NCBI GenBank assembly: GCA_017792445.1
Contig: CP051232.1
Span: forward strand, 744,001 to 808,000
Source of the DNA: Maritimibacter sp.
GTDB lineage: Bacteria; Pseudomonadota; Alphaproteobacteria; Rhodobacterales; Rhodobacteraceae
Direction: 5' to 3'
DNA length: 64,000 nucleotides
Notes under the pieces: generated by a model
Databases searched by the model: none
What the model saw: the letters and a program-made list of their open reading frames with translations, nothing else
What the model was told of the DNA's origin: nothing
In this document: positions 1-64,000 of the stretch, piece by piece
How positions within the stretch are numbered: the stretch's first letter is position 1
How the letters are laid out: each line of letters opens with the position of its first letter
Program-made: the position numbers and the translations under genes

Positions 1-40
1 ACGGGTCAGAAGATCCTCTGATCCAGTCGATCCAGATGCA

Positions 41-70
41 AAAGGCCGCCGGACATCCCGGCGGCCTTTT
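41..70. terminator. Probable bidirectional terminator
   Basis: A 12-bp perfect stem, AAAGGCCGCCGG at 41-52 and its complement at 58-69, closes a 5-base loop. A T run follows on the + strand and an A run precedes it, so it could end both the leftward gene stopping at 95 and any rightward gene entering from the left. Bases 1-40 hold no gene I can recognise. Confidence 0.8.
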
Positions 71-94
71 TCGTGGCGCATCTCGCGACCAAGG

Positions 95-1321
95 TCAGAA
101 CTTCGGCCGCCCGAACTTCCAGTCGGGCCAGTGCTTGCGCATCTCGGTCGCGTCGTCGCGGGTGCGATACTCCAGCGCCTCGAAATTCGCGTTCAGCCGT
201 TTCAGTTCAGCCCGGTCCAGCGTGACGCCCAGCCCCGGCCCCTCCGGCACCTTTACAGCCCCGTCCACGATGGGCAGCTTGCCGCCCTCGATCACCTCGT
301 CGGTCTGCCACGGCTGGTGCGTGTCGCAGTCGTAGGTCAGGTTCGGCGTCGCCGCCGCAAGATGCGTCATCGCCGCCAGAGAGATGCCAAGGTGCGAGTT
401 CGAGTGCATCGACAGGCCCAGCCCCCAGATCCGGCAGATCTCGGCCAAGTCGCGGCTGGCCTTCAGCCCGCCCCAATAGTGGTGATCCGACAGAATCACG
501 CGGAAGGCATCGTGTTTCATGTTGGGCGGCAGGTGGGACGGCTCGACGACATACATGTTTGTGGCCAACGGCACGTCGGTCGCCGCCTGAATCACCGCGT
601 TGCCGTCGATGCCCTTCGTCGGGTCTTCCAGATATTCCACCAGCCCTTCCAGCCGGGGCAGCAGGTCCAGCACCGTGTGGACATGCCAGCCGCCGTTCGG
701 GTCGATCCGCAGCGGCGCGTCGGGGAAGGCGTCGCGCAACGCCTCGAGCCCCGCGATCTCGGCCAGCGGTTCCAGCACGCCGGCCTTCAGCTTGATCGCC
801 TTGAACCCGTAGGCGGCGACCAGGCTTCGGGCCTCGTCGACCAGTTGTTCGGGTGACAGAACCTCGCCCCAGTCGTCAGGCTGTTCGTTCGCGTGGCCTG
901 CGAACTTGTAGAACAGATAGGCCGAGAACGGCACCGACGGACGCACCTGCCCGCCCAGCAGATCCACCACGCGCTGCCCCGTCGCCTTGCCCAGCGCGTC
1001 CCACATCGCAACCTCGACCGCACCGCCAACCCGTAGACGCAGACGCGTCGGGGCATCGGGCAGCGCATGGGCGGTCCGCGCCCACAGTCCGTTCAGGTCG
1101 GTAACGGCCAGTCCCCGGCAACCAGGAGCAAGCGCGGCCAGCCCGGCCAGCACATCCTCGGTGCCGTAGCTTTCGCCAAGACCGATGACGCCGTCTTCTG
1201 TCTCGACCTCGATCACCGAGCGCAGGGCAAAGGGCTGGTGGCAGCCCGAGTTGTTCAGCAACGGCGGGTCGTAAAAGGCGATCGGCGTCACGCGGATGTC
1301 GGCGATTCGAAGGTCGGTCAT
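95..1321 (-). CDS. Glucarate dehydratase-like enolase-superfamily enzyme
   Basis: This 408-residue cytoplasmic protein belongs to the mandelate racemase / muconate lactonizing part of the enolase superfamily. It resembles glucarate dehydratase (GudD), which removes water from glucarate or related aldarates. Visible active-site features are KLK at 177-179, the metal ligands Asp207, Glu232 and Asn255 (an Asn in the third position is typical of GudD), the Asp279/His306 pair inside a HSNSH motif, and N-terminal Asn23 and His28 matching GudD substrate-binding residues. It is shorter than E. coli GudD (about 446), so it is GudD-related rather than a certain orthologue. The start is the ATG at 1321 where homology begins; the open frame runs further upstream without homology. 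It is the last gene of the leftward operon, 44 bases after the preceding enzyme. The expected product would need a 5-keto-4-deoxyglucarate dehydratase, which is not in the window. Confidence 0.82.
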   Translation of the reverse strand: MTDLRIADIRVTPIAFYDPPLLNNSGCHQPFALRSVIEVETEDGVIGLGESYGTEDVLAGLAALAPGCRGLAVTDLNGLWARTAHALPDAPTRLRLRVGGAVEVAMWDALGKATGQRVVDLLGGQVRPSVPFSAYLFYKFAGHANEQPDDWGEVLSPEQLVDEARSLVAAYGFKAIKLKAGVLEPLAEIAGLEALRDAFPDAPLRIDPNGGWHVHTVLDLLPRLEGLVEYLEDPTKGIDGNAVIQAATDVPLATNMYVVEPSHLPPNMKHDAFRVILSDHHYWGGLKASRDLAEICRIWGLGLSMHSNSHLGISLAAMTHLAAATPNLTYDCDTHQPWQTDEVIEGGKLPIVDGAVKVPEGPGLGVTLDRAELKRLNANFEALEYRTRDDATEMRKHWPDWKFGRPKF

Positions 1322-1365
1322 CTCAAGTCCTCTGTTGCAGCGCGGAACCGCGCCAGCGCCACGTC

Positions 1366-2517
1366 CTACGTGTTCACCTTGTTCGCCTCGATGTAATCCA
1401 TGTTCAGATCCTGCCCGAGCCCCGGCTCGTCGCGGCCATGAACGTAGCCGTCGGCATCCATCTCGTCGTCGATCCGGTTCTGGTATTCCTTGGGCTCGTC
1501 GTAGTCGATGAACGGATGCAGCAGCCCGCGCTCGTAGAAGGACGTGTTCGGGATCGCCAGCGCCACGGCAAGGTTGCCCGCCCCGGTGCCGTGCATCTCG
1601 CAGGACATGTGGAAGCACTCCGCCATGTTGGCGCATTTCATCGCCGGAGAGATGCCACCCACGTCCCAGACGCCGGACCGGACAAGGTCGCAGGCGTCGT
1701 GCTTGACCCACTCGCCGCGGGTCCAGTGCTTGCCGGTCATCGTCTCGGGGCCAAGGATGTTCAGCCGCGAGTTCGACGTCAGCCACTTGTAAGAGGACAT
1801 CGACGCCTCTTCCATCGGCTCTTCCATCCAGCGGTAGTCGAGGTCCGCCAGCTTCTCGGCCAGCCACAGCACGTCGGTGCGTGAATAGAAGTGATGCGGA
1901 TCCAGCATCAGCGGAAAGTCCGGCCCCACCACCTCGCGCACGGCGGCGCAGGCCTTGTAGTCCATCCGCACGTCGGGTGCGCCGGGAACCGGCGGCATCC
2001 AGCCATGCAGCTTGATCGCCTTGTAGCCGCGCTTGACCATCCACTCGGCGAAGTTCGCGTAATCCTCGGGCGTCGCCAGCCCGTTTTCCAGATCGTCACC
2101 GCACATCGTCGAGCCATAGGCGAGGATCTTCGGGCGATACCCGCCCAGCATCTTCCAGACCGGCATGCCCGCCGCCTTGCCCTTGAGGTCCCAAAGCGCA
2201 AGATCCACCGCCGCCAGCGCGCGGTCGGTCAACTCGCCCCCGGACAGGCGCTGCCACTTGTAGACCCCGTACCACAGCTTCTCGGTCGCCAGAGGGTCCT
2301 TGCCGATCAGGTTGGGGCGGACGAACCGCTCTAGCAGGTACTCGCGCACATCGCCGCCCCGGCAGGCGACCATGCCCTGTGTGCCGTCATCGCAGGTGAT
2401 GACCAGAAGCGAACTGGTGGTCTGGCTGACCGGGCCGGGGTGGCCGTGACCGTCGCTGTCGCGGACGGTATTGGTGGAATGGCGAAAGGTGATCGCCTCG
2501 ACGGTTTCGATCTTCAT
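1366..2517 (-). CDS. Enolase-superfamily sugar-acid dehydratase, substrate unknown
   Basis: A 383-residue mandelate racemase/muconate lactonizing enzyme with an N-terminal capping domain and a C-terminal barrel. Metal ligands are the acidic residues in MLDPHH, WMEEP and GPET. The acid/base dyad is the Asp of VWDVGG and the His of EMHGTGAG. The second-strand motif reads KLH instead of the usual KxK, and an extra DPHHF motif follows, so it falls outside the glucarate and galactonate types beside it. Sugar-acid dehydration is the likely role; I cannot assign a substrate. The start overlaps the stop of the upstream hydrolase by one base (TGATG), so the two are probably translationally coupled. 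It lies in the same leftward operon as the Dpp-type transporter and the GudD-like gene. Confidence 0.82.
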   Translation of the reverse strand: MKIETVEAITFRHSTNTVRDSDGHGHPGPVSQTTSSLLVITCDDGTQGMVACRGGDVREYLLERFVRPNLIGKDPLATEKLWYGVYKWQRLSGGELTDRALAAVDLALWDLKGKAAGMPVWKMLGGYRPKILAYGSTMCGDDLENGLATPEDYANFAEWMVKRGYKAIKLHGWMPPVPGAPDVRMDYKACAAVREVVGPDFPLMLDPHHFYSRTDVLWLAEKLADLDYRWMEEPMEEASMSSYKWLTSNSRLNILGPETMTGKHWTRGEWVKHDACDLVRSGVWDVGGISPAMKCANMAECFHMSCEMHGTGAGNLAVALAIPNTSFYERGLLHPFIDYDEPKEYQNRIDDEMDADGYVHGRDEPGLGQDLNMDYIEANKVNT

Positions 2518-3422
2518 CAGGTGTGGTCCCCGGACAGGCGTTGCAGGAAATCGGCCCCGCGCGACAGGCAGGCGCGGGCGGCGGGCAAATGGCGCCCGCG
2601 GTTGATGAAGCCGTGGGTTACCCCCGGCTCCTGGTGGTAATCGGTGTCGACGCCCGCCTTGCGCAGCGCCTCGGCCATGTCGGCGCTTTCGTCGGCCAGA
2701 ACGTCAAGTTCGGCGGCAATCAGGCAGGCGGGCGGAAGCGTGGACAGGTCGGTGGAATGCAGCGGCACGACCAGCGGCTCGTTGCCCGCGTCTGGCGCGT
2801 ACATCGAGAACAGCTCTTGCATCCGCGCGGCGCTCAGCCCCGGACCCTCGCCGAACCGGCGATAGCTGTCGCGGCCGAAATCGCGGTCGTACACGCCGTA
2901 GATCAGCAGCAGCCCGACCGTGGCGCCGGGACGCGACAGCGCACAGGCCAGCGCAAGGTTGGCTCCTGCCGACGCGCCGCCAATCGCGATCCGCGCCGGA
3001 TCCAGCCCAAGCGAGGCGGCATTGTCGGCCAGCCACGCCAAGGCCGCCTGCGCGTCGTTCAGACCCGCCGGATAGGGGTCGGCGGGCGCCAGCCGGTAGC
3101 TTACGGACATCACGGCCCAACCGCTTTCAGCGGCAAGCGCGCGGCAGGCTGCCTCGTTCAACGCGATGCTGCCCCCGGTCCAGCCGCCCCCGTGCAGGTA
3201 CAGCAGCACCGGCGCCGTCGCCACGTCCGAGCCCCGGTACAGCCGCGCCGCCTGTGTCTGCCCGGCGGCGCCGGGATAGGTCAGGTCCTCGACCGCAGCG
3301 ACGCCGGGCGCACCCTCGGCCCAGTACGCCGCCGTCGCATCGGGGTCGTTCAGCGCCTTCAGCCGCGTTTCCTCTGCCAGCGTCGCGGCCATGCCGGGCG
3401 CCAGCGCCATCTGTTCCGTCAT
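2517..3422 (-). CDS. HSL-family alpha/beta hydrolase (esterase)
   Basis: A 301-residue alpha/beta hydrolase of the hormone-sensitive lipase type. It shows the oxyanion-hole motif HGGG at 77-80, the nucleophile Ser151 in GGASAG (family consensus GDSAG), a likely Asp in ELDVLADES and the catalytic His in VTHGF. No signal peptide is visible, so it should act on an imported ester in the cytoplasm. The start overlaps the upstream dehydratase stop as ATGA, and its own stop overlaps the next start. Between two sugar-acid dehydratases it probably removes an acyl or alkyl ester, or opens a lactone, before dehydration; this is inferred from context. The second nucleophile-elbow residue is Gly rather than Asp, a common variation. 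Confidence 0.85.
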   Translation of the reverse strand: MTEQMALAPGMAATLAEETRLKALNDPDATAAYWAEGAPGVAAVEDLTYPGAAGQTQAARLYRGSDVATAPVLLYLHGGGWTGGSIALNEAACRALAAESGWAVMSVSYRLAPADPYPAGLNDAQAALAWLADNAASLGLDPARIAIGGASAGANLALACALSRPGATVGLLLIYGVYDRDFGRDSYRRFGEGPGLSAARMQELFSMYAPDAGNEPLVVPLHSTDLSTLPPACLIAAELDVLADESADMAEALRKAGVDTDYHQEPGVTHGFINRGRHLPAARACLSRGADFLQRLSGDHT

Positions 3423-4621
3423 GCGCGAAGGCTCCTTGCCCGGCCCCGCCGGGTCTGTACATGCACCGCCTCGGCGGCCGTGCCGGGCACATAGGCGCGA
3501 CCGTTGTCCGCCGGCGCCTTCGCCACGTTGCGGATCACGGGGTATTTCGCGATCTCGTCCTTGACCAGTTCGACCCCCAGCCCCGGCGCGGTCGGGATCG
3601 GCAGGCAGCCATCCTCGACCTTCAGGACAGGCGTCACCACGTCGTAGCGACCCTCCCAGTCGAACTCGATGCGTTCCAGCAGCAGCGCATTCGGCACCGT
3701 GGCCATGATGTGCAACGCCGCGAACTCCGCCACCGGCCCCAACGAGCCGGAGTGCGGCGCAAGCATGATGCCGTGCGGCTCTGCCATGGCGGCGATCTTG
3801 CGCATCTGGGTGATGCCGCCGCCCCGCCCGGTGTCGGGCTGAACCACGTCGACAAGGTCGCGCTCGATATAGGGCCGCAAGCCGTGGACCGTGCCGACCC
3901 GCTCTCCCGCCGCGAGAGGCACCGCCACGTGGTCCCGCAGACGTGCCAGCATGTCCAGGTTATCGGGCGGCACCGGATCCTCGTAGAACAGAAGATCGAA
4001 CGCCTCCAGTTCACGCCCCACAAGGATCGCGTCCGAGACATTCATCCACGACGGCCCGTGCGCGTCGACAGCGATGTCCATCTCCGGCCCCACCGTGTCG
4101 CGCAGCATCGCGATGCGATCGAAATCGACGATGCCGGTGAACGGCGTCTTCAGCGCGGTATAGCCCATGCCCTTCAGCGCCAGCGCCTCGTCGGCGGTAT
4201 GGGCGTGGCCATAGACCGGGATACGCTCGCGGATCGCGCCGCCCAGCAGCTGCCAGACCGGCGCGCCCAGCGCCTTGCCCTTGATGTCCCACAGCGCCAT
4301 CTCGATCCCGGACAAAGCGCCCGAGCCGACCGTACCGGTCAGCCCGTGCCCCATCATCGCGCGGTACAGCACGCCCCACAGCCGGTCGATCGACGAAGGG
4401 TCCTCGCCCACCATCACCGTGGCGAGGTCACGCACCGCGGTTTCGACCACCCGCGGCCAGCCGGAGCATTCGCCGACGCCGGTGATCCCCTCGTCGGTCT
4501 CAATCTCGACGAACAGCCAGCAGCGCGAGCCGCGAAAGTCCGCGTCCGCCCCCATGGCGCGCGTCAGGTCGGGCCGTGCGCCCGCCTGCATCAGGTAGGT
4601 GTTGACCCCGGTGATTTTCAT
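3419..4621 (-). CDS. Enolase-superfamily dehydratase of galactonate-dehydratase type
   Basis: A 400-residue mandelate racemase/muconate lactonizing family protein. The metal ligands are the acidic residues of VDAHG, FYEDP and AGERVG. The Asp of QPDTGRGGG and the His of APHSGSLGP complete the barrel active site. The second-strand motif is LKTPF, so the second Lys of the classical KxK is Pro. The layout (DAH, then ED, then ER, then APH) resembles galactonate/gluconate dehydratases rather than glucarate dehydratase. The C-terminus carries a short Arg-rich tail (TRRGRARSLRA) past the barrel. ATGA overlaps link it to the ATPase gene upstream and the esterase downstream. Substrate is unassigned; an aldonate is the best guess. 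Confidence 0.82.
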   Translation of the reverse strand: MKITGVNTYLMQAGARPDLTRAMGADADFRGSRCWLFVEIETDEGITGVGECSGWPRVVETAVRDLATVMVGEDPSSIDRLWGVLYRAMMGHGLTGTVGSGALSGIEMALWDIKGKALGAPVWQLLGGAIRERIPVYGHAHTADEALALKGMGYTALKTPFTGIVDFDRIAMLRDTVGPEMDIAVDAHGPSWMNVSDAILVGRELEAFDLLFYEDPVPPDNLDMLARLRDHVAVPLAAGERVGTVHGLRPYIERDLVDVVQPDTGRGGGITQMRKIAAMAEPHGIMLAPHSGSLGPVAEFAALHIMATVPNALLLERIEFDWEGRYDVVTPVLKVEDGCLPIPTAPGLGVELVKDEIAKYPVIRNVAKAPADNGRAYVPGTAAEAVHVQTRRGRARSLRA

Positions 4622-6300
4622 GCCGTCTCCACGTAGCGATGCCGCTGCCGTGTGCCGCGCTGCGACGGGTCCGAGATCGGAACCGAGGACAGCAGCGCCT
4701 TGGTGTAGGGATGCTGCGGGTCGGTGATGATCTGCTCGGTCTCTCCGATCTCGACGATCTTGCCGCGGTACATCACCGCGACGCGGTCGCAGAAGTACCG
4801 GATCACCGCCATGTCGTGACTGATGAAGATGAAAGACAGCCCCATCTCGGCCTGCAGCTTCAACAACAGGTCCAGCACCTGCGTCCGGATCGACACGTCC
4901 AGCGCGCTGGTCGGCTCGTCCGCGATCACCAGCTTCGGTTCCAGCGCGATGGCCCGCGCCACCACGATGCGCTGGCGCTGGCCGCCGCTGAACGCGTGCG
5001 GATAGCGCTCCATCATCCCGGGGTCGAGCCCCACCTCGGTCAACAGCTTCGCGACCCGCTCGTCCAGTTCCTTGCCCTGCGCGATGCCGTTGACGATCAG
5101 CGGCTCCGCGATCAGCTGCTTCACGGTCATCCGCGGGTTCAGGCTGGCGAACGGGTCCTGAAAGATCATCCGGATCTGCTGCCGCGTATCGCGCAGTTCC
5201 TCCTTCCCGGCGGTGACAAGGTCGCGCCCTGCGTAATCCACCGACCCGGCCTGCGGATCGTAGACCCGCGCGATGCAGCGCCCGACCGTCGTCTTGCCCG
5301 AGCCGCTTTCGCCGACGATCCCCAGCGCCTCGCCCTTCCTGAGGTCAAAGCTAATCCCGTCGACCGCGCGGGTCACATCCGTCACCCGCTGCAAGAAACC
5401 CTCGCGCTTCTCGAAATGCAGCTGCAGGTCGCGCACCTTCAGGATATCCGGCGCATCCTCCGCGGGCCGGACCTTGGCGGTCGCGGGCTCCTCCAGCCGC
5501 CGCACCGCGCCCAGCAGCTTCTGCGTATACGGGTGCTCCGCGTGATAGAAGATCCGGTCCACGTCGCCCTTCTCGACCACGTGCCCCTTCTCCATCACCA
5601 CCACCTCGTCGGCGATCTCGGCCACCACCCCCATGTCGTGGGTAATGAACATGATCGCCATGCCGAGTTCTTCCTGCAGCCGCCGCATCAGGTCGAGGAT
5701 CTCGGCCTGCGTGGTGACGTCCAGCGCGGTGGTTGGCTCGTCCGCGATCAGCACCTCGGGCCGGCAGGCCAGCGCCATCGCGATCATCGCCCGCTGCCGC
5801 ATCCCGCCGGAGAACTCGAACGCATAGCGGTCCACCGCCTTTTCCGGGTTCGGGATCTCCACCTGCCGCAGGCTTTCGACCGCCATCGCCTTGGCGTCCT
5901 TCTTCGACACGTCGCGGTGCAGTCGGATCGCCTCGACGATCTGGCTGCCAATGGTATGCACCGGCGACAGCGAGGACATCGGCTCCTGAAAGATCATGCC
6001 GACGCGCCCTCCCCGGATCGCCCGGATCTCGCGGCCTCTCGGGTCTAGCGCGGTCAACTCGATGGTCTCGCCGCTCTCGGGGTTGAATAGAATCCGCCCG
6101 CCGTTGATGACGCCCGGGCGCGGTACCATGTTCAGGATCGTCCGCGCGGTGACCGACTTTCCCGACCCGCTTTCGCCAACGACGCAGGTGGTCTTGCCCC
6201 GGTGCAGGTCGAAGCTGATCCCGTGCAGCACGTCCAGCATCCCCTGCCGCACGTTGAACCCGACGTTCAGGTTCTCGATCTGGATGACAGGCCGGCTCAT
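4618..6300 (-). CDS. Fused double-ATPase subunit of a Dpp/Opp-type ABC transporter
   Basis: A 560-residue protein with two tandem ABC ATPase domains, equivalent to DppD plus DppF in one chain. The first has Walker A GESGSGKS at 42-49 and signature FSGGMRQR; the second has GESGSGKT and FSGGQRQR. Each domain ends in the oligopeptide-transporter C-terminal region (HPYTQKLL and HPYTKALL). It would power the two permeases encoded upstream. I chose the ATG at 6300 (MSRPVIQ); the frame is open for 27 more codons upstream, but that stretch is repeat-like sequence. The stop overlaps the next dehydratase start (ATGA). Family-5 transporters carry peptides, nickel or oligosaccharides; the neighbouring enzymes favour a sugar-derived substrate here. 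Confidence 0.93.
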
Positions 6301-6316
6301 CGCGCGCCCCCTTCCT

Positions 6317-6369
6317 GCTTCTTCTCTTTCCAAATACCTCCGGGGAGCGCGAGGGGCGGCGCCCCTCGC
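6317..6369. repeat. Dispersed AAATACCTC repeat with hairpin, copy A
   Basis: The core holds GCTTCTTCTCTTTCC followed by AAATACCTCCGGGGA, and then a hairpin made of GCGAGGGGC (6349-6357) and its complement (6361-6369). Related copies occur at 16484-16563 and 53480-53537. It sits between the permease and ATPase genes of one operon, so the hairpin may tune mRNA stability or readthrough there. Confidence 0.75.
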
Positions 6370-6411
6370 TCCGACGCCCACGCCATTCGGATCGCCGGGC
6401 GGGCCGGCCGG

Positions 6412-7578
6412 TCAGTGACTGTAGGGATCTGCCGCATCGCGCATTCCGTCTCCGAGGAAGTTGAAGGCCAGCACCGCCACCACGACGAAGCCACCGGGGA
6501 TGAACAGCCAGGGCGCCTGGCTGATCGAGCGGATGTTCTGCGCCTCTTTCAGCAGGACCCCCCACGAGATCGCGGGCGGCTGCAGGCCGAGGCCGAGGAA
6601 CGACAACGAGGTTTCGGCAAGGATCATCAGCGGGATCGCCAGCGTCAGCGAGGCGATGATGTGCGAGGTCAGCGACGGCAGCATGTGCCGCACGATGATC
6701 CGCCGCTCGCTCGCGCCGTCGAGACGGGCGGCGATCACGAAATCCTCGTTCTTCATCGCAAGGAACCGGCCCCGCACCACGCGGCCCAGTTCGGTCCAGC
6801 CCACCAGTGAAACGATCAGAGTGATCACGAAATACTGCTGATAGACCGGCCATGACGGCGGCAGCGCCGCGGCCAGCGCCAGCCAGATCGGGATGGTCGG
6901 CAGCGACAGAACGAACTCGATCAGCCGCTGGATCACCGCGTCCACGCGACCGCCGTAATACCCCGACGCCCCGCCCAGCGCGATGCCCAGCACCATCGCG
7001 ATGGCCACGCCCACAAGGCCAATCGACATCGACACGCGGGTGCCATAGACGACCCGGCTGAACATGTCCCGGCCCAGCCGGTCGGCGCCGAAGATGTAGA
7101 AGTTGTCGCGCGGCTTCTCGGTCGCCAGCAGGTGAACGTCCCAGTCGAACAGCCCCCACATCCGGTATTCCTCGCCGCGCCCGAACAGCGTGAGATACGT
7201 CTTCTCGCCCGACGGCACGTATGTGATCGCCAGCGTCTCGGGGTCGCGCTCGCGGTCCATCTCCCAGACGTAGGGCTTGATCCGCCAGCCGTCGTCGCTG
7301 CGGTCGATGAAGTGGACCATCTGCGGCGGGTGGTAGACGCCGCGCCGGTTCTGCTGCGTGGGATCGTTCGGCGCCACGATCTCGCAGAACAGCGCGATCA
7401 GGTACATCAGGCCGATCACCCACAGCCCGATCATCGCCAGCTTGTGCCGCCGGAACGACCACCAGATCAGCTGCCACTGGCTTGCGATGGCGACATCGCG
7501 GCCGCGGTGGCCGGTCTCTGCTGCGATTTCCGCGGTGTCGGCGGCGGTCTCGCCCATGGCTTCGGTCGTGTCAGTCAT
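6412..7578 (-). CDS. DppC/OppC-type ABC transporter permease
   Basis: A 388-residue inner-membrane permease. After a 30-residue hydrophilic N-terminus comes the first membrane helix (MIGLWVIGLMYLIALF). A long periplasmic insert of roughly 100 residues (about 70-170) follows, then the GADRLGRDMFSR motif typical of DppC/OppC, and a five-helix permease core with the EAA-type loop (ARLDGASERRIIVRHMLP). The insert is longer than in E. coli DppC (about 300 residues in total). The gene overlaps the end of the upstream permease by 8 bases. It forms the membrane channel with that permease and is driven by the double ATPase encoded downstream. Confidence 0.93.
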   Translation of the reverse strand: MTDTTEAMGETAADTAEIAAETGHRGRDVAIASQWQLIWWSFRRHKLAMIGLWVIGLMYLIALFCEIVAPNDPTQQNRRGVYHPPQMVHFIDRSDDGWRIKPYVWEMDRERDPETLAITYVPSGEKTYLTLFGRGEEYRMWGLFDWDVHLLATEKPRDNFYIFGADRLGRDMFSRVVYGTRVSMSIGLVGVAIAMVLGIALGGASGYYGGRVDAVIQRLIEFVLSLPTIPIWLALAAALPPSWPVYQQYFVITLIVSLVGWTELGRVVRGRFLAMKNEDFVIAARLDGASERRIIVRHMLPSLTSHIIASLTLAIPLMILAETSLSFLGLGLQPPAISWGVLLKEAQNIRSISQAPWLFIPGGFVVVAVLAFNFLGDGMRDAADPYSH

Positions 7579-8557
7579 ATTTCACCCGCGGGTCCAGAAG
7601 GACGAGGAGGATGTCAGAGATCAGCATGCCCACCACCGTCAGCGACGACAGCAGCAGCACGAAGGCGCCGGCAAGGTACATGTCCTGCGCCAGCAGCGCC
7701 TGCAGCATCAGCGGTCCCGCCGTGGGCAGCGACAGCACGATGGCGGTGACGACCGCGCCCGAGACGAGGTTGGGCAGCACCCAGCCGATGGTCGAGATGA
7801 ACGGGTTCAGCGCGACGCGGACCGGGTATTTCATGATCAGCCAGAATTCGGACAGACCCTTGGCGCGCGCGGTGTCCACATAGGGACGGTGCAGTTCGTC
7901 CAACAGGTTGGCGCGCATGATGCGGATCAGCGAGGCGGTGGCCGAGGTGCCCAGAACGATCACCGGCAGCCAAAGATGCTGGATCAGGTCCCAGACCTTG
8001 GCCCAGCTCCACGGGGCGTTCTTGTATTCGTTCGAGAACAGGCCGCCGACGTCCGCGCCGAAGTGGACGACGCCGATGTACATCAGGATCAGCGCCAGCA
8101 GGAAATTCGGGGTCGCGAGGCCGATGAAGCCCAGCGTGGTGGCGACGTAGTCGCCGATGGAATACTTGCGAACGGCCGAGTAGACGCCGATCGGAAAGGC
8201 GACGGCCCAGGTGAACAACAGCGTCGCGAAAGACAGCGTGACCGTCAGCGCCATGCGGCCCCAGATCAGATCGCTGACCGGCTGCCGCCATTCGAACGAC
8301 ATGCCGAAATCGCCCTGCAGCAGGTTGCCGACCCAGCGGAAGTATTGGACGTACAGCGGTTTATCGAGCCCGAAGCGTTCGCGTAGGTTCTCGATCGACG
8401 CTTGATCCAGCACCTCGTTCGATTCACCCAGCTTGGCGATATAGGTCGTGAGATAGTCGCCCGGAGGCGCCTGGATCAGCAGGAACGCCACGATGGAGAC
8501 GGCGAAGAGAAACGGGATCATCCAGAAGATCCGCTTCAGGATATAGCGCAACAGCAT
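7571..8557 (-). CDS. DppB/OppB-type ABC transporter permease
   Basis: A 328-residue inner-membrane permease with the classic DppB start, a first helix after MLLRYILKRIFWM, and the RFGLDKPLYVQYFRW motif. GDFGMSF and the permease core with ARAKGLSEFW (EAA loop) follow. It has about six membrane helices. It follows the binding-protein gene after a 194-base gap filled with palindromic repeats, and its end overlaps the DppC-type gene by 8 bases. The three genes plus the ATPase make a complete importer. Confidence 0.93.
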   Translation of the reverse strand: MLLRYILKRIFWMIPFLFAVSIVAFLLIQAPPGDYLTTYIAKLGESNEVLDQASIENLRERFGLDKPLYVQYFRWVGNLLQGDFGMSFEWRQPVSDLIWGRMALTVTLSFATLLFTWAVAFPIGVYSAVRKYSIGDYVATTLGFIGLATPNFLLALILMYIGVVHFGADVGGLFSNEYKNAPWSWAKVWDLIQHLWLPVIVLGTSATASLIRIMRANLLDELHRPYVDTARAKGLSEFWLIMKYPVRVALNPFISTIGWVLPNLVSGAVVTAIVLSLPTAGPLMLQALLAQDMYLAGAFVLLLSSLTVVGMLISDILLVLLDPRVKYD

Positions 8558-8576
8558 GGCGTGGCTTTCTGCGGAT

Positions 8577-8735
8577 GGTGCGCGCAGGCGCGCACCCTAC
8601 GGACAGGAAGGGGTGGTGACACGCCCGGCTCGTATCGGTGCGCGCGGGGGCGCACCCTACGGGCAGGATGGGTGGACACGCGTGGCCGTACCCAGCGAAC
8701 CCCAACTCGTAGGGTGCGCGCTATGCGCGCACCCT
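8577..8735. repeat. Three REP-like palindromes between binding-protein and permease genes
   Basis: Two direct copies start at 8577 and 8637, exactly 60 bases apart; each is a GGTGCGC palindrome ending in GCGCACCCTACGG and CAGGA. A third, inverted copy at 8711-8735 has an 11-bp perfect stem, AGGGTGCGCGC / GCGCGCACCCT, with loop TAT. They fill the 194-base gap between the solute-binding protein stop and the permease start, where hairpins often protect the upstream mRNA so that the binding protein is made in excess. Confidence 0.85.
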
Positions 8736-8751
8736 TTGGAAGTTGTAAGAC

Positions 8752-10686
8752 TTACTTCTTCCAGTAGTAGGTTGCCGGAAGCGTCGGCGCCGGGTCGGGA
8801 TACATCCACGACGCGGGGATCGAGGGCGGCACGTTGCCTAGGTCCTTCTTCACGACGCCGACAAGGTTCGGAGCCAGCGAGATGCCGATGATCTCCATCT
8901 CGTCCGCCGCCATCTGGTGGATCTCGCGGAAGATATCCAGCGCCTTGTCCTGATCGGCTTCCTTCTTGAAGGCGTCGTACAGTTCGAGACGCTTCTTCAT
9001 CGACTCCGAGGGCTCTTCGCCATCAGCGCCGCCCGACAGGTACCAGCGGGTCCACGGGATAGCGAACCACGAGGCCTGCGGGTGAACCGCCAGCACATCA
9101 CGCGGGCTGAGGGTCGGGTCCAGACCACCCGGCGCGCCCCAGACCATGAAGTCATGTTCGTTGGCCTCGCCGCGCGAGTAGTAGATCGACCGTTCGACGG
9201 AAGAGATGTTCAGCTCGACGCCGATCTCTTCCCACTGCTCGCTGATGATCTCCAGCGAGTCGCCCCAGTCCGGCTGTTCGATGCCCGTGTACTGGACATT
9301 GAAGGTGAACCGACGGCCGTCCGGCAGCAGGCGATAGCCGTCGCCGTCACGCTCGGCATAACCGGCCTCGTCCAGCAGTTCGTTGGCGCGGTCGGGATCG
9401 TAGTCCGTGAACTGGGTGCCAAGCTGCTCGTTGTAAAGTCCGTGGTCGGGGCGTGGCCCGATCTGCCACGGAATGCCCTGACCCTGGTACACGATGTCGA
9501 TGATCTCTTCCCGATCGATCGCCAGCGACAGCGCCTCGCGGACCAGCTTGTTGCGGATCATCTCGCGCATCACCGGGTCTTTGTGGGTGTGGTTGAAATG
9601 GATCGCCATGGTGTTCGAGTTCGAGTTCACCATGTCCAGGATGTTGATCCCCGCCTTCTCGGCGTTCTCGGCAAAGACGGGCTTGTTGGCCAGTCCCGAG
9701 ATCCGGCGACGCTGCATGTCGATGTTGCCGGCAATCGCCTCGAGAACAAGGGTTTCATTGTCCTGCGCCACGTTCTGCTCGACCGCGTCGATGTAGGGAA
9801 GCTGGTTTCCGTCGGTATCGACCTGCCAGAAGTACGGGTTGCGCTCCATCACCACCTGGGTGGCGCCGGCGTTGTACTCGCCGCCTTCGACGACGACCCA
9901 CGGGTCCAGCGTCGGACGCTCGGCGTTGGCCCAGCGGTTCGGAGCCTCGACCTCGCCGCACTTCAGGCGGAACAGGGCCGGCCAGTCCTCGACGGCCTCG
10001 GTCTCGTCGACCATCGACTGAACGTCCGCGTTGTAGGTCGGGTGGAACTGCTCGCAATAGTGCTTGGCCCACAGGACCGGCTCCTGCGCCAGCGGGGTCG
10101 CCAGCTCTGTCAGGAAGGTGCCGTAGGGCGCCGCGAACTTCAGGATGACGGTGTAATCATCGACCTTCTCGGCGGTCATCGCCTCGCCGTTGACCACGAA
10201 GCGCGCCGGCGGGTTCGGGTAGAACTCTTCGTTGTGCAGCAGGTCGTTGACGAAGAACAGGATGTCGTCCGCGGTGAACGGCTCGCCGTCCGACCACTTC
10301 ATGCCCGCACGCAGGTGGAAGGTGAACTCGGAGCCCTCCTCGTTGACCTCCCAGCTTTCCGCAACGTTCGGGATCACTTCCGAGAAGTCGGGCTTCCAGC
10401 GGGTCAGGCCCTGGTTGCCGATGAACCGCAGGATCGAGTTGTGGTCATTCGAACCGCCAAGGACGCGGCGGATCTTGCCGCCATAGGTGCCCACCGACTC
10501 GAACGGAGTCACGACCTCGGGGCTCTCTGGCAGCCGTTCCTCCACCGGCGGCAGATCCCCGGCCGCAACACGCTCTGCCAGAGCGGGGGCCTCCTGATAG
10601 GCAAGGGCCGATAGCGGGCTCAGCATCACGCCAAGAGCCGCACCGGCAAACGTCAATGGGCGCAGTCCGCGCCAGAATACTGTCAT
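8752..10686 (-). CDS. Family-5 extracellular solute-binding protein
   Basis: A 644-residue periplasmic protein of the DppA/OppA type (SBP_bac_5). The N-terminus is a signal peptide (hydrophobic stretch about 13-28, cleavage after ALA, mature start YQEAP). The family core is visible as FTFHLRAGMKWSDGEPFTADD followed by the VNDLL segment. I chose the ATG at 10686 because GGGAGGAAA lies 6-7 bases upstream and the signal peptide follows directly; the longer open frame has no secretion signal. At 644 residues it is longer than peptide-binding DppA (about 535), which fits large-ligand members that bind oligosaccharides. It is the first gene of the leftward operon and divergent from the GntR regulator gene. 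Confidence 0.92.
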   Translation of the reverse strand: MTVFWRGLRPLTFAGAALGVMLSPLSALAYQEAPALAERVAAGDLPPVEERLPESPEVVTPFESVGTYGGKIRRVLGGSNDHNSILRFIGNQGLTRWKPDFSEVIPNVAESWEVNEEGSEFTFHLRAGMKWSDGEPFTADDILFFVNDLLHNEEFYPNPPARFVVNGEAMTAEKVDDYTVILKFAAPYGTFLTELATPLAQEPVLWAKHYCEQFHPTYNADVQSMVDETEAVEDWPALFRLKCGEVEAPNRWANAERPTLDPWVVVEGGEYNAGATQVVMERNPYFWQVDTDGNQLPYIDAVEQNVAQDNETLVLEAIAGNIDMQRRRISGLANKPVFAENAEKAGINILDMVNSNSNTMAIHFNHTHKDPVMREMIRNKLVREALSLAIDREEIIDIVYQGQGIPWQIGPRPDHGLYNEQLGTQFTDYDPDRANELLDEAGYAERDGDGYRLLPDGRRFTFNVQYTGIEQPDWGDSLEIISEQWEEIGVELNISSVERSIYYSRGEANEHDFMVWGAPGGLDPTLSPRDVLAVHPQASWFAIPWTRWYLSGGADGEEPSESMKKRLELYDAFKKEADQDKALDIFREIHQMAADEMEIIGISLAPNLVGVVKKDLGNVPPSIPASWMYPDPAPTLPATYYWKK

Positions 10687-10852
10687 CAGATTTTCCTCCC
10701 ATTGCCGGGACTCGTTGAGGTCCCGCCGGGTCAAACCGTGCCACCAGTTGTCATCAGTTGTCAAACAATTAAAACGATGCTGTAATGTGGTTGTCAGACC
10801 GGATCTGCGCTATGCCGAACGCGGGGAGGTCACGCAAAAGCGGGACAGACAA
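10687..10852. promoter_or_regulatory. Divergent control region of the sugar-acid island
   Basis: This region separates the binding-protein gene (leftward) from the GntR gene (rightward). It contains three TTGTC motifs, at 10749-10753, 10758-10762 and 10791-10795, the last reading TTGTCAGACC. TTGTC-type half-sites suit FadR/GntR-family operators, so autoregulation and control of the transporter operon are likely. A TTGACA-like box for the leftward promoter lies at 10759-10764 on the minus strand. No clean -10 is apparent. Confidence 0.5.
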
Positions 10853-11611
10853 TTGAACGACACCGGCGACAGGACAACGGAAGAAGCCAGGAACCTCTTG
10901 CGAGAGACCGCGCGCGACAGCGGCGCGGGGGCCGGGCCGCGTCTGGAAGAACAGATTTATCAATCACTTCTCGAACGTATCCAGTCCGGCACCTATGGGC
11001 TTGGGCAACGGCTGCCGTCCGAGATGGAACTGTCGTCGGAATTCGGCGTGTCGCGCCCCGTCGTGCGCGCGGCGCTGGCCCGGCTTCGGGACGCCGGACT
11101 GGTCACCTCGCGCCGGGGCGCGGGCAGCTTCGTCAGTTCCGGGGATTCGGACTCCGAGGGCGGGTTCACCCCGATCGGGTCGATCGACGACATGACCGCC
11201 TTCTTCGACTACCGGCGGATGATAGAGACGCGCACCGCCGCGCTGGCCGCTGGCCGCGCCTCGCCCGAGCAGGTGGCCGATCTGCGGCGGCGGCTGACGC
11301 AGATGGACAAGGACATCGAGGCAGGCGTCGCCACGGTCGAGCAGGACGTGAATTTCCACATCCGCATCGCCGAGATTGCGGGCAACCGGTTCCTGCTGGA
11401 AACGCTGCACATGCTGCGGCCGCACACCATGTTCATGGGCCATTTCCTGCGCCGCCTGACCGCGTCCGGATATGCCCGAGGCAAGGCCGGGATGCGGAAC
11501 GAACACTACGGAATCGTCGACGCGATCGAGGCCGGCGACAGCAAGGCCGCGGAACGGGCGATGGACCAGCACCTCGCCGCCTCGCGCGAGAGGATATTCA
11601 AGGGAGTCTAG
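10853..11611 (+). CDS. GntR-family (FadR/FCD type) transcriptional regulator
   Basis: A DNA-binding repressor with an N-terminal winged helix (QIYQSLLERIQSG, RLPSEMELS, then VSRPVVRAALARL) and a C-terminal all-helical FCD ligand domain containing DVNFHIRIAEIAGN, whose His/Asp residues usually bind metal. It most likely senses a sugar acid and controls both halves of the island. The start is uncertain. The TTG at 10853 gives 252 residues. A GTG at 10787 and an ATG at 10715 are in frame, but would extend into the control region and add a Cys/Arg-rich stretch unlike the family. Ten bases separate its stop from the lactonase gene, so they are probably co-transcribed. Confidence 0.85.
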   Translation: MNDTGDRTTEEARNLLRETARDSGAGAGPRLEEQIYQSLLERIQSGTYGLGQRLPSEMELSSEFGVSRPVVRAALARLRDAGLVTSRRGAGSFVSSGDSDSEGGFTPIGSIDDMTAFFDYRRMIETRTAALAAGRASPEQVADLRRRLTQMDKDIEAGVATVEQDVNFHIRIAEIAGNRFLLETLHMLRPHTMFMGHFLRRLTASGYARGKAGMRNEHYGIVDAIEAGDSKAAERAMDQHLAASRERIFKGV

Positions 11612-11620
11612 GGAGGAGAC

Positions 11621-12490
11621 ATGCAGGTAGAATGCGTGCTGCCAAGCCGTTCGCAGCTTGGCGAGGGTGCCGTGTGGGATGATCGCGGGCAGGCCCTGTG
11701 GTGGGTCGACATAAAGGCCGGCCTGATTCACCGCACCGAGGAAAGCGGCGCCAACATCACCTTCGACTTCGGCGAACCTGTCGGCTGTTTCGCGATCCGC
11801 GAACAGGGCGGGATGGTGGTCGCGGCCAAAAGCGGCTTCTGGCTGTATGACCCGGATATCGGCGAACGGTCCGCGCTGACGGACCCCGAGGCGGATCTTC
11901 CCGGCAATCGGTTCAACGACGGCACCACCGACATGCAGGGCCGGTTCTGGGCCGGGACGATGAAAGACGATGGCGGCCCTCCTGCGCCTCAAGGCGCGTT
12001 CTACCGCATGGACCCGGATTTCTCGGTCACCAAGTGGAAGGACGGCATCTTCACCACCAACGGCCTCGCCTTCTCGCCCGATGGCCGGACGATGTACTTC
12101 TCCGATTCCAACCCGGACGTCCGCACGATCTGGGCCGCCGACTACGACACCGATACCGGCACGCCGCGCGAGCCGCGCGTGTTCTTCGACACCCGCGTCG
12201 TGCCGGGGCGGCCCGACGGCGGCACGGTCGATGCCGATGGCTGTTATTGGCAGGCGGGCGTCGGCGGCTGGCAGTTGTACCGCATCACACCGGACGGGAC
12301 GGTCGACATGACCATCGACATGCCGGTGGAACGGCCCACCAAGCCGATGTGGGGCGGCGCGAACCTCGATATCCTCTATGTCACGTCCATCGGTGCGGCG
12401 GACGACCCGAAACAGCCCGAGGCCGGCAGCCTGTTCGCCGTCACCGGCACCGGCTGTCAGGGCGTTCCGCAGGCCCGCTTCCCCGGCTGA
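11621..12490 (+). CDS. SMP-30/gluconolactonase-family lactonase
   Basis: A 289-residue six-bladed beta-propeller of the SMP-30/Gnl/LRE family, whose members hydrolyse sugar-acid lactones using one divalent metal. Key features are the metal-site Glu in LGEGAVW near residue 15, the NRFNDG motif, NGLAFSPDG and RPDGGTVDADG. GGGAGGAGAC lies directly before the ATG. Beside uronate dehydrogenase it probably opens the aldarolactone that Udh makes, or an aldonolactone feeding the galactonate-type dehydratases. No signal peptide, so cytoplasmic. Confidence 0.9.
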   Translation: MQVECVLPSRSQLGEGAVWDDRGQALWWVDIKAGLIHRTEESGANITFDFGEPVGCFAIREQGGMVVAAKSGFWLYDPDIGERSALTDPEADLPGNRFNDGTTDMQGRFWAGTMKDDGGPPAPQGAFYRMDPDFSVTKWKDGIFTTNGLAFSPDGRTMYFSDSNPDVRTIWAADYDTDTGTPREPRVFFDTRVVPGRPDGGTVDADGCYWQAGVGGWQLYRITPDGTVDMTIDMPVERPTKPMWGGANLDILYVTSIGAADDPKQPEAGSLFAVTGTGCQGVPQARFPG

Positions 12491-12645
12491 AACTTTGTCC
12501 CCGGCCCTCTGCCATCGCACGGGGCCGGTTCACCACACGACGCCCGCAGCCCCCGGCTGCCTTGACCTGACCAGACATTCCGGGACGCCGCGCCAGCACC
12601 GCGGGCCACCCCCCGCCCCGTTCAGAACCCGAAAAGGCATTTCCA

Positions 12646-13824
12646 ATGAAGATCACCGGCCTTCGCAGCTACATGTCCGCCGATCGCGACCGCCCGCGCG
12701 TTCTGGTCGCCATCGACACCGACGAGGGCATCACAGGTTGGGGCGAGTGCTATAACCACGGGCCTGACCGCGCGCTGCCGCCCTTGCTGGACTACCTCTA
12801 CCTCCAGATCGAAGGCGAGGACGCCACCTGCATCGAACGGCTGATCCTCAAGCTGCTGCAACAGTCGCGCTTTCCGCCCGGCGCCATGGGGCTGGCCGCG
12901 ATCTCGGGCATCGACCATGCGCTGTGGGACCTGAACGCGAAGGCGCTTGGCGTGCCGGTCTACCGGCTGCTGGGCGGCCACGTCCGCGACCGGGTGCGGG
13001 TCTACCTGGGCGTCTACTCGGCGCCCGAGCCCGAGGACATCCGCGACTTCTGCACCGCGAAGAACGAGCAATACGGGCTGACGGCGTTCAAACTGTCCCC
13101 CTACCGCAATGACATCCACGCGGAACCTTGGGGCAAGGTGCTGAAGGCCACCGGCGACTGGGTCGAGAAAACCGCCGCGCTGTGTCCGGACTTCGAGTTC
13201 GCCTATGACGCCCACGCCAAGCTGTGGGAACCGTGGCAGGCTGCGCAACTGGGCGACGTGCTGGCCCCGCACCACCCGCTGTTTTACGAAGAACCCATGC
13301 GACCCGAGAACATCGACGCGTGGGGGGCTCTCAAGAAGCAGTTGAAAGTGCCGCTTGCCACGGGCGAGTCGCTTTACAACCGCTGGGAATTCCTGCGGCT
13401 GCTACAGGCCGGGGGCGCCGATATCGTGCAGCCCGACATCTGCGTGGTGGGCGGGCTTTACGAAATGCGCAAGATCGCCGCGCTGGCCGAGGCGTTCTAC
13501 GTGAACGTCGCGCCGCACAATCCGATGGGACCGCTGGCGACGGCGGTGAACCTGCACTTCTCTGCCGCCTGCCCCAACTTCAAGATCCTCGAATACCGCC
13601 TGCCGCACGGTGCCGCCTATACCGGGCACGGACTGTCGGACAGCGACGAAAGCGCGGCTTACGTCAAGGATCCCTACCTGCCGGTCGACGGGCACCTGGA
13701 CCTTCGCCCCGACCGTCCCGGCTGGGGCGTGGAGATCGACGAGGACTACCTGAAGACCGACCGCTACGTGCACTGGGAGCGCAAACTGCCCAAACGCCCC
13801 GACGGGTCCATCGCCTTCCCATGA
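12646..13824 (+). CDS. Galactonate dehydratase-like enolase-superfamily enzyme
   Basis: A 392-residue mandelate racemase-type protein. Its metal-ligand motifs are YDAHAKLWEP, FYEEPMRP and ATGESLYN; QPDICVVGG and APHNPMGPLA complete the active site. The ED-then-ES order and the APHNP motif match the galactonate dehydratase (DgoD) group. The second-strand motif is FKLSPY, with one Lys. With dgoK four genes downstream, the simplest role is dehydration of an aldonate to a 2-keto-3-deoxy sugar acid that DgoK phosphorylates. AAAAGG lies about 8 bases before the ATG. A 155-base gap separates it from the lactonase gene. Its stop overlaps the next gene (ATGA). Confidence 0.85.
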   Translation: MKITGLRSYMSADRDRPRVLVAIDTDEGITGWGECYNHGPDRALPPLLDYLYLQIEGEDATCIERLILKLLQQSRFPPGAMGLAAISGIDHALWDLNAKALGVPVYRLLGGHVRDRVRVYLGVYSAPEPEDIRDFCTAKNEQYGLTAFKLSPYRNDIHAEPWGKVLKATGDWVEKTAALCPDFEFAYDAHAKLWEPWQAAQLGDVLAPHHPLFYEEPMRPENIDAWGALKKQLKVPLATGESLYNRWEFLRLLQAGGADIVQPDICVVGGLYEMRKIAALAEAFYVNVAPHNPMGPLATAVNLHFSAACPNFKILEYRLPHGAAYTGHGLSDSDESAAYVKDPYLPVDGHLDLRPDRPGWGVEIDEDYLKTDRYVHWERKLPKRPDGSIAFP

Positions 13825-14738
13825 CGGCTGATGCGCTTCGCTCCCGGCTTCAGGACCTGACCGGCTGGTCGCCGCGCCCGGCCACGCTGCTGTCGCAAAA
13901 GGCGTCACGCTCCGACGGCGGCTTGCCGCTGGAAGAACTCGTGCTGCGGGGCCCGCGCGGCCCGATGCCCGCGACGCTGATCCTGCCGGACCGACGCCGC
14001 CCCTGCCCCGCGGTGCTGTACTGCCATGCGCATGGCGGCGACTACCGCCTTGGACGCCGCGAGATGATGCAGGGCAGCCGGTTCCTGCAGGCCCCGGGCT
14101 ACGGCGCGGCGCTGGCGAACGCCGGCTTCGCCGCCCTTTGCGTCGACATGGCCGGCTTCGGCGACCGCCGCGACGAGGGCGACGAGAACGACATGGCCAA
14201 GGCGCTTTTCTGGCGCGGCGAAAGCCTGTTCGGCCACATGCTGAACGACCTTGGCGCGGCCTTCGGCTATCTCGCCCAGCGCGCCGATATAGACGCGTCC
14301 CGCATCTTCACGCTGGGCCTGTCGATGGGCGCGGCGCATGCCTACTGGCTTGCCGCGCTGGAACCGCGTGTGGCGGGCTGCGCGCACCTGTGCATGCTGG
14401 CCGACATCGCCCCGCTGATCGAGGACGGCACCCACGCGCGCCACGGCTTCTACCTGTCCGTGCCCGGTTTCCTCAACCTCGCCGAGGCGGGCGACGTCGC
14501 CGGCCTGATCGCGCCCCGCCCGCAGTTTGCCTGCCACGGCGGCAAGGACCACCTGACGCCGCCCGCCGCCCGCGACGCGGCGCTGACCCGGCTGCGCGCG
14601 GCTTATGCCAACCACGACCCGGCGCTGACCTGCGCCATCGACCCGGACGCCGGGCACGGAGAAACCGCGCCGATGCGCGTCGCCGTGCTGGATTTCCTTG
14701 CCCGCGCCGCCGCGCGCGGGCACCACGACTTCAACTGA
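13821..14738 (+). CDS. Alpha/beta hydrolase, dienelactone-hydrolase/acetyl-esterase type
   Basis: A 305-residue cytoplasmic hydrolase with the nucleophile Ser168 in GLSMGAAHA, a probable Asp in HGGKDHLTP and the His in the C-terminal GHGETAP. The N-terminal part (LYCHAHGGDYRLGRREM) resembles large acetyl-xylan-esterase-like hydrolases. The ATG at 13821 overlaps the stop of the preceding dehydratase as ATGA; the longer open frame upstream is only the shadow of that gene. It is the second esterase-like enzyme of the island and is unrelated in sequence to the HSL-type one at 2517-3422, so the imported compound may carry ester groups. Confidence 0.82.
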   Translation: MTADALRSRLQDLTGWSPRPATLLSQKASRSDGGLPLEELVLRGPRGPMPATLILPDRRRPCPAVLYCHAHGGDYRLGRREMMQGSRFLQAPGYGAALANAGFAALCVDMAGFGDRRDEGDENDMAKALFWRGESLFGHMLNDLGAAFGYLAQRADIDASRIFTLGLSMGAAHAYWLAALEPRVAGCAHLCMLADIAPLIEDGTHARHGFYLSVPGFLNLAEAGDVAGLIAPRPQFACHGGKDHLTPPAARDAALTRLRAAYANHDPALTCAIDPDAGHGETAPMRVAVLDFLARAAARGHHDFN

Positions 14739-14753
14739 ACAGGGAGTGAGACC

Positions 14754-15548
14754 ATGAAACGACTGCTGATCACCGGAGCCGGGGGCAACCTTGGCCGCCA
14801 GATGCGCGCCCGGCTGGGCGACCTTGCCGAGATTGTGCGCCTGGCCGACCGCGGCGGCACGGACCCGGCGGGCGACAACGAAGAGGTCGTGACCTGCGAC
14901 CTTGGCGACGCCGAGGCGGTGTCGAAGATGGTGGAAGGCTGCGACGCCATCGTCCACTTCGGCGGCCAGCCGGTCGAGGCGCCGTGGAGCGTCGTGAAAA
15001 ACGCCAACATCGACGGGATGTACAACCTGTACGAGGCCTGCCGCATCCATGGCTGCAAGCGCGTCGTCTTCGCCAGTTCAAACCACGCGGTTGGGTTCTT
15101 CAAGCAGAACGAGGTGATCGACAACACGGTCTACCCCAAGCCGGACGGCCTGTACGGCGTGTCCAAGGTGTTCGGCGAGATGCTCGCCTCGATGTATTTC
15201 GAGAAGTTCGGGATCGAAACCGCCTCGATCCGCATCGGCTCGTGCTTCCCGGAACCGGCGAACCACCGCGCGCTGACCACGTGGCTTAGCTTCGACGATC
15301 TCGAACGCCTGATCCGCCGCTGTCTGGATGTGCCAAGGCTCGGTTGCCCGGTGATCTATGGCAACTCCGCCAACACCGCGAACTTCTGGGACAATTCCAA
15401 GGTTGCATGGCTCGGCTGGAAACCGCAGGACAATGCCGAGGATTACCGCGACGCGGTCAACGCCAAATGCGAGAAGCCCGCGGCGGATGCGCCCGACGTG
15501 GTCTATCAGGGCGGCGGCTTCACGGCGGACGGCATACATCAGGAGTAA
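14754..15548 (+). CDS. udh: Uronate dehydrogenase
   Basis: A 264-residue extended-SDR enzyme that oxidises D-galacturonate or D-glucuronate to the aldarolactone with NAD. It follows the Agrobacterium Udh pattern closely: TGAGGNLG at 7-14 binds NAD, Tyr134 and Lys138 in LYGVSK are catalytic, FASSNH at 106-111 lines the active site, and RIGSC-PEP, TTW-SFDD and LGWKPQDNAEDYR are all family hallmarks. CAGGGAGTGAG precedes the ATG. It is followed after 9 bases by dgoK and shares the operon with the lactonase that would act on its product. This gene is the firmest evidence that the island handles hexuronates. Confidence 0.93.
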   Translation: MKRLLITGAGGNLGRQMRARLGDLAEIVRLADRGGTDPAGDNEEVVTCDLGDAEAVSKMVEGCDAIVHFGGQPVEAPWSVVKNANIDGMYNLYEACRIHGCKRVVFASSNHAVGFFKQNEVIDNTVYPKPDGLYGVSKVFGEMLASMYFEKFGIETASIRIGSCFPEPANHRALTTWLSFDDLERLIRRCLDVPRLGCPVIYGNSANTANFWDNSKVAWLGWKPQDNAEDYRDAVNAKCEKPAADAPDVVYQGGGFTADGIHQE

Positions 15549-15557
15549 GGGACGGAC

Positions 15558-16445
15558 ATGAGCGACGACTGGATCGCGGTCGACTGGGGCACCAGCCACC
15601 TGAGGGCGTGGGCGATGACGGGGCCGGAGATCCGCGCCTCGGCCCACAGCGAGGACGGCATGGGCCGCCTGTCGCCCGAGGCGTTCGAACCGGCGCTGCT
15701 GAAGCTGGTCGAGCCGTGGCTGAAGCCGGAAGGCGCCACGCCGGTCGTCGCCTGCGGCATGGTCGGCGCCAGGCAGGGCTGGGTCGAGGCGCCCTATCGC
15801 CCGGTCCCCTGCGCGCCGGCCGGCGGCGGCCTGATCCGGGCGCTGGTGCATGACGAACGTCTCGACGTGCGGATCATCCCCGGCCTGTCGCAAGCGTCCC
15901 CCGCCGACGTGATGCGCGGCGAGGAAACCCAGATCGCGGGCTTCGTGGCGGCCAATCCCGAATACGACGGCATCCTCTGCCTGCCCGGCACCCACACCAA
16001 GTGGGCCCACATCAGCGCGCGGGAGGTCGTCAGCTTCCGCACCTTCATGTCGGGCGAGCTTTTCGCACTGATCGCGGGCCAGTCGGTCCTGCGCCACAGC
16101 GTGACGACCGAGGGCTTCGACGGCGACGCCTTTCTCGAGGCGGTGTCGGAATCGCTCTCGCGCCCGGAAAGTTTCGCCGCCCGCGCCTTCTCGCTGCGCG
16201 CGGAAGGGCTGCTGGCAAAGCTTCCGGCGGACACCGCCCGCGCCCGCCTGTCCGGCTGGCTGATCGGCATGGAACTCGCCGCCGCCCGCCCCTACTGGCT
16301 GGGCCAGCCGGTGGTGCTGATCGGCGCGCCGGCACTGTCGCAGTTCTACGCGCAGGCGCTGGAGGCGCAGGGCCTGACCCCGCTGACCGCAGACGGCGAC
16401 GCGATGACACTTGCAGGCCTCGCCGCCGCGCATCTGGGCCACTGA
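15558..16445 (+). CDS. dgoK: 2-dehydro-3-deoxygalactonokinase
   Basis: A 295-residue sugar kinase that phosphorylates 2-keto-3-deoxygalactonate in the De Ley-Doudoroff pathway. Family marks are the N-terminal phosphate-binding VDWGTSHLRAW, CGMVGARQGWVEAPY, MRGEETQI, LPGTHTKWA and FMSGELFALI. It ends the rightward operon, and a large inverted repeat begins six bases after its stop. The partner aldolase (DgoA type) is missing from the window, so the pathway must be completed by a gene elsewhere. Confidence 0.95.
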   Translation: MSDDWIAVDWGTSHLRAWAMTGPEIRASAHSEDGMGRLSPEAFEPALLKLVEPWLKPEGATPVVACGMVGARQGWVEAPYRPVPCAPAGGGLIRALVHDERLDVRIIPGLSQASPADVMRGEETQIAGFVAANPEYDGILCLPGTHTKWAHISAREVVSFRTFMSGELFALIAGQSVLRHSVTTEGFDGDAFLEAVSESLSRPESFAARAFSLRAEGLLAKLPADTARARLSGWLIGMELAAARPYWLGQPVVLIGAPALSQFYAQALEAQGLTPLTADGDAMTLAGLAAAHLGH

Positions 16446-16450
16446 CGCAA

Positions 16451-16589
16451 GGGGGCTCTGCCCCCGCCGCGCCTGCGGCGCGTCTCCCCCGAGGTATTTG
16501 CTCAAGAGAAGAAGCGGCAAAGGCGCCCTGTCCTTCTTCTCTTGAGCAAATACCTCGGGGGAGAGCGAAGCGACGGGGGCGGAGCCCCC
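16451..16589. repeat. Large inverted repeat between convergent genes, repeat copy B
   Basis: Two copies of the dispersed AAATACCTC element face each other. Bases 16484-16514 are a perfect 31-bp inverted repeat of 16533-16563, around an 18-base loop. Each arm ends in its own small hairpin (GGGGGC with CCCCC at 16451-16465, and GGGGGC/GCCCCC at 16575-16589). It lies between the 3' ends of dgoK and the GIY-YIG gene and should act as a strong bidirectional transcription stop. Confidence 0.85.
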
Positions 16590-16591
16590 AG

Positions 16592-16900
16592 CTACAACGC
16601 GGTTCCGCCGGTCTTTTCGACCCAGTACGCCAGCCGCTCTTTCAACAACCGCTCGCGCGCCATTTGCGAGATGTCGTCCTCGAACTGCTCCAGAACCTCG
16701 AACGCCATTTCGCCGCTATAGGCCTGCTGCAGGGCCCGCGGGCGCGCGCCGCCGGTCTTCAGGCTGAAGCGCAGCCGCTGTTCTGCCGCGCCAAGCCGCA
16801 TCGTCGCGCCGATCCAGAGCGTGCGGCCCATGCGCACCGCGTAGACGCCCGCGTCCGGCGCCCTGTCCTTCCATTCCGCCTTTGCGGCCCGCCGGTCCAT
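16592..16900 (-). CDS. Small GIY-YIG-like protein
   Basis: A 102-residue protein with a GIY-YIG-type opening: GVYAVR in place of GIY and WIGAT in place of YIG, followed by a region matching small stand-alone family members. Some residues usual for catalysis are altered, so nuclease activity is not assured. I chose the ATG at 16900, which has GGAG 8 bases upstream; a GTG three codons earlier is possible. It faces dgoK across the inverted repeat and is divergent from the DUF2239 gene, sharing the paired operator-like repeats between them. Confidence 0.7.
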   Translation of the reverse strand: MDRRAAKAEWKDRAPDAGVYAVRMGRTLWIGATMRLGAAEQRLRFSLKTGGARPRALQQAYSGEMAFEVLEQFEDDISQMARERLLKERLAYWVEKTGGTAL

Positions 16901-16925
16901 CGCTGTCACTCCGTGCTGCGATTCT

Positions 16926-16970
16926 TTTTATCCGGGTTTTAATTGACATACTTTTACCCGGGTGTAAAAG
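16926..16970. promoter_or_regulatory. Paired operator-like repeats with TTGACA box
   Basis: Two near-identical sites of form TTTTAYCCGGGTKTWAA lie 26 bp apart in direct orientation (16926-16942 and 16952-16968). The second is part of a near-palindrome, CTTTTACCCGGGTGTAAAAG. A perfect TTGACA (16944-16949) falls between them, so a bound protein would cover the promoter of the DUF2239 gene. The likely -10 (TAAAAG, 16965-16970) puts the transcript start near the ATG at 16977. The binding protein is unknown. Confidence 0.55.
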
Positions 16971-16976
16971 GCGCCT

Positions 16977-17510
16977 ATGCAACTGACCGTATTCGAAAGC
17001 GCGCGCCTTCTGGCGCAGGGGACGGTGGCCGAGGTCGCCGCCGAGATGCAGGCCGCCGCCGCGCGTGGCGGGGATGTGCTGGCGTTCGACGATGCAACCG
17101 GCAAGGTTGTCGATCTCGACCTGCGCGGCGCACCGGCCGAAGTGGCCGCGCGTCATCAGGGCGCGGACACGCCACCCCGGCGCGGACGTCCGAAGCTGGG
17201 GGTCAAGGCGCGCGAAGTGACGCTTCTTCCGCGGCATTGGGACTGGCTTTCGGGCCAGCGCGGGGGCGCGTCCGCCATGCTGCGGCGGCTGGTCGAGGAC
17301 GCGATGCGCGCCGACGCAGCGACGCCGAGGCAGAGGCAGGACGCGGCCTATAGCGCCGCCACCGCGCTTGCCGGGGACAGTCCGGGCTATGAAGAGGCGA
17401 TGCGCGCGCTGTTCGCGGGCGACGCCGCCGGGATGGCGGTGCATATGGCCGATTGGCCCGGCGACATCCGCGACTATGTCCTCCGCCTGCTGGGTACCGC
17501 GCCGGACTGA
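16977..17510 (+). CDS. DUF2239 family protein
   Basis: A 177-residue protein matching DUF2239: an N-terminal region with DVLAFDDATGKVVDLDLRG, then the family core GRPKLGVKAREVTLLPRHWDWL, then GGASAMLRRLVEDAM. A helical C-terminus ends in HMADWPGDIRDYV. The RHWDWL-to-GGAS stretch resembles short DNA-binding modules, and the GRPKLG segment is AT-hook-like, which hints at nucleic-acid contact; function is otherwise unknown. No clear Shine-Dalgarno precedes the ATG, and a promoter-like -10 lies six bases upstream, so the message may be leaderless. Confidence 0.8.
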   Translation: MQLTVFESARLLAQGTVAEVAAEMQAAAARGGDVLAFDDATGKVVDLDLRGAPAEVAARHQGADTPPRRGRPKLGVKAREVTLLPRHWDWLSGQRGGASAMLRRLVEDAMRADAATPRQRQDAAYSAATALAGDSPGYEEAMRALFAGDAAGMAVHMADWPGDIRDYVLRLLGTAPD

Positions 17511-17661
17511 CGCGCGACGCCCCGCGACCGCCGGGCCAAACATCAACGATTTCGCATAGTTGACTTCGTTTGCCATCCGGGCTGGCGCAGGCCCCAAAGA
17601 TGGACAGCCCCCGCCTTACTCGCCTACAGATGGCAGCAGAGTTCATTTCAGGGAGGCAATG

Positions 17662-18954
17662 ATGAACGACACCCCGACTTACGGTTTCGACACCCTGCAG
17701 GTTCACGCAGGAGCCCGGCCCGATCCGGCGACCGGCGCGCGGCAGACCCCGATTTACCAGACCACCGCCTATGTGTTCCGCGATGCGGACCATGCCGCCG
17801 CGCTGTTCAACCTTCAGGAAGTGGGGTTCATCTATTCTCGCCTCACCAACCCAACCGTCGCCGTGTTGCAGGAACGGATCGCCACCCTGGAAGGCGGCGC
17901 GGGTGCGGTGTGCTGTTCGTCGGGCCACGCGGCGCAGATCATGGCGCTGTTCCCGCTGATGGCTCCGGGCCGCAACGTGGTGGCCTCGACGCGGCTGTAC
18001 GGCGGCACGGTCACCCAGTTCAGCCAGACCATCAAACGGTTCGGCTGGTCGGCGAAATTCGTCGACACCGACGATCTCGACGCCGTGAAGGCGGCAATCG
18101 ACGACGACACCCGTGCGATCTTCTGCGAATCCGTCGCCAACCCCGGCGGCTATGTCACCGACCTTGAAGCGATGGCGGCCATCGCGGACGCGGCCGGGCT
18201 GCCGCTGATCGTGGACAACACCTCTGCCACGCCGTACCTCTGCCGCCCGATCGAGCACGGGGCGACGCTGGTCGTGCATTCGACCACGAAATACCTGACC
18301 GGCAACGGCACCGTGACCGGCGGCGCCATCGTGGATTCGGGCCGGTTCGACTGGGCCGCGTCGGGCAAGTTCCCCTCGATGTCCGAACCCGAGCCCGCCT
18401 ATCACGGCCTGAAGTTCGCCGAGACCTTCGGCCCCCTCGCGTTCACCTTCCACTCTATCGCCGTCGGTTTGCGCGACCTTGGGATGACGATGAACCCGCA
18501 GGCGGCGCATTACACGCTGATGGGGATCGAAACGCTGTCGCTGCGGATGGAGCGGCATGTCGCGAATGCCAAGACGGTCGCCGCCTGGCTGGAGAAACAT
18601 GACGCGGTCGAGGCGGTGACCTATGCCGGGCTCGACAGTTCGCCCTACGCCGACCGGGTGAAGCGGCTGTATCCGAAGGGCGCGGGCGCGCTGTTCACCG
18701 TTGCCCTGAAAGGCGGCTACGACGCCTGCGTAAAGCTGGTCGACAGTCTCGACCTGTTCAGCCACGTCGCCAACCTTGGCGATACGCGGAGCCTTGTGAT
18801 CCACTCGGCCTCGACCACCCACCGGCAGTTGTCCGAGGAGCAGCAGGTCGCCGCAGGCGCCGCGCCGAACGTGGTGCGCCTGTCGATCGGGATCGAGGAT
18901 GCCGACGACCTGATCCGCGATCTCGATCAGGCGCTGGCGAAAGCGTCCGCCTGA
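17662..18954 (+). CDS. metY: O-acetylhomoserine sulfhydrylase (Cys/Met metabolism PLP enzyme)
   Basis: A 430-residue PLP enzyme that makes homocysteine from O-acetylhomoserine and sulfide. It has the expected MetY opening (GFDTLQVHAGARPDPATGARQ), the SSGHAAQ motif, VDNT near the cofactor and the PLP-binding Lys210 in HSTTKYLTG. NLGDTRSLVIHSASTTH near the C-terminus is a family signature. Length is exact for the family. I chose the second of two adjacent ATGs (17662), which is 5 bases after GGGAGG; the longer frame upstream is not conserved. The 151-base leader contains a foldable stretch (CCATC pairing with GATGG around 17574-17601), but I cannot match it to a known SAM riboswitch. Confidence 0.94.
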   Translation: MNDTPTYGFDTLQVHAGARPDPATGARQTPIYQTTAYVFRDADHAAALFNLQEVGFIYSRLTNPTVAVLQERIATLEGGAGAVCCSSGHAAQIMALFPLMAPGRNVVASTRLYGGTVTQFSQTIKRFGWSAKFVDTDDLDAVKAAIDDDTRAIFCESVANPGGYVTDLEAMAAIADAAGLPLIVDNTSATPYLCRPIEHGATLVVHSTTKYLTGNGTVTGGAIVDSGRFDWAASGKFPSMSEPEPAYHGLKFAETFGPLAFTFHSIAVGLRDLGMTMNPQAAHYTLMGIETLSLRMERHVANAKTVAAWLEKHDAVEAVTYAGLDSSPYADRVKRLYPKGAGALFTVALKGGYDACVKLVDSLDLFSHVANLGDTRSLVIHSASTTHRQLSEEQQVAAGAAPNVVRLSIGIEDADDLIRDLDQALAKASA

Positions 18955-18961
18955 CGCGTTG

Positions 18962-18986
18962 CGCGCGCCGGTCTCTCCGGCGCGCG
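18962..18986 (+). terminator. Hairpin after metY
   Basis: A 10-bp perfect stem, CGCGCGCCGG and its complement, encloses loop TCTCT just after the metY stop. The downstream T tract is weak (ATCACATTTGATTT), so termination may be partial. Confidence 0.6.
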
Positions 18987-19058
18987 ATCACATTTGATTT
19001 GCCTGCGCGCGACGCGGGCTAGCTGGATTCACGCAACCGAACCCCGAAGGGAAACACC

Positions 19059-19835
19059 ATGCCCGCCACAGCGCTCGTCACCGGAGCGTCTTCCGGCCTT
19101 GGAAAGGAATTCGCACGGATACATGCCGCGACCGGCGGCACGGTCATTCTGACCGCCCGGCGCGAGGCCGAACTGCACGAGTTGAAAAGCGAACTGGAGG
19201 GGCGGCACGGGATCGACGCGCATGTCTTTCCCGCCGATCTCGGGCAAGAGGGCGCGGCGCAGGCGCTGTATTCCGATGTGCGCGCCGCCGGGCTGACCCC
19301 GGACATCCTGATCAACAACGCGGGTTTCGGCGGGCAGGGAAAATTCATCGAGCGCGACCTGTCGCGGCACCTTGCGATGATCGACCTGAACATCAAGGCG
19401 CTGATGGTCCTGACGCACCTGTTCGGTCGCGACATGGCCGGGCGCGGCAGCGGGCGGATCCTGAACGTCGGCTCGACCGCCGGCTTCATGCCGGGGCCGC
19501 AGCAGGCCACCTATTTTGCGACCAAGGCCTTCGTGAACTCGTTCTCGCAGGCCATCGACCAGGAACTTCGGCCGCGCGGCGTGACCTGTACCGTTCTGGC
19601 GCCGGGTTATGTCGAGACAGGCTTTGCCGAAGCCGCCGACATGGAAGGCACCGCGATGGTCAAGGCGGGCGGGGCGGATGCGGCATCCGTCGCCAAGATG
19701 GGCTATGACGCGATGATGGAAGGGCGGCTGGTGAAGATCAATTCACCCTTCCTGAGCCTCGCACTGAACTGGATCATCCCGCTACTGCCCCGGCGGCTGG
19801 TATTGCAACTGGCCGAGCGAACGCAGTCGAAATAA
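19059..19835 (+). CDS. Short-chain dehydrogenase/reductase
   Basis: A 258-residue classical SDR. The NAD(P)-binding motif TGASSGLG lies at about 8-15, NNAG near residue 88, a catalytic Ser in VGSTAGF and the Tyr/Lys pair in YFATKAF near 152-156. The pattern matches the DltE/YqjQ-like group, in which substrates are poorly known. A hydrophobic stretch near the C-terminus (LSLALNWIIPLLP) may contact membrane. The gene stands between metY and a GGDEF gene without obvious functional links. I cannot name a substrate. Confidence 0.85.
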   Translation: MPATALVTGASSGLGKEFARIHAATGGTVILTARREAELHELKSELEGRHGIDAHVFPADLGQEGAAQALYSDVRAAGLTPDILINNAGFGGQGKFIERDLSRHLAMIDLNIKALMVLTHLFGRDMAGRGSGRILNVGSTAGFMPGPQQATYFATKAFVNSFSQAIDQELRPRGVTCTVLAPGYVETGFAEAADMEGTAMVKAGGADAASVAKMGYDAMMEGRLVKINSPFLSLALNWIIPLLPRRLVLQLAERTQSK

Positions 19836-19909
19836 GGCGCACCGCCTGACCGCTCGGGTAAAGGCTTCTTCAACGAAGATCGCCTAAGCCGTGCCCGAGG
19901 ACAGGCACC

Positions 19910-21745
19910 ATGACCCAATCGGCATATGCGGCGATCCGGTTGCCGGTCGCCTTTATCGAGGAACTTTCAAGCGCGGGCAGCATCGAACAGGTGCTGGCGG
20001 TGTCGGCTGCGTGGCTGCCCCGGCTGATCGAGGCGGATCGCGCCAAGCTCAGCTTCATTGACGAGGGGCGGCTGATCGCCCGCAGTTTCCGCCGCGACGG
20101 GGTGCATGATCTTGAGGCCGATCTTGTACCGCTCAGCCCCGGTTCACCGAGGGCACGGGTGCTGGATGGTGGTGAAGTCCTTCAGATCGGGCGGTCCGAA
20201 CTTGGGCGCGAAACCGACCCCGCGATGCGGCTCTTGCACGAACAGGGGTTTGGCCGGGTGCTGATGGCGCCGATGCGCAGCGGGAACGAGACGGTGGGCG
20301 TCGTGGGGCTGGTACGACGCTCGCGCGACAAATTCACCGACCTTCAGGTGCGGCATGTCATGGCGGCGGCGCGCTGGATCGGCGCACAGGCGCGGCTGAT
20401 GCAACAGCTTCGGCGCAACGTGCGCATGGCCGAGACCGATCCGCTGACCGGGCTGGCGAACCGCAACCGGCTGATGCGGGTGCTGGAGGCGCCCGATGTG
20501 CTGCACGACCCCGATGCATCCGGGCGGGTCATCGGGGTGCTGCACGTGGACCTAGATCATTTCAAGGACACCAACGACCGGTTGGGCCATGCCGCCGGCG
20601 ATGCGGTGCTGTGCCATGCGGCCAAGGTCATGCGCGAAACCGCCGGCCCGACGGATGTGGTGGCACGGATCGGCGGGGACGAGTTCCTGATCGTCACCCG
20701 CTCGGATCCCGAAGGCGAAGACATCGCGGCGCTGGCGCACAGCCTGTCCGTGGCGCTGGCAACGCCGATCCCGTGGGGCGACAGCGCGCTTGCCTGTCCC
20801 GCCAGCATCGGAACGGCGCTGGCCGCTGCGGGGGACGGTACGGCGGAACGGCTGATCGCGAACGCGGACCTCGCCTTGTACGAGGTCAAGCGGCGGGGGC
20901 GGCGCGGGGTGCAGGCGTTCACCCCGCAGATGCGCGAAACCGCCGAAGCGCGGCGCACCTTGCATGCCGAGTTGCGGGCCGCGGTCGAGAACCGCAGTTT
21001 CGAACCCCATTTCCAGCCCATTGTCGAGCTTGCAACGAACACCGTCGTTGGGATCGAGGTTCTGGCGCGCTGGCCGCATCCGACGCGGGGGCTGCTGACG
21101 CCCGACGCCTTTCTGGACGCCGCCGCAGAGATCGGGCTGTCGGGGCACATGGACGCCATCGTCCGGTCGAAAGGACTTGCCGCGACGGCGCATCTGCGGG
21201 CGCTTGGCTGCGCGCGGCCCGCGATGTCGATGAACCTTTCGGCCGACACGCTGGCCGAGCCCGACCTTGCCGAGGCTCTGCTGTGGGAGGTTCTTGGCCA
21301 CGGGCTGGACCCTGCCGACCTGACGCTCGAAATCAGCGAGACGGAAATCGCGACCGATGCGGACGGAAGGGTCGAGACCGCGGTGCGGCAACTGACGACG
21401 CGGGGCTTCGGCGTGGCCATCGACGATTTCGGGACGGGTCACGCTGCGCTGCCCAAGATGCGAAGGCTGGAGGTCAGCGGCCTGAACATGGCGCCGGCGA
21501 TGACCGCCTACCTGTCCGACGCCAGCACCGAGGCTATCCTGAGGGCGGTCCAGATGATCGCGGCAGAGCTGCAGTTGACGGTCACCGCAAAGGCGGTCGA
21601 GACGGAGGCGGCGCTGTCACGGCTGCGGTCGCTGCGGTGCGACAGGGTACAGGGCTACGCGATCTCGGGGCCCCTGCCCTTCCGCGATCTGCTGCAGTTT
21701 CTTGGCGGCAGGCGGCCCGTCACCGGACCGCGCAGCATCGCCTGA
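19910..21745 (+). CDS. GAF-GGDEF-degenerate EAL signalling protein
   Basis: A 611-residue cytoplasmic protein with an N-terminal GAF domain (about 15-165), a GGDEF domain (about 175-340) and an EAL-type domain (about 350-600). The diguanylate cyclase motif is intact (RIGGDEFL near residue 255), but the RxxD inhibitory site is absent (GPTD in its place), so product inhibition may be weak. The EAL domain reads EVL instead of EAL and keeps DDFGTG. It has LNMAP where KxD is expected, and AKAVET at 560-565 where AEGVET carries the catalytic Glu. Phosphodiesterase activity is therefore unlikely; the domain may bind c-di-GMP or act structurally. No membrane segments. The GAF domain probably senses a small ligand. 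Confidence 0.9.
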   Translation: MTQSAYAAIRLPVAFIEELSSAGSIEQVLAVSAAWLPRLIEADRAKLSFIDEGRLIARSFRRDGVHDLEADLVPLSPGSPRARVLDGGEVLQIGRSELGRETDPAMRLLHEQGFGRVLMAPMRSGNETVGVVGLVRRSRDKFTDLQVRHVMAAARWIGAQARLMQQLRRNVRMAETDPLTGLANRNRLMRVLEAPDVLHDPDASGRVIGVLHVDLDHFKDTNDRLGHAAGDAVLCHAAKVMRETAGPTDVVARIGGDEFLIVTRSDPEGEDIAALAHSLSVALATPIPWGDSALACPASIGTALAAAGDGTAERLIANADLALYEVKRRGRRGVQAFTPQMRETAEARRTLHAELRAAVENRSFEPHFQPIVELATNTVVGIEVLARWPHPTRGLLTPDAFLDAAAEIGLSGHMDAIVRSKGLAATAHLRALGCARPAMSMNLSADTLAEPDLAEALLWEVLGHGLDPADLTLEISETEIATDADGRVETAVRQLTTRGFGVAIDDFGTGHAALPKMRRLEVSGLNMAPAMTAYLSDASTEAILRAVQMIAAELQLTVTAKAVETEAALSRLRSLRCDRVQGYAISGPLPFRDLLQFLGGRRPVTGPRSIA

Positions 21746-21754
21746 GGCGGGCCG

Positions 21755-22690
21755 TCAGTCCTGACCGAACCAGAAACCTTCAAGGTCGTCGATGAACCGC
21801 TGCCGTGCCTCGGGGCCTTCCATCATGATCTCATGCTCGCCGCCTTCGACCATCTGAAGCCGCCCCTTGGGCCACATCGCCACCCGCGCATGCACCGCCG
21901 CGGTATCGACGATCCGCTCGTTCGTGCCGAGGAAGGTGAGACAGGGCAAATCCGGCGATGGCTGCCGCGCAAGGTGGCGGGTTTCGACCAGCGCCTCGTA
22001 CAGCCAATGCAGGCTGGGACCGCCCAGCGCCAGTTCGGGATGCTCGCGCAGCTGTTCGATCATGTAATCGAACATCTCGCGATCCGTGGTCAGCAGGTTG
22101 TCCTCGAACAGCGCGGTCTTGACGTAGGTTTCGGGACTGGTGCCCGGCACATAGCGATAGCCGTGCCCGAACTGCCGTGCGAACCACGACATGATCCATG
22201 CGACCGGCCGCAGTGAGCGGCTGATCTTGATGCCCCACATCGGGCCGGTGAACACCGCAGCCTTGACCGGCAGATGTTCCAGCACGGCCCGCAGGCCGAT
22301 ACAGCCGCCCATCGAATGCGCGATCAGGAAATAGGGCTCTGGCAACCCTTCCGCCTGCGCCGTCGACAACAGGGCGGCAACGTCGTGCTGGTAGTCGGTG
22401 AAATCGACGACATGCCCGGTCGCGGTGTCTTCCAGCGCCCGCTCGGCCAGCCCCTGCCCGCGCCAGTCAATCGCGATGGTGGACAGGCCGATGCGTTCCA
22501 GCTCGCCCGCCATCACGCCGTACTTCTCGACATATTCGGTGCGGCCGGGAAACAGCAGGACCGTCCCCCGCGACCCGCCCGGCCAAAGCGCGATGCGAAG
22601 CCGCGCGCCGTCGCGGGCGGTCACCCAAAGCGCACGAACACTGTCGGGCCCTCGCGAGACCTCCTGAAAGAACGGCGCGGCTGTGCTCAT
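21755..22690 (-). CDS. Lysophospholipase-like alpha/beta hydrolase
   Basis: A 311-residue hydrolase of the PldB/monoacylglycerol lipase type. It has PGRTEYVEKY after the first strand, DWRGQG, the nucleophile Ser126 in AHSMGG, and a late His in GGEHEIMME. No signal peptide. The start lies one base past the stop of the SCP2 gene, so the two are translationally coupled, which suggests a joint role with a lipid-like substrate. It is convergent with the GGDEF gene (9-base gap). Confidence 0.88.
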   Translation of the reverse strand: MSTAAPFFQEVSRGPDSVRALWVTARDGARLRIALWPGGSRGTVLLFPGRTEYVEKYGVMAGELERIGLSTIAIDWRGQGLAERALEDTATGHVVDFTDYQHDVAALLSTAQAEGLPEPYFLIAHSMGGCIGLRAVLEHLPVKAAVFTGPMWGIKISRSLRPVAWIMSWFARQFGHGYRYVPGTSPETYVKTALFEDNLLTTDREMFDYMIEQLREHPELALGGPSLHWLYEALVETRHLARQPSPDLPCLTFLGTNERIVDTAAVHARVAMWPKGRLQMVEGGEHEIMMEGPEARQRFIDDLEGFWFGQD

Positions 22691-22691
22691 G

Positions 22692-22979
22692 TCAGCTGAG
22701 GACCGCGCCCAGCTGCATCGCCATGCCCATGTCGCCGTCGACGCTGAGCTTGCCGGTCATGAAAGCCGAAGTCGGATCCATCGCACCCGACAGGATCGCT
22801 TGAAACGTCTCTGCGTCGGCGCTGAGCGTCACGTCCGCATCCTCGTCCGCGGCGCGCGCCCCGGCCGAATCGAGCACGATCGCGCCCTCATCCTCGATCA
22901 GGAATTTTGCCTTTCCGTCGAACTCGGAAGTGTCTTTCTCGTTCAGGGCCGCAACAGCGGCGTCGATAACTTCACTCAT
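22692..22979 (-). CDS. SCP2 sterol-transfer-domain protein
   Basis: A 95-residue single-domain protein of the SCP-2 family, which binds lipids or acyl-CoA in a hydrophobic tunnel. Typical features are the strand FLIEDEGAIVLDS, ADVTLSADAETFQAILSG and the C-terminal AFMTGKLSVDGDMGMAMQLG. GGAGCC lies just before the start. It is coupled to the downstream lysophospholipase-like gene and divergent from the TPR gene (68-base gap). Confidence 0.9.
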   Translation of the reverse strand: MSEVIDAAVAALNEKDTSEFDGKAKFLIEDEGAIVLDSAGARAADEDADVTLSADAETFQAILSGAMDPTSAFMTGKLSVDGDMGMAMQLGAVLS

Positions 22980-23035
22980 CGAAAGGCTCCTTCGTTTGTG
23001 ACCCGCGCAGGGCTCGCTTTTCGCTGCGTCGGCAG

Positions 23036-23041
23036 TATGCT
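23036..23041 (+). promoter_or_regulatory. Candidate -10 box for a leaderless TPR message
   Basis: TATGCT ends six bases before the ATG at 23048 and no Shine-Dalgarno is visible, so transcription may start at the start codon. Confidence 0.35.
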
Positions 23042-23047
23042 TCCGTT

Positions 23048-23599
23048 ATGAAAAAATCGATACGGTTCTGCAAATCTGTCGTTGCGGCATATCTCCTCGC
23101 CACCGCTCCGGTGCTTGCACAGGATGCGGATGTCGACGGGATGCTTGCCGAACTGGCAAACCCCGACACGACCAACTGGATGCAGCTGGAACGCCGGATC
23201 CGCACCGAGTGGCAGCGGTCCGGGTCCGCGTCGATGGACCTGCTGTTGCAGCGCGGGATCGACGCGATGGAGGCGCAGGACTGGAAGCTGGCGGTCGAGC
23301 ACTTCACCGCGCTGACTGACCACGCCCCCGACTTTGCCGAAGGCTGGACCAACCGCGCCACCGCCTTCTTCCAGCTGGGGATGTACGGCCCGGCGCTGGA
23401 AGACATCGGCCGCGCCCTTTCGCTGAACCCCGACCATTTCGACGCCTTGGCCGGCCTTGCCGTCATTCTGGAAGAGGTCGGCATGCGCGAGGATGCGCTG
23501 GAAGCGTGGCGCATGGTGGCCGCGATCAACCCGCACCGCCCAGAGACGAAGGCCGCGCTTGACCGGCTGGAACGCGAGTTCGGCGGCCAGACGCTCTGA
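23048..23599 (+). CDS. Secreted tetratricopeptide-repeat protein
   Basis: A 183-residue protein with a signal peptide (KK, hydrophobic core to about residue 23, cleavage after VLA) and two to three TPR units from about residue 75 on (AMEAQDWKLAVEHFTALTDH, then AEGWTNRATAFFQLGMYGPA and DALAGLAVILEEVGMREDAL). It should be a periplasmic protein-interaction factor. Short TPR proteins of this layout are common in the family; the partner is unknown. It precedes the helicase gene by 165 bases. Confidence 0.85.
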   Translation: MKKSIRFCKSVVAAYLLATAPVLAQDADVDGMLAELANPDTTNWMQLERRIRTEWQRSGSASMDLLLQRGIDAMEAQDWKLAVEHFTALTDHAPDFAEGWTNRATAFFQLGMYGPALEDIGRALSLNPDHFDALAGLAVILEEVGMREDALEAWRMVAAINPHRPETKAALDRLEREFGGQTL

Positions 23600-23764
23600 C
23601 GGAGCGGCCTCGCTGCCTATACAAGTACGGTGTGCTGCACTACATGAGGCACAGGTGAAACAAACAGGACCGGGTCAAAGCCGCCCCTGAGGGTGGCTCG
23701 GGATCTCAATCCCGCACGCCGGGCTTCCACGGAAGACCCCGCAACCCGAAGGCAGAGGCGAACG

Positions 23765-26707
23765 ATGGCCGGACAGGCGCGAGTTACGGCGGTTCTGGGC
23801 CCGACCAACACCGGCAAGACCCACTACGCGATTGAACGGATGCTGGCGCACCGCACCGGCGTCATCGGGCTTCCGCTGCGCCTGCTGGCGCGCGAGGTCT
23901 ACGACCGGATCGTCGCGATGCGCGGGCCTTCCGTGGTGGCTTTGGTCACCGGGGAAGAGCGAATCGTCCCCGACCGCACCCAGTACTGGGTCTGCACGAC
24001 CGAGGCGATGCCCGAAGGCCTGATGGCCGATTTCGTGGCGCTGGACGAGATCCAGCTGTGCGCCGATCCGGAACGTGGCCACGTGTTCACCGACCGCCTG
24101 TTGCGCGCACGAGGCACCCACGAGACGCTGCTGCTGGGCGCCGACACCATGCGCGGCGCCATCGCGGCGCAGGTGCCCGGCGTGAACTTCGTGCGGCGCG
24201 AGCGATTCTCGGACCTCACCTATATCGGGCAGAAGAAGATCAGCCGGATGCCCCGGAGATCCGCCATCGTCGGCTTCTCGGTCGATCAGGTCTACGCAAT
24301 CGCCGAGCTTCTGCGCCGCCAGAAGGGCGGCGCGGCGGTCGTGATGGGCGCGCTCAGCCCCCGCACCCGCAACGCACAGGTGGATCTGTACCAGAACGGC
24401 GACGTCGACTATCTCGTGGCGACCGACGCCATCGGGATGGGCCTGAACCTCGACATCGACCACGTGGCGTTCTCGTCGTTGTCCAAGTTCGATGGCCGCC
24501 GGATGCGATACCTGATGCCGAACGAGCTGGCGCAGATCGCGGGCCGTGCGGGCCGCTACACCAAGGACGGCACCTTTGGCGTCACGGGCGAAGCGCCGGC
24601 GCTGGACGAGGGCATGGCGGAGGCGATCCAAGCGCACCGGTTTGCCCCGATCCGCAAGCTTCAGTGGCGCAACTCGCGGCTGGACTTCGGCACCACCGAC
24701 CGTTTGATCGCCTCGCTCGAGGAACGCACCGACGACGAGTGGCTGACCCGTGGCCGCGAGGCGGACGACCTGATGGCGCTGAAACTGCTGTCCGCCGTCG
24801 ACGGCATCCGCCACCGCGCCACCGATCCGAAGTCGGTCAAGCTTCTGTGGGATGTCTGCCGCATCCCCGATTTCCGCGGCATCAGCCACGCCGAGCACGC
24901 GGGCCTGCTGGAGAAGATCTTCGGCTATCTGCACGAGTTCGGGCGGGTGCCGGACGACTGGCTGTCGGCACAGGTCCGCCGGATCGACCGCACCGATGGC
25001 GAAATCGACGCCCTTTCCAAAAGACTGGCCTATATCCGTACATGGACATATGTCGCACAGCGAGCCGGCTGGCTCGATGACGAAAGCCATTGGCGTGGGG
25101 CGACCCGCGCGGTAGAAGACCGACTGTCGGACGCCCTGCACGAGCGTCTGACGCAAAGATTTGTGGACCGGCGCACCAGCGTATTGCTGCGGCGGCTCAA
25201 GCAGAAGGAGAGCCTTGTGGCCGAGGTGAACGACAAGGGCGAAGTGACGGTTGAGGGCCAGTTTATTGGCCGGCTGGAGGGATTCCGCTTCAGTCAGGAC
25301 AAGGCGGCAAGCCCCGACGAGGCGAAGACATTGCGCCAGGCCTCTTTGCAGGCCCTCAAGCCCGAGTTCCATCTGCGCGCCGACCGGTTCTACAACGCGC
25401 CCGACACCGAGATCGACTTTACCGATCAGGGCGGCCTGATGTGGGGCGAACATGCGATCGGCAAGCTGGTCGCCGGCTCCGAGCCTCTGAAACCCGAAGC
25501 GCAGGCCTTCGTCGACGAGGAAGCCGGCCACGATGTCGCGCAGAAGGTGCAGCGCCGCCTGCAGCACTTCATCGACCGCAAGATCGCGACCCTGTTCGAA
25601 CCGCTTCTGGCCATGTCCCGCGACGAGGCCATGACCGGCCTTGCCCGTGGCTTCGCCTTCCGCATGGTCGAGTCGATGGGTGTCCTACCCCGTGATCAGG
25701 TCACGCAAGAGGTCAAGGATCTCGATCAGGACGCGCGCGGCGCGCTGCGCAAACACGGCATCCGCTTCGGCCAGTTCACCATCTTCATGCCGCTGCTGCT
25801 GAAGCCCGCACCGACCCGTCTGCGGCTGGTGCTGTGGTCGCTGGCGCAGAACCTGCAGGAATTCCCCGAAAGCCCGCCGCCGGGTCTTGTGACCATTCCG
25901 TCCGATCCGACCGCGCCAGAGACCTATCACACGATGGCCGGCTACCGGAAAGCGGGCGACCGTGCGATCCGCATCGACATGCTGGAACGTCTGGCCGACA
26001 TGCTGCGCTCGGAAGACAGCCGTGGCGGGTTCGAAGCGACCGCCGACATGCTGTCGATCACCGGCATGACGCTGGACCAGTTCGCCGGCCTGATGGAAGG
26101 CCTTGGCTACAAGGCCGAGAAGGGCGAGCGCGAGAAGGTCAAGCCGGTGACCGAGGTGGTGCCGGAAGCCGAAGGTGACGCCCCCGCAGCGGACACGCCT
26201 GTGATGGACGCCGACACGCCGCCCGAAGGCGGCATCGTCGAGGCGCCCGAGACCCCTGCCCCCGCAGAGGAACCCGCACCGGCTGCCGAGGTCGAGGCGA
26301 TTGCGGACGAAGGCATCGCGCCGGTCGACGAGACCGCCGACAATGTCGAGAAAATCGACGACGGCATCCCGCAGACCTCTGACGACGAGACACCGCAGGG
26401 CACCGCGCCCGACGCGGATGTCGCCGGCCCCGAGATCGAGACCTTCTACACGTTTACGTGGGCAGGCTTTGGCCGCCGCCGCGAGGGTGGCGGCGCGGGC
26501 AACCGTGGCCAGAAGGGTCAGGGCAAGCCGCGCGGCGGCAAGCCGAACGCAGGCAAGGGCGGCGGCAAGGGCAAGCGCCAGAATGCCGGCAACAAGGGCG
26601 GCGGCAACCAGAGCCGCACCTATGAATCGCGTCCGCCCAAGAAGGACAAGATCGACCCCGACAACCCCTTCGCCGCCGCGCTGATGGGGCTGAAGGACAA
26701 GCAGTGA
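23765..26707 (+). CDS. SUV3-type ATP-dependent RNA helicase
   Basis: A 980-residue DExH-box helicase related to the mitochondrial degradosome helicase SUV3, common in alphaproteobacteria. Walker A is GPTNTGKT at 12-19, the DEIQ box is in ALDEIQL near residue 90, and motif VI is in QIAGRAGRYTKDG. A SUV3-like C-terminal region follows. From about residue 790 the chain becomes an acidic Pro/Ala/Glu linker, and it ends in a Gly/Lys/Arg-rich basic tail (about 910-960) that probably holds RNA. I chose the ATG at 23765, which has GAGG six bases upstream and places the Walker motif at the usual distance; a GTG at 23693 would add 24 residues. It leads the block S4 protein / fdxA / carD. Confidence 0.9.
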   Translation: MAGQARVTAVLGPTNTGKTHYAIERMLAHRTGVIGLPLRLLAREVYDRIVAMRGPSVVALVTGEERIVPDRTQYWVCTTEAMPEGLMADFVALDEIQLCADPERGHVFTDRLLRARGTHETLLLGADTMRGAIAAQVPGVNFVRRERFSDLTYIGQKKISRMPRRSAIVGFSVDQVYAIAELLRRQKGGAAVVMGALSPRTRNAQVDLYQNGDVDYLVATDAIGMGLNLDIDHVAFSSLSKFDGRRMRYLMPNELAQIAGRAGRYTKDGTFGVTGEAPALDEGMAEAIQAHRFAPIRKLQWRNSRLDFGTTDRLIASLEERTDDEWLTRGREADDLMALKLLSAVDGIRHRATDPKSVKLLWDVCRIPDFRGISHAEHAGLLEKIFGYLHEFGRVPDDWLSAQVRRIDRTDGEIDALSKRLAYIRTWTYVAQRAGWLDDESHWRGATRAVEDRLSDALHERLTQRFVDRRTSVLLRRLKQKESLVAEVNDKGEVTVEGQFIGRLEGFRFSQDKAASPDEAKTLRQASLQALKPEFHLRADRFYNAPDTEIDFTDQGGLMWGEHAIGKLVAGSEPLKPEAQAFVDEEAGHDVAQKVQRRLQHFIDRKIATLFEPLLAMSRDEAMTGLARGFAFRMVESMGVLPRDQVTQEVKDLDQDARGALRKHGIRFGQFTIFMPLLLKPAPTRLRLVLWSLAQNLQEFPESPPPGLVTIPSDPTAPETYHTMAGYRKAGDRAIRIDMLERLADMLRSEDSRGGFEATADMLSITGMTLDQFAGLMEGLGYKAEKGEREKVKPVTEVVPEAEGDAPAADTPVMDADTPPEGGIVEAPETPAPAEEPAPAAEVEAIADEGIAPVDETADNVEKIDDGIPQTSDDETPQGTAPDADVAGPEIETFYTFTWAGFGRRREGGGAGNRGQKGQGKPRGGKPNAGKGGGKGKRQNAGNKGGGNQSRTYESRPPKKDKIDPDNPFAAALMGLKDKQ

Positions 26708-26708
26708 C

Positions 26709-27095
26709 TTGACCGAGCCCCGCGCCACCATCCGGCTGGACAAGTGGTTGTGGTACGCGCGTTTCTTCAAGACGCGCGGCCTTGCGGCAAAAACCGTCTC
26801 GGCCGGGCATGTCCGGGTCAACTTGGCCCGGGTGTCCAAACCCGCGCAGGCAGTCGGCCCGGGCGACACTTTGACTTTCCCGCAAGCGAAAAGGATCCGC
26901 GTCGTGCGCATCCTTGCGCCCGGCACCCGGCGCGGCCCCGCGCCCGAGGCGCAGGCGCTGTACGAAGACCTCTCACCTCCTGCCCCAGAGCCGGCGGACC
27001 GTCCGGCACCGGCGCCGAAATTCGAGGGCAGCGGCCGTCCGACCAAGAAAGACCGCCGCAAGTCCGACGCGATGCGCCAACACGGCCTTGAATGA
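26709..27095 (+). CDS. S4-domain RNA-binding protein, Hsp15-like
   Basis: A 128-residue protein whose first half is an S4 RNA-binding domain ([29 protein letters not shown], then VGPGDTLTF), as in heat-shock protein 15, which rescues stalled large ribosomal subunits. The C-terminal third is basic and Pro-rich and ends [12 protein letters not shown]. The start codon is TTG one base after the helicase stop, so translation is probably coupled to it; AAGGA lies about 11 bases upstream. Confidence 0.88.
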
Positions 27096-27147
27096 TCCGG
27101 CAGGTCAAGCTAGCTACGGGCCCGAGCCAAGATCCGGATCACTACAC

Positions 27148-27486
27148 ATGACCTACGTCGTCACCGACAACTGCATCGCCTGCAAATACACCGACTGCGT
27201 GGAAGTCTGCCCCGTCGACTGTTTCTACGAGGGCGAGAACTTCCTGGTGATTCACCCGGACGAATGCATCGACTGCGGCGTTTGCGAACCCGAGTGCCCG
27301 GCCGAGGCGATCTTGCCGGACACCGAGCCCGACACCGAGAAATGGGTCGAGTTCAACCGCAAGTACTCGGAAATCTGGCCGGTGATCATCACCAAGAAAG
27401 ACCCTCTGCCCGACGCGGCCGAGCGGGATGGTGAGCCCGGAAAGTTGGAAAAGTACTTCTCGGAGAAACCGGGCGAAGGCGGCTAA
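27148..27486 (+). CDS. fdxA: 7Fe ferredoxin
   Basis: A 112-residue FdxA-type ferredoxin. By family alignment Cys9, Cys17 and Cys50 should hold a [3Fe-4S] cluster, and Cys21, Cys40, Cys43 and Cys46 a [4Fe-4S] cluster; Cys12 matches the extra Cys of the Azotobacter protein. The C-terminal extension (residues 60-112) with [13 protein letters not shown] is normal for this family. It carries electrons at low potential in the cytoplasm. The frame is open upstream to 26914, but the conserved protein starts at the ATG 27148. Confidence 0.96.
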
Positions 27487-27558
27487 GCCGCGATTCGTAG
27501 GTTTCGTACGAATGACGTTACGTCGGGTTAACCGGATTAGGTAAAATCGACGGCGTCA

Positions 27559-27581
27559 AGTCGCTGTTTTAGCGGCTTTTT
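27559..27581 (+). terminator. Terminator after fdxA
   Basis: AGTCGCT (27559-27565) pairs with AGCGGCT (27571-27577), with one G-T wobble, over loop GTTTT, followed by TTTT. It separates fdxA from carD. Confidence 0.7.
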
Positions 27582-27627
27582 CAGCGCTGCCAATCGCATC
27601 AAGCTTCCAAATGGGGGCTTTTGATGC

Positions 27628-27767
27628 TATATTGGTGCGATATCGACGCCGGAAACCCGAAGCCGTCCGCAGGGACCCGTTCCTGAGGTTGGCTTTTTTG
27701 GCGCCAAATTCCGGGACCTGGGGGTGCCGGTGGCCCCGGGGAGCCCGTCTCAGGTCCGTTCGGACCT
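27628..27767 (+). promoter_or_regulatory. carD promoter and leader
   Basis: TATATT (27628-27633) is the best -10 in the gap, with a poor -35 (TTCCAA, 27605-27610). The leader would be about 150 bases, and near its end carries a 6-bp stem, AGGTCC / GGACCT (27752-27767, loop GTTC), immediately before the GAGGAAGGA ribosome site. This hairpin could affect translation of carD. Confidence 0.45.
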
Positions 27768-27784
27768 TCGAGGAAGGACGCTGC

Positions 27785-28294
27785 ATGACTAAGACCAAGA
27801 AAATGGAATTCCGCCCGAACGACTACGTGGTGTACCCGGCGCATGGCGTCGGCCAGATCGTGTCGATCGAGGAGCAGGAGATCGCAGGCATCAAGCTGGA
27901 GCTCTTCGTGATCTCCTTCGAGAAGGACAAGATGACGCTGCGGGTCCCGACCCACAAGGCCTCTGAGGCCGGGCTTCGTTCGCTGTCGACGCCCGATATC
28001 GTGTCTCAGGCGATGAAGACGCTGAAGGGCAAGGCCAAGGTAAAGCGCGCCATGTGGTCGCGCCGGGCCCAGGAATACGAACAGAAGATCAACTCGGGCG
28101 ACCTGATCGCGATTGCCGAGGTGGTGCGCGACCTGCACCGCACCGACGATCAGCGCGAACAGTCCTATTCCGAGCGTCAGCTTTACGAAGCTGCGCTGGA
28201 ACGCCTGACCCGCGAAGTCGCCGCCGTTTCCGGTGCCGACGAGACCGCGGCCCAGAAGCAGGTCGACGACGTGCTGATCAGCCGCGCCGCCTGA
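27785..28294 (+). CDS. carD: CarD/CdnL RNA-polymerase-binding transcription regulator
   Basis: A 169-residue CarD-family protein that binds the RNA polymerase beta subunit and stabilises open complexes, mainly at rRNA and housekeeping promoters. The N-terminal RNAP-interaction Tudor-like domain contains FRPNDYVVYPAHGVGQI and FVISFEKDKMTLRVP. The C-terminal helical DNA-binding domain contains KRAMWSRRAQEYEQKINSGD. GGAAGGA precedes the ATG by about 6 bases. The longer upstream frame is non-coding leader. It is the last gene of the helicase-ferredoxin block but has its own promoter and terminator. Confidence 0.94.
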   Translation: MTKTKKMEFRPNDYVVYPAHGVGQIVSIEEQEIAGIKLELFVISFEKDKMTLRVPTHKASEAGLRSLSTPDIVSQAMKTLKGKAKVKRAMWSRRAQEYEQKINSGDLIAIAEVVRDLHRTDDQREQSYSERQLYEAALERLTREVAAVSGADETAAQKQVDDVLISRAA

Positions 28295-28318
28295 TCTTTC
28301 GGGACATTTCGGACAGTC

Positions 28319-28347
28319 ACCGCCGCCTTCGGGCGGCGGTTTCTTTT
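28319..28347 (+). terminator. Terminator after carD
   Basis: ACCGCCGCC (28319-28327) and its complement form a 9-bp perfect stem with a TTCG tetraloop, followed by TTCTTTT. Confidence 0.9.
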
Positions 28348-28375
28348 CGTGTGCCCTGGTAGCGCCCTGCCCGGC

Positions 28376-29122
28376 TTAGACCATGGCCGCGAAGGCGTAC
28401 AGCGCGACGATCTCGCACACCTGCTGCGTCGCGCCCAGAACGTCGCCGGTCTGCCCGCCGATCTTGGCGCGCGCCAGGCCCGCCGCGCAAAGTGCGGCCC
28501 CTGCCACAAGCAGCGCCACCCAGATCGCGCCCGGCCCCGCCACCAGCACCGACAGACCAAGCGCCACCAGCAGACCCGTCGCCGCGACGGCCCGTCCCGG
28601 CCGCCCGACCGATTGCGACAGGCCCGACCCGCGTGCGTTCTCCATCTCTTGCGACAGCACGGCCATCGGCGCCCGCGACAGCAGCGCCGCCGCCAGCACC
28701 GGGCCGACCCATGCGCCGCTCATCAGCACCGCCACCGCCTGCCAGCGCAGGCCCAGCGACAGCACCAGCGCAATCACGCCATAGCTGCCGATCCGGCTGT
28801 CCTTCATGATCTCCAGACGCCGCGCGACGGTGTAGCCGCCCCAGAACCCGTCCGCGACATCGGCCAGCCCATCCTCGTGCAGCGCGCCGGTCATCACTAC
28901 GACAGAGGCCACGAGAAGGCCCGCGCTCAGCACCACCGGCAGACCGACCCAGTGCGCCACGCCTGCGATCACGACCGCCAGCAACGCCACCACCAGCCCC
29001 GCCAGCGGCCAGGCCCAGGCCGCCGCTGCGCCGCGATCCACCCCGCGGACCGGCAACGGCAGCCGCGTCAGCAGGCCCAGCGCCGCGACGATGTCGCCCG
29101 CAATTCCGTCTGTTCTCTCCAT
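28376..29122 (-). CDS. cobS: Cobalamin-5'-phosphate synthase
   Basis: A 248-residue inner-membrane enzyme that joins adenosylcobinamide-GDP and alpha-ribazole at the end of B12 synthesis. It shows the family start ([11 protein letters not shown]), the metal-binding [32 protein letters not shown] and several membrane helices. I chose the ATG at 29122, preceded by GGGAGGGC; the long open frame beyond it shadows cobT. It is divergent from cobT with only 48 bases between, so the pair shares one control region. No cobalamin riboswitch fits in that space. Confidence 0.94.
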
Positions 29123-29170
29123 GCCCTCCCGGATAGAGACAACGGGCAGATCCCGCAACGAGAGAGAAGA

Positions 29171-30190
29171 ATGGCCGCCCACTGCCCTGCCGACCTGCCC
29201 GCCTTCCGCACCGCGATGACCGACCTGCCGGGGCCTGACGCCGCCGCCCGCGACGGAGCCGCCGCGCGCAATGCGCAACTGACGAAGCCCCCCGCGGCGC
29301 TGGGTCGGCTGGAGGATCTGGCGCAATGGTACGCAGGCTGGCGCGGCGATGCGCGGCCCTCGGTCGACCGCCCGCAGGTGATCGTCTTCGCAGGCAACCA
29401 CGGCGTCGCGGCGCGCGGTGTATCGGCCTTCCCGCCCGAGGTGACGGTGCAGATGGTCGCCAACTTCCGCGCGGGCGGCGCCGCGATCAACCAGCTTGCC
29501 GACTGCTTCGGCGCATCCATCGACGTGCACGCGCTGTCGCTGGACACGCCGACCGCCGACTTCACCGCCGGTGCCGCGATGACCGAAGACGAACTGTACG
29601 ATGCGCTTCACACCGGCTGGACCGCGCTGGACCCGCAGGCGGATCTGCTGGTCGTGGGCGAAATGGGCATCGCAAACACCACGGCCGCCGCCGCGTTGTC
29701 CGCCGGGCTGTACGGCGGCGCCGGCGCGGACTGGGTCGGGCGCGGAACCGGGGTCGACGACGCCGGGCTGACGCTGAAGGCGCAGGTGGTGGACGAGGCG
29801 CTGGCCCTTCATGCCAAGGCGCTGTCGGATCCGCTCGAATGCCTGCGCCGCCTTGGCGGGCGCGAACTGGCCGCGATGACCGGCGCGATCCTAGCGGCGC
29901 GTCACTACGGCGTGCCGGTCCTGCTGGACGGTTTCCCCTGCTGCGCCGCCGCAGGGGTGCTGCACCGGATGGCGGACGGCGGGCTTGACCACTGTGTCGC
30001 GGGCCACCGCTCGGCCGAGGCGGCGCACGGGCGGCTGCTGGGCCAGTTCGGGCTAGAGCCGCTGTTGTCGCTGGGCCTCAGGCTGGGCGAAGGCACCGGC
30101 GCCGCATTGGCGATCGGCGTGCTGAAGGGGGCCATCGCGTGCCACTCGGGCATGGCGACCTTCGCCGAGGCGGGCGTGTCCGAAGGCTAG
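29171..30190 (+). CDS. cobT: Nicotinate-nucleotide-dimethylbenzimidazole phosphoribosyltransferase
   Basis: A 339-residue enzyme that makes alpha-ribazole phosphate, the lower ligand of B12. Family marks are the N-terminal [53 protein letters not shown] and the C-terminal [13 protein letters not shown] with the catalytic Glu. AGAGAGAAGA lies before the ATG. The upstream extension of this frame is a shadow of cobS. The stop TAG overlaps the stop of the convergent antiporter gene through a shared CTAG. Confidence 0.95.
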
Positions 30191-32082
30191 TCGGTCTTCC
30201 GCTTCTCGTTCTCGGCGAATTGCTTCAGCAGCGCCGATTCCAGTTCGGCGTTCAGTTCGTGGGTGCGCGCGACATAGTCCGGGTTCTGGTCGACCGGCAC
30301 ACCGGGCTTCCAGACCTCGGCCAACGCCCGGACCGCGGCACGGTCGTACTGGAAATAGGTCCGCTCCATCTCGGCCGCTTCGAAGTCGGTCAGCCCCATG
30401 TTCTCAAGAACATAGCGCCCGGCCCGCAGGCTGGAATCGAACATCTCGCGGACGATGTCATTCGCCCCTGCGCGATACAGCTGGTAGACGTGCACCCGGT
30501 CCCGCGCCCGGGCGACGATGTGCAGATCGGGCCGTTCGCGCCGCGCGAAGGCGACCAGACGGGTGACGTCGTCGCGCCCATCCATCGCCACCACCAATAC
30601 GCGCGCTTCCTTCAGCCCGGCGGCGCGCAGCACCTCGGGGCGGGTCGGATCGCCGAAGAAGCCCTTGTACCCGAACTTGCGCATCAGCTGGATCGTGGCA
30701 AGGTTGTTGTCCAGCACGGTGGTCCGGAACCCGGCCATCTGCACCATCCGGTTCACCGCCTGCCCGAACCGCCCCATCCCGGCGATGATGATCGGCCCCT
30801 CTGCGCCGATCTCGTCCGGCGTATGCTGAACCTCTGCCTCGCGGCCGCGCTTCGACAGGTAATCCTGCGCCAAGAAGAACAAGGGCGTCAGCAGCATCGA
30901 CAGCGCGATGACCATCAGCAGGTTCTGCGAGGTCTGCGGCGCAAGCACGCCCTGCTGCGCCGAGAAGGACAGCAGCACGAAGCCGAATTCGCCCGCCTGC
31001 GCGAGACCCAGCGTGAACAGCCATTGGTCGCGGGTCTTCAGGCGGAACAGGCGGCCCAGTCCGAACAGCACAAGGCCCTTGATCGCCATGACCGCCAGCG
31101 TCAGGCCAAGCAGCAGGAACGGCTGGCCCAGCACCAGCCCGATGTCGATGCCCGCGCCCACCGTGATGAAGAACAGGCCCAGCAGCATGCCCTTGAACGG
31201 CTCGATGCTGGATTCCAGTTCGTGCCGCAGCTCCGAGTTCGCCAGGACCACGCCGGCAAGGAACGACCCAAGCGCCGGTGACAGGCCGACCAGGGTCATC
31301 AGGAAGGCGACGCCGACCACGATCAGCAGCGCGAAGGCGGTATAAAGCTCGCTGAGACGCGTGGCGTGGATGAAGTGGAACAACGGGCGGATCAGGTAGA
31401 CGCCGATCAGGATGACCGCCGCGATCACCGCGAGTGTCACCAGCATCGCGCCCCAGCCCGGCAGACCCTCGATCAGCGACAGGGCGACGTCGTGGCCATG
31501 ATCCTCGGCGGCGTGGACGGCCTGATCGATCGGGCGACTGACCGAACCATCGGGGTTGAACACGGTCCGCATCTCGCCTTGCAGCAGCGGCAGGACGATC
31601 AGCATCGGGATCACCGCGATGTCCTGGCTCAGCAGAACCGAAAAGGCCGACCGTCCACCCGCGGTTTGCATCAATCCCTTCTCGGACAGGGTCTGGAGCA
31701 CGATGGCGGTCGAGGACAGCGCGAAGATCATGCCGATGGCCAGCGCGGCGGCGGGGGGCTGGCCCAGCAGCATCGCGCCGCCGGCGATCAGCGCCATGGT
31801 CAGCACGATCTGCGATACCCCCAGCCCGATCAGCTTTGTCCGCATGTCCCAAAGCGCGCGCGGTTCCAGTTCCAGCCCGATCAGGAACAGCATCATTACC
31901 ACGCCGAATTCGGCGAAATGCTGCAGGTCCGCGTTCGCGCCCACCAGCCCTAGGATTGGTCCGATCAGCAGACCCGCCAACAGGTATCCCAGAACCGATC
32001 CCAGCCCCAGCCGCGCCGCGATCGGCACCGCGATCACGGTCGTGGCCAGATAGATCGTGGCCTGGAACAGGAAGGTATCCAT
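30187..32082 (-). CDS. Kef-type monovalent cation/proton antiporter with TrkA-N domain
   Basis: A 631-residue CPA2-family protein. About 12 membrane helices fill residues 1-400, with the signature [15 protein letters not shown] and the helix [17 protein letters not shown] cytoplasmic TrkA-N (RCK) nucleotide-binding domain follows at about 420-540 ([16 protein letters not shown]). It resembles KefB/KefC, potassium/proton exchangers gated by glutathione conjugates; the ancillary KefG/KefF partner is not present. The tail (about 540-631) is hydrophilic. It lies 162 bases downstream of the PAS gene in the same direction. Confidence 0.92.
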
Positions 32083-32244
32083 CGACGGGAATCACTCTTG
32101 CGGCGTGTCGGAACGAAGGGGTTCGCGCAGGGTTATACCAGCCGTGCCGCAGGGGGACAGTGCATGCCGCCGAATGTCCGGGCGGCGGCTGCAAATTCGG
32201 GCAGTTTGCCGCCGGGACGGGCCGGGCTTTGACCCGGCTGGCGA

Positions 32245-33537
32245 TCAGGTCAGCAGCGACCGGATCGTTCCGCTTAGATCTTCGATCCGGGCAAGGTTGG
32301 CTCGGATGCGCTGCTGGATGCCGTTCAACTCGCCGATGATGTCGGTCAGGCTTTCGCGCCCTTCGGTCAGCCGCGCGCCTTCGATCTTGCACATGACCCG
32401 CGTGGTCGACAGGCCAAGGATGTGGCGGTTCATCTTCTTGCAGGCGTCGAGGATACGGTATGTTTCCTCTGACACCTGGTCCTGTCCCTGCCGGGACATG
32501 CGCTGATACTCGGACACAAGCTGGGTCAGGTAGCCCCGCTCTTGTTCCAGATCGACGCTGCCAAGCTGACGCCGTTCGGAATCCAGCTGCTGCGCGCATT
32601 CCCGCAGGATGCGCGTCATGCACTCGATGAACATGCTTTGCCCCACCGTGATGCCGATCTTCGAGAAGTTGCTGTTCTCGCCCACGACGTGAGTTTCGAA
32701 CCAGCTCGACATCTCGCGCGACATGCCGCCGTAGTTGGTCGAGAGCGTCGAGATCGGGCCGCCGTTGGGTTCCAGCCGAGAGGCGATGACCCGCATGTTG
32801 TGCGGAATGATCTCTGTCATTTCGAATTCGCGGACCAGCTTCTCGGTCTCTTCCTTCAGGGCGTCGGCCGCCTTGCGCATCTTCCGGAAGCCCGCGATGT
32901 GCTCGTCGACCGGCAGGTCCAGGCCGTCGTCCCGCGCAAGAAGTTCCTCGCTTAGCGCATGTGTCGCGAAAGAGGCGTAGTCCTCGAACCCGAGGCCGCG
33001 CACCTTCTTAAGAAGCCATTGCGCGCTGTCTTCCGGGCTCAGCCCCTCTTTCTGCTCAAGCAGACGCAGTTCGGTGTACAGCTTGTCGATGGTTTCCAGC
33101 ATCGGGCTGGTCGGCTTGATCCGGGCCGACAGATAGCCGCCGGCGCAGGGCATCGCCACGGCGAACACCCAATAGTGCAAGCCGTCACGCGCGCGGTTCT
33201 TGACGTATGCACCAATCGTCTCTCCCTTCTTCAGGGTGTCCCAGAACAGCCAGAACAGACCCTTGGGCGAGTCGGGGTGGCGGATCATCTTGTGCGGCGC
33301 GCCCAGCATGTCCGACCATTCGTAGTCGGCGACGCGTCGGAACACGTAGTTCCCGGCCTGAATGACACCGCGCGCGTCGGTGCGCGAAAAGAACACCTCG
33401 TTCAGGTGAAAGGGCGCCTCGCCGCTGGATGGTCGCGCCTCGCGCCGGCGTTCGACGAAACCCGGCCCGTCCGGATGGCCCGCCTCGTCCGTTTCGGCAT
33501 CCAGCAGGTCTTGGTCTTGCGTTTGGTCAAGGCTCAT
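32245..33537 (-). CDS. Aerotaxis-receptor-like PAS protein with a reduced MCP-like helical domain
   Basis: A 430-residue soluble protein. An Aer-type PAS domain occupies about 40-135 (FHLNEVFFSRTDARGVI, MIRHPDSPKGLFW, VKNRARDGLHYWV). A helical region follows with a stretch (IPHNMRVIASRLEPNGGP then ISTLSTNYGGMSREM) that resembles a worn-down chemoreceptor signalling hairpin, and then further coiled-coil helices. No membrane segment and no HAMP domain are seen. In Aer the PAS domain binds FAD and reads redox state; that is a plausible but unproven role here. I chose the ATG at 33537, with GGAG 8 bases upstream; an ATG six codons earlier lacks one. Confidence 0.75.
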   Translation of the reverse strand: MSLDQTQDQDLLDAETDEAGHPDGPGFVERRREARPSSGEAPFHLNEVFFSRTDARGVIQAGNYVFRRVADYEWSDMLGAPHKMIRHPDSPKGLFWLFWDTLKKGETIGAYVKNRARDGLHYWVFAVAMPCAGGYLSARIKPTSPMLETIDKLYTELRLLEQKEGLSPEDSAQWLLKKVRGLGFEDYASFATHALSEELLARDDGLDLPVDEHIAGFRKMRKAADALKEETEKLVREFEMTEIIPHNMRVIASRLEPNGGPISTLSTNYGGMSREMSSWFETHVVGENSNFSKIGITVGQSMFIECMTRILRECAQQLDSERRQLGSVDLEQERGYLTQLVSEYQRMSRQGQDQVSEETYRILDACKKMNRHILGLSTTRVMCKIEGARLTEGRESLTDIIGELNGIQQRIRANLARIEDLSGTIRSLLT

Positions 33538-33622
33538 TAGGTACGCTCCGGACATGGGCGGGCATCGGCCGCGGGGGTCTCAGCCTCCATACCCTCGCAG
33601 TCCTTACGTTTGCCTTAAGCCC

Positions 33623-34081
33623 TCAGGTCGGCAGCGGCGCGTCGGCCTTGAACTGATCCATGACGATCTGGCTTTGCACCCTCGCCACCGCCGGGTGGGG
33701 CAGAAGTACTTGATGGATCAAAACGTTAAGCCCGGCCAGATCGGCGCAGTAGACGCGCAGCAAATAGTCCGCCTCGCCGGTCAGCGTCCATGCGCTGACG
33801 ATCTCCGGGCGATTGCGCACGATTCGTGTGAAGCCCTTCACCTTCTCGGGCTCGTGGGTCGCCATCTGCACCTGCACGAAGGCCTGCACTGCCAGCCCCA
33901 GCCGCGCGGCATCCAGCCGGGCCGAGTAACGCTCGATAAAGCCCGCCTGCTCCAACCGCTGCCGCCGGCGCCCCGCCTGACTGGCCGACAGGTTCAGCGC
34001 GGCGCCCAGCGCCTCGGCCGTCAGCGTCGCGTCCTTTTGCAGGGCCGCCAGCAGGCGCTTGTCCGTCTCGTCGATATCCAT
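33623..34081 (-). CDS. Lrp/AsnC-family transcriptional regulator
   Basis: A 152-residue regulator with an N-terminal helix-turn-helix (DIDETDKRLLAALQKDATLTAEALGAALNLSASQAGRR) and a C-terminal RAM ligand domain (VQAFVQVQM, SAWTLTGEADYLLRV). It is divergent from hydroxyphenylpyruvate dioxygenase (135 bases apart), the usual arrangement for a regulator of tyrosine/phenylalanine breakdown, and is expected to respond to an aromatic amino acid. The ATG at 34081 fits the family start; one at 34099 is an alternative. Confidence 0.88.
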   Translation of the reverse strand: MDIDETDKRLLAALQKDATLTAEALGAALNLSASQAGRRRQRLEQAGFIERYSARLDAARLGLAVQAFVQVQMATHEPEKVKGFTRIVRNRPEIVSAWTLTGEADYLLRVYCADLAGLNVLIHQVLLPHPAVARVQSQIVMDQFKADAPLPT

Positions 34082-34216
34082 GCGGGAACCATGCACCATT
34101 TCACCTCACGGCATCAATTCCCCGCATGCAGACAGCGATCCGCCCCCCACTTCGCGCAAACACGGCACGCGAACCGAGTCACACTGTGCGAAACGCCCGA
34201 ACAAAGGAGACCCGCC

Positions 34217-35317
34217 ATGGGACCCTTCCCGCATGACGCCCCGAAATCCGAGATCACCAAGGAAAACCCCGCCGGCACCGACGGGTTCGAGTTCGTGGAA
34301 TTCGCCCATCCCGAGCCGGAACAGCTTCGCGAATTGTTCACCCGGATGGGGTACGAGCATGTCGCGAACCACAAGACCAAGGCGATCGAGCTTTGGCAGC
34401 AGGGTGACATCACCTATGTGCTGAACGACGAACCGGGCAGCCACGCCCGCACCTTCGTCGAAGAGCATGGCCCCTGCGCGCCGTCGATGGCTTGGCGCGT
34501 GGTGGATGCCCGGCACGCCTTCGACCATGCGGTCGCGAAAGGCGCCACGCCCTATGAAGGCGGCGGCAAAACGATGGACGTCCCCGCCATCGTCGGCATC
34601 GGCGGTTCGCTGATCTATTTCATCGAGGACTATTACGAAAGCTCGCCCTACAACGGCGAATTCGACTGGATCGCCCAGTCGAAGCCGAAGGGCGTCGGGT
34701 TCTTCTACCTCGACCACCTGACTCACAACGTGTTCAAGGGGAACATGGACACGTGGTTCCGATTTTACGGCGACCTGTTCAACTTCCGTGAGATCCGGTT
34801 CTTCGACATTCAGGGCAAGTACACCGGCCTGTTCAGCCGCGCGCTGACCTCGCCCTGCGGCCGCATCCGCATCCCGATCAACGAGGACCGGGGCGAGACC
34901 GGGCAGATCGTGTCCTACCTCAAGAAATACAACGGCGAGGGCATCCAACACATCGCTGTCGGCAGCGACGACATCTATGCCTCGACCGATGCCATCGCGG
35001 ACATGGGCGTCAAGTTCATGCCGGGCCCGCCGGACGCCTATTACGCGATGTCGAAGGAGCGCGTGGCGGGCCATGACGAACCGATCGACCGGATGAAGAA
35101 ACACGGCATCCTGATCGACGGCGAAGGCGTCGTGGACGGGGGCGAAACGAAGATCCTGCTACAGATTTTCTCGAAAACGGTCATCGGGCCGATCTTCTTC
35201 GAGTTCATCCAGCGCAAGGGCGACGACGGCTTTGGCGAGGGGAACTTCAAGGCCCTGTTCGAGTCGATCGAGCAAGAGCAAATCGACAGCGGCGAGTTGA
35301 ACACCGCCGCTGAATAA
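34217..35317 (+). CDS. hppD: 4-hydroxyphenylpyruvate dioxygenase
   Basis: A 366-residue non-haem iron enzyme turning 4-hydroxyphenylpyruvate into homogentisate in tyrosine degradation. Iron ligands are His167 (LDHLTH), His245 (IQHIAVGS) and Glu329 (FFEFIQR); the family C-terminal GFGEGNFKALFESIE is complete. AAAGGAGA is 6 bases before the ATG; the frame open upstream is the shadow of the Lrp gene. Downstream homogentisate genes are not here. Confidence 0.96.
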   Translation: MGPFPHDAPKSEITKENPAGTDGFEFVEFAHPEPEQLRELFTRMGYEHVANHKTKAIELWQQGDITYVLNDEPGSHARTFVEEHGPCAPSMAWRVVDARHAFDHAVAKGATPYEGGGKTMDVPAIVGIGGSLIYFIEDYYESSPYNGEFDWIAQSKPKGVGFFYLDHLTHNVFKGNMDTWFRFYGDLFNFREIRFFDIQGKYTGLFSRALTSPCGRIRIPINEDRGETGQIVSYLKKYNGEGIQHIAVGSDDIYASTDAIADMGVKFMPGPPDAYYAMSKERVAGHDEPIDRMKKHGILIDGEGVVDGGETKILLQIFSKTVIGPIFFEFIQRKGDDGFGEGNFKALFESIEQEQIDSGELNTAAE

Positions 35318-35462
35318 GCCGACCATTCCGGCAGGGAGGCCTTCGGGGAGGCCATTCTGGGAGGAAGGTCCGGCAGGGAGGACGGGGGTGGTTCCGGAAG
35401 GGGCCGCCCCCGAACCGTTTCAGGGGTGCGCATCAAGGGCGGATATGCCTTGAAGCGCCGGA

Positions 35463-38400
35463 TCAGCCGCTGGGCATCTCCAGCGTGATCGTGCGGCCGC
35501 CTTTGGTATAGACAAGCTGGCCGTCACCGATCGCGGCGACCTTGCCGCCATCGACGGTGTCGCCCACCTGAACCTTTATGTAGCGCCCGGACGACAGCCG
35601 CACCAAAGCGCGGCGGTTGCTGGCAGAGCCGTAGACGCCGATCAGGTTCACGCGGTTCAGGCGCAGCGCGTTCTCGTCGGTCGCCGTCGCGGCGACGCTT
35701 GCGCTGGTCGGGATTTCGGGCGCGCGAACCGGAGCATTCACGACGGGCGTCGGGTCGGGCTGCGCGGTTTCGGCAGGCGGAGCCGGCGGCGCGGCGGCGG
35801 CCTCTTCCAGCGCAGCCTGCACGATTGAGGCGAAGCCCGCAGGCCGCGTCGGCGGGGTCAGCGACGCGTCCACGGCCAGTTCGGTTGCGCCGTCGAAGGT
35901 CTCTTCCACTTCGGCGGTTTCAACCTCGGCTTCGGGTGCTTCCAGAAGCGCGGCAGCCAGCGACGGGCTTTGAACGTTGTCGGTCGCCTCGCCTTCCGTG
36001 GTCGCGTCTGCAGAGGCCAGCACGGTACCCGGGCGCAGCGGCGGAACAACGTCGGCAAAGTCGATCAGAGGGTCGGGTGCGGTCTCTTCTTCCGGGGTCT
36101 CGTCGGCGGCGGCAACCTCTTCGTCGGGCGCCGCGTCGTCGGTCGTGGCGGTTTCCGCCTCAAGCTCCAGAACCACCTCTTCGGCGGCGTCGGCGACCTC
36201 TTCGGCAACAGCTTCTTCGTCGGCCCCGGCCACATCCGTCTCGGGCGTGTCGGGTGTCTCGGGGGCGGCTGCGGCATCGACCTCGGCAGCCGGCGCATCG
36301 CCCGGGCGCAGGGACGGCCGGATCTCGGACAGTTCCTCGCGGGTCAGCCCGCCGAACTGCGCACGCTCGTCGACCTCGGCCAGATCCTCCTCGGACAGCA
36401 GACCCGCCAGTGCATCGTCCTCGTCCGGGGCAAGCGCCGCGATCTCGGCTTCAAGCTCGGCGTCCTGCACGTCGGCGGCAGGTTCTTCCAGAAGCGTTTC
36501 CTCTTCCGGCGGCTCGGTGCCCGGGCGGACCGGCGGAACGACCGGCGGAGTGCCACGGATCACCAAAGTGCCCTGCGGAGAGATCGCGCCCTCTTCCGTT
36601 GCGCGCACAAGGCCGCGCTCGTCCAGATCAAACTCGGTCACCAGCGGGAACGGCGGCAGGCCCACGATCGGGGGCGTGTCAGAGGCGGTCAGGTCTTCCT
36701 CGGTCGGCAGCGCGCGCGGCGAGGGATCGGCCAGCGCGACGTCTGTGGAGGACAAGACCGTTCCGTCCAGCCGGTCGATGCCGGGGCTTTCGATGGCGGG
36801 CGGCGCGAGGACGGAAATGCCGGTGCTTTCGTAAATCGCATCGGCCTCGGCAACCGAGGGCGCGGGCACACGGCTGGGCGCGGGAGCCGATACCTCGGCC
36901 TGCGGCGCGTCTTCGGCGACCGGCGGCTCTTCGAGGCGCACGATCTCCAGAGTGCCCGGAGCCTCGCCACCACCGGCGGGCGCGGCGCTTTCGTCGGCGG
37001 GCGTCTCGGTGCCGTCTGGCTGCGACGGCGCAATGGTCGCGATGTCGGGGGCGGGGCCGTCGTCCAGTTCCGGCCCACGCGGCATGTCGCTCAGCGCGGG
37101 CGGCGGGGCAACGGCAGCCATGTCGATGTCCGGCGTGTCGACCACCGGGCCGGGTTCCTCGACCAGTTCCGGCGTCTCGCCAGAGGTCTCGGCGGATGCC
37201 GGCGGCTCTTCGGCGGCGGGCTGGTTCTCGGCGGATAGTCCGGCGAATTCTTCTCCGTCCAGCGGCGTTTCCGGGGCAGCGGGCGCAGCTTGCTCGGGCT
37301 CGGGTTGAAGATCGGTGACCTCGATGCCCGGCAGCGGCACCGAGGGCTCGGCCTCTTCCGGGGCGGGTTCCGGCTCGGGCGCGGTCTCGACGACAGCTTC
37401 GGGCGCGGCCTCTGGAATGCTTTCCGGCGCAGTCTCGGCGGGCGGCGTATCAAGCGCTTCGGGCAGGATGACCGGCGCGGGTTCTTCGACCTCGGCGATC
37501 TCGGGGTCGCCGCCAAGACCGAACCAGCCAGAGGCCACGTCGTTCATGACATAGGTGGACCACAGCACGACTGCGACCAGCGCCAGCAGAAGGCCCAGCG
37601 CAATCGCCGCGCCAAGGAACTTCGGTCGCTCGCGCGGCGGCGTCTGGCCACGCGCGCCGAAGACGGTCATCGCGTCGGCTTCGCTCGACCGGCCGGCCCG
37701 GGGCGGCGTCGGCGGCACCGGAACCGGGCCACGCGCCGATGTCGGCATGCCCGCCGGCAGGGGTTTCGGCAGCGCCGAAGGCCCACGCTTCAGCGGCGCG
37801 CTGGTCGGCAGCGGCTGGCGCAGCGCGGCGGCCATATCCTCGACCTCGGCCTTCTTCTGCTCTTTCGGCCGGCCCATGCGCATCAGCGTCTCGGCCAGCT
37901 TGCTTCCCCGAGGCTTCTTCTCCTCGTCGGTCGCGGCAGCCCCCGGCGCAAGCGCCGCGGCCAGCACGGGATCGGTCTTCGGCGCAAGTTCGGGCGCGGC
38001 GGGGTCCACCATCGCCGAGCGGGCCGCCGCATTGTCGCCATCCGAAGCGTCCAACCCGGATGTGTCCGAAGCGGGGGAAACCGGCAGAACCGCGCGGCCG
38101 CTTGGCACAACCGTGTCCCATGCATCGGCAGAGCCCGCGTCGTCCTTCGAGGGCGCATCGTCCTGCAGCGCCGTCGGGCGGGTCGGCGCGTGGACCGGCG
38201 CGCTGCGCGGGTTCGACAGCGGCGGCAGATCGTCGATGACCGGGCCGCTCTTGGCCGGAGTAGACGTGGACTCTGTCTGCGGCTCGGGCGTGACAGGCGG
38301 CAGCGCCTCGCCGTTCACACGGGCCGTCGACCGGGGACGGCGCGATGTAAAGGAGAAAGGCGAAGAATTCGGCTCGTCGTCGTCGCCATCGGGAAGCGCC

Positions 38401-39383
38401 AGCAAGGCGGCAGCGAGCTCACCTGCGGACTGCTCTTGCGGCCACCTGCGGTCGGCAGAGGACGACCGGGCGGGCTCGGGTGCGTCGGGCGTGTCGCCCA
38501 TGGTGTCCGACTTGCCAGTGGCCGGTGACGCAAAGCGGTCCGCCACATGATCCAGAAGCCGGTCATTCGCGGGCGGCAACGGGTCGGCAGGCGGCTCGTC
38601 TGCCGGAACCGAAGGTTCGCTGTCGGACGATGTGGCATCCGGGGCCACGTCCCCGGACGCGGTGTCGTTGGCCGCCGTCGCGGCATCAGCCTCGGATATC
38701 GCTTCGGCAGGCTCAGAGGCGACAACCGCTTCCGGCGCGCCCTCGGGCTCTACCTCGGTCTTCGCATCGGACTTCGCCTCAGCCTTGCGCTTTTTCTTGC
38801 GCTCGGGCTCCGGTTCCGCATCGGGCACCTCGCCCAGCTTGCCAAGAACCTGGATGCGCTTCTTGTCCGGCTCGACGGACTCGCCGCCGTTCAGTACACG
38901 CTCGGCATGGCGGGTCGGGCCGAAGAACGGCTCGCCATCGAATTCCGACGGGCTGGGCATCGCGACGAAGGACATCGGATTGAACCGGTACTGGGTCGCG
39001 AAGGTCTCTGCCTCCAGCAGGGTCTCGCGGGCGACAACGGCGACCTGCGCCTTGCCCTTCTTGATCCGCCAGTCGAAGTTCAGATCGCGCACGTCGTAGG
39101 GCGTCACGCCCACCAGCGCCTCGCGGATCTGCGACTGGCGCTCCGCCTTCGTTGGCCCCGGCGCATCGACCTCCAGATACAGGATCTGCGAGTTCGGGAT
39201 CACAAGCTTCGTGCTCAGCCCGGCCGCCTCGAGGTCCGAGGCGGTGCGCCGAAGGACGACCAGTTCATCGACCAAATCGGGCGCGTCCAAAGACACGTCA
39301 CCCACGTTCAGCCATCCCGCCTGCGCGCGGTGGAGAAGGCTAATTCCGTCATGGGTAAGGTTCAGGGCGAAACTGGGTTTCAT
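35463..39383 (-). CDS. Giant GspL/PilM-like to PilP/GspC-like fusion with acidic linker
   Basis: A 1306-residue protein. Residues 1-160 resemble the cytoplasmic actin-like domain of GspL/PilM: LVIPNSQILYLEVDAPG, REALVGVTPYDVRDLNFDW and VAVVARETLLEAETF. A basic patch (about 195-205) and a long Glu/Pro/Ala/Asp-rich stretch lead to one membrane helix at about 590-613 (FLGAAIALGLLLALVAVVLW). The rest, over 600 residues, is again acidic and low-complexity with recurring PPLRPG and PSLRPG motifs. The last 70 residues form a compact domain (NLIGVYGSASNRRALVRL, KVQVGDTVDGGKVAAIG) like the periplasmic region of PilP/GspC. The predicted topology is N-in, C-out. No other secretion or pilus gene is adjacent. 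Codon periodicity and intact domains at both ends argue that the whole frame is real. Function is unknown; an assembly scaffold spanning the periplasm is a reasonable inference. Confidence 0.8.
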   Translation of the reverse strand: MKPSFALNLTHDGISLLHRAQAGWLNVGDVSLDAPDLVDELVVLRRTASDLEAAGLSTKLVIPNSQILYLEVDAPGPTKAERQSQIREALVGVTPYDVRDLNFDWRIKKGKAQVAVVARETLLEAETFATQYRFNPMSFVAMPSPSEFDGEPFFGPTRHAERVLNGGESVEPDKKRIQVLGKLGEVPDAEPEPERKKKRKAEAKSDAKTEVEPEGAPEAVVASEPAEAISEADAATAANDTASGDVAPDATSSDSEPSVPADEPPADPLPPANDRLLDHVADRFASPATGKSDTMGDTPDAPEPARSSSADRRWPQEQSAGELAAALLALPDGDDDEPNSSPFSFTSRRPRSTARVNGEALPPVTPEPQTESTSTPAKSGPVIDDLPPLSNPRSAPVHAPTRPTALQDDAPSKDDAGSADAWDTVVPSGRAVLPVSPASDTSGLDASDGDNAAARSAMVDPAAPELAPKTDPVLAAALAPGAAATDEEKKPRGSKLAETLMRMGRPKEQKKAEVEDMAAALRQPLPTSAPLKRGPSALPKPLPAGMPTSARGPVPVPPTPPRAGRSSEADAMTVFGARGQTPPRERPKFLGAAIALGLLLALVAVVLWSTYVMNDVASGWFGLGGDPEIAEVEEPAPVILPEALDTPPAETAPESIPEAAPEAVVETAPEPEPAPEEAEPSVPLPGIEVTDLQPEPEQAAPAAPETPLDGEEFAGLSAENQPAAEEPPASAETSGETPELVEEPGPVVDTPDIDMAAVAPPPALSDMPRGPELDDGPAPDIATIAPSQPDGTETPADESAAPAGGGEAPGTLEIVRLEEPPVAEDAPQAEVSAPAPSRVPAPSVAEADAIYESTGISVLAPPAIESPGIDRLDGTVLSSTDVALADPSPRALPTEEDLTASDTPPIVGLPPFPLVTEFDLDERGLVRATEEGAISPQGTLVIRGTPPVVPPVRPGTEPPEEETLLEEPAADVQDAELEAEIAALAPDEDDALAGLLSEEDLAEVDERAQFGGLTREELSEIRPSLRPGDAPAAEVDAAAAPETPDTPETDVAGADEEAVAEEVADAAEEVVLELEAETATTDDAAPDEEVAAADETPEEETAPDPLIDFADVVPPLRPGTVLASADATTEGEATDNVQSPSLAAALLEAPEAEVETAEVEETFDGATELAVDASLTPPTRPAGFASIVQAALEEAAAAPPAPPAETAQPDPTPVVNAPVRAPEIPTSASVAATATDENALRLNRVNLIGVYGSASNRRALVRLSSGRYIKVQVGDTVDGGKVAAIGDGQLVYTKGGRTITLEMPSG

Positions 39384-39550
39384 GCTTCAGTCTATAATAT
39401 GTCGGGGGAGCGCATGGGAGTCGCGCTCCCTTTCAGTGGGTTATGTATAGCAACAAACCGCCGAGTGGAAGTAAAACACCCGTCCGGGGGCTTGCCCGCG
39501 CCCTGCCCGGGGCTCAGTTTCCCGGTCAAATTACCGGGAGGAAATTATCC

Positions 39551-40267
39551 ATGCGATCCGTCTTTGCCGCGCCCCGTCTTGCCGTGGCCGCACTGTGCCT
39601 CGCCCTTCCCATCGCGACCGCCGCCATGGCACAGGACGCGGCCCCGAACCGGCTGACCGTGACTGGCACCGGTGTCGTGTCCGGCATCCCCGACCTTGCG
39701 GTGCTGACGCTTGGCGTCACCAGCCGTGGCGACACCGCCGCCGAGGCGATGGACGCGACCAGCGCCGCGACCGCAGATGTCCTTGCCCTGCTGGCAGAAA
39801 CGGGTGTCGCCGACACCGATATGCAGACGTCGGACCTGTCACTTTCGCCGGTCTGGTCGAACCGCAACAGCGTATCGGGCGGCGGCGACGAGATCACGGG
39901 GTTCCGCGCGTCGAACACGGTCACCGTCCGCATCCGCGACCTCGACGGCATGGGCGAAGTTCTGGACGCCGCCATCGGAGCGGGCGCCAACGAGTTCCGC
40001 GAACTGCGCTTCGCATTGCAGAACCCGGCCCCAGCGCTGGACGAGGCGCGCCGCCTTGCGGTCGCCGACGCGCGTGCGCGGGCCGAGACCTATGCCGAGG
40101 CCGCAGGCGTCACTTTGGGCAACGTTCTCGAGCTTAGCGAATCGGGTGGCGGCGGCGGGCCGATCATGATGCGCGAGGCCGCCATCGCCTCTGCCGTGCC
40201 GATCGCCGCCGGCGAGGTCGACACCACCGCGAGCGTCACCATCGTCTACGAGATAACCGGGCCCTGA
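39551..40267 (+). CDS. Periplasmic SIMPL-domain (DUF541) protein
   Basis: A 238-residue exported protein with a signal peptide ending AMA-QDA and a SIMPL/DUF541 domain (LTVTGTGVVSGIPDLAVLTLGV, then FRASNTVTVRIRDLDGMGEVLDAAIGAGAN and DARARAETYAEAAGV). Members such as YggE/BP26 are periplasmic or outer-membrane-associated; BP26 forms channel-like rings, and YggE relates to oxidative stress. GGGAGGAAA precedes the ATG by about 7 bases. It is divergent from the giant scaffold gene, with 167 bases between, and convergent with Anbu. Confidence 0.9.
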   Translation: MRSVFAAPRLAVAALCLALPIATAAMAQDAAPNRLTVTGTGVVSGIPDLAVLTLGVTSRGDTAAEAMDATSAATADVLALLAETGVADTDMQTSDLSLSPVWSNRNSVSGGGDEITGFRASNTVTVRIRDLDGMGEVLDAAIGAGANEFRELRFALQNPAPALDEARRLAVADARARAETYAEAAGVTLGNVLELSESGGGGGPIMMREAAIASAVPIAAGEVDTTASVTIVYEITGP

Positions 40268-40286
40268 CGAAACGGGGTCCGCGGGG

Positions 40287-41012
40287 TCAGATTTCGATCC
40301 GCTGGAAACTGTCGCGCAGCGCCTGGCTCCAGGCGTTGGACATTTCCTGAAAGCCTTCGTCCTGCGCCTCGATCCGGCGATAGCTGCTGACGCGGCAGTC
40401 GTCCTTTTCGATCACCGCAAGGTCCAGCGGCATCCCGACCGACAGGTTCGAGCGCAGGGTCGAGTCCATGCTCAGCAGCACCGCCTTGCGGGCATCTGAC
40501 AGCGTGGTCTCCGGACGCACGACCCGGTCGAGGATCGGCTTGCCGTATTTGTGCTCGCCGATCTGCAGGAACGGGGTGTCGGCCGTGGCCTCGATGAAGT
40601 TTCCTTCGGGATAGATCAGGAACAGCCGCATCTCGCCGCCCTTGCGCTGTCCCGCCACCAGCATGCTGGCCGTCGCGCCATCCGCGTTCTGCGTCATCCG
40701 GGACGAGATGTCCTTGCTGACAGCGGCCAGCGTGTCCCCCACGACAGAGGCCACCTGCAAAATCGTGTCGGCGGTCATGATCGACGGCGGCGCGTCGGGC
40801 GAGGTATCCTCGGCCGCTTCCTGAAGACGCGCCATCGTCGTCTGGGTGACGCTCAAAGACCCGGCGGTCAGGATCACGACGACCCGTTCGCCCGGTTCCT
40901 CGAAGGTGAACATCTTCCGATATGTCGAGATGTTGTCCAGCCCGGCATTTGTGCGCGTGTCAGACAGCAGCACCATGCCGGCATCCAGAAGCAGCCCTAC
41001 GCAATAGGTCAT
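40287..41012 (-). CDS. Anbu, bacterial proteasome-homologue peptidase
   Basis: A 241-residue Ntn-hydrolase of the Anbu family, the proposed ancestral beta subunit. It opens MTYCVGLLLDAGMVLLSDTRTNAGLDNIS, so removal of Met would leave Thr as the N-terminal nucleophile; Asp18, Arg20 and the later SMDSTLRSNLSVGMPLDL region match the family. Anbu particles form open helical or ring assemblies without the closed chamber of a true proteasome, and clear proteolytic activity has been hard to show. It is the last gene of the cluster ATP-grasp / alpha-E / transglutaminase / Anbu, 53 bases after the transglutaminase stop. Confidence 0.95.
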   Translation of the reverse strand: MTYCVGLLLDAGMVLLSDTRTNAGLDNISTYRKMFTFEEPGERVVVILTAGSLSVTQTTMARLQEAAEDTSPDAPPSIMTADTILQVASVVGDTLAAVSKDISSRMTQNADGATASMLVAGQRKGGEMRLFLIYPEGNFIEATADTPFLQIGEHKYGKPILDRVVRPETTLSDARKAVLLSMDSTLRSNLSVGMPLDLAVIEKDDCRVSSYRRIEAQDEGFQEMSNAWSQALRDSFQRIEI

Positions 41013-41065
41013 GACAGACGCCCGAACTCCACATCCCCGCGGCGGACGCCCGTGGCGACCGCACC

Positions 41066-41878
41066 CTACTGCTGCACTTGGCCGACGCTCACTTCCACGT
41101 CAAGATGCTCTGTCGTCTCACCGTGCGCCACACCCCGAATGGGCGCAGCGTCAAGCGCGTCGAACCCGGACCCAAGGCGGATATAGCGGCCATCGGGGCA
41201 GCATTCGTTCGCCGCGTCGAAACCGACCCAGCCCAGCCCCTCAAGGTGCAGTTCCGCCCATGCGTGGCTGGCCTCGGCCATTTCGTCGCCGGCCTCGGAA
41301 TACAGGTAGCCCGCGACATAGCGCGCCGGAATCCCGACCGAGATCGCGGCGGCGATCAGAACGTGTGCGTGGTCCTGGCAGACGCCATAGCCAAGCTCCA
41401 GCGCCTCGGTCGCCGAGGTGCTGGCGTCGGTTTCGCCTGGACGGTACTCGATCAACTCGGACACCTTGCGCGACAGACCGTGCGCGAGATCCAGCGGCGA
41501 GGTCTCGGACGCGGCCAGTTCCTCGGCCATGCGGCGGATCGCGATGCTGGGCATGGTGGCGCGCGTGTCGCGCAGATAGACCGACGGGTGCACCTTCTCG
41601 GAATGTCCGGTCAGCACGCCGTTCAGGTCCTGCGTCTCGACCAGTCCCTCCACAAGGATCGACACCCCGGCCACGGCACGGCGCAGCGTCACGGTCTGGA
41701 CCCAGTCACCGGCGCCGTCGCGAAAGCCCGCGCCGGCCAACCCGCCCTCGACGGTCACCGACCAGTTCAGGATCCGCTGGTTCTCGCAATCCGCTGGCTG
41801 AAGGCGGTGGCTCTGGACGACCCCGGCGATCGGTTCGCCGAAGGAATAATGCGTCCGGTGCGAAACGCTCAGTCTCAT
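41066..41878 (-). CDS. Transglutaminase-like cysteine protease of the Anbu cluster
   Basis: A 270-residue protein with an N-terminal beta-rich domain (VSHRTHYSFGEPIAGVVQSH) and a transglutaminase-like papain fold. The triad is Cys167 (YGVCQDHAH), His205 (SHAWAEL) and Asp221 (GFDAANE). Such enzymes usually cleave or transfer peptide bonds rather than cross-link. The start overlaps the alpha-E gene stop by ATGA, so translation is coupled. Comparative genomics links this set to making or removing a peptide tag; that is a prediction only. Confidence 0.94.
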   Translation of the reverse strand: MRLSVSHRTHYSFGEPIAGVVQSHRLQPADCENQRILNWSVTVEGGLAGAGFRDGAGDWVQTVTLRRAVAGVSILVEGLVETQDLNGVLTGHSEKVHPSVYLRDTRATMPSIAIRRMAEELAASETSPLDLAHGLSRKVSELIEYRPGETDASTSATEALELGYGVCQDHAHVLIAAAISVGIPARYVAGYLYSEAGDEMAEASHAWAELHLEGLGWVGFDAANECCPDGRYIRLGSGFDALDAAPIRGVAHGETTEHLDVEVSVGQVQQ

Positions 41879-42828
41879 TCCACCCTCCCCGTCAGATAGC
41901 TCGCGTGGATCGCAGCGCTAAGCCCGTTGATCTCTTCAATGATCCGGGTCAGGAACTCGTGCAGCCCTTCCTGGAAGATGTCCTCGACCCGTGCTTCCGC
42001 CAACTCGCCCATCATTCCGCGCGCGACCTGCTGCGCGCCGGTGGCGCGGTGATAGGCGCGCGCCAGGAAATCGAGGCTGTCGTTGATCTCCAGCGCGCAG
42101 GACAACAGGGACCGGGCACATTGCGTGTTCAGGATCAGGAAATCCGCGATCTTGTCGGCGGTCACCTCGCCGCCATAGGCAAAACCGAAGGCGCGATAGG
42201 AGCTCAGCGCACGCAGCAGCGTCGACCACTGGTAGTTGTCGATGCCCGAGCCGACATAGCTGACGCCCGGCAACAGCACGTAGTACTTCACGTCAAGAAA
42301 ACGCGCCGTGTTATCGGCTCGCTCCAGCGCGTAGCCGGTCTTCATGAAGTGAAAGCCGTCGTTCCGCAGCATCGTGACCGAGGCGGCCCCGCGCACCAAA
42401 GCGGCGGTACGCATCGTCCATTCCGTAAGGTCCGCCAGCGGCAGCTGGCTGCGTTCGGTCCGCTGCATCTCGCGGATTTCCTGGAACGCGGTGTTCAGCG
42501 CGTCCCACACCTGACCGGTTATCGCGGTCCGCACGATGCGCCCGTTCTCGCGCGCGGCGGTGATGCAGGACAGGATCGAGGACGGGTTGTCCTTGTCGAA
42601 AAACATGTGGCTTTCGACGTTGCGCTGCACCGGGTCGCCGTACTTCTCCTTGAAGGCCGGCAGGGTGCCGCTGGCCTCTAGGATCGACTCCCACTCGTTG
42701 CGGTAACCGCCGCCAATGTTCGGCAGCAGCGCATTGCGCGCGCCCACGTCCAGAAGCCGCGCAGACGCCTCGGCCCGTTCCATGTAACGCCCGATCCAGA
42801 AAAGGTTTTCCGCGGTCCGGCTCAGCAT
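41875..42828 (-). CDS. Alpha-E domain (DUF403) protein
   Basis: A 317-residue all-helical alpha-E protein, beginning LSRTAENLFWIGRYMERAEASARLLDV, with the conserved DNTARFLDVKYYVLLP and YQWSTLLRALSSYRAF segments. The domain nearly always travels with the permuted ATP-grasp enzyme and transglutaminase, as here, and has been proposed to help peptide-bond formation; activity is unknown. A 115-base gap with C-rich sequence separates it from the ATP-grasp gene upstream. Confidence 0.93.
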   Translation of the reverse strand: MLSRTAENLFWIGRYMERAEASARLLDVGARNALLPNIGGGYRNEWESILEASGTLPAFKEKYGDPVQRNVESHMFFDKDNPSSILSCITAARENGRIVRTAITGQVWDALNTAFQEIREMQRTERSQLPLADLTEWTMRTAALVRGAASVTMLRNDGFHFMKTGYALERADNTARFLDVKYYVLLPGVSYVGSGIDNYQWSTLLRALSSYRAFGFAYGGEVTADKIADFLILNTQCARSLLSCALEINDSLDFLARAYHRATGAQQVARGMMGELAEARVEDIFQEGLHEFLTRIIEEINGLSAAIHASYLTGRVE

Positions 42829-42943
42829 GGGAAGGGCTCCGAGTTGGTCGTCAAAAGTTCAAGAGAAACACGCGCGCAACAGGGCGAAACGCACGCTCCT
42901 CCCCCGTCCAGGGAGAGGGTCAGGGAGGGGGTAGCGCGCCCCA

Positions 42944-44371
42944 TCATTCCGCCAACACCCACGTGTCCTTCACCCCGCCACCCTGGCTGGAGTTCACGAC
43001 AAGCGAACCTTCCGTCAAAGCCACCCGCGTCAGACCGCCGGGCACAAGCTCGATATCCTCGCCCACAAGGCAATAGGGCCGCAGGTCGACATGCCGCGGC
43101 GCGACGCCTTCCTCCACGAAGGTCGGGCAGGTCGACAGCGCCAGCGTCGGCTGCGCGATATAGTTGTCGGGGTCGGCCTCGATCTTGGCGCGGAACGCCT
43201 CGATCTGAGCTTCGGTCGACTTCGGTCCCACCAGCATGCCATAGCCGCCAGAACCGTGGACTTCCTTGACCACCAGTTCCTTGAGGTTCTCAAGCACGTA
43301 TTTGCACTCGTCCGCCTTGCCGCATTGCCACGTGGGCACGTTCTGCAGGATCGGCTCTTCGCCAAGATAAAAGCGGACCATCTCGGGCACGAAGGTATAG
43401 ATCGCCTTGTCGTCCGCCACGCCCGCGCCCGGTGCCGAGCAGATCGTCACACCGCCCGAGCGATACACGTTCATCAGGCCCGGAATACCCAGCATCGAGT
43501 CCGGTTTGAAGCACAGCGGATCAAGGAAGGCGTCGTCGATCCGGCGATAGATCACGTCCACCTTCTGCGGGCCTTCTGTCGTCTTCATCCAGACGAAATC
43601 GCCGTCGACGAACAGATCCTGCCCCTCGACAAGGTCCAGCCCCATCGTGTCGGCAAGGAACGAGTGCTCGTAATAGGCACTGTTGAAATGGCCCGGCGTC
43701 AGGATCACGCAGCGCGGATCGCCGTCGCATTTCTTGGGCGCGACGCTGGCCAGCGTGCGTTTCAGCGCACGACCATAGCCATCGACCGGCGCGATGCGGT
43801 TCTGTTGGAACAGCTGCGGGAACATCCGCATCATGATTTCGCGGTTTTCCAGCATGTAGGACACGCCCGATGGCGTCCGGCAGTTGTCCTCCAGCACGTA
43901 GAACTCGTCCGGCCCGACGCGCACAAGGTCGATGCCCACGATATGACTGTAGACGCCTTTCGGCGGCACGATGCCGACCACGGCCTTCTCGTAGGCCTCG
44001 TTGGTATAGACCAGCCGCTCGGGGATCTTGCCCGCGCGCACGATCTCACCGCGCCCGTAAACATCGCCGAGGAAGGCATTCAGCGCCCGCGCCCGCTGTT
44101 TGATACCGCGTTCCAGCTTGCGCCACTCGTCCGCCGCGAAGACCCGGGGGAACATATCGAAGGGGATCAGGCGGTCCGGATCGCCGCCCTCGCCATAGAC
44201 CGCGAAGGTGATGCCGATGCGCCTGAACAGGTTTTCCGCTTCGTGCTGTTTGAGCGACCGAAGCTCGGCTGGCATCTCGTTGACCCAGTCCTGGATACCG
44301 GCATAGGGGCCACGCACGGCGCCTCCGGCTTCCATCTCGTTGAAATAGCGTGGTTCAGCGGCCTTACTCAT
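42944..44371 (-). CDS. Circularly permuted ATP-grasp protein
   Basis: A 475-residue DUF404/DUF407-type enzyme predicted to ligate a carboxylate to an amine using ATP. Family marks are YFNEMEAGGAVRGPYAGI near the start, FLGDVYG, GIDLVRVGPDEFYVLEDNCRTPSGVSYMLENR, VILTPGHFNSAYYEHSFLA and VVKEVHGSGGYGMLVGP with its glycine-rich ATP loop. GGGAAGG precedes the ATG at 44371; the frame upstream to 44524 is not conserved. It is the first gene of the Anbu cluster and divergent from the DNA-repair exonuclease gene across 252 bases in which I see no other gene. Confidence 0.94.
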   Translation of the reverse strand: MSKAAEPRYFNEMEAGGAVRGPYAGIQDWVNEMPAELRSLKQHEAENLFRRIGITFAVYGEGGDPDRLIPFDMFPRVFAADEWRKLERGIKQRARALNAFLGDVYGRGEIVRAGKIPERLVYTNEAYEKAVVGIVPPKGVYSHIVGIDLVRVGPDEFYVLEDNCRTPSGVSYMLENREIMMRMFPQLFQQNRIAPVDGYGRALKRTLASVAPKKCDGDPRCVILTPGHFNSAYYEHSFLADTMGLDLVEGQDLFVDGDFVWMKTTEGPQKVDVIYRRIDDAFLDPLCFKPDSMLGIPGLMNVYRSGGVTICSAPGAGVADDKAIYTFVPEMVRFYLGEEPILQNVPTWQCGKADECKYVLENLKELVVKEVHGSGGYGMLVGPKSTEAQIEAFRAKIEADPDNYIAQPTLALSTCPTFVEEGVAPRHVDLRPYCLVGEDIELVPGGLTRVALTEGSLVVNSSQGGGVKDTWVLAE

Positions 44372-44623
44372 GGCTTTACCTTCCCAATCCCTCGCACGAT
44401 GCGCAAGGGGGCGCATCGTGGCTGTCGTTTTGGCTGCGTGGAATTGCCTTTCAGCCGGGCAATCCTCGATACCGCCGCCTGTCCCCTTTCCCTCTGACAT
44501 ACCGTGACCCGGCGAACTGTCCACAGGAAAGGGGCAACCTGCGGCAACTGCGTGTAATTTGGTTTACAGGTGTCCCGTTTTCCCGGCACTCGCCAGCCGG
44601 GCGGCCCGCGCTATCATCGCTTC

Positions 44624-45634
44624 ATGGCCGTGCTGACCTTCACCCCTCAGGGCATTTACTGTCCTGCTGGCGACTTTCACGTCGATCCGTGGCGTCCCGT
44701 GGACCGTGCGCTTATCACCCATGGCCACTCTGACCACGCCCGCCCCGGCCACGCCCGCTATTTGGCGACCGAGGCTGCCGCCCCGGTGATCCGGCACCGG
44801 CTGGGCGAGATCACGCTGGACACCATCCGATACGGCGAGACGCGGACCATCGGCGGTGCCAAGGTGTCGTTCCACCCTGCGGGGCATGTCCCCGGCTCGG
44901 CGCAGATCCGGATCGAGGTCGACGGCGAGGTCTGGGTCGTGTCCGGCGACTACAAGACCGAACCCGACGGGCTGTCCGAGCCGTTCGAACCCGTGCGCTG
45001 CCACGCCTTCATCACCGAATGCACCTTCGGGCTTCCCGTGTTCACATGGGCGCCGCAGGCCACGACCGAGGACGAGATCAACCGCTGGTGGGCGTCGACC
45101 ATCGCGGATGGCCGCACCCCGGTACTGGCGGCCTACGCGCTGGGAAAGGCGCAGCGCATCCTTGCGGGACTCGACACCTCTATCGGACCCATCCTGACGC
45201 ATGGCGCGGTCGAGAACGTGAACGAGGTGCTGCGTGGGCAGGGCCTTGCGCTGCCAGACACGATCCGCGTGACGCCAGAGGTGAACCCGAAAGACCACCC
45301 CGGCGCGCTGGTGCTGTCGACACCCTCCGGGCTGGGCACGCCATGGCTGCGCAGGTTCGGCACGGTATCGACCGCTTTCGCCTCGGGCTGGATGCGGCTG
45401 CGCGGCGTGCGCCGTCGGCGGGCAGCGGACCGGGGGTTCGTGATGTCGGACCACGCCGACTGGGACGGGCTGAACGCCGCGATCCGCGAAACCGGGGCCG
45501 AGCGTGTGTTCGTCACCCACGGCTACACCTCGGTGTTCCGCCGCTGGCTGGAGGAACAGGGTTACGATGCCGCCGTGGTCGAGACCGAGTTCGAGGGCGA
45601 AAGCCTCGACCGGGCCGAGGAGGAAGAGGCATGA
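44624..45634 (+). CDS. Ligase-associated beta-CASP DNA exonuclease
   Basis: A 336-residue metallo-beta-lactamase/beta-CASP nuclease of the group found beside ATP-dependent DNA ligases. Metal ligands start at HGHSDH (33-38), with more in HPAGHVPGSAQ, VSGDYKTEPD and the C-terminal SDHADWDGL and VTHGYTSVF. It is thought to trim DNA ends in a damage response. No ribosome site precedes the ATG at 44624, but TATCAT at 44612-44617 suggests a leaderless message. It is followed after 28 bases by the ligase gene. The helicase (Lhr) and phosphoesterase that usually complete this set are not adjacent. Confidence 0.92.
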   Translation: MAVLTFTPQGIYCPAGDFHVDPWRPVDRALITHGHSDHARPGHARYLATEAAAPVIRHRLGEITLDTIRYGETRTIGGAKVSFHPAGHVPGSAQIRIEVDGEVWVVSGDYKTEPDGLSEPFEPVRCHAFITECTFGLPVFTWAPQATTEDEINRWWASTIADGRTPVLAAYALGKAQRILAGLDTSIGPILTHGAVENVNEVLRGQGLALPDTIRVTPEVNPKDHPGALVLSTPSGLGTPWLRRFGTVSTAFASGWMRLRGVRRRRAADRGFVMSDHADWDGLNAAIRETGAERVFVTHGYTSVFRRWLEEQGYDAAVVETEFEGESLDRAEEEEA

Positions 45635-45662
45635 TGCCGCCCGCAATTCCGACACTCCGCCC

Positions 45663-47255
45663 ATGAAGCGTTTCGCCGCCCTCTTCACCCGTCTGGACCA
45701 GACGACCCGGACCACCGCGAAGGTCGAGGCGCTGGCCGATTACTTCGGCGAAGCCCCCGAGGACGACCGTCTGTGGACCGTTGCGCTGCTGTCGGGCCGC
45801 CGCCCGAAACGAGCGGTGAATGCCACAATACTGCGAGAATGGGCGGCAGAGTCCGCAAAAATACCGCTGTGGTTGTTCGAAGAGTCCTATCCGATCGTCG
45901 GCGACCTTGCCGAGACCATCGCCCTTGTCCTGCCGCCGAACCGGCAGGAGTCGGACCATTCACTGACCCACTGGATCACTGAAATCCGCCGTCTTCCTAC
46001 ACTGGAAGAGCCCGGGCGCAAAGCCCTTGTCCGCGACGCCTGGGATCGGCTCGACGCGACCGAGCGGTTCCTGTTCAACAAGCTTCTGACCGGTGGTTTC
46101 CGGGTCGGGGTGTCGGCCAAGCTGATGACCCGCGCGCTGTCGAAGGCCACCGGCATCGACGAGCCCGACCTTGCCCTGCGGCTGATGGGCGACTGGACCC
46201 CCGACAGCACCACTTACCGCCGTCTGGTGCTGGAACCCGACCCGGACGAGGACCTGTCGCGCCCCTATCCGTTCTTCCTCGCCTACCAGCTGGAAGACGC
46301 GCCCGAAGACCTTGGCCCCGTCACCGACTGGCTGGCCGAGCACAAGTGGGACGGCATCCGGGGCCAGCTTGTCCTGCGCGGCGGCCAGCACCACGTCTGG
46401 TCGCGGGGCGAGGAACTGATGACCGACCGCTTCCCCGAACTCGCCGCCGCCCGCGACTTCGTACCCGAGGGCTCCGTGATCGACGGCGAGATCCTTGCGT
46501 GGGAAGGCGACGCCCCCCTGCCCTTCGCGCGGCTGCAAAAGCGCATCGGGCGCAAGACGGTGCCGAAGAAGCTGTTGACCGAGGCGCCGGTGATCCTGAA
46601 AGCCTACGACCTGCTGGAATGGCAGGGCGAGGACATCCGCGAGCGTCCTCTGGCCGACCGCCGCGCCTTGCTTGAAACCCTTGTTGCCGGCCTTCCCGCC
46701 GACGCGCCCATCCGCCTGTCGCCTCGCATCGACGTTCCCGACTGGACGGCGATGGCCGCCACCCGCGAAGGCTCGCGCGAGATCGGGGCCGAGGGGTTGA
46801 TGCTGAAACGCATGTCCTCTGCCTATCAGGTGGGGCGGAAGAAGGGCGACTGGTGGAAGTGGAAGGTTGATCCGCTGTCGATCGACGCGGTGATGATCTA
46901 CGCGCAGCAAGGTCATGGCCGCCGCGCCAACCTGTTCACCGACTTTACCTTCGCGGTCTGGGACGGCGACCAGCTGGTGCCCTTCACCAAGGCCTATTCC
47001 GGGCTGACCGACGCCGAATTCCGCCGCATCACCGCCTGGGTCCGCAAGAATACGCTGGAACGCTATGGCCCGGTGCGCGCGGTGAAACCGCACCACGTGT
47101 TCGAGATCCATTTCGAGGGCATTCAGGAAAGCCCGCGCCACAAGTCCGGCGTCGCGCTGCGGTTTCCCCGCATGTCCCGCTGGCGCGAGGACAAGCCGGT
47201 GGGCGAGGCGAACACGCTGGAGGATCTGAAAGAGATGCTGGCGGCCTACGGCTGA
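45663..47255 (+). CDS. ATP-dependent DNA ligase of the damage-response type
   Basis: A 530-residue ligase with an N-terminal DNA-binding domain (residues 1-200), the adenylation domain with Lys228 in the motif HKWDGIRG, and motifs VIDGEILAW, EGLMLKR and WWKWKVDPL, then an OB-fold domain. It seals nicks using ATP and is distinct from the NAD-dependent LigA. It pairs with the exonuclease upstream as in the cisplatin-response operon of other proteobacteria. Convergent with the SelA-like gene, with 7 bases between the stops. Confidence 0.95.
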   Translation: MKRFAALFTRLDQTTRTTAKVEALADYFGEAPEDDRLWTVALLSGRRPKRAVNATILREWAAESAKIPLWLFEESYPIVGDLAETIALVLPPNRQESDHSLTHWITEIRRLPTLEEPGRKALVRDAWDRLDATERFLFNKLLTGGFRVGVSAKLMTRALSKATGIDEPDLALRLMGDWTPDSTTYRRLVLEPDPDEDLSRPYPFFLAYQLEDAPEDLGPVTDWLAEHKWDGIRGQLVLRGGQHHVWSRGEELMTDRFPELAAARDFVPEGSVIDGEILAWEGDAPLPFARLQKRIGRKTVPKKLLTEAPVILKAYDLLEWQGEDIRERPLADRRALLETLVAGLPADAPIRLSPRIDVPDWTAMAATREGSREIGAEGLMLKRMSSAYQVGRKKGDWWKWKVDPLSIDAVMIYAQQGHGRRANLFTDFTFAVWDGDQLVPFTKAYSGLTDAEFRRITAWVRKNTLERYGPVRAVKPHHVFEIHFEGIQESPRHKSGVALRFPRMSRWREDKPVGEANTLEDLKEMLAAYG

Positions 47256-47262
47256 GGTGCGG

Positions 47263-48411
47263 TCAGTCCGTCAACGCCGCCAGCAATGGCCCGATGTCCG
47301 CCTCGCGCAGACAGACCGGGTTGATCGAAAGAACCGAGGGCCGGAACGGATCGGTGCCAAGGTGAACCGGCAACGCGCGCGCCCTCAGTGCCGCGTCACG
47401 CACGCGGGCCGCAGCCGCATCCGGAAAAGCAAGCTCTACCACCGGGATGCGGTCCATATCGTCGGCATGGGCGATGCTCGCGCCGCCCAGAGCGCCGGCC
47501 ACCCGTTCGCAGACAGCCAGCAACCGCGCGTGGCGACCCGCATCCGGTTCCGACAGGAAGCAATCGAGCGCGGCCAGCAGCCCCGCGATCTCGTGCTTGC
47601 CCAGCTTTGCCGACCGCCCAACCCCGTGGCGGGGCAGCCCGGCATAGCGGGTCATGTCGATGAAGTCCGGCGGCGGCGCGAAGTCGCGGGCGTGGACGTC
47701 CAGGTCAAGGCACTGCAACGCCGCCGAGGCGATCAGGTCGCGCCGCCCCGCCAGCATCCCCGTCCCCGCTGGCCCGCCCAGCACCTTGCCGCCCGAGAAC
47801 GCCACAAGGTCGGCGCCGTCCGCGATGAAACGGCGCAGGTTGGCGGCGGGCGGCAATTCGGCCGCCGCATCGACGATGACGGGTACGGCCTGCGCATGCG
47901 CCACCTCGACCACGGCGGGCAGCAGGTCGTAGGTCGCGCGCGTCGCGGTGAAGTAGACGGCCGCCGTATCGGGGCCCAGCGCCGCCGCCACTTCCCAAGG
48001 CTCCACGTCGCGGCGCCCGGCCTCGGCCGTCGGATCGGGCAGCCCGACCTCGACAAGCGTGGCCCCGGCCACCCGCGCGGCATGGTCATAGCTGTTGCGA
48101 TGCGACCGCGCGACGACGATCTCGCTCCGCCCACGCCCACCCGGCAAGGCGTTCATCCGAGCGATGTCATCCCGCGCCAGGCAGGCGGCGGCGGCCAGCA
48201 GCAACCCCGCCGACGCTCCCGCTGTGGCCAGTCCGCTCTCGGCCCCCGTCGCCGCCGCGATCTTTTCACCCGCGTAGGCGTGGAAGGCCACCATGTCGAC
48301 CGAGACCGCATCGGCGGCCATCATCGCCTCGGCCACGCCCGGCGCAAGGGGCGCGCCCGAAAGGCGTGTCAGCGTGCCGGCGGCGTTGATGATCTGGCCG
48401 GGAAAGGTCAC
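47263..48411 (-). CDS. SelA-like PLP enzyme of a sugar catabolic operon
   Basis: A 382-residue fold-type I PLP enzyme resembling SelA / D-glucosaminate-6-phosphate ammonia-lyase (DgaE) group members. Asp181 (VIVDAAAE) contacts the cofactor and Lys209 in AFSGGKVLGGP forms the Schiff base. It is shorter than SelA (about 460) and no selB or selC is near, so a role in selenocysteine is unlikely. I chose the GTG at 48411, whose GTGA overlaps the stop of the SDR gene. As last gene of the ROK / ABC / SDR operon, it probably eliminates or rearranges an amino- or keto-sugar acid. Substrate unknown. Confidence 0.8.
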   Translation of the reverse strand: MTFPGQIINAAGTLTRLSGAPLAPGVAEAMMAADAVSVDMVAFHAYAGEKIAAATGAESGLATAGASAGLLLAAAACLARDDIARMNALPGGRGRSEIVVARSHRNSYDHAARVAGATLVEVGLPDPTAEAGRRDVEPWEVAAALGPDTAAVYFTATRATYDLLPAVVEVAHAQAVPVIVDAAAELPPAANLRRFIADGADLVAFSGGKVLGGPAGTGMLAGRRDLIASAALQCLDLDVHARDFAPPPDFIDMTRYAGLPRHGVGRSAKLGKHEIAGLLAALDCFLSEPDAGRHARLLAVCERVAGALGGASIAHADDMDRIPVVELAFPDAAAARVRDAALRARALPVHLGTDPFRPSVLSINPVCLREADIGPLLAALTD

Positions 48412-49178
48412 CCCACCGGCATCCGAAAGTCGTTGCCCTCGGGCAGGATCTGCCCGCCATCCACCACGATGGTCGTCCCGGTGATGAACTCCGCCTCTTC
48501 CGAGGCAAGAAACAGCGCCGCCGCCGCGATGTCGGCGGGGGTGCCCATGCGCCCAACGGGAATGGCGCTTTCCATGTCCTTGATGAACTCGGCCGAGCGG
48601 TGCGCCTTCATCCCCTCGGTCAGGATGTTGCCCGGCTCGATCCCGTTGACCGTCACGCCGTAGCCCGCGAACTCGATGGCGGCGGAGCGGATGAACCCGT
48701 TGATCCCCGCCTTCGACGCCGAGTAATGCCCGTGTCCGGGCGAAGTCACGCGCGGCCCGGTGATCGACGACGTCAGCACGATCCGCCCGTAGCCCTGTGT
48801 CTTCATGTGCTTCACCGCCGCCTTGGTCGCCAGAAAGCAGCCGCCAAGGTTCACGCCAAGAACCTTGTGCCATTCCTCTGCGCTGGTGTCCTCGATCAGC
48901 GTCCACGGATAGATCCCCGCGTTCTGCACAAGGATGTCGATCTTGCCGAACCGGTCCACCACCTCGGCCACGGCGGCATCCGCCTCGTCCGCGTCAGAGA
49001 TGTCCGTGTGCCGGTAGAACCCGCCCAATTCGGCGGCCAGCGCCTGTCCCTCGGTATCCTCCAGATCCGCGATGGCCACCCGCGCGCCCTCTGCCGCGAA
49101 CCGGGTGGCGATGCCGCCGCCGATCCCGCGTGCGCCGCCGATCACCAGCGCGGCGCGTCCCTCCAGCCTGCCCGTCAT
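48408..49178 (-). CDS. SDR-family sugar dehydrogenase
   Basis: A 256-residue classical SDR. GGARGIGG at 14-21 binds NAD(P), NAG is at 86-88, and the catalytic Ser (about 138), Tyr152 and Lys156 (HYSASK) are complete. The C-terminal FITGTTIVVDGGQ is typical. In this operon it should oxidise the imported sugar or polyol, or a derived acid. Its ATG overlaps the permease stop (ATGA), and its stop overlaps the next GTG start. Confidence 0.92.
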   Translation of the reverse strand: MTGRLEGRAALVIGGARGIGGGIATRFAAEGARVAIADLEDTEGQALAAELGGFYRHTDISDADEADAAVAEVVDRFGKIDILVQNAGIYPWTLIEDTSAEEWHKVLGVNLGGCFLATKAAVKHMKTQGYGRIVLTSSITGPRVTSPGHGHYSASKAGINGFIRSAAIEFAGYGVTVNGIEPGNILTEGMKAHRSAEFIKDMESAIPVGRMGTPADIAAAALFLASEEAEFITGTTIVVDGGQILPEGNDFRMPVG

Positions 49179-50170
49179 AGCAGCTTCTCCCTCAGTCGCA
49201 GTTTCAGCGTATCCAGAAGTACGGCGGCCAGCACCAGAAGGCCAAGGATCACCTGCGTCCAGTGCGCCGGCAGCCGCATCAGGTTGATCGCGGTGTGGAT
49301 CGAGTAGATCAGCAACACCCCGGCGTAGACGCCCGGCAGCTTGCCGATGCCGCCCTTCAGCGACACGCCCCCGATGACCACCGCCGCGAAAGCGTTGAAC
49401 AGCATCCCCGTGCCAAGGTTCGCCGTCGCGCCCGAAGTCCGGATCGCCAGCAGCCAGCCGGCCAGCCCCGCCAGCGCGCCCGCGATCACGAAGGACATCC
49501 ACAGGATCTTGTTCGCCGGGATACCGGCGCGGTAGGTCGCGACCTCGTTGCCGCCGACCAGCGTGATGTACCGCCCGAACGGTGTTTTCGCCATGATCAG
49601 CGAGAAGATCACGAAACACAGCACCGCGAACCACGCCAGCAACGGCACGCCGAACAGACGCTCGACCCCCAGCACGCGGATCGCCGGGTCCAGCGATTGC
49701 GCCGAACGCCCGCCCGAGATCGCCACGACCAGGCCGCGCACCCAGATGAACGAGGCGAGCGTCACGATAAAGGCGGACATCCCGACCTTGATCACGAAGA
49801 AGCCGTTTATGAAGCCGATGACGACCCCCACCGCCATGGCGATCAGCATCGACAGCGGGATGGCGATGAAGGACGGGCCCAGCGTCAGCCCCATCCCGAT
49901 CCCCGACGAGGCGAACAAAAGCCCGGTGATCATCGCCGCCAGCGCGGCCGTCGATTCGACCGACAGGTCGAGGTTGCCCGAGATGATCACGATGGCGAGG
50001 CCAATGGCCATCACACCGACGTAGGTCGACTGCTCGAGGATGTTGGCGAAGATGCCGAACTGGAAATAGCGGGGAACGGTAAGCGAGAAGATCACCAGAA
50101 CGGCGATCAGCATCAGCCACACAAGGTTGTCGAGCAGGAACTCGAGCATGCGTCGTCGCGCGGGTGTCAT
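49175..50170 (-). CDS. RbsC/FrcC-type sugar ABC permease
   Basis: A 331-residue membrane protein of the BPD_transp_2 family with about nine to ten helices. Conserved segments include SGNLDLSVESTAALAAM, FINGFFVIKVGMSAFIVTLASFIWVRGL, ALVGGNEVATYRAGIPANKILW and GLAGWLLAIRTSGA. It forms the channel for the sugar delivered by the RbsB-like protein. It follows the binding-protein gene after 92 bases. Confidence 0.94.
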   Translation of the reverse strand: MTPARRRMLEFLLDNLVWLMLIAVLVIFSLTVPRYFQFGIFANILEQSTYVGVMAIGLAIVIISGNLDLSVESTAALAAMITGLLFASSGIGMGLTLGPSFIAIPLSMLIAMAVGVVIGFINGFFVIKVGMSAFIVTLASFIWVRGLVVAISGGRSAQSLDPAIRVLGVERLFGVPLLAWFAVLCFVIFSLIMAKTPFGRYITLVGGNEVATYRAGIPANKILWMSFVIAGALAGLAGWLLAIRTSGATANLGTGMLFNAFAAVVIGGVSLKGGIGKLPGVYAGVLLIYSIHTAINLMRLPAHWTQVILGLLVLAAVLLDTLKLRLREKLL

Positions 50171-50262
50171 CGCGGGCGGCCTTTCGGATCGGAAATCGTG
50201 TAAGGGAAGGCGCCGGGCCGCGGAAGGGAGACGCGGCCCGGCGCACGTGCCATCAGGCCGGC

Positions 50263-51297
50263 TTATTCGACCGGCGTGATGGGATCGTCAGGAGCCTGAA
50301 GGTTGCCCCAGAAGGTCGGGTCGTCCACGTTTTCCGGCGTGATCGCGGCGCCCGGGATCTTGATGTTGGGACCCCAGTCCTCGATCGTCACGGTGGATTC
50401 CAGACCCAGCACGTCATAGGTGCCCGGCTCGATCTCTTCGCCCGCAACGATCTTGTCGGCGAACATTGCCAGTGCGGCGGCCTGCGCGAACAGCGGCTGT
50501 TCGACCTCGACCTGCTGCCAGCCCTGACGGATCAGGTCCAGACCCACCGGCGCGCCGTTCGACGACACGACCATCACGTCGCCCGGCGCCTTGCCCGCGG
50601 CCTCAAGCGAGGCGACGGCAGCCACCGAAAGGTGCGCGGCGTGGACGAAGATCAGGTCGATATCCGGGGTCGCCAGCAGCTCGTCGGCCACGATGGTGCC
50701 CGCGTTCGAGGCTTCCCACTGCATCGCCGGATGGGTGATGATCTCGACATCCTCACCGGCCATCAGCTCTTCAAAGCCCTTCTGGATGTCCAGCGTGTAG
50801 GGATCGCCCGGATCGCCCAGCACCTGAAGCACCGTACCGGTGACAGAGCCGTTCTTCTCGGTCAGCAGACGCTTGATCTCGCCCGCGGCGACGTGGCCGA
50901 TCTCGATGGTGCCCGCGACCGAGGTGAAGTCGATCATCGTCTCGGTGATCTGCCGGTCGAAGATCATCACCGGAATGCCCGCGGCGCGGGCTTCCTCGAT
51001 GGCCGGGACCAGCGCGTTGAAATCGACCGGAGCGATCACGATGGCCTCGGGATCCAGCAGGATCGTGTCGGCCATCTGGCTTTGCTGCAGGTCGGTCTTG
51101 TTGTCGGCGTTCAGGGTGACGACCTCATAGCCGACCTCGCCCATGAACTTTTCGATCGCGTCGACCGAGGTGGTCTGGAACTCGTCCAGCAGCGTCGGGA
51201 CCATGTAATAGATGGTGCCCTTGTCCTGTGCGTAGGCGCTGCTGGCCAAGGCCATGGCCGTGGTCGCGCCAAGGAACAAACGACGTGTCAGTTTCAT
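50263..51297 (-). CDS. RbsB-type periplasmic sugar-binding protein
   Basis: A 344-residue periplasmic-binding-protein of the ribose/galactose class with a signal peptide ([23 protein letters not shown]). The pattern includes [28 protein letters not shown] and FDRQITE in lobe one and [18 protein letters not shown] in lobe two. The RR in the n-region is LTRRLF-like and could be a weak Tat motif, but the ordinary Sec route is more likely. It is encoded between the ATPase (5-base gap) and the permease. Confidence 0.93.
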
Positions 51298-51301
51298 CTT
51301 C

Positions 51302-52108
51302 TCAGCTTCCTTTTCCCTGTTGAACCGGATCGGTCGATGCGTGTCCCCTGCCCGCTCCGGCGATAGACAGGGTGCCCCCGGTAATCAGCTCGACAGCCTG
51401 TTCCGGGGTGGTTTTTTCGGTTTCGATATCGCCCGCCACCTTGCCCTGGCGGATGACGACAATGCGGTCGGCGACCTGGAAGGCCTGTGCCATGATGTGG
51501 GTGATGACGATCACGCCCACGCCGCGCTCGGCGACCTTGCGGATCATCTCCAGCCCCTTGGCGGTCTGTTCGACGCCCAGCGCCGCGAAGGGCTCGTCCA
51601 GCAGCACCAGCTTGCCGCCGAAGTGGACGAAACGGTTCAGCTCGATGGCCTGCCGCTGGCCCCCGGACAGATGTTCGACATTGGTACGCAGCGACGGGAT
51701 CTTGGTGCCCGCCTCCTTGATTGCCTTCGCGGTGATCGCCTCCATCTCCTTCTCCTGAAGGACGGGGATGCCGAAGAATTTCTTCGTGATCTCGCGGCCC
51801 ATGAAGAAATTCGCCACGACGTCGGCGTTCACGCACAGCGACAGGTCCTGATAAACCGTCTCGATCCCCGCCGCCTTCGCCTCGGACGGCGACCCGAAAT
51901 GCCGTTCCTGCCCGTCGAAGAACACGGTCCCCGACGATGGCTTCAGCCCGCCCGAGATGATCTTGACCAGCGTCGACTTGCCCGCGCCGTTGTCGCCCAG
52001 CAAGGCCACGACCTCGCCCGGCCGGACCTCCATGTCGATGCCGCGCAGCGCCTGGATGGCGCCGAAATGGCGGGTGATGTCCGTGAGTTTCAGCAGCGGT
52101 TCGGTCAT
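51302..52108 (-). CDS. FrcA-type single-domain sugar ABC ATPase
   Basis: A 268-residue ATPase with one nucleotide-binding domain: Walker [10 protein letters not shown] near 38-46, signature LSGGQRQ, Walker B LVLLDEP. RbsA and its kin have two domains (about 500 residues); a single domain is the form found in rhizobial FrcBCA importers of fructose, mannose and ribose, so this transporter likely works as a homodimer. Its ATG overlaps the ROK gene stop (ATGA). Confidence 0.93.
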
Positions 52109-53283
52109 TGGGTCACTTTCTCGAGGCGGCGGGCGAAAAGGTCGGGCGCGGGCTGGCCGCCCGCCGGCGTCGGCGTGTCGCCCGAGGGCGCGAAGACGCG
52201 GCTCACGGCAAGCGACGCCGCGCCCCGGATCACCGCGTCCGCGCCCGCCCGCGACGGCACGATGCGCGGCACCACCCGGTCGGACCGCGCGCCCAGCGAG
52301 CCCGGCAGATCCTCGGCCAGCTTCAGGATGCGCGCCTGCAGCGCGGCGGGCGCCTGACCGCCCAGCACGATGGTTTCGGGATCGTAAAGGTTCTCGATGG
52401 TGACGATCGCCGCGCGGAAGATCGGCGCGACCTCTTCCAGCCACGCGTCCTCGCCGATCTCGGCAGAGCGGCGGTCGTAGGCTTCCATCGAGAAGTAGCG
52501 CTCCAGGCAGCCGCGGTTGCCGCAGAAACATGGCTCGCCGTTCAGCACGATCGGGATATGCCCGACCTCCGAGGCGTTGCCGTTCGCGCCGCGCATGACC
52601 TGGTTGTTGAAGATCATCGCGCCGCCAAGGCCGACGCCCATGTAAAGATAGAAGAAATCGCGAAACTCGGTGCCCCGCCCGTACAGCCGTTCGCCATGCG
52701 CCGCGGCGGACATGTCGCCGTCGACGAAAGCGGTAAAGGGCACGCACTCCCGCAGCCCGTCCCGGATGTCGGTCTCGGTCCAGCCCTCCATCGTGGTGGA
52801 CCCGACAAAGCTCATCCCGTCGACGCCGAAGGGGCCGGGAAGCGACATGCCGACGCCAAGGATCTTGTCCTCGTCGCGCCCCTTGGCGATCCCCGCCACC
52901 AGGTCGGTGATCTTCCCGAAAGCCTCGGTCGCGGTCAGGCGCGGCGCGTCGACGGTTTTCCGGGTCACCAGATCGCCGGCAAGGTTCATCAGCCCCGCCT
53001 CCAGCCCGCGCGGCGAGATCGAGACACCGATCGCAAAGCCGCCGTCCGGCGCGATCTCGAACGAGGGCGCTGGGAACCCGCGTCCCTTGGGCTTGCCCGG
53101 CCGCTCGATCAGGAAACCGCGCTCGTGCAGCTCGGACGTGATCGTCGAGACGGTCTGGGTCGTCAGACCCACCGCCCGCGCGATCTCGGCCCGGCTGATC
53201 GGGCCATGCTGGCGGATCGCCTCCAGCACCGTGCGCCGGTTCAGCAGGCGGGCCTGCCCCTGATTGGTTCCCGAAAGCGCCAT
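52105..53283 (-). CDS. ROK-family transcriptional regulator
   Basis: A 392-residue repressor with an N-terminal winged helix (VLEAIRQHGPISRAEIARAVGLTTQTVSTIT) and a C-terminal sugar-kinase-like ROK domain. The zinc site is complete (EVGHIPI, then CFCGNRGCLE). It should bind the imported sugar and control its own operon, of which it is the first gene. The 331-base region upstream holds the operator-like pair at 53305-53339, a dispersed repeat (53480-53537) and the terminator of the convergently read yebC side, and otherwise nothing I recognise. Confidence 0.92.
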   Translation of the reverse strand: MALSGTNQGQARLLNRRTVLEAIRQHGPISRAEIARAVGLTTQTVSTITSELHERGFLIERPGKPKGRGFPAPSFEIAPDGGFAIGVSISPRGLEAGLMNLAGDLVTRKTVDAPRLTATEAFGKITDLVAGIAKGRDEDKILGVGMSLPGPFGVDGMSFVGSTTMEGWTETDIRDGLRECVPFTAFVDGDMSAAAHGERLYGRGTEFRDFFYLYMGVGLGGAMIFNNQVMRGANGNASEVGHIPIVLNGEPCFCGNRGCLERYFSMEAYDRRSAEIGEDAWLEEVAPIFRAAIVTIENLYDPETIVLGGQAPAALQARILKLAEDLPGSLGARSDRVVPRIVPSRAGADAVIRGAASLAVSRVFAPSGDTPTPAGGQPAPDLFARRLEKVTQ

Positions 53284-53304
53284 GCGCGCAAAGTTTCCCT
53301 GTTG

Positions 53305-53339
53305 GACCGGTTTATTAAGTCATGCGATCTGACCGGTCA
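53305..53339 (-). promoter_or_regulatory. Paired GACCGGT sites upstream of the ROK operon
   Basis: GACCGGT occurs at 53305-53311 and 53331-53337, 26 bp apart; the second lies in a perfect palindrome, TGACCGGTCA (53330-53339). An AT-rich, -10-like TTAATA lies between them on the minus strand. They are good candidates for the ROK operator. Confidence 0.5.
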
Positions 53340-53479
53340 TTTGATTTGAATTAATTGAGACCGCAGCGTCACGATTCTGTCAAAGCCTTTCTTCCAAGCC
53401 ATGCGAGAAGCCGTGACCCCTGCCCGCAACTGCTCAAAAATCGGTGCTTTGAATTATTCGGGCCCGCCGCCCCTTCCCC

Positions 53480-53537
53480 GCTTCTTCTCTTTCGAAATAC
53501 CTCGGGGGAGCCGCGCAGCGGCGGGGGCAGAGCCCCC
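53480..53537. repeat. Dispersed AAATACCTC repeat with hairpin, copy C
   Basis: GCTTCTTCTCTTTCG then AAATACCTCGGGGGAG, followed by the hairpin GGGGGC-AGA-GCCCCC (53523-53537). It matches copies A (6317) and B (16484-16563). It lies in the gap between the 5' end of the ROK operon and the 3' end of the yebC gene. Confidence 0.8.
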
Positions 53538-53562
53538 ACACAGGCCCACGCCTGCGCAAACG

Positions 53563-53587
53563 AAAAAGGCGGGCCACTGGCCCGCCT
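53563..53587 (-). terminator. Terminator after yebC
   Basis: AGGCGGGCC (53567-53575) and its complement (53579-53587) enclose loop ACT; five A residues on the + strand give the U tract of a leftward transcript. Confidence 0.88.
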
Positions 53588-53614
53588 CTCTAGTCTCGCG
53601 CAATCGGATGCCGG

Positions 53615-54361
53615 TCAGGCGTCGAGTTGCTCCATCACCTCGTCCGAGACCTCGAAGTTCGCGGTGACGCGCTGGACGTCATCGTCGTCTTCCAGCGCCT
53701 CGATCAGCCGCATCAGCTTTTGCATCTGCTCAAGGTCAAGTTCGGTGGTCGTGGTGGGCTTCCAGATCAGCTTGGTCTCTTCCGATTCCCCAAGTTCGGC
53801 CTCAAGCGCGGTGGCGACCTCGTTCAGGTCGGTGTCGGCGCAATAGATGATGTGGCCCTCGTCCGAGCTTTCCACGTCTTCCGCGCCCGCCTCGATCGCG
53901 GCCATCATCACAGTGTCCGCATCGCCCACGGACGCGGGATAGGTCACCTCGCCCTTGCGCTCGAACATGAAGCCGACCGACCCGGTCTCGCCAAGGTTGC
54001 CGCCGTTCTTGCCGAAGGTCGACCGGACTGTGGACGCGGTGCGGTTGCGGTTGTCGGTCATCGCCTCGACGATGACGGCGACGCCGCCGGGCCCGTAGCC
54101 CTCGTACCGGATCTCTTCAAAGCCCTCGCCCTCGCCGGCGACGGCCTTCTTGATCGCGCGGTCGATGTTGTCGTTCGGCATCGACTGCGATTTCGCCTGT
54201 TTCACGGCAAGGCGCAGGCGCGGGTTCTTGTCGGGATCGGGGTCGCCCATCTTGGCGGCGACGGTGATCTCTTTCGACAGCTTGGAAAACAGCTTCGACC
54301 GCAAGGCGTCCTGACGGCCCTTGCGGTGCTGGATGTTCGCCCATTTTGAATGGCCGGCCAT
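53615..54361 (-). CDS. yebC: YebC/PmpR-family protein
   Basis: A 248-residue YebC-family protein (DNA-binding regulator in some bacteria; recent work links relatives to translation of Pro-rich stretches). It starts [19 protein letters not shown] and keeps [41 protein letters not shown] and the acidic C-terminus. The ATG at 54361 is the family start; the frame beyond to 54496 is not conserved. In this genome the giant Pro/Ala-rich linker proteins would be natural clients if the translational role holds, but that is speculation. Confidence 0.95.
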
Positions 54362-54517
54362 GTATGCCTCTTGGTAATGTCCCGGGGTCTGGCGCTGGCT
54401 TCTATCCCTGCGGGCCCTTGCGTTCAAGCCCCCGCGCCATGCACGGGGGCCTGCCGGACATCCGGCCATAGGGGCGGCGGCACCGAAATGCCGCACCGGA
54501 CCATCGGCGGGGCGGGA

Positions 54518-55210
54518 TCAGAAGGTGATCGACTCCATCACTTCCGGCACCTTCACGTCGACGCCCGGCAACGCCTCGACCAGCGGGTCGGCGGACTGCG
54601 CCAACAGCGGGAAAGTCTTGTAGTGGCAGGGGATCACCGTCTTGAAGTCGAAGAACTCGCGCGCCGCATAGGCCGCCCGGCGCATGTCCATGGTGAAATG
54701 GCCACCGCAGGCGAGGATACCGATGTCGGGTTTGTGGAGATCGTTGAAGACCTTCATGTCCGTCATCACGTCGGTGTCGCCCGAGAAATAGATCACGTGG
54801 CCTTCGCCTTCGATCATAAACCCGGCCTCGGACCCAGTATAGATCGGGCCGTTGTCCGACGAGATGGACGAGGAATGCACCGCGTTCACCATCGTGACCT
54901 TCACGTCGCCAAGGTCCACCGTGCCGCCCTTGTTGAAACCGACGGTCTGGATGCCGTGGCGGGCTTCCCAAAAGCTCATCAGGTCGAACATGCCGACCAC
55001 CGGAATGCCAAGATCGGACGCGATCCCGACCGCGTTGGCCGAGTGGTCTCCGTGACCGTGGCTCAGCAGCACGTGACTTGCGCCGACGATCGCCTCTTCC
55101 TTCTTGTCCTCCGGGAACGAGGGGTTGCCGTCGAACCACGGGTCGATCAGCAGGATCTGCTTGCCGATCTCGATGCGAAAGCCGGAGTGGCCGAGCCAGG
55201 TGATCTTCAT
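54518..55210 (-). CDS. UPF0173-type metallo-beta-lactamase-fold hydrolase
   Basis: A 230-residue metal-dependent hydrolase with the start MKITWLGHSGFRIE and metal ligands HGHGDH at 51-56, a later SGDTD and the C-terminal PCHYKTFP. The physiological substrate of the family is unknown. GGGAGACGACG precedes the ATG at 55210; upstream codons in the frame are not conserved. It stands alone between yebC and the ceramidase-like gene. Confidence 0.92.
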   Translation of the reverse strand: MKITWLGHSGFRIEIGKQILLIDPWFDGNPSFPEDKKEEAIVGASHVLLSHGHGDHSANAVGIASDLGIPVVGMFDLMSFWEARHGIQTVGFNKGGTVDLGDVKVTMVNAVHSSSISSDNGPIYTGSEAGFMIEGEGHVIYFSGDTDVMTDMKVFNDLHKPDIGILACGGHFTMDMRRAAYAAREFFDFKTVIPCHYKTFPLLAQSADPLVEALPGVDVKVPEVMESITF

Positions 55211-55394
55211 CGTCGTCTCCCTTTTGTGTCTGACGCGTCGTGCGCGGACGATTCGTGTCGTCCGACAGGGTAGCGCGCCGGGCCGTCGAGGCGATGGTAT
55301 CCATTGAATGTTTCGCGCGCGAAACACACAGTAGTTCCGGGGATCAATTTGCGACGCGCTGTCCGCGTCGCGTTTCGGGCGTCGCTGGCAGGGT

Positions 55395-56045
55395 ATGAAC
55401 TGGACCGACCGTATCATCGCCTATTGCGAGCGAACCGATTTCGGCCTGTGGTCGGAACCGCTGAACGCCGCCACGAACCTCGCCTTCCTGCTGGCGGCCG
55501 CGATCATGTGGGTGCGGCTGAGACGCGACCGCATGCCCGCGGCACGGCTGATGGTTTTGGTGCTTGCCGCAATCGGCCTGTCGTCCGGCGCGTGGCATGT
55601 GCTGGCGACCGCATGGAGCGGCATGGCGGACAGCCTGTCCATCGCCGTCTTCGTGCTGATCTATCTCTATGCCGCCAACCGCAGTTTCTGGGGCCTCGGC
55701 GTCGGCGCCTCGCTGTTCGGCGTGCTGCTGTTTCTGCCCTTCGCCGCCGCCGGCACGTGGGTCTTCGCGCAACTGCCGTTCTTGCGACTGTCGGCGATGT
55801 ATTGGCCCGTCGCGCTGTTGATCGCGCTGTACGCGCTGGCGCTGGCGGGCCGCAGCCCCGTCACCGCCCGCAGGTTGGGTCTTGGCGCGGGCGTTCTGGC
55901 CGTTTCGATCACCCTGCGCAGCCTTGACGATGCGGTGTGCAGCGCGTGGCCCCACGGTACGCATTTCCTGTGGCATGTCCTGAATGCCGCGATGCTGGGC
56001 TGGATGATCGAGACCTACCGCCGTCACGTCACAAGGGCGGCGTAG
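55395..56045 (+). CDS. Ceramidase-superfamily (CREST) membrane protein
   Basis: A 216-residue protein with seven hydrophobic segments. It opens YCERTDFGLWSEPLNAATNLAFL and has SSGAWHVLATAWSGMADSLSI and a C-terminal GTHFLWHVLNA. These carry the conserved Ser, His and Asp positions of the alkaline ceramidase / CREST hydrolase superfamily, which use a membrane-embedded zinc. A lipid amide or ester substrate is likely, but sphingolipids are not general in this group, so the true substrate is open. Its 3' end overlaps the convergent AEC gene by 22 bases. Confidence 0.82.
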   Translation: MNWTDRIIAYCERTDFGLWSEPLNAATNLAFLLAAAIMWVRLRRDRMPAARLMVLVLAAIGLSSGAWHVLATAWSGMADSLSIAVFVLIYLYAANRSFWGLGVGASLFGVLLFLPFAAAGTWVFAQLPFLRLSAMYWPVALLIALYALALAGRSPVTARRLGLGAGVLAVSITLRSLDDAVCSAWPHGTHFLWHVLNAAMLGWMIETYRRHVTRAA

Positions 56046-56932
56046 AACGGGATCGCGAACAGGCACAGGATCGTCTGCCACGCCAGCATGTCCGCGTAAG
56101 TATCGGCGTCGCCGCCCATCAGCCGGGCCACGATGTAACCGTTCGCAGCCGCCGGGACCGAGAAGACGAGGATGCCGCCCAGCATCTCGTTCAAGGACAG
56201 GCCAAGGGCGACAGCGATGGCCAGGAAGATCGCCGTCACCACGAAGGGACGCAGCAGGCAGGCCACCACGACCCTTGCGGAAACGTGCATCATCCGGTTC
56301 AGGCTCATTCCCGCCCCCACGGCCAGCAGTCCGACGCCCAGCGCGGCGCGACCGACGATCTCGGTCAGATCGTCCAGCCAGACCGGCAACCCGCCGAACA
56401 TCAGGTTGATCGCGACACCGCCGCAAGAGCCAAGAACCAGCGGATTGGTCAGCACCGACCGCAGCAGCCTGCGCGGGCCGGTCGAGCCACCGCAAAGGAT
56501 CGCCATCGCGATGATCACCGCGACGTTGATGACGGGGATCAGCACCGCCATCGACACCGCGATCAGCGACAGGCCGGCGGGTCCGATGATCAGGTCCGCC
56601 GCCGCCAGCCCGATGAACCCGTTGTACCGGATCGTCCCCTGAAAATAGGTCGACCGCGTCGGCCCTGGCACGTTGAGCACCCGCCCCGCCACCAGCACCA
56701 GAACCCCGGCGATGCCGATGGTCAGCAGCAGCGCAATCGCGAAGGCGCCGATCCGCGAGGGCGACAGGTCGGTCTTGGCGATAGAGTTGATCAGGATCGC
56801 CGGGATCAGCAGCTTGAAGCTCAGCGCCTCGATCCCCGGCCAGAGATCCGCCTTGATCAGCCCCGACGCCCGCGCCGCCCAGCCCAGCGCGATGGCAAGC
56901 GCGATCGGAAGTATGGTCAGGGAAAGCGACAT
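56024..56932 (-). CDS. AEC-family (auxin-efflux/malonate permease) transporter
   Basis: A 302-residue inner-membrane carrier with about ten helices. Family patterns include the N-terminal ILPIALAIALGWAAR, FKLLIPAILINSI, FQGTIRYNGFIGLAAAD, LVLGSCGGVAINL and AAANGYIVARLMGGDADTYADMLAWQT near the end. AEC carriers move small carboxylates or related compounds; the substrate cannot be read from sequence. The start MSLSLTIL at 56932 is where homology begins; the very long upstream open frame is a shadow of gatCA. Confidence 0.9.
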   Translation of the reverse strand: MSLSLTILPIALAIALGWAARASGLIKADLWPGIEALSFKLLIPAILINSIAKTDLSPSRIGAFAIALLLTIGIAGVLVLVAGRVLNVPGPTRSTYFQGTIRYNGFIGLAAADLIIGPAGLSLIAVSMAVLIPVINVAVIIAMAILCGGSTGPRRLLRSVLTNPLVLGSCGGVAINLMFGGLPVWLDDLTEIVGRAALGVGLLAVGAGMSLNRMMHVSARVVVACLLRPFVVTAIFLAIAVALGLSLNEMLGGILVFSVPAAANGYIVARLMGGDADTYADMLAWQTILCLFAIPFYAALVT

Positions 56933-57136
56933 GCGGGACTCCGGGGAATGCAGGCGGCCGGGCGGCAGCCGGGCGGACCCTAGAACGGGATGCCGCGAGG
57001 GGCCAGTGCCGCACCGCGGAAGGCCGATGTTTCGCACCGGAACGCCCCGCCCGGCGCGCGAACGCACGCCCTTCCCTTGCAGCCCGCCCATGCGGACGCT
57101 AAACGCGTGTCTCGAACGCACATCCCGGAGAGATCC

Positions 57137-57424
57137 ATGTCCATCGACAAGGCTACGGCGGCCCACGTGGCGAAGCTCGCCCGCATCAAGGTGGAAGACG
57201 ACGCGCTTCCCGCGCTCGCGCAGGAATTCAACACCATCCTCGGCTTCATCGAACAGCTGAACGAGGTGGACGTCGAGGGCGTCGAGCCCATGGTCTCGGT
57301 CACGCCGATGCGGCTGAAGCGCCGCGAGGACGTCGTGACCGACGGCAACATCCAGGATGAAGTGCTCGCCAACGCCCCCGACGCGCGCGAGGGGTTCTTT
57401 GCGGTGCCGAAGGTGGTGGAGTAA
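57137..57424 (+). CDS. gatC: Asp/Glu-tRNA amidotransferase subunit C
   Basis: A 95-residue GatC, the linker subunit that wraps around GatA in the transamidosome. It shows [31 protein letters not shown] and VEPMVSV, ending [14 protein letters not shown]. The ATG at 57137 follows CCCGGAGAGATCC. It is separated from gatA by 3 bases. gatB is not in the window. Confidence 0.95.
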
Positions 57425-57427
57425 CCC

Positions 57428-58915
<1,488 letters not shown>

Positions 58916-58952
58916 AAGCCTGCCCAAACAGATCCGGGCAGGACTAACGGAC

Positions 58953-59594
58953 ATGAAGAAGACGCTTTTGGCGGTGGCAGCACTGGCCCTTCTCGGGGCC
59001 TGTGCAGAGACGCCCGACTCGAACCCGGACACACCCAAGCGTGGTGTCGGCTTCGGCGACTATAGCGACTACAACACCTACACGCGCGCGCCCGACAGCG
59101 CGCCGTCGGCGCCTGCCGCCACGACGCCTGCTTCGCCGCCGCGCAACACCGCCGTGGTCATCGACCCGTCCGAACTGCCTGCGTCTCCGGTCACGGCGCC
59201 CACGTCGGGCGGGATCTCGGACGAGCAGAACTTCGCAGCCGTTTCCGAACGCGTGAGCATCGAAGGCGACGCAGCCCGCATGGCCGCGCTGGCGTCCGAA
59301 TACGAAGCCGCGCGCCCGACCGCTCTGCCGACCCGTACCGGGACCGAGGGGCCGAACGTCGTGACCTACGCGCTGTCGACCAAGCACCCGGTCGGTACAC
59401 AGGTCTATCGCCGCACCACGCTGTTCTCGGGCAAGAAGGAAAACGCCTGCGCCGGTTACGTTTCGGCCGACATCGCGCAGCGTGACTTCCTTGCCAATGG
59501 CGGGCCGGAGAAGGACAAGCTGGGCCTCGATCCCGACGGCGACGGGTACGCTTGCGGCTGGGATCCCTCGGTGTTCCGTCGCACCGCAGGGTGA
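58953..59594 (+). CDS. Lipoprotein with excalibur-like calcium-binding motif
   Basis: A 213-residue predicted lipoprotein: MKKTLLAVAALALLGAC is a signal peptide with lipobox LGAC. A Pro/Ala/Thr-rich spacer follows (about 45-95), then a C-terminal domain with paired Cys residues and GLDPDGDGYACGWDP, an excalibur-like calcium loop. It is probably anchored in the outer membrane facing the periplasm. The stop overlaps the start of the amidase gene (GTGA), which suggests a shared role at the cell wall. Confidence 0.82.
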   Translation: MKKTLLAVAALALLGACAETPDSNPDTPKRGVGFGDYSDYNTYTRAPDSAPSAPAATTPASPPRNTAVVIDPSELPASPVTAPTSGGISDEQNFAAVSERVSIEGDAARMAALASEYEAARPTALPTRTGTEGPNVVTYALSTKHPVGTQVYRRTTLFSGKKENACAGYVSADIAQRDFLANGGPEKDKLGLDPDGDGYACGWDPSVFRRTAG

Positions 59595-60259
59595 TCGACC
59601 ACCCCTCCCCGAATTTCGGCCCCCGGCGTGGGGGCGCAACACCTGACATGGTGGTGATCCATTTCACCGCCATGGACAGCTGCAAGGCCGCGCGCGACCG
59701 GCTGTGCGACCCGCAGTTCGAGGTCTCTGCCCACTACCTGATCGGCAACGATGGCGCGGTCCTGCAATTGGTCGCCGAGGCCATGCGCGCCTGGCATGCG
59801 GGCGCGGGGCGCTGGGGCGACGTGACGGACGTGAACTCGCGCTCGATCGGGATCGAGCTGGACAACACCGGCGCGCATCCGTTTTCCGAACCCCAGATGC
59901 AGGCGCTTGAGGCGCTGCTGGGCGGCATCCTCGACCGTTGGCGCATCCCGCCCGAGCGGGTGATCGGGCATTCCGACATGGCGCCCCTGCGCAAGGGAGA
60001 TCCCGGCCCGCGATTCGACTGGCGGCGTCTGGCGCGGGCCGGACTGTCGGTCTGGCCCTGTGACGGCGCCGAGGGCGACTTCACGGACGCTGCGACCCGC
60101 TTCGGATATGCGCCTGACCTGAGCCCCGAGGCGCGGCTTGCCGCCTTCCGCCTACGGTTCCGGCCATGGGCCGAGGGGCCGCTGACGCCCGAGGACAGCC
60201 GCGCGATGGCCGACCTTGCGCACCGCTTCCCTGTTGACGGCGGCCCCGGCGCCGCTTAG
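59591..60259 (+). CDS. AmpD-type N-acetylmuramoyl-L-alanine amidase
   Basis: A 222-residue amidase_2 enzyme. Zinc ligands are His24 (VVIHFTAM) and the later His and Asp of GHSDMAPLRKGDPGPRFDW; HAGAGRWGDV and SIGIELDN complete the fold. Without a signal peptide it should recycle muropeptides in the cytoplasm, as AmpD does. The GTG at 59591 overlaps the lipoprotein stop; an in-frame ATG lies far upstream in the other gene. RNase P RNA begins about 10 bases after its stop. Confidence 0.88.
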   Translation: MIDHPSPNFGPRRGGATPDMVVIHFTAMDSCKAARDRLCDPQFEVSAHYLIGNDGAVLQLVAEAMRAWHAGAGRWGDVTDVNSRSIGIELDNTGAHPFSEPQMQALEALLGGILDRWRIPPERVIGHSDMAPLRKGDPGPRFDWRRLARAGLSVWPCDGAEGDFTDAATRFGYAPDLSPEARLAAFRLRFRPWAEGPLTPEDSRAMADLAHRFPVDGGPGAA

Positions 60260-60269
60260 GTGCCGATCC

Positions 60270-60650
60270 GCGCGGATGGCCGGATGGCCGCGGCCCTTCG
60301 GGGTCGAGGAAAGTCCGGACTCCACAAGGCGACGGTGCCGGGTAACGCCCGGCCGGGGCAACCCGAGGGAAAGCGCCACAGAAAACAGACCACCGCCGGC
60401 GTGCCGGCGGCCAGGGTGAAACGGTGGGGTAAGAGCCCACCGCGGGACGGGCAACCGGACCGGCACGGCAAGCCCCACCGGGAGCAATGCCGAATAGGGA
60501 TCTCGCGCCCCGGCAACGGGGACAGGGCGCCTTGCCCCAGAGATCCGGGTAGGCAGCTGAAGGCGCGCGGCGACGCGCGTTCCAGATGAATGGTCATCTC
60601 CGGCAGGTCCGCCTGCCGACGACAGAATCCGGCTTACAGGCCGTCCGCGC
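60270..60650 (+). ncRNA. rnpB: RNase P RNA (class A)
   Basis: The catalytic RNA that matures tRNA 5' ends. Conserved elements are GAGGAAAGTCCGGACTCC near 60309, ACAGAAAACAGACCACC near 60379, GGTAAGAGCCCACCGC near 60427, and GACAGAATCCGGCTTACAG near 60620. Stem P1 pairs GCGCGGATGGCC (60270) with GGCCGTCCGCGC ending at 60650. The ends are set from that pairing and may be off by a few bases. Confidence 0.95.
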
Positions 60651-60787
60651 ATACAGAACCGCCCGACCGCCGTTTCGCCGCGTTTCCTTCTGGGGAAACC
60701 GGTTGACTCGGGGCGATTAAGCAGTAAAAGGCGGGCTTCAAGATTTTCTCCGGGCGATGCACCGCCCGTGCGACGGAGCAAGACGAA

Positions 60788-60955
60788 ATGGCAAAGCCCA
60801 CCACGATCAAGATCCGGCTGAACTCGACCGCCGGCACCGGCCACTTCTACGTGACCAAGAAAAACGCGCGCACCATGACCGAGAAAATGACCGTGCGGAA
60901 GTACGACCCGGTCGCGCGTGCGCATGTCGAGTACAAGGAAGGCAAGATCAAGTAA
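60788..60955 (+). CDS. rpmG: Ribosomal protein L33
   Basis: A 55-residue large-subunit ribosomal protein, [20 protein letters not shown] at the start and [18 protein letters not shown] at the end. It lacks the zinc-binding Cys pairs of the C+ form, as expected for alphaproteobacteria. GGAG lies about 9 bases before the ATG. It is read with rnpB in the same direction and followed by a strong terminator. Confidence 0.97.
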
Positions 60956-60982
60956 TCTGCCCCCAATTGACGACAGATGAAG

Positions 60983-61010
60983 GCCGCGCCACAAGCGCGG
61001 CTTTTTCTTT
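60983..61010 (+). terminator. Terminator after rpmG
   Basis: GCCGCGC (60983-60989), loop CACAA, GCGCGGC (60995-61001), followed by TTTTTCTTTT. Confidence 0.92.
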
Positions 61011-61036
61011 TGGGAGAAAGCCCCCATGTTGAAGTC

Positions 61037-61525
61037 ATGGACCTGACCCTGACCGTCCGGCCGGCTCATCCCGGCGACCTTGGCGCGTTGGACGCGCTGC
61101 TGGCGCGCGCCTATCCGCGCCTGCTGTCGCGGGACTATCCGCCGTCGACCATGGTCACCGCCCTGCCGCTGATCGCGCGCGCGAATCCAGAGCTTCTGTA
61201 TTGCGGCACCTACTATGTCGCCGAGGATACCGAGGGCGCGCTTGTCGGCGCCGGGGGCTGGACCCGGAAACGGTATCGCCACAGCGGCGAGGTGCGGCAC
61301 GTTGTGACCAGCGACCGCCACACGCGGCGCGGCATCGGGCGCGCGATCCTTGAGAAGACCATCACGACGGCGCGCGAGGCCGGGCTGGCGCATCTCGACT
61401 GCGCCGCGACGCGGACCGCCGTGCCGTTCTACCGCGCGCTGGGGTTCACCGGCGACCGCGAATACCTGCTGGAACTTCGCCCCGGCATCACCTTCCCCGC
61501 GATCGAGATGCGACGGACGCTTTAG
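61037..61525 (+). CDS. GNAT-family N-acetyltransferase
   Basis: A 162-residue acetyltransferase with the GNAT fold: TVRPAHPGDLGAL at the start, the acetyl-CoA loop region HTRRGIGRAILEKTI, and AVPFYRALGFTGDREY near the end. Substrate unknown. The ATG at 61037 begins the conserved part; the frame starts further upstream within the rpmG terminator, which argues against that longer form. Confidence 0.85.
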   Translation: MDLTLTVRPAHPGDLGALDALLARAYPRLLSRDYPPSTMVTALPLIARANPELLYCGTYYVAEDTEGALVGAGGWTRKRYRHSGEVRHVVTSDRHTRRGIGRAILEKTITTAREAGLAHLDCAATRTAVPFYRALGFTGDREYLLELRPGITFPAIEMRRTL

Positions 61526-61609
61526 CCGACCGCCCCAAAGCGCCGCCCCACCGCCTTGCGCGCGTCTGGTGTCGGACGTCGGATACGCACTGCCCGTTCC
61601 CCCGAAAAC

Positions 61610-61637
61610 AAAAGGGCCGGCGCAATGGCCGGCCCTT
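61610..61637. terminator. Bidirectional terminator between GNAT and BI-1 genes
   Basis: AAGGGCCGGC (61612-61621) and its complement (61628-61637) surround a 6-base loop. The preceding A-rich stretch serves the leftward BI-1 transcript best. Confidence 0.85.
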
Positions 61638-61658
61638 CGATCTGGAATGTTCCGCGCG

Positions 61659-62396
61659 TTACTCGCGATTGCCGAGGAACTGCAGCAGAAACATGAACAG
61701 GTTGATGAAGTCGAGATAGAGGTTCAGAGCCCCCATGATCGCCGACTTGCCCAGCCATTCCTGATCCATCGCATGTGCGTGCTGGATGTAGTCGTTCTTG
61801 ATCTTCTGCGTGTCATACGCCGTCAGCGCAGCGAAGATCAGCACGCCGATGATGGAGATCGCGAAGTGGATCGCCGGCGAAGCCAGGAAGATGTTCACGA
61901 TGGACGCGACGATCAGGCCGATCAGACCCATGATCAGGAACGAACCCCAGCCCGAGATGTCCTTCTTCGTGGTGTAGCCCCATAGGGACAGGCCCGCGAA
62001 GGAGATCGAGGTCACAAGGAACGTCTGCGCGATCGAGATGCCGGTGAAGGCGGCGAAGATCCATGCGATCGACAGGCCCATGGCCGCGGCGAACACGTAG
62101 AAGAAAAGCTGTGCGCCAGCCGCCGAGAGACGGTTGATCATCGCGCCGAAGGCGAAAACCATGATCAGCGGCAGGAACATCGCCACCCAGCCCAGAATGT
62201 TGGGCTGCAGCGTCGCGGGATCCCGGAAGATCGACAGCAGAGCGTCGCTCGACCCGACGGCCCAGGCAACGCCGGCCGTAACCAGAAGGCCAACGGACAT
62301 CGTGCCGTAGACCTTGTTCATGTGGGCGCGCAGTCCCTCGTCGATCTGGGCGGTGCGAACGCCTGCAACACCACGCGCCGTCCGGAAATCAGCCAT
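61659..62396 (-). CDS. Bax inhibitor-1/YccA family membrane protein
   Basis: A 245-residue protein with seven membrane helices and the family pattern: YGTMSVGLLVTAGVAW, FAFGAMINRLSAAGAQLFFYVFAAAMGLSIAWIF, LSLWGYTTKKDISGWGSFL and the C-terminal ALTAYDTQKIKNDY followed by ALNLYLDFINLF. Members are pH-gated calcium leak channels or YccA-like partners of FtsH. GGAGG is 5 bases before the ATG. A hairpin lies about 27 bases upstream of the start. Confidence 0.94.
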   Translation of the reverse strand: MADFRTARGVAGVRTAQIDEGLRAHMNKVYGTMSVGLLVTAGVAWAVGSSDALLSIFRDPATLQPNILGWVAMFLPLIMVFAFGAMINRLSAAGAQLFFYVFAAAMGLSIAWIFAAFTGISIAQTFLVTSISFAGLSLWGYTTKKDISGWGSFLIMGLIGLIVASIVNIFLASPAIHFAISIIGVLIFAALTAYDTQKIKNDYIQHAHAMDQEWLGKSAIMGALNLYLDFINLFMFLLQFLGNRE

Positions 62397-62422
62397 CAAT
62401 TCCTCCTAGATGGATAAAGCAA

Positions 62423-62438
62423 GCGGCCCTCGCGGCCG
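62423..62438 (-). terminator. Hairpin between DUF1127 gene and BI-1 gene
   Basis: GCGGCC (62423-62428) pairs with GGCCGC (62433-62438); on the leftward strand it is followed by TTGCTTTATC. It may end the DUF1127 transcript or attenuate readthrough into the BI-1 gene. Confidence 0.5.
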
Positions 62439-62521
62439 CCTTTCCAAGGGAATATCGGGAAGGTCGCGAGGGTTTTCAAGCTTTTCCGGTCTGGAGGCAT
62501 GGCGTTCACAGCATTGTTGCC

Positions 62522-62755
62522 TCAGGTCGTCCAATAGCCGGGCGCATCCCAGACAGGACGGCTGGCTTCGGACGCCGCCTGTTCCCGGCTGACGCCGATA
62601 TCTTCAAGCATGTGCGCGTCCATCCGGCCAAGCTCTAGCCGCTGGCGGCGCAACGCGGCCAGGTCGAGGACAGTGCGCAAAAGCGAACGATGGCGGGCGC
62701 GGGCGAACCGGGTGCGTCCGGGCAGGTGGGCGTGGGTGCGGACATGCTGGGTCAT
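62522..62755 (-). CDS. DUF1127 small basic protein
   Basis: A 77-residue Arg-rich protein ending in a DUF1127 motif (RRQRLELGRMDAHMLEDIGVSREQAASEA). Proteins of this family in Rhodobacter and Agrobacterium bind RNA and affect stress responses and mRNA turnover, so a similar role is likely. AAAGGACG precedes the ATG. It is divergent from the LysR gene. Confidence 0.88.
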   Translation of the reverse strand: MTQHVRTHAHLPGRTRFARARHRSLLRTVLDLAALRRQRLELGRMDAHMLEDIGVSREQAASEASRPVWDAPGYWTT

Positions 62756-62876
62756 GGGTGCGTCCTTTCATATCTGTGACGTCAGCGGCGTCTTTCATTC
62801 ATTAGCTTGATATATGCCGACGGGTAAGCAATAGTGAAACGAATGTTTCTGAACCGAACCATCAAGGACTGTGATG

Positions 62877-63728
62877 ATGCGCAACCTCGACGTTTCCGTG
62901 CTTCGCTCGTTCGTCGCCGTCGCCCAGACCGGGGGCGTCACCCGCGCCGCCGGGTTTTTGAACCTCACGCAATCGGCGGTGTCGATGCAGCTGAAGCGGC
63001 TGGAAGAGCTGATGGGGCTGGAACTGCTGGACCGCTCGAACCGGAAGATCTCGCTGACGGCGGCGGGCGAGCAGCTGCTGGCCTATGCGCGCCGGATGGT
63101 GGACCTGAACGACGAGCTGTTCGCGCGGCTGACCGATCATGCCTTTGAGGGCGAGGTCACGCTGGGCGTGCCGCATGACATCGTCCATCCCGTCATCCCG
63201 CAGGTGCTGCAACGCTTCTCGGTCGAGTACCCGCGGGTGAAAGTGCGGCTGATCTCGCTTTTCACCACCGGGCTGAAGCGGATGCACGCGCGCGGGGAGT
63301 GCGACGTGATCCTGACGACCGAGCCGGACCTGGGCAGCGGCGGCGAGACGCTGGCGGAACTGCCGTTGCGCTGGATGGGCGCGCCGGGCGGGTCGGCGTG
63401 GAAGCATACGCCGCTGCCGCTGGCCAACTGCCGCAACTGCTCGTTCCGCATCGACACGCAGGATCGGCTGAACGCGGCAGAGATCGACTGGATTCAGGCG
63501 GTGGAGTCGGATTCGGACCGCACTGTCGAAGCGACGGTCGCCGCCGACCTTGCCGTGACGGTGATGCTGGAAGGAACACAGCCGCAGCAACTGGAACAGC
63601 TGCCGTCCTGCGGGCAGCTTCCCGAACTGGGCGTGCAGAAGATCAACATGTACGGCGGCACCGCCAGCAACGGCGGCTTCGTCGGGCACCTGATGGAGAT
63701 GATCCGGCAGGGCTATCGCACGCTGTAA
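62877..63728 (+). CDS. LysR-family transcriptional regulator
   Basis: A 283-residue regulator: an N-terminal helix-turn-helix (LRSFVAVAQTGGVTRAAGFLNLTQSAVSMQLKRLEELMG) and a two-lobed effector domain starting near 90 (GEVTLGVPHDIVHPVIP). Start codons GTG, ATG, ATG follow one another at 62871, 62874 and 62877; AAGGA at 62864-62868 favours the last two. The target may be the convergent quinone oxidoreductase, though LysR proteins more often control a divergent gene, here the DUF1127 gene. Confidence 0.9.
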   Translation: MRNLDVSVLRSFVAVAQTGGVTRAAGFLNLTQSAVSMQLKRLEELMGLELLDRSNRKISLTAAGEQLLAYARRMVDLNDELFARLTDHAFEGEVTLGVPHDIVHPVIPQVLQRFSVEYPRVKVRLISLFTTGLKRMHARGECDVILTTEPDLGSGGETLAELPLRWMGAPGGSAWKHTPLPLANCRNCSFRIDTQDRLNAAEIDWIQAVESDSDRTVEATVAADLAVTVMLEGTQPQQLEQLPSCGQLPELGVQKINMYGGTASNGGFVGHLMEMIRQGYRTL

Positions 63729-63742
63729 AGCGTCGACAGGCG

Positions 63743-64000
63743 TCAGGCGATTTCGACGACGATCTTCCCCACCGCCTTCCGGTCACGCAGCAGATCCAGC
63801 GCTTGCGGCGTTTGGTCGAACGGCAGGCGGTGGCCGATGTGGGGGCGAAGCTTGCCCTCTTCGTACCAGCGGATCAGCGTGCGCAGGCTGTCGGTAAGTG
63901 TCTTCGGGTCGAATTGCAGGAAGCCGCCCCAGTTCACGCCGATCACCGAGACGTTCTTGACCATAAGGTGGTTGGCCGGGATCTGGGGAACGTCGCCGCT
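63743..64000 (-). CDS. Zinc-type quinone oxidoreductase, C-terminal part (cut by window edge)
   Basis: The last 85 residues of an MDR-superfamily NADPH:quinone oxidoreductase. The visible part reads IPANHLMVKNVSVIGVNWGG, then YEEGKLRPHIGHRLPFDQ and a C-terminal AVGKIVVEIA. The frame continues past 64000 without a stop; the Met at 63964 is internal, so the gene is partial here, not short. The conserved motifs LVKN-SVIGV and KLRPHI are typical of the family. Confidence 0.88.
   Translation of the reverse strand, partial: SGDVPQIPANHLMVKNVSVIGVNWGGFLQFDPKTLTDSLRTLIRWYEEGKLRPHIGHRLPFDQTPQALDLLRDRKAVGKIVVEIA

Follow-up and report, generated by a model that had tools for sequence, protein, structure and literature searches.

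The long gene and its surroundings

The window, a stretch of 64,000 nucleotides from the single contig that makes up the 4.68 Mb genome of Maritimibacter sp., carries on its reverse strand a gene for a protein of 1306 residues. We divided this protein into a head, a cytoplasmic linker, a membrane helix, a periplasmic linker and a tail, and located these parts along with several conserved blocks and a divergent neighbour gene (Table 1).

Table 1. Features of the long gene and its divergent neighbour; positions are those of the window.
Feature	Residues	Position	Strand	Basis or remark
Whole gene, 1306 aa	1-1306	35463..39383	-	ATG start; stop 35463-35465; continuous frame in relatives, codon comparison
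Head, predicted shortened GspL/PilM-type actin-like cytoplasmic domain	1-175	38859..39383	-	Predicted model
Putative cytoplasmic Pro/Ala-rich linker	176-583	37635..38858	-	Length 3-602 aa in 57 proteins
Single transmembrane helix	589-607	37563..37619	-	Hydropathy; within conserved block 560-612
Putative periplasmic acidic Pro/Ala/Glu linker	613-1225	35709..37547	-	Length 170-615 aa in 57 proteins
Linker block B0	848-900	36684..36842	-	Profile in 36/58 proteins; 8/18 outside build set
Linker block B1, holds PPVRP at 950	905-956	36516..36671	-	Profile in 48/58 proteins; 10/18 outside build set
Linker block B2, holds PSLRP at 1023	984-1028	36300..36434	-	Profile in 39/58 proteins; 8/18 outside build set
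PPLRP motif	1114-1118	36030..36044	-	Motif reading
Linker block B3, holds PPTRP at 1177	1160-1198	35790..35906	-	Profile in 48/58 proteins; 9/18 outside build set
Tail, predicted GspC-HR/PilP-type small beta domain and part of the conserved preceding helix	1226-1306	35466..35708	-	Predicted model
SIMPL (DUF541) domain protein		39443..40267	+	PF04402 E 1.9e-55; PDB relative 4hvz E 1e-36

The original prediction had read one long frame here, which translation of positions 35463-39383 upheld. An interruption of the frame in close relatives, named in that prediction as evidence against it, was sought in 49 relatives taken from genome contigs. A continuous single frame of 763-1402 aa was found in 39 of them, while eight were cut by a contig end and two (L045, L073) stop early; the frame is therefore uninterrupted in 39 of the 41 relatives without such a cut. 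Head identity was 98% to Maritimibacter sp., 84% to Psychromarinibacter and 78% to Pseudoruegeria, which places the window genome in Rhodobacteraceae. Compared with the nearest relative (L025), dN/dS in head, cytoplasmic linker, periplasmic linker and tail was 0.018, 0.215, 0.092 and 0.071, respectively. The corresponding ranges against L026-L028 were 0.20-0.31, 0.54-0.82, 0.37-0.39 and 0.20-0.29. In one comparison the value for the cytoplasmic linker (0.82) approaches neutrality, and the range of 0.54-0.82 indicates that this linker is only loosely constrained, the least of the four parts. The 1306-aa frame is a real coding sequence, and both of its ends are under purifying selection. Alignment of the window protein with 39 relatives revealed islands of conservation at residues 1-175, 566-612, roughly 901-960, 986-1030, 1161-1195 and 1216-1306.

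No secretion or pilus gene was found by Pfam among the nine near neighbours in the window, eight of which received an assignment, in line with the earlier remark that none is adjacent. Besides the SIMPL gene, the neighbours encode a hydroxyphenylpyruvate dioxygenase, a PAS protein, a sodium/hydrogen exchanger with a TrkA-N domain, a proteasome-family protein, a transglutaminase, an Alpha-E protein and an ATP-grasp protein, and one frame was unmatched. In the relatives, where only the neighbour genes of the window were sought, the SIMPL gene was adjacent and divergent in 35 of the 47 loci whose flanking sequence reached 1 kb or more. Its position alone makes the SIMPL protein a candidate partner of the long protein. 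A Brucella relative of SIMPL is described as a channel-like hexadecamer (PMC6884894).

Literature searches, whose reach did not extend to supplementary tables, found no paper on this long gene. One lead, RSP_1200, turned out to be another protein, DalA (PMC10470522). The CenR site has been published as TGA-N8-TGA (PMC9275681), and no such site was seen by eye upstream of the long gene.

Head, helix, linkers and tail

A GspL/PilM-like, actin-like head had been guessed from motifs. The predicted head model (pLDDT 94.8) agrees with this guess, having GspL cytoplasmic domains as its first fold matches and PilM as the next; the best match is GspL from its complex with GspE. On this model, the long protein would have a GspL-type actin-like domain in the cytoplasm. 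Like GspL, it appears to combine such a head with one helix and a periplasmic part. GspL chains nevertheless span 224-238 aa, whereas the head was modelled over 175 aa. GspL also sits in a gsp locus, while the long gene has none and lies about 1.6 Mb from a T2SS locus with its own GspL. That GspL matches GspL_C at E 5.9e-12, and the long protein does not: after its helix, no Pfam match to a GspL_C/PilN-type periplasmic domain was found up to E 5, a profile miss that does not amount to proof of absence. PilM chains measure 333-357 aa, and the head is half as long. As for the two-lobed ATP-binding domain of full-length PilM, the head aligns over 140-148 residues of chains of 336-355 aa.

Several other candidate relatives of the head were considered. 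Matches to FtsA were weaker than those to GspL and most PilM, and near the level that the fold search rates as common. Kinship with type IVb PilO and descent from the GspL of the window genome were rejected, as the head profile matched neither the PilO2 of Cupriavidus, a weak test against one sequence, nor that GspL. Designed TPR proteins were the sole PDB sequence matches of the head profile (best E 1.8e-11, residues ~8-59), with none or one stretch significant alone. Since the predicted head model has another fold there, we take these matches as chance similarity from repetitive sequence.

For the tail, also guessed from motifs to be PilP/GspC-like, the predicted model had a mean pLDDT of 77.3 and a pTM of 0.58, with at least 85 per ten-residue block over the last 60 residues. 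It matched GspC-HR and PilP and thereby bears out the guess; the best match was GspC from its complex with GspD, and the tail is predicted to have the GspC HR domain fold. Both folds whose absence would have spoken against the original prediction were thus found in the models. The pilP_fam model TIGR03021 matched at E 2.1e-6, with 28.8 bits for the tail alone and 25.9 for the whole protein, short of its curated cut-off of 34.65. This low score sets the long protein apart from the PilP/TIGR03021 proteins, including those of type IVb pili, as does a head that gave no match to the neighbouring PilO2. The GspC of the window genome has a PDZ match, whereas the long protein has none, and the latter differs further from the GspC homology region by its linker of ~600 residues and its retention without a secretin. 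Descent of the tail from this GspC was rejected, as the match was weak (probability 44.8). A small tail-family protein without a detectable helix is encoded between purF-like and dehydrogenase genes, so a periplasmic site of action may not hold for every copy of the tail domain.

A membrane helix had been placed between head and tail, and hydropathy indeed finds only one hydrophobic helix in the 1306 residues. Basic residues read by eye precede it, so by the positive-inside rule the protein would be oriented N-in, C-out. At least two relatives lack the head, and in these (G019/L178 and Paroceanicella P0002) R-P motifs and the tail follow a hydrophobic segment at the N-terminus. Together with the basic flank, they suggest that the tail lies in the periplasm. 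They also imply that the head is not indispensable and that the periplasmic half can occur by itself.

The two linkers, judged from their composition, are probably disordered. They fit the earlier description as large, acidic and bearing recurring PPLRPG/PSLRPG motifs, with net charges of -22 on the cytoplasmic and -129 on the periplasmic side, the latter linker being 15% P, 18% A and 15% E. Four R-P motifs lie on the periplasmic side (PPVRP at 950, PSLRP at 1023, PPLRP at 1114 and PPTRP at 1177), and the cytoplasmic linker holds one similar motif, PTRP at ~399. We counted the pattern P[PSATLVQEN]xRP in 57 of the 58 proteins collected, having dropped one without a detected helix. The periplasmic linkers contained 132 instances in 21,041 residues versus 19 in shuffles, and the cytoplasmic linkers 18 in 17,491 residues versus 23.5, counts that are not independent because the 57 proteins are kin. 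The pattern was picked after the motifs of the window had been seen, which makes the cytoplasmic linkers the fair control. R-P motif enrichment is limited to the periplasmic side. Among the conserved blocks of the periplasmic linker, B1 has the consensus G.v.PTpEG..tP.G...aG.Pp.vPppRP.

Distribution and ancestry

We surveyed 150 Rhodobacteraceae genomes of at least 95% completeness. The head profile matched 141 of them, and the tail-family profile matched 148 at E up to 0.01, some of which may be the small paralogue. Five of the nine genomes unmatched by the head profile were followed up, all but G094, G107, G128 and G151. Of these five, G098 and G153 have a full frame whose head is divergent, and G019 has a headless form with a hydrophobic start. 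The tail frame of G103 ends ~100 bases or less from a contig end, and that of G046 has 121 aa. In G074, head and tail lie in different frames without the helix.

The secretin profile PF00263 matched 135 of the 150 genomes and gave no match in 15, an absence that rests on one profile and partly on draft genomes (G060 is one contig, G102 and G142 are five). The head profile matched 13 of these 15, and the other two have divergent heads (L176, L177). Head, helix and tail occur in that order in one frame in 14 of the 15 (L137-L148, L176 and L177), while in the last (G047, L149) the gene runs off the contig. The ATPase profile PF00437 found no match in 12 of the 15; one further genome had a match below its cut-off, and two had matches above it. 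Because the protein is kept in secretin-less genomes that mostly also lack a PF00437 match, neither secretin nor secretion ATPase is needed for its retention, and either one as an obligatory partner was rejected. An STN/N0-like domain as an alternative partner gave one sub-threshold match in 16 genomes (G060, E 0.0165), in a search that also missed the secretins of the window genome and therefore carries little weight. The SIMPL gene was detected in eight of the 15 secretin-less loci, one of them weakly, and also beside the headless Paroceanicella and G019 forms. One very long membrane protein is thus carried by most Rhodobacteraceae examined, even without a secretion machine. The original prediction had suggested that the partners of the protein could lie elsewhere or be unknown, and its persistence in genomes without a secretin match supports this beyond what was first stated.

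A survey of the class matched seven of 289 genomes, namely five of Rhodobacteraceae and two of the 284 others (E 9.2e-6 and 3.0e-4). The two outside matches, both weak, belong to T2SS loci and are GspL-like genes that match PilN, and PilM_2 below cut-off. Next to each comes a T2SSM gene and then a frame with a match to the tail profile (E 4.4e-6 and 8.9e-7) and to no Pfam model. Both loci include a T2SSF gene, and a T2SSE gene and secretin were shown in one (L175). Under the simplest history, a GspL part would have been fused to a GspC part, and the product would have left the operon. We infer that the long protein goes back to the inner-membrane platform of a machine for type II secretion or type IV pili.

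A proposed envelope tether and its alternatives

The long protein probably bridges the cell envelope, and a scaffold role may be envisaged for it. The GspL-like head would sit in the cytoplasm, where it could bind a cytoplasmic partner, and the one helix would anchor the protein in the inner membrane. The long acidic chain with its short R-P motifs would then cross the periplasm without the need for folded domains. Even the shortest periplasmic linker, at 170 residues, is long enough to do so when extended, going by polymer dimensions. The R-P motifs may bind periplasmic partners along the way, and the GspC/PilP-like end domain would dock on a partner in the periplasm or on the outer-membrane side. 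TonB/TolA-type periplasm-spanning proteins likewise connect one helix to a small end domain by way of a long linker, and the long protein differs from them, as they are generally described, by its GspC-type end domain and large cytoplasmic domain.

We lean, by a narrow measure, towards a core Rhodobacteraceae envelope tether that consists of a GspL-like head, a helix, an acidic R-P linker and a docking GspC/PilP-like tail, and that is derived from such a platform and retained where secretin and mostly also secretion ATPase are missing. The actin-like head could instead join the divisome or cytoskeleton, with the R-P motifs and tail recruiting peptidoglycan enzymes. Such a scaffold for cell division or peptidoglycan is the least unlikely of the alternatives to this tether, although the FtsA fold matches fall behind those to GspL and most PilM and Pfam finds no division gene among the nine near neighbours. 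We consider it improbable that the protein is an accessory that aligns a T2SS or Tad pilus, its head binding the secretion ATPase and its tail the secretin N0 domain. The best fold matches, GspL from the GspE complex and GspC from the GspD complex, would fit this role, as would the secretin match in 135 of the 150 genomes. The window genome also has a T2SS locus ~1.6 Mb away and a Tad-type locus at ~1.9 Mb, each of which contains a secretin and an ATPase of PF00437 (two of its three PF00437 matches are over the cut-off). Its T2SS, however, already has its own GspC and GspL, and the one-frame protein persists in 14 of the 15 secretin-less genomes, the last being cut by a contig end, while 12 of the 15 gave no PF00437 match. 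Alignment is therefore untenable as the general conserved role and could be an added one in some species.

The reading of the gene as an unselected leftover of a lost T2SS is hardly credible. Two of the 41 loci without a contig-end cut do stop early, and G074 has its head and tail in different frames with no helix, but dN/dS over four relatives (0.018-0.31 in the head, 0.07-0.29 in the tail) refutes this reading, and the wide presence in family genomes also argues against it. Returning to the tether, one speculative form of it, which we regard as a long shot, would be a secretin-free trans-envelope complex. By analogy with GspC on the secretin ring, the tail might dock on a SIMPL ring while the acidic R-P linker threads the periplasm and the head recruits a cytoplasmic partner.

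GspL and GspC are familiar components of secretion machines. A fused GspL-GspC-like protein that is kept without the machine suggests that the two modules can also bridge the envelope on their own. The 15 secretin-less genomes form a natural experiment in which the module occurs apart from its usual partner, and the long gene offers a defined and widely conserved target for studying how the Rhodobacteraceae envelope is held together.

Variant forms of the main gene in the family

The arrangement of head, membrane helix, linkers and tail found in the main gene varies among relatives. Genome G154 possesses a head-only second copy besides the full-length gene. Headless versions occur in Paroceanicella profunda and genome G019, and in both cases a SIMPL (DUF541) gene adjoins them. 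In the G074 locus the head and the tail lie in separate frames and a membrane helix was not detected. This locus, found in one 2.6-Mb genome, is an eroded or split form of the main gene.

Loci noted besides the main gene (L numbers, fetched loci; G000:C1, contig of the window's genome)
Feature	Position	Content
Head-only second copy, G154	L151 5574-6443	289 aa; no tail match
Headless version, Paroceanicella profunda	L182 5437-6249	hydrophobic N-terminus, R-P motifs, tail
Headless version, G019	L178 6051-6722	hydrophobic N-terminus, R-P motifs, tail
Separate head and tail frames, G074	L153 4615-5888	
Type II secretion locus, window's genome	G000:C1:2398000-2416000 (L076)	Pfam: GspC, D, E, G, I (match below cut-off), J, K, L
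Tad-type locus, window's genome	G000:C1:2640000-2658000 (L077)	TadB_TadC_N, T2SSE, AAA_31 matches
Small tail-family protein, window's genome	G000:C1:3565523-3565771 (L167 8515-9000), minus	adjoins dehydrogenase-like frame (by eye)

Secretion loci and a small tail-family paralogue

The window's genome encodes a type II secretion locus and a Tad-type locus, and the main gene is distant from both. A tail-profile search returned a second tail match in 44 of the 150 family genomes. We also observed a small stand-alone tail-family protein without a detectable helix, its frames mostly 88-112 aa, one of which matched PilP in Pfam (PF04351, E 1.8e-4). Its gene was flanked by purF-like and short-chain dehydrogenase genes in all eight relatives fetched (L159-L166), with a surE-like gene next in seven.

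DNA upstream of the main gene

By eye, the DNA upstream of the main gene (window 39384-39550) appears conserved at the same place in relatives, which share a block resembling CTTTYCYTCGGC...CTGCTRTAG. They also share, again by eye, a -10 element similar to TGTGCTAGA that ends about 8-10 bases 5' of the ATG. This position would suggest that the main gene is expressed from a leaderless transcript.
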